31,228 nt of DNA from assembly GCF_000988165.1 (NCBI RefSeq), contig NW_020169346.1, positions 1 to 31,228 of the forward strand, read 5' to 3'. A program made the position numbers and the translations under genes. Every line of letters begins with the position of its first letter. Positions within the stretch are counted from its first letter, which is position 1. Shown here one piece after another: positions 1 to 31,228 of the stretch. This DNA is from Vairimorpha ceranae. Taxonomy: Eukaryota > Microsporidia > Nosematidae. The notes under the pieces were generated by a model. The model made no database searches and was not told where the DNA came from. It worked only from the letters and a program-made list of their open reading frames with translations.

Positions 1-99
1 CGTGGCATATTATGGAGCTTTTTTGTGGACTTTCTTTTTATGTATTGCTATATTTTTATACCTGTTTTTCTTTTATTTATTATACGATTTCATTTTTAA
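1..99 (+). CDS. Possible C-terminal end of a membrane protein, cut by the window edge
   Basis: Frame 1 is open from the first base to a TAA at 97-99 and gives about 32 residues. They are almost entirely hydrophobic and aromatic with two or three basic residues near the end, as in the last membrane helix of a multi-pass protein. The first 20 bases are less AT-rich than what follows. The stretch is short, and T-rich DNA produces such peptides by chance, so this is only a candidate. No family can be assigned. Confidence 0.25.
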   Translation, partial: RGILWSFFVDFLFMYCYIFIPVFLLFIIRFHF

Positions 100-1212
100 T
101 TAGTAAATAAATTAATTATTTTAATTTATTTTTTTAACACAATAAGTAATACTAGTTTGGCATAATTATTCTAATAACAAATAATGTTAAACTTTAAAAT
201 TACTAGAACTTTCCACAGGAATAAAATTTGCCAAATGCAATTACAAAAGTTGTCACATTCTAAATTTTGTCTTTAGTTACATTAATTTTACACTACGTAT
301 ACTAAATTTAAATATTTTCTTGTTTTTATTTAATGTACAGAGATTTATATTATCATTTTGTATGCTAATTCTTTTGCATTAGTAATTCTCTTTAATATTA
401 AAATTGAAATAAGTAGTATTGTCTTGAAATTAATCACTGTTTCAGGGACTTTGCTTCATAATTTTTCTATACTTTGTATTTGGTCGTCTAATTTATAAAA
501 TTTTTGCATATTATTAGCTTACTGATATTAATTTATATCAGATATTTTTTTTACTTAAAACTTTACTTTTTTCAAAATTTATCCAACTTTAATACAAATA
601 AAGCGCTTATTGTTCAAAGTTATTACTAAATCTATACTAAGGCACAATAATAATTTTTTAAATTATAGTGCTCTTATAATTGAAAGATAAATACTACAAC
701 GTCAATCATATTTTAAAAATACAATTCCTTTAATTTATCACTAAATGTAAAATTTGATTTAAGCTGTCAATTTAAAACATTTAATATTATTTTTTTATGT
801 TAACCCGAGATTGTTATTATAAAGCTTTTTGTAAAATAATACAAAATTACTTAACTTTATAAAGAATATTGATATGTATTATTATACAAATATTTATTAG
901 TTTTTGATAAATCTTTAGGAAAACTTAATATTTTTATTAATTATAAACGTTAACAACATAAGCTTATTAAATTATTAACATGTAACTAATTTTACAAAAA
1001 TGATCTAGATTTTAATAATGTTAACTGCCTTTATATTTTTTAGACGTTTTAATAAAAAGCATAATTTAAAATTAGCTGTTTTGACATAAAAAAAGCATTT
1101 AAATATCTCTATTAATAAATATAAAAAATATTCATAGAAATTGTGTTTTGTTATTTTTTGTAAAATTTAGTAACTTTTATTTTTAGAAACCCACTTAAAT
1201 TTTTCTTAAAAT
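100..1212. other. Long AT-rich intergenic region
   Basis: I see no gene here. Both strands are full of stops in all frames, and I find no tRNA-like cloverleaf, GC-rich island or ordered repeat. It holds the promoter of the polymerase I gene that starts at 1221. The extreme A/T runs give no individual element that I can defend. Confidence 0.6.
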
Positions 1213-1220
1213 CCCACCCC
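1213..1220 (+). promoter_or_regulatory. C-run start signal of the RNA polymerase I gene
   Basis: CCCACCCC sits directly against the ATG at 1221 in otherwise AT-rich DNA. C-runs just before the start codon are a known transcription-start-linked signal in Microsporidia. It supports the first methionine rather than the in-frame one 22 codons later. Confidence 0.7.
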
Positions 1221-4200
1221 ATGTTCACAAGTTATATACCAGACAAAATATCCTTTACATTTTATAAAGACGAAGAAATAATTAAAATGAGCGTATTAGA
1301 AATTACACAACCGCTTTGTTTAGACACCTTTGGCCATCCATTTCCTGATGGATTATATGATGCAAGGATGGGTCCTTTCAATAACGATTCACTATGTAAG
1401 ACTTGTAATTTATCCTATCTAACATGTCCAGGACATTTTGGTTATATAAAGCTGTTTAAGCCCGTTTTTAATCCTTTATTGTTCTCTACAATGTACTCTG
1501 TATTGAAAAGTGCTTGTCATAAATGTGGATTATTAAAGATAACTAATCGCGACAGATTAATTTACTTTTTAAAACTTAATTTACTGAAGCGTGGATATCC
1601 AATTGACAATCTTGATTATTTATCTACATGCAATAATGAAAATGACTTATGTAAAAAAATAGCTGATTTGTTACTTAAATATTCAGATAAATCTCGCGCA
1701 TCTTCAAATTTCTTACATCAAGAATTTTGTAATTTGATATTTAAGACTGCATCAGCTCGTACAAAATGTGCTCAGTGCAAAATATCGAGCCAAAAGTTAA
1801 CTACTAGCAAAAATCTTAAAATTAGTTATGTATTGGAGAACAACTCGCAAAAAATATTTTTGATTGAAGATATTATTGACATTTTTAAAAAAGTGTTTAA
1901 TAATGAGAAAAAATTGATGGAAAGCATTTTTTCTACTGCTGATTATAAAATGTTTTTTTTAATTAATATCTCTGTCCCGCCAGTTAAATTTCGACCGGTA
2001 AATTTTTTTAACGGCCGTATGTACGAAAATCCACAAAATATTCATTATACTCGTATTTTAAAAAATAATATAGAATTACAAACCAATCCCGATTTTTGGC
2101 CAGAATTACAGGCTGCAATATTAATTTATTTTGATAGTTCTAAATCTCAATACAGTAAAGGGGATGGGGCAGCTGCTGGTCATAAACAAATTTTAGAAAA
2201 AAAAGAAGGATTGTTTAGAAGAAATATTATGGGTAAAAGAGTTAATTTTGCTGCGAGATCTGTTATATCTCCAGATCCCAATCTTCATACGAGAGAAATG
2301 GGGATTCCTAAAATTTTTGCAGAAAAACTTACTTTTCCTGAACGAGTAAATGCAAATAATTACGATAAGCTCAGAAAAGCAGTTATTAATGGTAGAGAAT
2401 TTCCTGGTGCTAACGCTATACAAACGGGCAATAATCTTCAAAATCTTGAATACATTAGCTATGAAAAACGTGTTGCTTTGGCCAATCAATTGCTGAAAGG
2501 TACAAAAACTGTATGGAGACATTTAAATACAGGAGATACAGTTTTGGTTAATAGACAGCCTACCCTTCATAAGCAGAGTATAATGGGTCATAAAGTTAAA
2601 GTTTTAGAAGGAGAGAAGACGTTAAGAATGCATTACGTTAATTGTAAGCCTTATAATGCGGATTTTGATGGGGATGAAATGAATGTACATTTACCACAAA
2701 GTTATGTCGCAAAATCAGAAGCGGAGTCTTTAACTCTAAATGATCATATGTATTTAGTTCCTACAAATGGTGAACCAATTCGTGGATTGACACAAGATCA
2801 TGTCGTTGGTGCTTCAAGATTAACTATTAAAGATTCTTTTTACACAAAAGAACAATATATCGATCTATTACAATCTGGTTTATCTAATAGAAGATTAATT
2901 TTAGACAATCCATGCATTTCTCAGCCCGTTTCGCTGTATAGCGGTAAACAAATTGCTTCTGGCATTTTAAAAAATTTAAATCTTTATATTTCTGTTACGA
3001 ATAAGGGAAAAATTGGCGCAAAGACGTGGCTAGGACATGAAGAAGAAGGTAACTCGATATTTTTGGAGGGAGAAATGCTTACAGGAATATTAGATAAAAA
3101 TGTTATTGGCCCTACACAATATTCCCTTATACATGCATGTGGTCATTTATATGGATTTTCTGTTGCCAATGATTTATTGACTTATTTTGGGCGTGTTGTA
3201 AATCGTTATTTATTTAATTTTGGATTCACTGTGCGTATTGATGATTTACTTTTAGATTCTTTTGCAGATTCTTCTAGAAATGATATTATAAAAGCGGGTA
3301 ATGAAAACGCTAAGATTAAGCAGAAAATTTATATGAAAGACAATCCTGATTATTATATTAATTCTAATAAAACTGCACATTTAGATTCTATAATTAGAGA
3401 AGAGATGAATAATGTGACTACTCAGATTGTAAATACATGTGTTCCTTTGGGACAATTAAAAAAGTTTCCTAACAATAATATGGGTCTTGTTATTATTACT
3501 GGTGCTAAAGGATCAATTGTCAATTTAAGTCAAATTTCTGGTTCGTTAGGGCAGCAAGAGCTTGAAGGGAAAAGAGTTTCTTACATGATAAGTGGTAAGA
3601 CATTGCCCTGTTTTGAAAGGTTTGAAACTTCTCCATCCGCAGGTGGATATGTATTTCAGAGATTTTTAACCGGTGTTAATCCGTCAGAATATTTCTTTCA
3701 TTGTATGGCAGGTAGAGAAGGTCTTATTGATACAGCAGTTAAGACCTCGAGATCGGGATATTTACAAAGATGTCTTGTTAAGCATTTAGAAGGATTGCGT
3801 GTTGAATATGATTTATCGGTCAGGATGGGTACTAAAATTATTCAATATACTTATGGAGAGGATGGATTAGATTGTACGAAATCGTCTTTCTTAAAGCAAA
3901 TTGAATTTTTTAAAAATAACAGTAATATGTTTTTCGCCGATAATTTTATTAAATTTTGTCAAGAATTAAAATATACAAATAGAGAGTGGAAAGATCTTAT
4001 TAGTAAGGAAAGTGATGAAATTAAGAAGTTATGTTTAAAACAATATGTTAATGCACTTGTTGATCCTGGAGAAGCTGTTGGTGTTATTGCTGGACAGTCA
4101 GTTGGTGAGCCTTCTACACAAATGACGTTAAATACATTTCATTTGGCTGGTGTAGGTGCGCGAAACGTAACATTGGGTATTCCAAGGTTAAGGGAAATAG

Positions 4201-5354
4201 TAATGGTGGCAGCCAAGAAAATTCAGACACCACTTATTTACGTTCCTTTAATTAAAGAAGTATCCACTGAAAAATTAGACATTTTTGAAAAAATAACTCT
4301 TGATGAATGTATAAGCGAAATTTTAATCTCCGAAAAAATGGTATCTAAACAAGGCAGGTATTGCAAAGAAGTAAAAGTTACTGTTAATATTCTTAAACAC
4401 GAACAATATGCAGTTCCTGTTTTAGATTCTGTCTTTTTAATGGAGTTAGGAAAAAAAATAAAAAAATTAAGTAAACTGGCAGGTGGCATCAATATATTGG
4501 AAATTAATACTAAAGAGACATTTATTAATACAAATGATGATTCTGATCAGGATGAAGATTCTGAAAATGACAATGATAAAGAAGCAGAGAAGGTTATTAT
4601 AGATACCTTGAAAGCAGAAGAAGATATGGAAAATAATCAAGAAATTGAAGATAATGATGACCAAAATGATCAAAGAGAAGAAGAGATACCAGAAAATGAA
4701 GAAATAATTTTTAAAACATTAAATTTTAAAAAAGTGGCACATATGACATATCAATTCACTTCTTTTTATCCTGCAGATTTCAGTTTGCTTCTTTTACCGA
4801 TTATTGAATCGATATTGCCTAAAATAGTTGTTAAGGAACATAAGGGTATATCAAAAATTTCATTGTCTGATAAAAATGTTATAATTGAAGGATCTAACTT
4901 TACAAGTTTAACCACTTTAATTGAGACAGAAGATGGATTTTTTGACCCTCTTGAATATTTTGATATTTACAAATCCTCTTCTAATGATATTTATTCTATT
5001 TGTATGACGTTTGGAATAGAAGCGGCCAGAGAGGCTATTATAGATCAAATAATAGCAGTATTTGATGTTTATGGAATTGAAATAGATATTCGTCATTTAA
5101 TGCTAATTGCTGATTATATGACAAGGACAGGTGAATATGTTGCATTTAATAGAATTGGACTTGGTTCTTGCGACAGTCCATTGCAAAAAATGAGTTTTGA
5201 GTCGTGTTATGCAAACATTAAAAAAGCATCAGAATTTCATATGACAGATTTTTTAGAGAATCCCTCTGCTTCGCTAACTGTTGGTGCTCCTATTAATGTT
5301 GGAACAACTATTTTCGATTTGTTATACGATATGAATTCGTATACAGTTGAATAA
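1221..5354 (+). CDS. RPA1: DNA-directed RNA polymerase I largest subunit (A190 type)
   Basis: Catalytic subunit of the nucleolar polymerase that makes the large rRNA precursor. The N-terminal clamp zinc site is C59-x2-C62-x6-C69-x2-H72. The universal metal A motif NADFDGDEMNVH is at 479-490, with catalytic aspartates 481, 483 and 485. The bridge-helix and trigger-loop region (GVIAGQSVGEPSTQMTLNTF) follows at about 954-973. Polymerase I rather than II or III is indicated by the opening (LDTFGHPFPDGLYD), an acidic Asp/Glu/Asn-rich insertion at about residues 1103-1162 in the jaw, and an ending of the MSFE...SPSA..VG..NVGT.FDLL type with no heptad CTD. It has 1377 residues against roughly 1660 in yeast. 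The start is supported by the C-run immediately upstream. A convincing full-length gene with no frameshift. Confidence 0.95.
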   Translation: MFTSYIPDKISFTFYKDEEIIKMSVLEITQPLCLDTFGHPFPDGLYDARMGPFNNDSLCKTCNLSYLTCPGHFGYIKLFKPVFNPLLFSTMYSVLKSACHKCGLLKITNRDRLIYFLKLNLLKRGYPIDNLDYLSTCNNENDLCKKIADLLLKYSDKSRASSNFLHQEFCNLIFKTASARTKCAQCKISSQKLTTSKNLKISYVLENNSQKIFLIEDIIDIFKKVFNNEKKLMESIFSTADYKMFFLINISVPPVKFRPVNFFNGRMYENPQNIHYTRILKNNIELQTNPDFWPELQAAILIYFDSSKSQYSKGDGAAAGHKQILEKKEGLFRRNIMGKRVNFAARSVISPDPNLHTREMGIPKIFAEKLTFPERVNANNYDKLRKAVINGREFPGANAIQTGNNLQNLEYISYEKRVALANQLLKGTKTVWRHLNTGDTVLVNRQPTLHKQSIMGHKVKVLEGEKTLRMHYVNCKPYNADFDGDEMNVHLPQSYVAKSEAESLTLNDHMYLVPTNGEPIRGLTQDHVVGASRLTIKDSFYTKEQYIDLLQSGLSNRRLILDNPCISQPVSLYSGKQIASGILKNLNLYISVTNKGKIGAKTWLGHEEEGNSIFLEGEMLTGILDKNVIGPTQYSLIHACGHLYGFSVANDLLTYFGRVVNRYLFNFGFTVRIDDLLLDSFADSSRNDIIKAGNENAKIKQKIYMKDNPDYYINSNKTAHLDSIIREEMNNVTTQIVNTCVPLGQLKKFPNNNMGLVIITGAKGSIVNLSQISGSLGQQELEGKRVSYMISGKTLPCFERFETSPSAGGYVFQRFLTGVNPSEYFFHCMAGREGLIDTAVKTSRSGYLQRCLVKHLEGLRVEYDLSVRMGTKIIQYTYGEDGLDCTKSSFLKQIEFFKNNSNMFFADNFIKFCQELKYTNREWKDLISKESDEIKKLCLKQYVNALVDPGEAVGVIAGQSVGEPSTQMTLNTFHLAGVGARNVTLGIPRLREIVMVAAKKIQTPLIYVPLIKEVSTEKLDIFEKITLDECISEILISEKMVSKQGRYCKEVKVTVNILKHEQYAVPVLDSVFLMELGKKIKKLSKLAGGINILEINTKETFINTNDDSDQDEDSENDNDKEAEKVIIDTLKAEEDMENNQEIEDNDDQNDQREEEIPENEEIIFKTLNFKKVAHMTYQFTSFYPADFSLLLLPIIESILPKIVVKEHKGISKISLSDKNVIIEGSNFTSLTTLIETEDGFFDPLEYFDIYKSSSNDIYSICMTFGIEAAREAIIDQIIAVFDVYGIEIDIRHLMLIADYMTRTGEYVAFNRIGLGSCDSPLQKMSFESCYANIKKASEFHMTDFLENPSASLTVGAPINVGTTIFDLLYDMNSYTVE

Positions 5355-5392
5355 ACATTTTACAAAAACGTTTTTACTTTTTTTTAACCCTG

Positions 5393-5842
5393 ATGACTGA
5401 AAAGTCTATTAAAAAAACAAAATTATCACAGAGAAGAAGAAATAAGATGCTAGAAGAGTCAAGTTCTTCATCTACAAAAGATATTATTGTACAGAGAGAA
5501 CCATTTGACAATATAAGGCATTATAATACAATTAATGTAAAAAAGTACGCCACATACAAACAAGGAAATTTTAAAAACAAAAATATGAAATCTTTTGCAA
5601 AGAAATTAGACCTCTTTAATTTAAAGTATACTGAGATTTCAAGTAAATATTCGCTAAGACCTAAGAAAAAACTTTGTGTAATAACAGGTCTTCCTTCTAT
5701 GTTTATCTGTCCTTATACACGTCTACCATACTATGATTCTTCAATATACAAATATTTTAAAACTTTAAACAGTGAAGGTATTAATTTTATTTATGAAACT
5801 AAAGACATGTGTAAAAATTTTAATCCTTTTACAAATAAATAA
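5393..5842 (+). CDS. IES6: YL1 C-terminal-domain protein, INO80 subunit Ies6/INO80C-like
   Basis: Basic protein of 149 residues. The last 50 carry a YL1_C-type motif: KKLCVITGLPSMFICPYTRLP followed by YY and a YKYF helix. Upstream, a region with spaced lysines and FKNKNMKSFAKKL resembles the FKN..KKWKNLKQ segment of INO80C/Ies6. The domain occurs in Ies6 (INO80 remodeller) and in the larger Vps72/Swc2 (SWR1). The small size and absence of the long acidic H2A.Z-binding part favour Ies6, which binds the Arp5 module. An ACCC signal lies two bases before the ATG. It is only 38 bp downstream of the polymerase I gene and convergent with the EED-like gene (71 bp gap). The family assignment is fairly secure; the choice of Ies6 over Vps72 is inference. 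Confidence 0.7.
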   Translation: MTEKSIKKTKLSQRRRNKMLEESSSSSTKDIIVQREPFDNIRHYNTINVKKYATYKQGNFKNKNMKSFAKKLDLFNLKYTEISSKYSLRPKKKLCVITGLPSMFICPYTRLPYYDSSIYKYFKTLNSEGINFIYETKDMCKNFNPFTNK

Positions 5843-5913
5843 ATAAATATTTTTTAGCAAAAATTAATTTATAAGTTTAACAAAAATTCTTTTATTAATA
5901 AACAAATAATAAA

Positions 5914-6951
5914 TTAAATGAGATCTAATACATCTATATCCTTATTATTAATATTGTACGCTTTTATTTGACTTCCCTCGTACAAAACAAATATTTTTAA
6001 TCCGTTTGTTGTAAATGATATTCCTTCCTGTTTGGAAGTATCTATTTTACTAACCTCTAAATTTTTATCTGTAATTTTTAATAAATCTAATGTAAAAATA
6101 CCATTGTATTTGTTTAGGCATATTAAAGAATGTTCTATGACATTTACATCAACTGTGTCTTCAAGACACAGCTCTTTGATAAAAATAAAATTATGTTTAA
6201 GTTTTCTTTTTTCTTTAAATTTATATTCTGTTTTATGAGCATTTACATTCACATTATAAACAGTATCACTGTTATTTGTTGTCGTTTTATCATCACTATA
6301 ATAGCACTTATAATTATTAATATATTTAGGTTTACAAATCGTAATCTTTCCATCTTGAGAAAGTGTTAGGACCAACTCGCCATAAAATAATGTTTTTATG
6401 ATTATATCACGATGTAAATTAATAATTGTACACTGTGGCTTATAGGATTCTTCCTGGCAGATATCCCAAATCATGCACGATTGATCTAAACCGGCACTAA
6501 GAATAGTATTTTCTTTGACATCTAAAGATAAAACTATATCTTTATGTCCAGTAAACTGTTTAATTTTTTTACTGAAGATAAAATCCCATACTTGTATTGT
6601 GCAATCTTTACCACCCGATACAATTAAGTTATTATAAACTTTAATACATGTAATTTCTGTTTTTGTATCAATATAACTATAAAATACACCCAGTGTTAAA
6701 TTAATTACTGTAATTGTGCCAGGCTTCCCTCCTACCACAATAAAAATATGATCGCGATAATCTAAAAAATCGCAACAGGTATAATATTCATAAACATTTT
6801 CTGAAACATATCTCTGTTTACAAATTAAAATACTGTTCTCAAGTTGTAAGATTACAACAGTTTTTTGGCCAACTGCTGCAATTAGATTCTTAGATTTGTG
6901 AGATCGAATAAATCGTAAATTAGAATTTTGAATGGTAACAGATGAAATCAT
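5914..6951 (-). CDS. WD40 protein resembling EED/ESC (PRC2 core subunit)
   Basis: Protein of 345 residues with WD repeats clearest at about 55-165 (GGKDCTIQVWDF, GHKDIVLSLDV..TILSAGLDQSCMIWDI). Several stretches follow EED rather than a generic WD40 protein: the first blade (about 11-37) ends in AVGQKTVVILQ, resembling the corresponding EED blade; YYTCCDF at 56-62 matches the FYTCAW segment, so Tyr57 aligns with an aromatic-cage tyrosine of EED; and GHKDIVLS..AGLDQS..IWDI matches GHRDEVLS..CGMDHS..LWRI. In PRC2, EED binds the N-terminus of E(z) and methylated H3K27. The C-terminal blades are diverged, and I cannot locate the Trp-Tyr cage pair. An upstream CCCC signal (plus-strand G-run 6955-6958) supports the start. 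The next gene upstream, divergently oriented, is the E(z)-like SET protein, which strengthens the call. It could still be another WD40 protein. Confidence 0.65.
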   Translation of the reverse strand: MISSVTIQNSNLRFIRSHKSKNLIAAVGQKTVVILQLENSILICKQRYVSENVYEYYTCCDFLDYRDHIFIVVGGKPGTITVINLTLGVFYSYIDTKTEITCIKVYNNLIVSGGKDCTIQVWDFIFSKKIKQFTGHKDIVLSLDVKENTILSAGLDQSCMIWDICQEESYKPQCTIINLHRDIIIKTLFYGELVLTLSQDGKITICKPKYINNYKCYYSDDKTTTNNSDTVYNVNVNAHKTEYKFKEKRKLKHNFIFIKELCLEDTVDVNVIEHSLICLNKYNGIFTLDLLKITDKNLEVSKIDTSKQEGISFTTNGLKIFVLYEGSQIKAYNINNKDIDVLDLI

Positions 6952-7966
6952 GACGGGGTTAAATAGGTAACTTATGTATGACTGAAAAAAATAAATGGCT
7001 TTAATATTTAAAATGTATATATTTTAAAACATTTTACCATTTTTATAAATTTCTAGAGCTTGATCTTCAGTTCAAAATAATTTAAATTAGCAAAACTTTT
7101 TGAAATTTTTTAATAAAAATATTTTCTTGCCTTGTTAGTACTAAAACATTTTTATCATGTATAAAGAGTTTTAAGTAATAAAAAAATATAGGACAATATT
7201 CCATTGAAGTTCTGAAACAAAAAAGCGGAAGATTTTACAATTTTGTGTAACTTATAAAATCTATTAATAATAACAATATTTTTATTGAAAAGATCAAGAC
7301 GATGTTTAACGACATCTTTTATAAATATGTTTTGACCAAAAACTTGCAATAAATACATTAAATAAAAGAAAACGTTTTACTTTTTATAAAATTAATTATA
7401 TTCATACATATACTTATTTTAAATATAACAGAAAGAATTTATTTTGTATACGTTGTTCATTTTAAATTTTGTGTCTTACATATAAAAAATACTATTTTTA
7501 CACTAGATTTGTAAAACTGCCATAAAACCACCTTTTGATTTCTAAAATAATATTTTTTTATTTAGCTCAAAGCTATTTGTTATTTATTAACGTTAGGAAT
7601 GTTTAAATGTGCAAAAACTAAAAATGTTTTTGTATAAAAAACACAGATCTTGAAAAAATCAATAAAATTTTTTTTAAAAACAATTATGTTAAATCAAATA
7701 TATTTCTGTACGGAACCAAATTAAAATAGATGTGAATTATAACATTTTAAAGTTAATTAATTGTGTAATTGTAGATAAGATACCTTTTTATAAAATCATT
7801 TATTGCAAATATCTTAGTTTTTTAAATTCTTCTTTTGTTCAAGTTAAGTAACATTCTAAATGATTAATAATAGATCTATATTCAACAATAACAAAAAGTA
7901 ATTTATGTTATAAAATCTTTGTAATTATTTAACTACATTTAGCTTATTTTTAATCAATGCCCTTTT
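6952..7966. other. Shared intergenic region between the EED-like and E(z)-like genes
   Basis: About 1 kb separates the two divergent start codons. Each gene has its own C-run signal beside its ATG (6955-6958 on the minus strand, 7960-7962 on the plus strand). The only sizeable open frame is a 67-codon minus-strand stretch at 7155-7358 without a C-run and with no recognisable motif, which I do not accept as a gene. No RNA gene or repeat is visible. The region could act as a bidirectional promoter, but it is long for that. Confidence 0.5.
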
Positions 7967-9391
7967 ATGTATAAAGAACTAGAATGGGCATTTAATAATT
8001 ACATTCTAGAATGTAAATTGATAATTAATGAAAACAAAAAGCATGTATTGCCTCCAAGTATAGTAAAAAACGTTTTGATCCCAAATAAAATCGGTATAAT
8101 TCCCCATATATCGACATTACTACCTTCAAGGTTTTATAACGAATCTTTGATTAATGTACATACAGAAGATGAACTGACCCTGCGATTTATACCGTATTTA
8201 GAAAATACCACCCATTTAGATGTTCAACATTTTAATGATACTACGATATACGATTTATCGTACAATCAAAACAATGAAATATTAAGTAGGTTACTAGAAA
8301 ATAGTAGCACGGTAGAAGTAGCAGAGTTACTGAACATTGAACCTGAATATTTTACCAAACAGTGTGCTAAAATGAATATGTATGAATGTTCTTATGATTC
8401 GCTTTTTAATGAAATGCGTAAATATTTCTGTGCGAGATGTTTAATTTTTGGCTGTAAAATCCACACAATTCGTACAAAGACCTGTTTTGATTACGAAAGC
8501 GAAGTTAAATGTTACTGCAAAGATATTAATAATCCTGCGCAAACTACTTTAAATTCTAATTTAATCATAATTGAAAAAGATAAGATTAAAGAAAATTTGA
8601 AAATGTTTAACAATGATAAGTGTTTAACGTCTTTTAATTTATTTTTAAAATATAATATAACAATATCATGTAGAGACTTGGGTAAAAAAATGCCGCTTTA
8701 TAAAAAAATATTAAGAAGCATGTATTCTATAACTAATAGTAACAAACTTCCTGAAGTATGTGATCACACTGGAAAGTGTTACCAAAATGCGCGATGTATT
8801 TGTTTTACAAATGGAACAGGATGTGATTCAAAATGTTTGTGTACTTTTTGTAATTATATGTTTTACGGTTGTAAGTGTAAAAATAGTTGTACGAAAAGAT
8901 GCAGTTGTAGTAAAATTAATAAAACATGCGACGAACATTGTGAATGTCATTGCGACAGTAAAAATATGTCTAGTTGTGAATGGTACATACCTTTAATTTA
9001 CAAGTCTACATATATTTACAAAAGTGCTAAGAAAGGACTAGGATGCTTTGCTGGTGAAAATATTAAGAAAGACGAGTTTGTAATTGAATATGTTGGCGAA
9101 ATTATTTCCAATGATGAAGGGAACAGAAGGGCAAATTTTTATGACGCAAATGGTCTGTCATATATATTTGAATATACTGATAAGCACTGTTTAGATGCAT
9201 TTTTAGTTGGAAATAATTCTAGGTTTATAAACCACTCTACTAACCAAAATTTATACATCAAAAAATTATGGATGAAGCGTGCACTGCGCATTTGTTTTTA
9301 TGCAGCCCGTAATATAAAGTTAGGAGAAGAGCTGTTTTTTAATTATAATTATAGTGATGAGTATAAAAAGAAATTTAATTTGATTGATTAA
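7967..9391 (+). CDS. EZH: E(z)/EZH2-like histone H3 lysine methyltransferase (CXC + SET)
   Basis: Predicted H3K27 methyltransferase, catalytic subunit of PRC2, 474 residues (human EZH2 has about 750). Domains: an N-terminal helix (1-25) that could be a short EED-binding segment; a Cys-rich segment at 154-185 beginning FCARCLIFGCKIH, very like the MCSS/SANT2 junction of EZH2 (FCRRCFKYDCFLH); a CXC (pre-SET) zinc region at about 265-333 with more than 15 cysteines; and a C-terminal SET domain at about 350-466 with GLGCFAGENIKKDEFVIEY, GEIIS, RFINHS (N422, H423) and ELFFNYNYS. There is no post-SET cysteine cluster, as in E(z). EZH2 has ELFFDYRYS, so Asp is replaced by Asn here. The start is supported by CCC at 7960-7962. 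The EED-like gene lies divergently upstream. The target residue is inferred from family only. Confidence 0.82.
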   Translation: MYKELEWAFNNYILECKLIINENKKHVLPPSIVKNVLIPNKIGIIPHISTLLPSRFYNESLINVHTEDELTLRFIPYLENTTHLDVQHFNDTTIYDLSYNQNNEILSRLLENSSTVEVAELLNIEPEYFTKQCAKMNMYECSYDSLFNEMRKYFCARCLIFGCKIHTIRTKTCFDYESEVKCYCKDINNPAQTTLNSNLIIIEKDKIKENLKMFNNDKCLTSFNLFLKYNITISCRDLGKKMPLYKKILRSMYSITNSNKLPEVCDHTGKCYQNARCICFTNGTGCDSKCLCTFCNYMFYGCKCKNSCTKRCSCSKINKTCDEHCECHCDSKNMSSCEWYIPLIYKSTYIYKSAKKGLGCFAGENIKKDEFVIEYVGEIISNDEGNRRANFYDANGLSYIFEYTDKHCLDAFLVGNNSRFINHSTNQNLYIKKLWMKRALRICFYAARNIKLGEELFFNYNYSDEYKKKFNLID

Positions 9392-9742
9392 AATTTGATA
9401 TTTATTTTGACATCTGATACGAATTCTTGATGTGTGTTTAACATTTTAAATTATTAATCAAATAATATTTATTAAAAATTTCTTATTTTTTGTAAAAATA
9501 TGATTTTTGACAAATAAATTAATTCTAAAGTAATTAATTTTCTGTAATAAGCGTTAATCTTTTTTATTAAATGTTTAATAAATTTATTTTTTTGCATTTA
9601 AGGTTAAACCGAATAATTAAAAAACATCATAAAATTATTATTTTATTTATTCTAAATAAAGTTGGATGTTTTTGTTTAACTTTATTTTTAATAAACTGAT
9701 AAGTTTCAAGTTTTTATATAAAAGTTAATTTTTTTTATCCTT
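9392..9742. other. Intergenic region, nothing recognised
   Basis: AT-rich spacer of 351 bp holding the 3' end of the SET gene and the promoter of the kinase-like gene. No open frame, RNA gene or ordered repeat is seen. The signal before the kinase ATG is only a weak TATCC. Confidence 0.6.
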
Positions 9743-11116
9743 ATGCTAGTGCTGAAGAATGAACTTGAAAAGTATTTTAAAAAATTTGATGTTATTTCTA
9801 TTTTAGGACAAGGATCCTTTGGGACTGTTTATAATGTACAAGACAAGACGACAAATGAGCAGTTTGCTTTAAAGGAAATTCATATAAAATTTGGAAAGGT
9901 TGAAACTTTTATGAATGAATTATTGCCGCCTGGTATCTCTCACAGGAATATTTTGTATTATTCACCATTAATGATTTCTAAGAGACCCCTTAAACTTAGT
10001 GAATTAAAGGAAAACACAAATATCGTAAAGAGTAGATCTAAATCTGCACATAATATTAATTTTTATGAAGAACTTAACGCGGATAATCTGGAAAATGATT
10101 ACAGTAACGTGACTCAAAACGCAGAAGATATAAAAAATATTGACAATTATACAGCTAAAAAATATGAAGAATTTAGTTCATCAGATATTTTCAATACAAA
10201 AGTTTTAAGTAATGAAACTAATCAATTTTACCCAAAAGCTATTGTTGATAGTCAATTAAATTTAAAGAAGGATATTTCTAATACTTTTATGAATAAAATA
10301 ACAAGGAAAAATGTTAGACCAAAGATTTTACAAAAACTTACAGAATCGAAAAGATGTAAAAACTGGGGCGTATCTAATTCTCCTTATGTAAATAAAAAAA
10401 TTAAAAGAAATAATTGCAATACAGAAAGTTATTTTTTATATTTAAAAACTAAACTATGCTCATTTAGTTTAAGAGATTTCATAGATGCGAGAAATGAAAG
10501 ATTATTCGATAAAAGTAAAGAAAATTATTCGAATATTTTTTATAAAGGAATTTTAAATACAAACGTGAAAATTCCATTCGAGTTATACCGTAAAAGTGTT
10601 ACGGGTGGTGGAAATGTTTGTAAAGAATTTTCTTTGAGAATATTTAAATACATTTTATTAGGTCTTATATTCTTGCATTCAAGAGGAATATCGCATAATG
10701 ATTTAAAATCAAGTAATATATTTTTAGATGGGTCTGATTCGTATGTACCTAAAATTGGGGATTTTGGATCTAAATCCATGTGCGAAATGCATGATTTAGA
10801 TAACAATTTTTTCGAAGCCACTTCATCTTATTACAATTGTAACATAACGAACATTCAATGTAATCATTCAAATTCAAGCAAGCTATTTGACTGTAGGTCA
10901 CTAATTCCTATATTAATAGATCTCATTTATCCATTTAAAACGCATGCAGAGATGATTGGAACGCTTAGAATTATTAACAAAACAAAAAAAATACCAAATT
11001 ATATTCGAAGGGAAAATTTTAAGGAGTCTGAGTTAATTTTGAAGATCTTAACTGATGATAATATTACAGTTCAAAGCATTTTAACGATTGTAAATAATAT
11101 TTTAGGAATTAAATAA
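9743..11116 (+). CDS. Protein kinase of the eIF2-alpha kinase type, diverged
   Basis: Protein kinase fold of 457 residues. The glycine loop is G22-Q-G24-SFG-TVY; ALK at 42-44 holds the ATP-binding lysine; a 150-residue Asn/Ser/Lys-rich insertion follows (about 83-232); then a hinge-like segment (YLYLKTKLCSFSLRDFID), the catalytic loop H318-N-D320-LKSSN325, and the metal motif D340-FG. The large N-lobe insertion, the catalytic neighbourhood (FLHSRGISHNDLKSSNIFL) and LIYPFKTHAEMIGTLRIINK near the end closely follow PERK/GCN2/HRI (LLYPFST..ER..TL). These enzymes phosphorylate eIF2-alpha to slow translation under stress. Unusual points: HND replaces HRD, the activation segment is shortened with no clear APE, and there is no regulatory domain or membrane segment. 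Catalytic Lys, Asp, Asn and DFG are present, so activity is possible. Kinase: sure. eIF2-alpha kinase subfamily: probable. Confidence 0.75.
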   Translation: MLVLKNELEKYFKKFDVISILGQGSFGTVYNVQDKTTNEQFALKEIHIKFGKVETFMNELLPPGISHRNILYYSPLMISKRPLKLSELKENTNIVKSRSKSAHNINFYEELNADNLENDYSNVTQNAEDIKNIDNYTAKKYEEFSSSDIFNTKVLSNETNQFYPKAIVDSQLNLKKDISNTFMNKITRKNVRPKILQKLTESKRCKNWGVSNSPYVNKKIKRNNCNTESYFLYLKTKLCSFSLRDFIDARNERLFDKSKENYSNIFYKGILNTNVKIPFELYRKSVTGGGNVCKEFSLRIFKYILLGLIFLHSRGISHNDLKSSNIFLDGSDSYVPKIGDFGSKSMCEMHDLDNNFFEATSSYYNCNITNIQCNHSNSSKLFDCRSLIPILIDLIYPFKTHAEMIGTLRIINKTKKIPNYIRRENFKESELILKILTDDNITVQSILTIVNNILGIK

Positions 11117-11155
11117 TACAACTTTTGTAATTAAATATGTAATTAATTTGTTTAT

Positions 11156-12112
11156 TTAATCTTTTGTAAATAATTCATTATGATGAAATGACGGATTAAC
11201 TATAACTGGTGGTCTTAATTCCTGACTATTACCTTGTAAAACACAAATAATGCTCTGTCCCAATTTTTTAAAGAGCTCGTCAATGTAGCCGATGAATCTT
11301 CTAGTCGAGTTATTTATGTTAAGAGATACAATAGCAGCTGTTTCCAAACCAATTTCTTTAAAAGAAGATTCCAGTCTTTTTTCAAATTCATTAAGCAACT
11401 TTTCAATTTCCTTTAGCTGGTTATGAAGTTTATCCTCAATGATTTTATTGGCTATCCCTTTTTCTGCAGCTGTTAATCGTCTAAACAAGCGCTCTATTTC
11501 GCCAATTAAATCGCGCAATCCACTATTTATCAGATCTATAGCAGCTGAGGTATCAACCACAAGAGTCTTAGATAACATTTTTTTTTCTGCAATATCTGTA
11601 ATGGCTTTAGCAATTGAGGCATTAGATTTTTTATAAAGCTGTAAAACAGCATCTTGAAAATCTGCATTTGTATTACTAATAAGCTCTACCAACTCTCTTC
11701 CTATTTCATTACTATAATTGCATAGGATTTTTATTATTCTTTTTTCAAGTTCATTTATATCATTTCTAAGACGCTCGGAGATAGTTTTGTTTATAGCTCC
11801 TATACCTGCAATAATTTTATGCTTTAATTCTTCTGTAAACCATCTTGCAAATTTATCAATATTCAAATTTACTTGTAATAAAAGTCCTTGAATAAGCTGA
11901 AGATTTTCTTCAACATACGGACGTATGTTCCTTCTTCTTCTATCTCGTCGATGTGTACTACTTGAAGATGATGAATCTGAACTTGATCTATTATTGCTAT
12001 CTCTGAGTGGTACACATTTTGGTACACGAGGAACTATTTCAAATCCTTCACTTCTTCTACGCCTTCGTCTTGCATATATGTCTATAATCATCAAAGGTAA
12101 ACATAAAATCAT
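11156..12112 (-). CDS. Secreted helical protein with Arg-rich N-terminus; paralogue of the gene at 28394-30271
   Basis: Protein of 318 residues. A short hydrophobic leader (MILCLPLMIIDIYA) looks like a signal peptide and is followed by RRRRRR, a stretch with PKCVPL, a run of serines (about 44-51) and a second Arg cluster. Residues 66-300 are predicted almost fully helical or coiled-coil and align with residues 375-610 of the Cys-Arg-Pro repeat protein. Matching landmarks are DKFARWFTEELKHKI / NKLARFFAEEIKAKL, LNEFEKRLE / IEEFEKRLA and QELRPPV / CEFRPLL. PKCVPL may be a remnant of the repeat region of the longer paralogue. No known family recognised. Secretion, basic charge and family expansion suggest a spore-wall or polar-tube component, which is inference only. 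There is no C-run before the start; instead a motif shared with the paralogue sits 42 nt upstream. Confidence 0.75.
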   Translation of the reverse strand: MILCLPLMIIDIYARRRRRRSEGFEIVPRVPKCVPLRDSNNRSSSDSSSSSSTHRRDRRRRNIRPYVEENLQLIQGLLLQVNLNIDKFARWFTEELKHKIIAGIGAINKTISERLRNDINELEKRIIKILCNYSNEIGRELVELISNTNADFQDAVLQLYKKSNASIAKAITDIAEKKMLSKTLVVDTSAAIDLINSGLRDLIGEIERLFRRLTAAEKGIANKIIEDKLHNQLKEIEKLLNEFEKRLESSFKEIGLETAAIVSLNINNSTRRFIGYIDELFKKLGQSIICVLQGNSQELRPPVIVNPSFHHNELFTKD

Positions 12113-12138
12113 AATTATGCCAATTTTTTTTTCTTAAA

Positions 12139-12167
12139 TACTTTTTTGCATAATTGTATAGAACGTT
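12139..12167 (-). promoter_or_regulatory. Upstream element shared with the paralogue at 28394-30271
   Basis: Read on the minus strand, AACGTTCTATACAA (12154-12167) followed by an A-rich stretch ending in AAAAGTAT lies upstream of the start codon at 12112. The paralogous gene has AACGTTCTATGCAA at 30313-30326, also followed by AAAAGTAT. In both, the proximal edge of the 14-mer is exactly 42 nt from the first base of the ATG. This fixes the start codons of both genes and suggests shared control. Confidence 0.6.
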
Positions 12168-12258
12168 TTTTTAATCTTTTTGTTGCTTAATTGATATAAA
12201 ATAAGTTTTATCAATTTTTAAACATCTTATTTCTTTATAAAAAAATTTTAATTTTTCT

Positions 12259-12262
12259 CCCC
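12259..12262 (+). promoter_or_regulatory. C-run start signal of the eL32 gene
   Basis: CCCC ends four bases before the ATG at 12267. An AAATTTT-type stretch lies about 10 bases further upstream. The AAATTT-like plus C-run pair is the arrangement described for microsporidian ribosomal protein genes. Confidence 0.65.
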
Positions 12263-12266
12263 TAAA

Positions 12267-12686
12267 ATGGAAGAACAATTTACGGCACCAAACCCATTAA
12301 TTTGCATTAAAGAAGAATTTAGGAAAAAAATAAAATTTGTTAGACATCACTCTGATAGATACAAGAGAGTAAAGCCATCTTGGAGAAAACCAAGAGGTAT
12401 TGATTCTAATGTAAGAAAAGGTCTTAATGGACAAAGGAAAATGCCAAAGATTGGATATAAGAAACCTGATGTAGTTAGATATCTTTTACCAAATGGATTG
12501 AGGAAGTTTAGAATTTACAATACTGATGATCTTGAGCCACTGATTTGTTTAAATAGATCTTATTGCGCAGAAATTGCTCATTCTGTTGGTGCTAAGAAAA
12601 GAATTGCTATTGTTAATCGTGCTAAAGAGTTAGGAATACATGTTACAAATGCCGAAGCACGGTTAGTTGAAGCTATTCCCGAATAA
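12267..12686 (+). CDS. RPL32: Large subunit ribosomal protein eL32
   Basis: Complete protein of 139 residues, the usual size. The basic core [20 protein letters not shown] (24-43), then [21 protein letters not shown] and an ending with [28 protein letters not shown] are typical of eL32, a component of the 60S subunit. No intron is needed. It is convergent with eS10, with a 50-bp gap. Codon use looks slightly richer in G and C than the surrounding genes, as expected for a highly expressed gene. Confidence 0.97.
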
Positions 12687-12736
12687 ATTATTCTTTTAAT
12701 GTATTTTTGAATAAAAAAAATAATAATAAATAAAAT

Positions 12737-13036
12737 TTATTCCTCTTTTACTTGAATTGCTTCAATTCTGATTCCATCATCATGCACATCAGGAATTTCT
12801 AGTTCGTCGTTAAAATATTTCATACCACTTTCAGTAGCAAAACAATATAATTGTTGCCATACATAATGCTCTTCGATATAACCTTTATCCTTAAGGGATT
12901 GAATATAGCTTCTTAGTTTTTTATTATTTATATCTAAAATGGTGTTTTTTTCTAATTTTCTGTCATAAATTAAAAGAGATCCTTTACTTTTAAAATGTTG
13001 CATAACCTTTACTTTTTGAGCATTTGTTAAGGACAT
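12737..13036 (-). CDS. RPS10: Small subunit ribosomal protein eS10
   Basis: Protein of 99 residues matching the S10_plectin (winged-helix) domain. The central pattern is [40 protein letters not shown], corresponding to [35 protein letters not shown] in other eukaryotes. The start is supported by CCCC on the minus strand (plus-strand GGGG at 13042-13045) with an AAATTT-like stretch behind it. It ends soon after the winged helix and lacks the Arg/Gly-rich tail of animal eS10; yeast eS10 is similarly short. It sits next to eL32, tail to tail. Confidence 0.93.
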
Positions 13037-13953
13037 TTCTAGGGGATAAAAATATTAAAAAAAATTTAAAAAAAGTTCAATGTGATCTTCTAGCTTTAAA
13101 AATAGAAAAAGTATTTTATAGACAGAAAAAGCTAGAAAAAGATCATAAAACTAAAAATTCTTATTAATTATAACGGCCGCGGGATGCTGACTGACCAATT
13201 TAAAATATTTATTATTAAGATTGTAGTCATTCAGTGTTCTTTGAAACTTAAAAAATAATTAGAAAATATATATTATCATTAAATAAGATTAACACTTATT
13301 TTTTTGTACTTTTTTTTATTGACAAGTTTTGTTTGGCATTTATTACTGTTTAACTAATGTATTTTTTTAAAATAATCTAAAAGACAACAAATAAAAATGA
13401 ATATAAGTTTAATTTATATTTTTTGATTTTAAATAATTTAATATTTTTTAAAAATCTTTATTGACTAGATTAAAAACATTTAATTTGTTAATACAATTAT
13501 TATAAGATTTAGTTAAATGTAAGAAAAAATCCAATATGCTATCAGTAACTTATTTTATGAGTAGTTTAAATTTGCACATTAGACATTAGGAAAAATTATC
13601 TCAAATGCATATATTTACGATTTAAACAGTAATTTTTTTAACTTTTTTGATATTAATGTGTTTGTAAATATAATAAAAATGCTAATCAATTTAAAAAAGT
13701 AAAATTTTTCTTTTTTTCCAATTAAATTTTATAAGAATTAATATTATTTAAAGTTAAATAATCAAAATGTAAGTAAAACCTGATGAATACAAAAATGTAA
13801 TTTATAAAATATTGTGCATTTTGTTATATACTTTTCAAATATTTATTTTAATTCACGATTAGATAACAAATTGTTAAAAATTATCAAAATAACTTCTTTT
13901 AGAATGTATTTTTTTGTAAAATATTGATAATATAAGTCTAATATTTTTTTATT
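13037..13953. other. Intergenic region with a hairpin and one GC-rich patch
   Basis: No gene is seen in these 917 bp. The left end holds the eS10 promoter, an imperfect inverted repeat at 13083-13145 and a short GC-rich patch at 13172-13197. The rest, up to the 3' end of the gamma-glutamyltranspeptidase gene, is featureless AT-rich DNA with no open frame, tRNA or ordered repeat. Confidence 0.6.
13083..13145. repeat. Imperfect inverted repeat (hairpin) upstream of eS10
   Basis: TGATCTTCTAGCTTT (13083-13097) pairs with AAAGCTAGAAAAAGATCA (13128-13145), giving 15 base pairs with a 3-base bulge. The inner part can extend with AAAATA (13099-13104) against TATTTT (13112-13117), leaving a 7-base loop. 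It lies about 50 bp upstream of the eS10 start. It could be a small structured RNA, a relic of a small inverted-repeat element, or chance in AT-rich DNA; the GATC and CTAG content makes chance less likely. Confidence 0.45.
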
Positions 13954-15765
13954 TTATAATCCCGCTGCACGTCCACCTTTTCGATGATCAGATATTGCAT
14001 AAATATTCTTAGATGATAGACGATAATTAATCTGTATGCCTTGTACGGACGTAAAAATTGAATTAGTCTCTGAAATTTTAACCGTATGTTTAAGCTTTTC
14101 TAAATATTTAATAACATCAGGACTTTCAGAATACTCTACAAATAATACATGCGGATCAAGTTGATGATGCAACCTTGGTTTTTCAATGGCTTCTCGAAGC
14201 GAAAATCCTAAAGATATCCAAAAAACGACTTCAATTATTGATGTAGGGATTCTTATTCCACCAGCCGCTCCTAAAACAATTAGCTCGTTATCTTTTTCTA
14301 AAATTAAGGGAGACGCAGAACTCAAAGGTATCTTCTCAGGTTTTCCAATATTAGGTGAGGATAAGTCTGCATTAGGATCTTTTGGAAAATAAAAATCATC
14401 TATCTGATTATTTAAGATAATACCGGTAACAGGATCCATGAACTTTGCACCCCATTCTAAATTAATTGTACTAGTCAAACTTACAATCATACCATCAGTA
14501 TCAACAACATTAATATGGGTTGTACCACCATCTACAACATTGGTTTTGTCCACATTATATTGATTAAATCCTAACGTGCTATTTACATCTATTTTTTTAT
14601 AAATATTAGTCAAGTTTTCTTTACTCAATAAGTGTTTAACCACTTCCTCATGATTAGGTAAAAAATCAGGGTCACCAAGTTCTCCTCTCCTTGCCATTAC
14701 AAACTTTAAAATTTCGACTAAAATATGGATGTGCTGATAACTATTATTTTTTTTTGAATCTTCAAAAATTTTTTTAATATCAAAAAATTCTAGTAATTTT
14801 AAAGCTTCAACAACCAAAACACCGGATGATGGTAAAGAGGTAGCGTAAACTTTGTAATCTTTAAATTTATCGACTATAACCGTTCTTTGTATAGGCTTAA
14901 CATTCAAAAAATCCTTTTTTGTTATATTACCACCATTTTTGTTTATTGACTCGAGTAATGCTTCTGCAATCTCGCCTTGATAAAAATCATTCGGATTATT
15001 TGCTAAAATTTTTAACGTTCTCATATAATTTTCTCTTACAACTATATCACCTTCTTTTAAGACCTGACCATTTTTACTATAAATTTCACGTAAACCAGGA
15101 TCCTTTAAAATTTCAAAATTATGCCGAATGAGCCGCTTCTCCAACTCTTTTGTAACAGAAAACCCCTTACAAAGTTCTATACATTCTTTAAAAAGATCTT
15201 TCCATGGTAAGCGACCGAATTTCTTATGAATATGAAATAGCCCTTTAATTTCGGCTGGTACACCAACCGCTGTACCACCCAAAGAACTTGCTGTTTTATT
15301 GTTAATATATTCGTTTAATTTAAAGTTTTCTCCCGCTCTTTCTCTAAAGTCTAACATAAAAGGTTCTTCGTCTAGTCCTTTTTTCTTGATTAGCACAAAA
15401 CCGCCTCCACCCAATCCTGATGAGAAAGCATTTACGATTCCTACTGCTATACAAGTGGCTATAGCTGCATCAATTGCATTCCCACCCCGATTTAGTAATT
15501 TTAGACCAATTTCAGAAGCCTGTGGCAGTTCAGAACTTACAGCGAAGTTTGTATAATACTCTTGATTGTTGAAAGTTAGCTGTACAACTTGTAAAAAGAT
15601 GAGTAATAAAAACAACAACATTTCAAATATTAGATTATTTGTTTTTTTCATATAATAAATATTTTTGAAACATCTAAAAACTTTTCCCGATAAATCTTGT
15701 TTGTATGTGTTACGAGCACTGCTGAAAATCTGTTTAAACTTTGTGTTATGTTTGTTTAATGTCAT
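13954..15765 (-). CDS. GGT: Gamma-glutamyltranspeptidase
   Basis: Cleaves the gamma-glutamyl bond of glutathione and transfers or hydrolyses the glutamyl group; normally a self-processing enzyme at the cell surface. A hydrophobic segment at about 44-66 after a basic tail (type II signal anchor) places the catalytic part outside the cytosol. The large-subunit start has SSELPQASEIG..LL.RGGNAIDAAIA and SSGLGGGGF; the autoprocessing nucleophile is Thr415 in DGGTTHINVVD, followed by STINLEWGAKFMDP, GIILNNQIDDF and the GAAGGIRIPTS oxyanion-loop motif, all in family order. Length 603 is normal. The start is supported by CCC (plus-strand GGG 15770-15772). It shares a 75-bp divergent promoter with the small membrane protein. 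No inactivating change seen. A likely role is recovering amino acids from host glutathione, which is inference. Confidence 0.93.
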   Translation of the reverse strand: MTLNKHNTKFKQIFSSARNTYKQDLSGKVFRCFKNIYYMKKTNNLIFEMLLFLLLIFLQVVQLTFNNQEYYTNFAVSSELPQASEIGLKLLNRGGNAIDAAIATCIAVGIVNAFSSGLGGGGFVLIKKKGLDEEPFMLDFRERAGENFKLNEYINNKTASSLGGTAVGVPAEIKGLFHIHKKFGRLPWKDLFKECIELCKGFSVTKELEKRLIRHNFEILKDPGLREIYSKNGQVLKEGDIVVRENYMRTLKILANNPNDFYQGEIAEALLESINKNGGNITKKDFLNVKPIQRTVIVDKFKDYKVYATSLPSSGVLVVEALKLLEFFDIKKIFEDSKKNNSYQHIHILVEILKFVMARRGELGDPDFLPNHEEVVKHLLSKENLTNIYKKIDVNSTLGFNQYNVDKTNVVDGGTTHINVVDTDGMIVSLTSTINLEWGAKFMDPVTGIILNNQIDDFYFPKDPNADLSSPNIGKPEKIPLSSASPLILEKDNELIVLGAAGGIRIPTSIIEVVFWISLGFSLREAIEKPRLHHQLDPHVLFVEYSESPDVIKYLEKLKHTVKISETNSIFTSVQGIQINYRLSSKNIYAISDHRKGGRAAGL

Positions 15766-15840
15766 AGATGGGATATAAAAATTAATTTAAAATCTGGTTT
15801 ATTTATCTGTTTCTTTACTAATTTTTCACATTGTACCCTT

Positions 15841-16035
15841 ATGATCGATTCAAAACATGTGTTATATGTTTCTACAATCTGCTATCTTTACATTTTTTAT
15901 ATTTTAGTGATCAATCCTTTTGTGAATGAAAATAGTAAACAAGAAGATTTTATTATTATGATATCTGGTTTACTGTTTAGTGTTATTTTTTCAATTTATT
16001 ATTTTTTAAAAATTAATATTTTTGCTTTAAAATAG
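15841..16035 (+). CDS. Small protein with two membrane helices, unrecognised
   Basis: Protein of 64 residues: hydrophobic helix at about 7-26, a short polar loop NENSKQED, a second helix at about 36-56, and a short tail. ACCC two bases before the ATG, and a next gene that begins 7 bp after its stop with its own CCC, argue that this is a real gene and not a chance frame. The size and hairpin topology are those of small ER accessory proteins such as oligosaccharyltransferase Ost5/TMEM258 or signal peptidase subunits. I cannot match specific residues, so no function is assigned. Confidence 0.55.
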   Translation: MIDSKHVLYVSTICYLYIFYILVINPFVNENSKQEDFIIMISGLLFSVIFSIYYFLKINIFALK

Positions 16036-16042
16036 CCCATTT

Positions 16043-16756
16043 ATGAAAGCTTTAGAGACTGATCACGAGACATTACACACTAGATTTATTTTTTATAGAA
16101 ATAATGAGTTATTGATTTTTGATAGTAATTACAAATTAATTAATAGAATACAACACGATGTAGTTTTTATTTATAAAATGTATTTTACAGATAAAAATAA
16201 AAATTTTTATAAAATTTATAACGACGAGCCTGTTAAGATTTGTCAATTAAAAAAACGTATTTTCAAAATTGTAGAATATTGTAATGTTTTGTATATCATT
16301 GATGTTTATGGTGATATTTACAAGATGATAAATAATTCTCTTGTATTTTTATGTGGTACACTTTGTTCCGTAATTGATGTATACATTACTAAAGATAATA
16401 TTTTGATATTAGATAAATATAAAAGAGTGCGTGTATGTTGTATTGATGGTACTATTATAGGTTATGATTTTAATGTGGATTATAAACAATTTTTACAATC
16501 TTATAATAATTTTTTAAGTAAAAATGTTAATGTTTTGTTTGAAGAAGAAATAGTAAAAAGTATGGATTTTAAGCACTTCAGTGTTTTAGTTTACAAAAAA
16601 TATATTTTTTTATTAAGCAATGGAGGATTGCACAAAATTTCACATCAATACAGCGATGGAAATATTTATTGTACATCAGAAGGGTCTATTTATAGATTAA
16701 TAGACGATAAAGTAGAATGCATTTTTTCATTATCATTAAATAGCAGAGCAATATAA
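16043..16756 (+). CDS. Beta-propeller protein, possibly tRNA m7G methyltransferase subunit Trm82/WDR4
   Basis: Protein of 237 residues with alternating short beta-type segments and diverged WD-like blades but no clean GH-WD repeat. One segment at about 114-142 (VIDVYITKDNILILDKYKRVRVCCI) resembles the Trm82/WDR4 signature (DVVVSPD..ILTADRDEKIRVS). Trm82 is the non-catalytic propeller partner of Trm8 in forming m7G46 of tRNA. The protein is much shorter than yeast Trm82 (444 residues), so it would be a reduced version. CCC at 16036-16038 lies five bases before the ATG. It is packed 7 bp behind the small membrane gene. Function is a hypothesis. Confidence 0.6.
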   Translation: MKALETDHETLHTRFIFYRNNELLIFDSNYKLINRIQHDVVFIYKMYFTDKNKNFYKIYNDEPVKICQLKKRIFKIVEYCNVLYIIDVYGDIYKMINNSLVFLCGTLCSVIDVYITKDNILILDKYKRVRVCCIDGTIIGYDFNVDYKQFLQSYNNFLSKNVNVLFEEEIVKSMDFKHFSVLVYKKYIFLLSNGGLHKISHQYSDGNIYCTSEGSIYRLIDDKVECIFSLSLNSRAI

Positions 16757-17160
16757 TTTGCGTTTCATAGACACACTTATTTTTGTTTTATTTAAATGAT
16801 TAAATATTCTGACAGTTATTTTTACAGTTTGCTTTTTTTAATTCAAGATTTTTAGTTAATTTTGTCCTTCATCAAATTTTATTTTTAAAAAATAATCTAA
16901 ATTTTAATCATTTGTTAATTATTTTATACATTCTAATGTTTGTAAATAGAGCCGCTATTTGTTTTATTATCTTTAATCAAGTAAGCGCAAAATTTTATTT
17001 TATGGACACCTTAAAAATTGATTTCCAATTAATTATTTTATGACATGTGTGATCGAAATTTTTGATGCTATAAGTGTAAAAGGGTATTTTATATTGGTGG
17101 AATGTTATGTTAACATTTTTTCATATATAAACAAATATCTACCAAATGAAAATAAAAAAT
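16757..17160. other. AT-rich spacer before the tRNA gene
   Basis: No gene or ordered repeat recognised in this 404-bp stretch downstream of the propeller gene. It includes the 3' flank of the minus-strand tRNA, where a T-run for polymerase III termination would be expected (read on the minus strand, TTTTTTATTTTC at about 17146-17157). Confidence 0.55.
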
Positions 17161-17233
17161 TGCTCTTGTCCGGGTTCGAACCGGAGACCTCATCCGTGTA
17201 AAGGATGCGTGATAACCACTACACTACAAGAGC
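17161..17233 (-). tRNA. tRNA-Val (anticodon UAC)
   Basis: Read on the minus strand, a complete 73-nt cloverleaf: acceptor GCTCTTG paired with CAAGAGC and discriminator A; D arm with GTAGTGG; anticodon stem CATCC/GGATG with the 7-base loop TTTACAC, giving anticodon TAC for valine; T arm CCGGG-TTCGAAC-CCGGA with the B box GGTTCGAAC. No CCA is encoded and there is no intron. A T-rich stretch follows downstream on the minus strand. Confidence 0.95.
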
Positions 17234-17637
17234 TATAAATCTTCTTTTTTAAAATATATATTGTACTACATAACACAAAACTTATTATATAACCTATATT
17301 TTTTAATTATAGTTATTTATATATGTTTGTAGTAATTTTCCTTTAAAAATAATGTTACTTTAAAAGATTAAAGACTGTTTTAATTAAAATTAATAACTTA
17401 TTACATTTAAATTAAAACATTTTTAAATATTTTCAGAAAAAAAAATAAACTGTAAAAAAACAAATGTTGTAGTACAATTAATACCTTTTTCTTGCCCGAA
17501 GGGTAGCTGACATGCTAATAATTGTTTTTAAAAAAATTATTTATTTAAAAATATGATTCAAACTCGGATTGTTTTATATTACTCTGCTTATTCATTTCGT
17601 GCACCTTTCCAAAAATAAATTATTTTAAATAGTAATA
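17234..17637. other. AT-rich spacer with one short GC patch
   Basis: No gene is seen. Around 17491-17520 a short GC patch (GCCCGAAGGG) can form a small hairpin, followed by TAGCTGACATG. An 11-bp inverted pair, ATTGTACTACA (17259-17269) and TGTAGTACAAT (17468-17478), flanks part of the region but is within chance expectation. Confidence 0.5.
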
Positions 17638-17906
17638 TTTAAAAAACTGTTTATATCATACAGAGTACCGAAAAAGGCTATATGTCACAGACTGAATCGA
17701 GGCTTACATCCAATCGGTGACACTTAAGAAGATTCTTGAGAGTATCTTGTTGGAGGACTGAAGAATAGGTGACATAAATGCACCAGAGAATGGAGGAAAG
17801 CTAAATCTATCATTAAATTTGTTCAGTGGTGTCAGTGAAGCGAAAAGTCAAATATAAAAGAAAATACTAACCTTCAAATAAATAATTTATTTTAAAAAAC
17901 TGTTTA
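17638..17906. mobile_element. GC-richer insertion flanked by an exact 16-bp direct repeat
   Basis: TTTAAAAAACTGTTTA occurs at 17638-17653 and again at 17891-17906. The roughly 237 bp between them are clearly richer in G and C than the surroundings and end in an A-rich stretch. This is the layout of a short element with a target-site duplication. Plus-strand frames broken by stops give fragments such as HLRRFLRVSCWRTEE and CTREWRKAKS, which faintly recall the C-terminal part of non-LTR retrotransposon polyproteins; that resemblance is weak. It could be a truncated non-LTR element, a SINE-like copy or a retrocopied RNA. No intact gene. Confidence 0.5.
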
Positions 17907-18037
17907 GTTTCAAAATATTGTTAAAGATCATCAATTTTGTTTTAGAAATCCTAAAACAATTATCAGTCATGTTTACAACATAACAAATTTTTTTTTTGTT
18001 TTGATATAAAAAAGTTAAATAACACAAAAAATAATTT

Positions 18038-19111
18038 TTAATCATAAGGACTAATTAATAAATGCTCATCAACATCATCCATTTCAATATGAAGCGGCAC
18101 ATCAATTATTTCGGTAATAGTCTCCAATTCACTTTCAATAATTAGCCTAAGTTTTTCAGCATGCCGTCTCTTTAGTTGCTTAAAATCGAAAGCAATAGAA
18201 CACTGCTCATCACTACCTTTAATATCAAATTTTATTTCTTTACCTTTTTTGTAATGTTCTCCCATACCTTCTACTGTAATATTATAGTCAATATTATTTA
18301 TAAGATACTTGATATTCTCTGTACTCTTTTCAAATAGCGAATTTTCAATAGTAAAAATAATGAACTTATAACCTTCAGTACTCTTTTCAATTAACATTTT
18401 TCTATACAAATTTACAAAATTGTAAACATCATTTAATAAAAACATACACTGTTTATAAACTTGATCATTATTAGTATTTTCTGTACATTGCAAAAGAGGT
18501 AAACTATTCTTTCTACACAGGTACTGTTCAATATAAGCTTTCATTTCCTTTATATCTTTAATACATTGAAAATAACCTTTATATTGATTTAATACTTCTA
18601 CAAATTTAGAGTCTTTATTATCTAATTCATTCAAAATACCTTTTAATAAAAAGATTGTATGTATTCGATTAAAATATCCTTCACCTAAAAATCCTTTTAA
18701 AAGAATATTATGACAAAACATGGCATACTGATTTTCTAACGGTTTTAATTCATAAAACCTATTATCATTAGACATTACAAGACTGTAATAAGGAGACACA
18801 GATACATAATCAGCTTCAGGTGTCTGCTTTGTTTTCTTATAAAAATTAAATATTTCGCCACGGAACAAATTAGGATCCAGATTATCAATTGTACCTCTCT
18901 TTAATAAAATCATAGCGAAACCGTCAAATTTTTGGCGAAAATTCTTTTCAAAGCTAACGCTTAGAGAATCATTTATCCTTTTCTTAACAGATGTAGAGTA
19001 ATATAAGAATAATACATTATTTCTGCCTAATAATTTAGATGCAGTAAGCCGCAAATTTCCTGGTATAAACATACTGCAATAAATAGGTACTGCTCTGAAT
19101 AAGATACTCAT
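18038..19111 (-). CDS. Unrecognised protein, tandem paralogue of the next gene upstream
   Basis: Protein of 357 residues, family not recognised. It is clearly homologous along its length to the protein at 19649-20680: YYS near residues 37-39; FNFYKKTKQTPEADYVSVSPYY / FNFYTVKSITPKANYITLSPYY; then EL.P..NQY..FC.N.LLK; a helical middle; FLLNDVYNFVNLYR / FLNDLYNIINLYK; a strand-rich end with IDYNITVEG, FD.KG and a closing VIDVP-type motif. The first 16 residues are mildly hydrophobic but not a clear signal peptide. CCC on the minus strand (plus-strand GGG 19118-19120) supports the start, and the second in-frame Met at residue 14 is also at residue 14 of the paralogue. Probably a lineage-specific family. 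Confidence 0.8.
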   Translation of the reverse strand: MSILFRAVPIYCSMFIPGNLRLTASKLLGRNNVLFLYYSTSVKKRINDSLSVSFEKNFRQKFDGFAMILLKRGTIDNLDPNLFRGEIFNFYKKTKQTPEADYVSVSPYYSLVMSNDNRFYELKPLENQYAMFCHNILLKGFLGEGYFNRIHTIFLLKGILNELDNKDSKFVEVLNQYKGYFQCIKDIKEMKAYIEQYLCRKNSLPLLQCTENTNNDQVYKQCMFLLNDVYNFVNLYRKMLIEKSTEGYKFIIFTIENSLFEKSTENIKYLINNIDYNITVEGMGEHYKKGKEIKFDIKGSDEQCSIAFDFKQLKRRHAEKLRLIIESELETITEIIDVPLHIEMDDVDEHLLISPYD

Positions 19112-19648
19112 AATTAAGGGTAAAATTCTAAGAAATTTAAATAAATTAATTTAATTAAAATTCGAAAAATCAAAAAAATTAATTAAATATTTTTAAAAAT
19201 GTGTCTTATTTGTAAAACTAAAATTGTATTAAATATTTGTTAGAAAATAAATTAATACATTTCTCTTTGTATTTAAGTGTAATAATTATTAAATTAATTA
19301 AGGACTTACAAAAGATATTTCTTTATAGTTTCATCAAAAATTTATAAAAGAGGCAGATTTAAAAAAGTTCTATTTATTATAATTAATAACTAATGTCACT
19401 ACTTTAGAGAATAAAGGTAGAGATAATTTTTTATTATTTTATTTCATTTATATACTTTTTTCTTCATTCTGAAACATTAAATTTTACAGGATCATGTTTC
19501 ATACCATTCAGTTTGTATTTAAGTCTTATAATTAGACAGGACCTGTCATTGGTAAAAATTTACCTTCTTTTTTAAACTTTTACTAAATAATTAAAAAATG
19601 ATATTTATTTTTTTTTGTTTAATAATTTTTTATAAATAAATTAACATT
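19112..19648. other. Intergenic region between the tandem paralogues
   Basis: AT-rich DNA of 537 bp. Around 19464-19546 it is less AT-rich, and a short minus-strand frame of about 25 codons there could be the remnant of another family member's end, but this is weak. GTATTTAAGT recurs at about 19268 and 19511. No other structure recognised. Confidence 0.45.
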
Positions 19649-20680
19649 TTATTCAGAAAAAAAAGTAATAGCATTAGACACCCCTTCATTTATCAAACAG
19701 CCAGGTACATCTACCACCTCACTTTCACTTTCTTTTCCATTACTTATTGTTATTTTTAACTTATTAATATCTCCTTGTCTTAGTTGATCGCGATCAAATA
19801 CAAAAGCATATTTATTATTATCACCTCGTACATCAAATAATATATCTTTACTATTCTTATTGTTATCATAAAACCCTTCTACTGTCACATTATATTCCTT
19901 TTTATTAATTATTAACTTTGTATTATTTCTTAAATCATTTATTAATGACTCATCCACGTTAAATATTACAAATTTATTATCATTCGTAATATTATTAGTA
20001 CTTATTTCTTTATATAAATTTATTATGTTATATAAATCATTTAAAAATGGCATTTCTTTTACAAATCTTTCTTCATCGGTAACATGTAATAGTTTCTCTA
20101 AATAATTATTCTTAGTGTTAAAATTAGATCTTTTAATGAAATTTTCAATATAACTATTAACCTCAAATACATTACTAAAAAACGTTAGATTATCCTGTAA
20201 TCTAGTTAATGCTCTTTTAAATAATGTCTCTGGTAGTATTAGTTCATCTAATATATTTTTAAATACATTTTGATAATCTTCTTCTAGTATTTTTTTAAGT
20301 AGTACATTTTTACAAAATAAAGAGTATTGATTCCCAGCAGGTTGTAATTCAAAAATATTATTGTACATTAATATTAACTTATAATAGGGTGATAAGGTAA
20401 TATAATTAGCTTTAGGAGTTATAGATTTTACAGTGTAAAAATTAAAAAGTTGATCATTAAATAAATCTTTGTTACTTTTTCTTAATAAAAGAGAAGATTC
20501 TGATAGTAAATCGTAATTATTTACATTTTTTTTGTATTGGATATCTAACTGTTCACCTGAAATTGAAGAATAATATAAATGAGGTATAATTTTACTACAA
20601 GATGATCTTAATAGACCAAAATCTACATTTTTAACAAGCATTGTCGCTCTCAAATTATAAACTAGTAATAAATAATGCAT
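19649..20680 (-). CDS. Unrecognised protein, tandem paralogue of 18038-19111
   Basis: Protein of 343 residues in the same orientation as its paralogue. Shared landmarks are YYSS near 37, SITPKANYITLSPYY, ELQPAGNQYSLFCKNVLLK, a helical centre, LNDLYNIINLYKEI, KEYNVTVEGFYDNNK, FDVRGDNN, FVFDRDQLRQ and VVDVP near the end. The N-terminus (MHYLLLVYNL) is hydrophobic, possibly a weak leader. No C-run is visible before either candidate start; I keep the first Met because the distance to the conserved YYS matches the paralogue within one residue. Unlike the paralogue, the sequence is rich in Asn and Ile and the DNA is more AT-rich, suggesting faster drift. Function unknown. Confidence 0.75.
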   Translation of the reverse strand: MHYLLLVYNLRATMLVKNVDFGLLRSSCSKIIPHLYYSSISGEQLDIQYKKNVNNYDLLSESSLLLRKSNKDLFNDQLFNFYTVKSITPKANYITLSPYYKLILMYNNIFELQPAGNQYSLFCKNVLLKKILEEDYQNVFKNILDELILPETLFKRALTRLQDNLTFFSNVFEVNSYIENFIKRSNFNTKNNYLEKLLHVTDEERFVKEMPFLNDLYNIINLYKEISTNNITNDNKFVIFNVDESLINDLRNNTKLIINKKEYNVTVEGFYDNNKNSKDILFDVRGDNNKYAFVFDRDQLRQGDINKLKITISNGKESESEVVDVPGCLINEGVSNAITFFSE

Positions 20681-21059
20681 AAAATTTATAAAAATTTTTA
20701 TTTATATATTTTTTTTGATAAAATAGAGTTGTTCTTAAATAATTTAAAAAATAAAATTAATGTTAATATCTTATATTTTTAAAACAAGCTAGTGATTAGG
20801 CACTGCTTATTATAGAATATAATAAGGTGTTAAATGTGTACTATAATTTATTTTAAAAATTTTAAATGTATTAATAAATTTATATTAAATTTAATATGAT
20901 AAATCAATTAAATGTACAACTTTTAAATTTTTTACAACAAAAATGTACAATTTGTTACAATAATAATACATAATATTATTAATGTTGTAATTTAAATATT
21001 CTTTAACCCTTTAATGTCTACTTAAAAGTCTTCTTCTTCATCTTCTAAATATTCTTTAA
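20681..21059. other. Divergent intergenic region ending in a tandem duplication
   Basis: AT-rich spacer between the divergent unknown gene and the Bcp1-like gene. No gene or RNA recognised. From 20994 it contains the first copy of the 53-bp duplication described separately. Confidence 0.5.
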
Positions 21060-21099
21060 CCCTTTAATGTTTACTAAAACATCTTCATCTTCCTATTCG
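20994..21099 (+). repeat. 53-bp tandem duplication covering the start region of the Bcp1-like gene
   Basis: Copy 1 is 20994-21046 and copy 2 is 21047-21099. The first 24 bases, including the CCC signal and an ATG, are identical; the rest is a diverged TCT/TCA-rich stretch. The ATG of copy 1 (21014) is followed by two codons and a stop, so it is a decoy or a relic start; the ATG of copy 2 (21067) opens the gene. The two ATGs are out of frame with each other. Confidence 0.8.
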
Positions 21100-21711
21100 T
21101 CTACAGAAGAAAGTTACAGCTCTGAAGAATCAGACAATATAGAATTATCTCATGTAAATAATATTCTAATAGAAGATCTTTGTTTTTTACTTACACGCAA
21201 TAAATTCTTTACTGACCCTGACCAGCTAGTTTTCATAGATAAAATATTCATTGTATCTAATGACGTAGTCTTGTACTACATTCTTCTACTAGATTATTCT
21301 AAGATGCGCTCTTTAATAGATAAAAAAGTTAAGAAACGTATAAATAAATTTCTAAAAGATAATAAAGTATCTATAAATAATTTAGTACTAGTATTTGCTG
21401 ATAAGTTATGTAATCTTAATATTAAAGAAATAGTAAATGCTTATAAAACACTAAAATTTACTAGTACAAATTATATTTTTATAAGTAAATGTTACTATCC
21501 TTCAAAAGAAGAGAAAGAAGAATTTTTAGAGCTATTTAGTGATTATAAGGAATCACTAGAAATACTACCAGTAAAAATTGAAGAAATATTTCTTAATAAA
21601 TTTTCTAAAAAAAAGAATATCAATATTGGGGGAGTGCCATTCCAAATGCATCTCATTAATAATGAAGATATAAAGAAATATATAAATATTTTAGAGAATG
21701 AAGAAGAATAA
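21067..21711 (+). CDS. BCP1: BCCIP/Bcp1-family protein, probable
   Basis: Protein of 214 residues. A Ser/Glu-rich N-terminus (TSSSSYSSTEESYSSEESDN) precedes an alpha/beta core. Three stretches follow the BCCIP/Bcp1 family: NNLVLVFADKLCNLNIKEIV..Y (cf. LVLNMPEKFPFEIALPLY), TNYIFISKCYYPS (cf. FYLLISKTFVE), and a C-terminal GVPFQMHLINNEDIKKYINIL (cf. VPM..VMLIPGDKMNEIMDKL). Yeast Bcp1 is a nuclear chaperone for ribosomal protein uL14; animal BCCIP binds BRCA2 and p21 and also acts in ribosome assembly. The similarity is spread out and I judged it by eye. ACCC with the ATG four bases later fits the start; the start region is tandemly duplicated. Confidence 0.55.
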   Translation: MFTKTSSSSYSSTEESYSSEESDNIELSHVNNILIEDLCFLLTRNKFFTDPDQLVFIDKIFIVSNDVVLYYILLLDYSKMRSLIDKKVKKRINKFLKDNKVSINNLVLVFADKLCNLNIKEIVNAYKTLKFTSTNYIFISKCYYPSKEEKEEFLELFSDYKESLEILPVKIEEIFLNKFSKKKNINIGGVPFQMHLINNEDIKKYINILENEEE

Positions 21712-22202
21712 ATTAATTTAGATTTTAAAAATAATATTTTTTTGTTTTCTTATGCCAGTGCTGTTATATAGAATTTATTAATATATTTTATTCTCCTTTA
21801 AATTAGTAAAGTTTAATAATTAAGTTGAAATTAAAAGAAAAATATTAATGTTGTGATGTAATCTGAAGCTTTGTAACTAAAGAAAAAACATTTAAGAATT
21901 TAACGAACTGACATTTCTCTAAAAAGAATAAATAACAAATAAATAATTATTTTGTCAATACAAGAATCTTTGTAAGACAATAAATAAATTACAATGTTGT
22001 AAAACAATATTTGATAATATTTTTTTAAATAAATTGGTGTTATTTTTAAGAAATATATCATTCATCTTCTTTCTTATTTTTTTGATTCTTTACCTACTTT
22101 TATGCCGCATTTTTAACACCTAAGAATGTTATATCATTCATCTTCTTTCTTATTTTTATTGATCCTTTACCTACTTTTATGCTGTATTTCTAACCCCCAA
22201 GA
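21712..22202. other. Intergenic region ending in a 76-bp tandem duplication
   Basis: AT-rich spacer of 491 bp between the Bcp1-like and kleisin genes. No gene accepted. The right-hand third is a tandem duplication (22055-22206) described separately. A 33-codon frame starting at the ATG of copy 1 (22126) encodes a hydrophobic peptide that overlaps the kleisin start out of frame; I do not treat it as a gene. Confidence 0.5.
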
Positions 22203-22206
22203 ATGT
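22055..22206 (+). repeat. 76-bp tandem duplication covering the start region of the kleisin gene
   Basis: Copy 1 is 22055-22130 and copy 2 is 22131-22206, with about 90 percent identity. Each ends in an AAGAATGT start context. The C-run is intact in copy 2 (AACCCCCAAGAATG) but weakened in copy 1 (AACACCTAAGAATG). The gene uses the copy 2 ATG at 22203. Confidence 0.85.
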
Positions 22207-23066
22207 ACACACTTTCTTATATTTTAAAAATATGTACAAAAGTAACAGAAAAGACACTTAAAAAGACAGATATAAAACAAATAGACATTTATAAAATGAT
22301 TGTAGATACTACACTTACTAGAAGTACAAAAATATTAGTTACTATAATAAAGATATACTGTAAAAAAGCTAAATATTTATTAGATGATTCTAATGAATTA
22401 GTAATATTACTTAGTAATCAAAAGAAAGAAAAGAAAATAACTGTTAAGAAGAAACAAGAAGAAGATGTATACATATCTGATATTATAGTACCAGAATATT
22501 CTTATGATAATACTATAGATCTTTCTATGGAACCTATAAGAGAATATGAAGATACTAAAGATAGTACGCTTTTAAAAAGTTTTAATATTCCAATAAAACG
22601 GAAGAAAATAGAAGATGAGGTGATAGAATACGATAATAATTATTATAAAGAACATATATGCAATATTAAAGGAGGAATGCCATTTGCCGGGTGTAAATAT
22701 TTGACACACTTAAATTTTAATATACCTAGTTTTTTTAATGATAAATTAAAATTGGCTGTAGAAACAATGAGAGATGAAACAGCGATAGAGCAATATAATG
22801 AAATGTCAATAGATGATTACAATGATGTAAGCATGTATAGTGAGAATGAGCAGTATTTATCACATGATATTACTTATGAAGATACAGAGAAATTCTTAGA
22901 TCTTACAGTCCTTCCTCCTTCATTTATTTTTAATGATCAAATAGAACATTTAGACAGAGAAGACAAAGCTAAGCTTTTTTTTGATTTATTACGACAGACT
23001 TCTTTTGGTAAAATTGAAGTTAAGCAAGAATACCCAGATTCAAAAATATTCTGTAAAATATTGTAA
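22203..23066 (+). CDS. Cohesin kleisin subunit (Rad21/Scc1 or Rec8 type), very short
   Basis: Protein of 287 residues. The N-terminal kleisin domain is recognisable at about 1-75: after an initial helix, LTRSTKILVTIIKIYCKKAKYLLDDSNELVILL matches the family pattern L-R-S-x-LL-G-VV-R-IY-x-KA-KYLL-x-D-x-N. The C-terminal winged-helix region is at about 250-287 (KAKLFFDLLRQTSFGKIEVKQEYPDSKI), matching A..F..LL-L...-I...Q-E-PY-DI. The linker is reduced to about 175 residues, against several hundred in yeast Scc1. Kleisins close the Smc1-Smc3 ring and hold sister chromatids together. Mitotic Scc1 versus meiotic Rec8 cannot be decided. CCCCC five bases before the ATG fixes the start. Confidence 0.78.
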   Translation: MYTLSYILKICTKVTEKTLKKTDIKQIDIYKMIVDTTLTRSTKILVTIIKIYCKKAKYLLDDSNELVILLSNQKKEKKITVKKKQEEDVYISDIIVPEYSYDNTIDLSMEPIREYEDTKDSTLLKSFNIPIKRKKIEDEVIEYDNNYYKEHICNIKGGMPFAGCKYLTHLNFNIPSFFNDKLKLAVETMRDETAIEQYNEMSIDDYNDVSMYSENEQYLSHDITYEDTEKFLDLTVLPPSFIFNDQIEHLDREDKAKLFFDLLRQTSFGKIEVKQEYPDSKIFCKIL

Positions 23067-23547
23067 TAAATTATTTTTTACTTAAATGTAATATTTTGTA
23101 TCAAGTTAAATGTACATTATAATCTAAATTTAATAAATAACTAATATAAGTAAATTTACTTATATAAGACTATAGTTATTTAAGTACATTCACTATCATG
23201 TTCATTACTAATCTTTTCACTAAAAATTTATTGCTAATCTTTTCACTAAAAATTTATTGCTAATCTTTTCACTAAAAATTTATTGCTAATCTTTTCACTA
23301 AAAATTTATTGCTAATCTTTTCACTAAAAATTTATTGCTAATCTTTTCACTAAAAATTTATTGCTAATCTTTTCAATGCGTTATTATTAAATACATTTAA
23401 ATTACATTATTAACCTTTCCAATACAATTAAATTCAATACATTTAAATTACATTTTTTTTCAATTACTAATCTTTTCAATACATTTAAATTACACATTAT
23501 TCATTACTAACCTTTCAACTACTATTTTTTTTCAATTACTAATTTTT
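23067..23547. other. Convergent intergenic region made largely of repeats
   Basis: Lies between the stop codons of the kleisin and SAC3 genes. After 140 bp of AT-rich DNA it is filled by a 26-bp minisatellite (23208-23375) and degenerate related units up to the end of SAC3. No gene seen. Confidence 0.7.
23208..23375. repeat. 26-bp tandem repeat, six full copies plus a partial one
   Basis: The unit CTAATCTTTTCACTAAAAAT followed by TTATTG begins at 23208, 23234, 23260, 23286, 23312 and 23338; a seventh copy starting at 23364 breaks off after TTTTCA. The full copies are identical apart from sequence at the very first junction, so the array is recent or kept homogeneous. Confidence 0.92.
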
Positions 23548-23565
23548 TCAATACATTTTAATCCC
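23376..23565. repeat. Degenerate extension of the 26-bp repeat array
   Basis: Diverged units of the type ACTAATCTTTTCAATACATTT followed by AAATTAC recur at irregular spacing (for example at 23406, 23463 and 23501) up to and slightly beyond the SAC3 stop codon. They keep the CTAAYCTTTYCA core of the regular array and look like an older part of it. Confidence 0.65.
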
Positions 23566-25326
23566 CTCCTCATAATAAACTTCTATATTCTCTAACTTCT
23601 GTTTTTTATCAATTTTATTAATCCAATCTTCCTTTACATCAGGATTTCTACCATTGTGTATTAAACATGTTAATATCGATATCTGTTTTAATCTACTTTT
23701 ATTTTCTAATAATAAATTTAATTTATTTTTTATAATATATCTACTTATATTAATTAATTCTAATATTTTATCTATATTCTTACCCATATTCTGTGGTGTA
23801 TCTACCATCTTATTTAACATATAATATTTAGTATTTGTATCTACTAATAATTTCTTATTTAGTGCAAAAATTGACACTTTATATTTTAGAAGTGTACTAA
23901 TATTCACATTTTTGTACTGTAAAAAATCAGGTTTATAATTCATTAACACTGACTTCTTAACAGTATTAACAAATATTGCTGAGAAAATAGTATCATCAGT
24001 GACTATACATAGAGTATTTTGTACAAGGGTTTTTACATTAACAGATCCCTTTGGTGATTTTAATCTATTTTTTATATAAAGATCTAAAATATAAAAACAT
24101 ATCTCACGGGCTAGTTTCTTTTTCTTTTCAAAAATAATAACTCTTTTTTTAATGTCTTTAACAAAAATACTAGCAGAAATTTTACAATAAATTTTTACTA
24201 AAACATCAAAAATGTCTTTCTGTGTTTCATGCGGATCAGAAAAAATATTGAATTTAACCTTTTTTCGCATAATTTTAGCATTAATAATAGGTTTATAAGT
24301 TTTTGTAAAATTTTTGATAATCCACATCTTTACTATATAATCTTTTATGTAGTAGTCTATATCCCCGTAATATATTAATTTAGATGTTCTAATAATACTT
24401 TTTCTTTCCTTAATAAGAATATTATCATTCTCAAATAAATCTTTATTTTTAAAATCTACTAGTATTGTAGAGTCATTAATAAGTTGTATATTCATCTTTT
24501 TACATAAACTTTTTAATTCTGTTACTGTAAGATACAACATCTTATTTATAAAATTGGCATCTATTTTTTCTACAAAACATTTTGAATAAATTTCTATTCC
24601 TTTAAGTCTCACTTTATCAAAATAAGTGTGAAGAATACAGTAACTTAAAAAATCTGTAGATCTTACTAATTTAAAAAAGATGTACAGATTGTTTTGTAGA
24701 TATGCACATTTAATAGCACTAAACAGAATATTTTTTGATTTATAAAATGTATTATAAACTATAAACTTTTCATCAAATGAGATAAGATAATGATATCCTA
24801 TAAACTCTTCATTATACTTATTCCTCTTATTATATAGATCTATAAGTGTACCCAGTATTTTTTTACACTGCTCTAAATTTAAATGTATTTCAAATTCCTT
24901 ATTATCATACAAAGCGTAAGAATACACTATAAGAAGTCTACAGATCTTCTCTAGGACATAAATAGTTCTATCACATTCTAATTCTTGAATAGTGATATCA
25001 AGGCGGATAGCTCTTGTACGATTTTCTAAAAATTTATAAGATTCTAATGTAAAGTCACAGAACTGTAAAAGATATTCTAAAACAGATACCAAGACATTTA
25101 TAGGACGTACATCTTCAGGAAAAGGCTTTACTTTCCCTGCTGAAGATCTATTGTACTTTTTTACTAAAATATTTTTTTCATATTTATTTATGTCTCCTCT
25201 AAGATTCCTTTCTATGTATTCAAAATAAGGACAATATTCCTGACATGTACCTTTTATAGTTCCATTGTATTCTTGTCTCTCTTGTCTTTTTTGAAGTAGA
25301 TCTCTATAGATGTGTTCTAGGTTCAT
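23548..25326 (-). CDS. SAC3: SAC3/GANP-family mRNA export protein (TREX-2 scaffold)
   Basis: SAC3 is the scaffold of TREX-2, which couples transcription to mRNA export at the nuclear pore. Diagnostic order from the chosen start: GTCQEYCP at 26-33 (cf. GTCEEMCP), YNRSSAG at 58-64 (cf. YSRSSA), P-x-x-RP-x-x-VL at 70-79, NRTRAIRLDITIQEL at 102-116, then a long helical region and a winged-helix-like end. I choose the ATG at 25326, giving 592 residues, because a minus-strand CCCC (plus-strand GGGG at 25329-25332) lies two bases upstream. An in-frame ATG 18 codons earlier, at 25380, adds a basic hydrophobic stretch found in no SAC3 protein and has no such signal. The long Cid1- and Sus1-binding tail of yeast Sac3 is absent. 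Confidence 0.9.
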   Translation of the reverse strand: MNLEHIYRDLLQKRQERQEYNGTIKGTCQEYCPYFEYIERNLRGDINKYEKNILVKKYNRSSAGKVKPFPEDVRPINVLVSVLEYLLQFCDFTLESYKFLENRTRAIRLDITIQELECDRTIYVLEKICRLLIVYSYALYDNKEFEIHLNLEQCKKILGTLIDLYNKRNKYNEEFIGYHYLISFDEKFIVYNTFYKSKNILFSAIKCAYLQNNLYIFFKLVRSTDFLSYCILHTYFDKVRLKGIEIYSKCFVEKIDANFINKMLYLTVTELKSLCKKMNIQLINDSTILVDFKNKDLFENDNILIKERKSIIRTSKLIYYGDIDYYIKDYIVKMWIIKNFTKTYKPIINAKIMRKKVKFNIFSDPHETQKDIFDVLVKIYCKISASIFVKDIKKRVIIFEKKKKLAREICFYILDLYIKNRLKSPKGSVNVKTLVQNTLCIVTDDTIFSAIFVNTVKKSVLMNYKPDFLQYKNVNISTLLKYKVSIFALNKKLLVDTNTKYYMLNKMVDTPQNMGKNIDKILELINISRYIIKNKLNLLLENKSRLKQISILTCLIHNGRNPDVKEDWINKIDKKQKLENIEVYYEEGIKMY

Positions 25327-25332
25327 AAGGGG
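25327..25332 (-). promoter_or_regulatory. C-run that sets the SAC3 start
   Basis: On the minus strand CCCC (plus-strand 25329-25332) is followed by TT and the ATG at 25326. This favours the inner start over the in-frame ATG 54 bases upstream. Confidence 0.65.
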
Positions 25333-25389
25333 TATGAAAATGCTTATATATTTTATATTATAAAAAAATTTACGGGACATTTATGAAAT

Positions 25390-25444
25390 GTGTGAATATT
25401 AAAGGAATATTGTAGAGGTGTGAATATTAAAGGAATATTGTAGA
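25390..25444. repeat. 28-bp tandem duplication in the SAC3/uL13 promoter
   Basis: GTGTGAATATTAAAGGAATA followed by TTGTAGAG occurs at 25390-25417 and again at 25418-25444. Further shorter echoes (GGAAGAATATTGTAG; TATAAAAAG-ATGTGT units near 25500-25530) follow in the same divergent spacer. Confidence 0.8.
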
Positions 25445-25628
25445 AATATTGGAAGAATATTGTAGGAACAATGTAGATGTGTATTTATAAAAGGTGTGTG
25501 TTATAAAAAGAATGTGTTATAAAAAGTATGTGTACTATATTTATATTTACAATATTCTCTATTCATCTCCGTTCATTACATTTTTTATTCAATAATTTTT
25601 ACATAAAAATATTTTTTACACCCCCAAA

Positions 25629-26222
25629 ATGCATAAACACTTAATCGTCGATGCAAGTAACCACGTAGCAGGAAAACTCGCATCAAAAATAGCCAAGCTT
25701 CTTCTTGAAGGTCACAAGGTCACTGTTTTATGCACTGAACGTGCAATTTTAACTGGACCACTTGACAGAAGTATCGCCAAATTTAAGTCATTTATGAACA
25801 AGAGATGCAGAGTAAATCCAAGAAAGGGACCTTTCCATCATGTACTCCCTAGCATGAGATTCTACAGAATTATAAGAGGAATGATTCCTTATAAATTTTA
25901 CAAAGGAAAGGAGGCACTTAAAAATTTAGAATGCCATGAAGGAATACCAAATGAATTTATCAATTCGGAGAGGGTAAAGTTTCCTGAATGTCTTCTTAAA
26001 TATTGTAATAAGCCAGGGAAAAAATATGCTCTTCTTGGTGATTTATTAGTTAAATTTGGATGGAAGCATAGTAAAATTGTTAAAGAACTGACTGATTCTA
26101 TTTTAAAAAAAGAAGAGGAGACTAAATCTTTGGAGAATGAAAAAAGAAAAGAAATAGAAAAAATTATTGAATCAAAGGAATTTAATGATGAATTGGAAAA
26201 AAGATTACTAGCATTTAAATAA
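25629..26222 (+). CDS. RPL13A: Large subunit ribosomal protein uL13
   Basis: Complete protein of 197 residues, the usual eukaryotic length. The N-terminus [20 protein letters not shown], followed by [24 protein letters not shown]-type [20 protein letters not shown], and the C-terminal charged helix ([17 protein letters not shown]) are those of uL13 in the 60S subunit. CCCCC at 25621-25625 lies three bases before the ATG. It is divergent from SAC3 with a 302-bp spacer. Codon use in the first 60 codons is clearly richer in G and C than the neighbouring genes, as expected for a highly expressed gene. Confidence 0.97.
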
Positions 26223-26602
26223 ATATTTTAATTTTTTACCTTGCACAGGTTTTTGTTCTTTTTATGTCTTTAGTAGAGTTTGACATTTATTTTTTTATAT
26301 TAAATAGAAATTTCCTATAAGCAAGGCCGTTCTGGTATGCTGGCGTGTAAGCGCAATATTGATGTTTTGATTTTACAGTGGAGTTTTTGGTGGCCTGGTG
26401 GTTTTTTTTCTGTTGCTGATTTTTATTTTTTAACAATAAACTTTTTATTTATTCTATTAAATAGAAATTTTTATATTGTTTATTAAAAATTATTATTGTT
26501 ACCTATTTTAGTAGCACTAGTTACATTTCAATTTGTCCACATTTACTATATTTTTATATACTGAAATATAAAATATATTTTTTTAATATGTTGTATTAAA
26601 TA
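26223..26602. other. Intergenic region with a flanked GC-rich insertion
   Basis: Between uL13 and the acyltransferase gene. It contains the direct-repeat-flanked island at 26298-26470, described separately. Outside it only AT-rich DNA is seen. Confidence 0.5.
26298..26470. mobile_element. Second GC-richer insertion flanked by an exact 16-bp direct repeat
   Basis: TATTAAATAGAAATTT occurs at 26298-26313 and at 26455-26470. The 141 bp between them begin with a GC-rich portion (AAGGCCGTTCTGGTATGCTG and onwards) and end T-rich with AATAAA. AGGCC at 26322-26326 can pair with GGCCT at 26393-26397, so a structured RNA is possible. No protein is encoded. The layout is that of a small insertion with a target-site duplication. 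I see no sequence similarity to the island at 17654-17890. Confidence 0.5.
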
Positions 26603-26609
26603 CCCCCTT

Positions 26610-27425
26610 ATGATATTTATTATTCTTCTAAAACTATCTTGTTGTATTTTTATGGCTCTTTTATTTGCTATCAGTCTTCTATACATTCCTATAGGATATT
26701 TAATAAGTATTTTTAGTGCAAAATGGTCTATAAAAATAACTACTGTATTTTCATATTTCTTATGGGAAATATGCGGCTGGATATTTAAACTATCTTTTGA
26801 TATTAAAAAGATTAATAAACTCGATAAAAAGAAATTAATTATTGTATCTAACCATGTCGGTGCAATAGATTTTATGATCCTAAATTTTATATTTAAAACT
26901 AACGGTAATATGAAATATCTTATAAAATCGGAAATGAAGTGGGTTCCTATATTTTATCAAGTAGTAGATCTTTTAAAATTTATTGCTGTTAGTAGAAATT
27001 ATAAAAAAGACAAAGATAGAATAAAAAAACGAATTGATTTATTATTGAAAAGTGATATACCAGTAATAGTAGTTATATTTCCAGAAGGAACTAGGATTAA
27101 TAAAGAAAATTTAACAAGATCTATTATATTCTGTAAAAATAGAGGTCTTCCTGTTTTAAGTAATGTGCTTTACCCAAGGTTAAATGGATTTAATTTAATT
27201 TATGAAATATTGAAAAAAGAGAATTTTTATATTGCGGATTTTACATTTACACATATAAAAAAACCATTGTCTTTATGGGAAGTTTTATTTACTTCTAAAC
27301 GGGGCGAGATTAAATATGATTTACGATTTATAAATATTTTAGATATAAAAAATCCTAGAAAGTGGATGGAAGACTGTTTTGTAAGAAAGGATAGGATAAT
27401 AGAAAATTTGAAAAATGGTGAATGA
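26610..27425 (+). CDS. 1-acyl-sn-glycerol-3-phosphate acyltransferase (PlsC family)
   Basis: Membrane-bound acyltransferase of 271 residues that would add a fatty acid to lysophosphatidate or a related lysolipid in phospholipid synthesis. A hydrophobic N-terminal segment (about 3-35) and a second (45-60) precede the catalytic motif I N81-H82-VGAI-D87 (HxxxxD) and motif III FPEGTR at 157-162. After it come KNRGLPVLSNVLYPR and a domain typical of the AGPAT3/5 and LCLAT1 branch (FNLIYEIL, DFTFTHIKKPLS). CCCCC two bases before the ATG supports the start. The exact lysolipid substrate cannot be read from the sequence. No key residue is missing. Confidence 0.88.
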   Translation: MIFIILLKLSCCIFMALLFAISLLYIPIGYLISIFSAKWSIKITTVFSYFLWEICGWIFKLSFDIKKINKLDKKKLIIVSNHVGAIDFMILNFIFKTNGNMKYLIKSEMKWVPIFYQVVDLLKFIAVSRNYKKDKDRIKKRIDLLLKSDIPVIVVIFPEGTRINKENLTRSIIFCKNRGLPVLSNVLYPRLNGFNLIYEILKKENFYIADFTFTHIKKPLSLWEVLFTSKRGEIKYDLRFINILDIKNPRKWMEDCFVRKDRIIENLKNGE

Positions 27426-27566
27426 TTTATATATTTGGTATAGATAAATAAAATTTTTTAAAAACATACAGTATAAGAAACGTGTACAGTGTAAATGATT
27501 CATACATCTTATTGTTTATTTTTTTTGATAACATACAGTAATTTTTTAAAGCTTAAAATATTTTAT

Positions 27567-27569
27567 CCC
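27567..27569 (+). promoter_or_regulatory. C-run that sets the start of the RRM protein
   Basis: TATCCCAAAATT lies directly before the ATG at 27576 and has the spacing seen at the other genes here. The longer frame beginning at 27495 has no such signal. Confidence 0.65.
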
Positions 27570-27575
27570 AAAATT

Positions 27576-28328
27576 ATGAAAAAAAATAAGAAAGAAATAA
27601 CGACTAACGTAAATATAAATAAAGACACAATATTACATTTTAATAGTAAAATAGAAGGTAAAAAGATTAAAAAAAGAAAATTTGATGACGAAAAAACAGA
27701 AAAAAAGATATCTAAATCAGATAGTTTAGCAGATGAAGCTTCTTGTAATATTAAGAAAAATAAACATACAAAAAAGGTTGTAAATAATAATTTAACAGAA
27801 TATACACCATATGATAAAAATATTATTATTGTTAGTAACCTGTCCTTTAAGGAAACAGAAAATTCTATTAAAGAATGTTTTAAAAAATATGGTGCAATAG
27901 AAAGAGTTCAATTAACATATTCAAAAGATAAAAAATTTATTGGTAAAGCAATAATTATCTTTAAACATCCTGTTTTTATTAATGAAGATATAAAATTAAA
28001 TTATAAAATTTTACGAATTGAAAGAATGAAAAATAAGACTGTAAATGATAAACGCATATTCATTTCAAGATTAAATAAGAATTTAACTATATTACAACTT
28101 AGAAATATACTTAAAAAATTTAATATTAAACCTAAAGATATAAGAATGAGATTTGAAATAGAAACAAAAAGGAATATTGGATATTGTCATGTTACATATT
28201 CAAGTGCTCTTGAGGCAAAGGCCTTTGAGAAAAAGTGGAATTTATTTAAACACGATTTAGGGGTTGAAACCTTTTATGAATATGCACAAGAAAAAGTTAG
28301 TAAACATAAAAAAAATAAAGCATTATAG
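27576..28328 (+). CDS. RNA-binding protein with two RRM domains, probably nucleolar
   Basis: Very basic protein of 250 residues from the chosen start. RRM1 has RNP2-like IIIVSNL at 83-89 and RNP1-like KKFIGKAIIIF at 119-129. RRM2 has RIFISRL at 160-166 and an RNP1-like KRNIGYCHVTY at 199-209. The N-terminus and the end carry Lys clusters resembling nuclear or nucleolar localisation signals. This layout recalls Nop12/RBM34-type proteins of 60S subunit assembly, but the similarity is not specific enough to name it. I prefer the ATG at 27576 over the in-frame ATG at 27495: the extension is hydrophobic and unlike an RRM protein, and the C-run sits before 27576. Confidence 0.72.
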   Translation: MKKNKKEITTNVNINKDTILHFNSKIEGKKIKKRKFDDEKTEKKISKSDSLADEASCNIKKNKHTKKVVNNNLTEYTPYDKNIIIVSNLSFKETENSIKECFKKYGAIERVQLTYSKDKKFIGKAIIIFKHPVFINEDIKLNYKILRIERMKNKTVNDKRIFISRLNKNLTILQLRNILKKFNIKPKDIRMRFEIETKRNIGYCHVTYSSALEAKAFEKKWNLFKHDLGVETFYEYAQEKVSKHKKNKAL

Positions 28329-28393
28329 TGTTGTTTACATTGCGCATTTGACACTGTTTTAACTTATTTATTAAATTTAAGTTAATTGTTTAA

Positions 28394-30271
28394 TTATATA
28401 TTTTCTTCTTGATTAACATTCCAGTTTTCTCTAATTTCACCGCCAAATAATAATGGTCGAAATTCGCAGTTTCTTCCCTTAAGAATTATGATAATTCCTT
28501 CACCTATTTGTTGTAGAATGTGCTCCAAGTCTACTAATAATTTTCTTGCGTTTTGATCAAGTATATTTCTTATAAATATTATTTCTTCTTCTGCCAAATC
28601 TGCAAAGAGACGAGCAAGTCTCTTTTCAAATTCTTCGATGAGTTTTGTCACTTCTTTAATAATTTCCGATTTCTTGTCATTTACAATTTTTTCTATAGAA
28701 GCTTTTTCTGTTTGTGTAAATTTTTTAAAGATATTTGGAACTTCTATTGTAATCTCATTAAATCTGTTTGTAAGGATGTCGAGTATTTTGTCTAGCGGCT
28801 GCTTATTAGGCGACTGTGGTGGTTTGGTTGCAGCAACTAATGCTGCAATGTCAGATAAGATTAATTTATTAGCATTTCTAATATTCATTGTTAAAATATT
28901 TAGAATTTCTTCATTTGTATTAGTTATCAACGCATCTGTATCTCTTAAAATACATTTATTAATATCTATTACAACATCTGCGATTCTTTGTTCTAGTTTT
29001 TTAAAATCTCCTGTTGCTTTATTTCCAGCACCTGTTATTATTAACTGAAGGCCTTCAAGTAATTTGGCTTTGATTTCTTCTGCAAAGAATCTTGCAAGTT
29101 TATTTACTTCAAATGAAGCTTGTAATATTATCTGACGTATAGCAGTAACAGATCCTCCTGTGTTTCTGTTTCTTACTTCACGAACATGTCTGTGTCTTCT
29201 TCGTCTTCTTAGAATTGGATCACACTGTGGTCTGCAGTCGGGTTCACAAACTGGTCTGCAATCATCATTAAATCTTCTATTAAATTTAGACCTTTGAAAG
29301 GGTTCACAGATTGGTCGACATAGTCGCCTAGACCTTGTAAAGATGTTATCTTCACTCATTATCCTATATTGTCCATCTAAAGGTTCACATGTAGGTTCAT
29401 AATGTTCGTAAGAATATTCACTACTCGAATATTTGCTTTCGCTATCTCTGCTAGTAGAATATGACTCATGGTGTTTATTAGATTTATTAACGCAGACTGG
29501 CTTGCATTCAGGAACATATAACTTTTTCTTAGGTTTATAATTATGTTTTTTGGGTTTATGTAAAATGCTCCTTTTTGGTGCACAAACTGGTTTGCAGATC
29601 TGCTCCCATTTTGGTCTGTATTTAGTTTTCCATCTACGTTTTATATGTTTGTGAAAACGGTGTGTCGATTTGGGTCTACAAACTGGTTTACACACAGGGG
29701 CTAGCTTTCTTTGATGTTTTTGATCATTACTCATTATGCGAAACTGTTCTCCACATACAGGTCGACATACAGGTTCCCTTTCCCTACAGTCAATAAAGCT
29801 ACTAATTTCGCTAGAGCTAGAATCTCTACTATATGATATAGAACTGCTATGAGATTCTGAACTTTGTCCACAAATCGGTCTACATCGTGGTCTCCAATAA
29901 TTTTTTCTGCGCCTATGATGAATAAATTTAAATCTGGGTCTACATTCAGGTCTACATCCTGGTCTACATTCAGGTCTGCACTTTGGTCTACTACCAGAAT
30001 CACTTTCAGATTTAATATCAAATTCATGTCGATTTCGAAATCTAAATCTTGGCTCACACACAGGTCTGCAAACAGGTTCTCTGTTTCTATATAATCCTCT
30101 TTTTTTACACAGATTAAATATATTTGGAAATCTAAATGTCTGATAAATCTGATTTTCAGAAGAATCTTGTTTGGTTTCTATATTAACTGTATTCTCATTA
30201 TTTCGCTCTTTTAAAGTATTTTCTACAGAGTTCATTTTTACAAACTTTGTAAAAAAGATAGCTATTAACAT
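28394..30271 (-). CDS. Cys-Arg-Pro repeat protein with helical C-terminal domain; spore-wall or polar-tube candidate
   Basis: Protein of 625 residues. Short hydrophobic start (MLIAIFFTKF), then from about 65 to 352 many copies of C-x-P-x-C (CRPVCEP, CKPVCRP) among Arg, Lys and His. There are two Ser-rich patches (137-158, 269-288), each followed by a repeated module: EPVCRPVCGEQFRIMSND (166-183) and EPTCEPLDGQYRIMSEDN (292-309). Residues 375-610 are helical and homologous to the protein at 11156-12112. Regularly spaced Cys pairs suggest a disulfide-linked extracellular structure, as in microsporidian spore wall and polar tube; no named family fits, so that is inference. The leader is short for a signal peptide. 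The first Met (30271) is preferred over Met13 (30235) because the upstream motif shared with the paralogue is then at the same 42-nt distance. No C-run. Confidence 0.8.
   Translation of the reverse strand: MLIAIFFTKFVKMNSVENTLKERNNENTVNIETKQDSSENQIYQTFRFPNIFNLCKKRGLYRNREPVCRPVCEPRFRFRNRHEFDIKSESDSGSRPKCRPECRPGCRPECRPRFKFIHHRRRKNYWRPRCRPICGQSSESHSSSISYSRDSSSSEISSFIDCREREPVCRPVCGEQFRIMSNDQKHQRKLAPVCKPVCRPKSTHRFHKHIKRRWKTKYRPKWEQICKPVCAPKRSILHKPKKHNYKPKKKLYVPECKPVCVNKSNKHHESYSTSRDSESKYSSSEYSYEHYEPTCEPLDGQYRIMSEDNIFTRSRRLCRPICEPFQRSKFNRRFNDDCRPVCEPDCRPQCDPILRRRRRHRHVREVRNRNTGGSVTAIRQIILQASFEVNKLARFFAEEIKAKLLEGLQLIITGAGNKATGDFKKLEQRIADVVIDINKCILRDTDALITNTNEEILNILTMNIRNANKLILSDIAALVAATKPPQSPNKQPLDKILDILTNRFNEITIEVPNIFKKFTQTEKASIEKIVNDKKSEIIKEVTKLIEEFEKRLARLFADLAEEEIIFIRNILDQNARKLLVDLEHILQQIGEGIIIILKGRNCEFRPLLFGGEIRENWNVNQEENI
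29935..29983 (-). repeat. Tandem codon repeat encoding CRPECRPGCRPECRP
   Basis: Residues 98-112 of the repeat protein are encoded by nearly identical 12-bp units (minus-strand TGTAGACCWGRA type), the most regular part of the Cys-Arg-Pro region and a likely site of length variation. Confidence 0.75.
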
Positions 30272-31228
30272 TTGATATTTTATGCTTAAAAAAAATTATT
30301 TATACTTTTCATTTGCATAGAACGTTCTTGTAGTTTGTTAGTTTTTTAATAAATTACAATTACAAAAAAGCTATAATTTAAAAAATTTCTTAAAGATTTA
30401 TAAAAAGAAAATGCAGCATTAATTATAATCAAAAATTTAGATTGTATCAATCATCAATATATATAAAAAAATTTGAATCTTAACATTTATTTATATATTT
30501 TAATCCTTCTTTTTTCAAATTTTGGAAAACGTTTTCTTAAATAAATAACAATCTTTCATGGTTGGCTATATTATATACAGCTTAATTTTTAAATAAACTT
30601 TTCTTTAGTTGTTTTCAATTATTCAAATTGTAAAATGTGCATCATTGTCATTTTATAATTAAAAGTGTGCAATTTTTAATTTTAAAACAGTACATACATG
30701 CATAAAGACATATACAAATAATTTAAACAAAGAAAGCACGTATTGCATTCAAGTCCCATTTTAAATAGGATAGCGTTAGCTAGTTTATCTATAAAAAGAA
30801 TTTATAGTAGAAGAAAAAATAGATATAAGTCTAATTTCATTTAATTAAAAATATTTAGCTCGCATGGACAAAAAATGCGTGCATTATGCTATAAATGACA
30901 TAAATATAGATGATAGTGTTTTAATAAAAAAGATTTTAACATTAAGAGTAAGACAAAAAAGCTAAAATAAGATTCATTTTATTCTACGATTAAAAAAAAA
31001 ATAAAATTTTTAGCAATAATAGCATTAAAATTGAAAGTAATGATACTGTAAAAATTGTTTTAATGACACTAGTAAAAAAAATGTTCTTTTTTATGTAATT
31101 TTCTTTTTCTTGCATGTTTACGCACCTACTCCTTATAGTGTTATAAAAGTAAACTTATCTAGATTTGATATGCACATCACTCCTTGTATTTTGAATAGTA
31201 AAAGCACGTGTATAATTTTATTTTTTAA
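30272..31228. other. Intergenic region to the window edge
   Basis: No gene accepted. It holds the promoter of the repeat protein, including the shared upstream element, and a slightly less AT-rich patch at about 30730-30790. A 33-codon frame from the ATG at 30864 and an open stretch at about 30998-31100 encode two faintly similar peptides, a possible gene relic. A minus-strand frame is open from the right edge for about 31 codons but shows no motif. Confidence 0.5.
30302..30326 (-). promoter_or_regulatory. Upstream element shared with the paralogue at 11156-12112
   Basis: On the minus strand AACGTTCTATGCAA (30313-30326) is followed by ATG and AAAAGTAT. It matches 13 of 14 bases of the element before the start at 12112 and lies at the same distance (42 nt) from the ATG at 30271. 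Confidence 0.6.

What the first reader, a model, noticed from the sequence alone, without database searches (positions are those of the whole stretch)
5914..9391. Putative Polycomb Repressive Complex 2 core as a divergent gene pair in a microsporidian-like genome
An E(z)-type protein (MCSS-like FCARC segment, CXC region, SET without post-SET) stands divergent to a WD40 protein whose closest resemblance by eye is EED, including the tyrosine of the first aromatic-cage position (Tyr57). PRC2 subunits have been lost in many unicellular fungi, so retention of both subunits, side by side, in a minimal genome would point to H3K27-type silencing of parasite genes. What is seen: domains and motifs. What is known: E(z) and EED bind directly. 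Inferred: that the two proteins form a complex here. SUZ12 is not in the window.
Basis: partly seen in the sequence, partly recalled or inferred. Interest (0 to 1): 0.8.

Follow-up and report, generated by a model that had tools for sequence, protein, structure and literature searches.

The report
Divergent Polycomb PRC2 core gene pair
A very small parasite genome (a microsporidian) keeps, side by side, the two core genes of the gene-silencing machine called Polycomb complex 2; the pair is real, but the parasite's histones and part of the machine have changed so much that which histone mark it writes is an open question.

Summary
Gene 7967-9391(+) is an E(z)/EZH2-type SET methyltransferase; gene 5914-6951(-) is an EED-type WD40 protein. 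The EED call is now supported by structure (EED is the top match of its predicted fold), by a collinear profile match to human EED, and by a 42%-identical relative named 'polycomb protein EED' in Vairimorpha necatrix. The two genes lie close in at least one other species (inferred from equal contig lengths). Tyr57 does match EED Tyr148, but the strand matching Trp364/Tyr365 has no aromatic residue in any of four aligned sequences, so methyl-lysine reading by EED is doubtful. In this assembly E(z) is the only SET gene found; no JmjC, DOT1 or SUZ12 hit; one RbAp48 and one HP1-sized chromodomain protein. The more canonical histone H3 has lost the ARKS motif around K27 but keeps ARKT at K9; the second H3 has both changed. 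So 'PRC2 core pair' is supported; 'H3K27-type silencing' is not shown. E(z) in Microsporidia was already in print, and both proteins are already named in one relative. New is the combination: only SET gene found, eroded cage, eroded K27 motif.

The parts
7967..9391 (+). E(z)/EZH2-type SET methyltransferase, 474 aa
   Evidence: 46% identical to the V. necatrix protein named EZH2 (P0002)
8426..8518 (+). MCSS-like Cys/His segment (residues 154-184, FCARC...CKIH...C)
   Evidence: invariant and near-invariant columns of A2; hhalign over residues 147-168, score 25.0, 0 of 100 shuffles as high, probability 25%
8759..8980 (+). CXC cysteine-rich region (residues about 265-338)
   Evidence: aligned to EZH2 CXC in phmmer and hhalign; the Pfam CXC models did not hit this protein
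9035..9349 (+). SET domain (residues 357-461), counterparts of EZH2 Y641, F667, A677, N688, H689 and Y726 kept
   Evidence: PF00856; residues read off the alignment, which also prints the EZH2 numbering
8132..8299 (+). segment (residues 56-111) matching EZH2 110-176, the region of the SAL and SRM segments (domain limits recalled)
   Evidence: hhalign score 24.0 against a maximum of 17.1 in 100 shuffles, probability 15%; 76.5% with the longer profile
5914..6951 (-). EED-type WD40 propeller, 345 aa
6781..6783 (-). codon of Tyr57, counterpart of EED cage residue Tyr148
6952..7966 (.). 1,015-bp region between the divergent starts; CCC motif just before each ATG (complement of 6955-6958 for EED, 7960-7962 for E(z))

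Best explanation
The two genes encode true orthologs of E(z) and EED. They most likely form a reduced PRC2-type histone H3 methyltransferase core, with RbAp48 and an unrecognised or absent SUZ12, and E(z) is the only SET methyltransferase detected in this assembly. E(z) is the catalytic subunit, wrapped around the EED propeller. The product mark is probably read by the separate HP1-sized chromodomain protein more than by EED, whose methyl-lysine cage is largely unrecognisable. The target is an ARK-like site on the H3 tail: K9, the K27 position of the second H3, or both. Shown: orthology, kept catalytic residues, gene order, the other genes found in the assembly, the H3 sequences. Inferred: complex formation, activity, target lysine, reader, silencing role.
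Against: No SUZ12/VEFS found (no positive control). The more canonical H3 lacks the ARKS motif at 27. The strand matching EED W364/Y365 has an aromatic residue in 0 of 4 sequences. SANT2 of E(z) is not separable from shuffles (2 of 100 as high) and the EED-binding helix did not align. The E(z) structure model is poor (pLDDT 48.4). Whole-protein HMM sums rank other WD40 proteins above EED, and a same-genome control comes close to or above EED in some scores: local hhalign 83.2 against 85.5, global 60.2 against 60.9, whole-sequence HMM 67.8 against 61.3. Lowest EED row and best non-EED row differ by only 1.0 in Z. Same-contig linkage rests on equal contig lengths only.
Confidence: 0.72

Rival explanations
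1. Substrate shift: the pair is a PRC2 core that now writes mainly H3K9 methylation (or K9 plus K27, as ciliate E(z) does), so it supplies the mark for the HP1-sized chromodomain protein and stands in for a lost Clr4/SUV39.
For: Only SET locus found yet a chromodomain protein of HP1 size is present. H3 L002 keeps ARKT at K9 and has lost ARKS at K27. Ciliate EZL1 methylates both K9 and K27 (PMC8788455, passages).
Against: The second H3 keeps a lysine at position 27 (TKKTP) and has AKKT, not ARKT, at K9. Sequence cannot show specificity; no chromo shadow domain was found (without control), so the HP1 likeness is size plus one chromodomain.
Confidence: 0.3
2. Classical H3K27-type methylation on the second H3 (L003) only, as a variant-specific mark.
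For: L003 has K27 flanked by K26 and T28; the EZH2 catalytic residues are kept.
Against: R26 and S28 of the usual motif are both changed; the EED side that would read the mark is eroded.
Confidence: 0.25
3. The WD40 protein is not EED but another propeller (WDR5-, RSA4- or Cdc4-like) that lies beside E(z) by chance.
For: Whole-protein HMM sums favour other WD40 families; a same-genome RSA4-like control scores nearly as high as EED in hhalign and higher in whole-sequence HMM score.
Against: Structure ranks EED first by Foldseek E-value and by Z; best single-domain HMM score is EED, 55.9 against 40.7 bits; V. necatrix relative named EED; probable linkage to E(z) in other species.
Confidence: 0.05
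4. The SET protein is a Clr4/SUV39-type H3K9 enzyme, as an Encephalitozoon enzyme has been read.
For: PMC10158259 (passages) has a table row 'Clr4/EZH2' for Encephalitozoon and argues from Clr4 for H3K9 heterochromatin.
Against: EZH2 beats SUV39H2 by 39 bits; CXC instead of pre-SET, no post-SET; the tree separates it from SUV39H2 and a second SUV39-type chain.
Confidence: 0.03

Closest known systems
PRC2 core E(z)/EZH2 plus EED of animals and of Chaetomium
   Same: CXC-SET architecture with EZH2 catalytic residues; MCSS-like cysteines; EED propeller fold
   Different: E(z) 474 aa against 746; EED lacks the W364/Y365 side of the cage; no SUZ12 found; H3 K27 motif altered
Cryptococcus neoformans PRC2 (Ezh2, Eed1, Msl1, Bnd1, Ccc1)
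   Same: E(z) and EED with RbAp48/Msl1 but no SUZ12; a chromodomain reader exists (PMC7348808, PMC8788455, passages)
   Different: There Ccc1 is a complex subunit and the K9 enzyme Clr4 is present; here the chromodomain protein is HP1-sized (171 aa), its partners are unknown, and no second SET gene was found
Vairimorpha necatrix proteins named EZH2 (P0002) and polycomb protein EED (P0022)
   Same: Both subunits present, on contigs of the same length; 46% and 42% identity
   Different: Known here only as database names; PMC10759460, the V. necatrix annotation paper, has no 'polycomb', 'EZH' or 'EED' in its main text
Ciliate EZL1
   Same: A divergent E(z) possibly serving a wider role than K27 (PMC8788455, passages)
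   Different: Dual K9/K27 activity is measured there; here it is only a hypothesis

Membership tests
E(z)/EZH2 | SET domain closest to EZH2, apart from SUV39, SET2/NSD and MLL | tested here: met
   110.8 bits against 75.2 for MLL3; branch 94/93
E(z)/EZH2 | CXC cysteine region before SET, no pre-SET or post-SET | tested here: met
   Pfam CXC models hit at most 1 of 11 members each and not the window protein
E(z)/EZH2 | MCSS zinc-binding cysteine segment | tested here: met
   22 columns, 0 of 100 shuffles reach the score, hhalign probability 25%; cysteines conserved in A2
E(z)/EZH2 | EED-binding helix and SANT domains | tested here: inconclusive
   the stretch matching EZH2 110-176 aligns (0 of 100 shuffles as high); the helix does not align; SANT2 2 of 100 shuffles as high
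E(z)/EZH2 | catalytic residues of the SET site | tested here: met
   alignment
EED | propeller fold closer to EED than to other WD40 proteins | tested here: met
EED | collinear sequence match to EED beyond generic WD repeats | tested here: met
   (189 columns, E=1.8e-11); single-domain score 55.9 against 40.7 for the best of 5 controls; margins in hhalign are small (85.5 against 83.2 local) and one control has the higher whole-sequence score
EED as H3K27me3 reader | aromatic cage Phe97/Tyr148/Tyr365 plus Trp364 | tested here: not met
   Tyr148 kept as Y/F/F/Y; no F, Y or W in the strand matching W364/Y365 in 4 of 4 sequences; Phe97 position ambiguous
PRC2 complex | RbAp46/48 subunit in the genome | tested here: met
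   L010, PF12265 E=3.5e-26; shared with other complexes, so weak evidence
PRC2 complex | SUZ12 with VEFS box | tested here: inconclusive
   no hit with PF09733 or human VEFS; no positive control; VEFS is hard to detect or missing in some fungi (PMC7348808, PMC9018016, passages)
PRC2 complex | methylates H3 at K27 | not testable with these tools
   H3 K27 context altered: SNKG in L002, TKKTP in L003
PRC2 complex | E(z) and EED bind each other | not testable with these tools
   no two-chain prediction available
SUV39/Clr4 | pre-SET and post-SET cysteines, closest to SUV39 | tested here: not met
   no post-SET in the sequence

The most novel reading that the evidence does not exclude
A 'one-writer' chromatin: after loss of every other SET enzyme and of DOT1, the genome runs all its histone lysine methylation through one reduced PRC2. 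That complex has lost product-reading by EED, has shifted or widened its target from K27 to K9 as the K27 motif of H3 decayed, and hands reading to a single HP1-like chromodomain protein, thereby merging the Polycomb and HP1 systems. The 'Clr4/EZH2' gene of Encephalitozoon might then be the same E(z).
Probability: 0.25. Interest if true: 0.82.

Novelty: new member of a known kind. Interest (0 to 1): 0.55.

Why it matters
If the pair is active, Polycomb-type methylation survives among very small eukaryotic genomes and may be the last histone lysine methyltransferase that this one kept, which says what the core job of the system is. Because the H3 K27 motif and the EED cage have decayed while the catalytic residues have not, it is a natural test of whether E(z) needs K27 or product feedback. 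It also questions the reading of a microsporidian SET enzyme as H3K9 Clr4. The subunits are small, which makes expression and assay practical.

Tried and rejected
Whole-protein HMM ranking of the WD40 protein against the PDB: EED is absent from the 60 rows shown and stands near the end of those. I rejected this as a test, because scores are summed over repeats and designed propellers come first; I used single-domain scores, hhalign and structure instead.

E(z) structure prediction from alignment A2: pLDDT 48.4, not used.

MAFFT and strand-based placement disagree on the register at W364/Y365 and at Phe97, so I claim only that the strand as a whole lacks aromatics.

SUZ12: PF09733 and human VEFS gave nothing, without a control; not evidence of absence. 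Chromo_shadow PF01393 gave nothing, likewise without a control. For JmjC and DOT1 the controls were prokaryotes with mostly weak hits.

Relatives in viral contigs and genome contigs: none. Misses: one search returned no EED that could be matched to V. bombi (P0003), P0005, P0006 or P0009, and no E(z) on a contig of 6,000 bp, the length of P0020's. Of 18 hits (one is the window's own protein, several are not E(z)) 10 went into alignment A2 with the window; 5 of those plus the window made the N-terminal profile. Of 8 histone-fold hits I looked at 7; L009 (E=0.0136, under the cut-off) was not opened. L014, the second chromodomain locus, was not opened.

Papers whose passages had no bearing on a parasite PRC2: PMC10983672 (host genes), PMC12795459 (host H2A ubiquitin), PMC13273367 (an 'epc' name only).

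Full report
What is there. The window is contig C64 of a 4.56-Mb, 116-contig genome. At 5914-6951(-) and 7967-9391(+) stand two intact frames of 345 and 474 aa, divergent and 1,015 bp apart. Both have a CCC motif just before the ATG, as do 12 of 18 main frames in the window within 20 bases, against 288 of 8,972 intergenic 20-mers. That such motifs mark microsporidian genes is recalled; of PMC2803860, on such signals, I saw only the listing. The nearest named relatives of the SET protein are Vairimorpha necatrix and V. bombi, so the genome is microsporidian, near that group (inference).

The SET protein is E(z). Its best solved relative is EZH2 (110.8 bits; a Chaetomium-type EZH2 construct 81.0), then MLL3 75.2, SUV39H2 71.5, NSD3 64.5 and ASH1L 59.4. 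A profile of six sequences aligns to EZH2 519-734 at E=2.8e-33. In a 19-row SET tree the six non-E(z) rows (MLL1, SUV39H2, a second SUV39-type chain, three SET2/NSD-like) sit on one side of a branch with support 94/93, and the window sits with V. necatrix EZH2 at 99/97; long branches make the order among the other rows unsure, and the root is a drawing root. The counterparts of EZH2 Y641, F667, A677, N688, H689 and Y726 are kept (alignment). Before the CXC, an MCSS-like cysteine segment and a stretch matching EZH2 110-176 score above each of 100 shuffles, with low hhalign probabilities (25% and 15%; 76.5% for the second with the longer profile); SANT2 does not stand out. Pfam sees only SET in this protein.

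Linkage. E(z) P0004 and EED P0021 each lie on one contig of 4,791 bp, and V. necatrix EZH2 and EED each on one of 979,666 bp. Equal lengths suggest the same contig; I could not fetch them. If so, the pair is within 4.8 kb in a species whose E(z) is 45% identical over 69% of the query, which speaks against chance adjacency.

The cage. EED reads H3K27me3 with Phe97, Tyr148 and Tyr365, plus Trp364 (PMC8404197, passages). Tyr57 matches Tyr148, and the four sequences (window and three relatives) have Y, F, F, Y. The model strand 266-272, which by order of strands matches EED 363-369, is TVDVNVI, and none of the four sequences has F, Y or W there (read). The Phe97 position is ambiguous. So methyl-lysine reading by this EED is doubtful; it was not tested on coordinates.

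The rest of the machine. With PF00856, with the window E(z), and with an NSD-like protein, the only SET locus found in the assembly is this one. JmjC and DOT1: no hit. RbAp48: L010. Chromodomains: a 171-aa protein of HP1 size (L013) and a second hit in a 1,265-codon frame (L014, not opened). SUZ12: no hit, inconclusive. The assembly's completeness is unknown and only first-look candidates are scored, so absences are of this assembly at this sensitivity.

The substrate. H3 L002 has the higher histone score (138.7 against 106.7) and lies on the same contig as an H4-like gene (L008, by eye). It reads ARIKQSARKTVGGKAPRKQLAAKSTSNKGVSSG: ARKT at K9 kept, ARKS at K27 gone. H3 L003 reads ARTKQSAKKTTGGKAPRKQLAAKSTKKTPTG: a lysine at 27 between K and T, and AKKT at K9. 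The usual motifs are recalled. L004 and the truncated L007 look CENP-A-like (name recalled). I could not compare H3 across Microsporidia; PMC2939574 (passages) notes only that microsporidian H3s are long-branched.

What was known. PMC9692433 (passages) reports E(z)-type genes in Microsporidia and no SET gene in several of them. PMC10158259 (passages) has a 'Clr4/EZH2' row for Encephalitozoon and argues from Clr4 for H3K9 heterochromatin. The surveys PMC9018016, PMC10638273 and PMC8788455 do not hold the word in the main text searched. My searches for Microsporidia with Polycomb, EED, PRC2, H3K27me3 or lysine 27 listed no paper that, from title, start of abstract or the passages I read, describes EED or a PRC2 pair there; several listed papers were not opened, and most subscription journals are not held. 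Every paper cited was seen as passages only, unless marked as listing.

Judgement. A real, probably linked E(z)-EED pair: a new member of a known kind. Whether it writes K27, K9 or both is open and is the interesting part.

Noticed in passing
L002 (G000:C24) and L003 (G000:C95): Two divergent non-centromeric H3 genes with different K9 and K27 contexts and, by my count, tails a few residues longer than usual.
   Followed up: partly
L004 (G000:C45) and L007 (G000:C5, end of contig): Two slightly different CENP-A-like genes; the second is cut by the contig end.
   Followed up: no
window 18038-19111 and 19649-20680 (-): Neighbouring paralogs, 33% identical over 329 aligned positions, no Pfam hit.
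   Followed up: partly
window 11156-12112 and 28394-30271 (-): Two proteins sharing a C-terminal stretch (27% identity over 229 positions); the second has a long Cys-Arg-Pro-rich front part; no Pfam hit over a cut-off.
   Followed up: partly
window 22203-23066 (+): Rad21/Rec8-like kleisin, both ends matching weakly under the Pfam cut-offs.
   Followed up: no
window 5393-5842 (+): Gene with a YL1_C domain, 71 bp tail to tail with the EED gene.
   Followed up: no
L013:1459-1974: 171-aa protein with an N-terminal chromodomain (PF00385 E=4.3e-17) and no recognised chromo shadow domain.
   Followed up: partly
window, 18 main frames: CCC/GGG within 20 bases before the ATG in 12 of 18 frames.
   Followed up: yes
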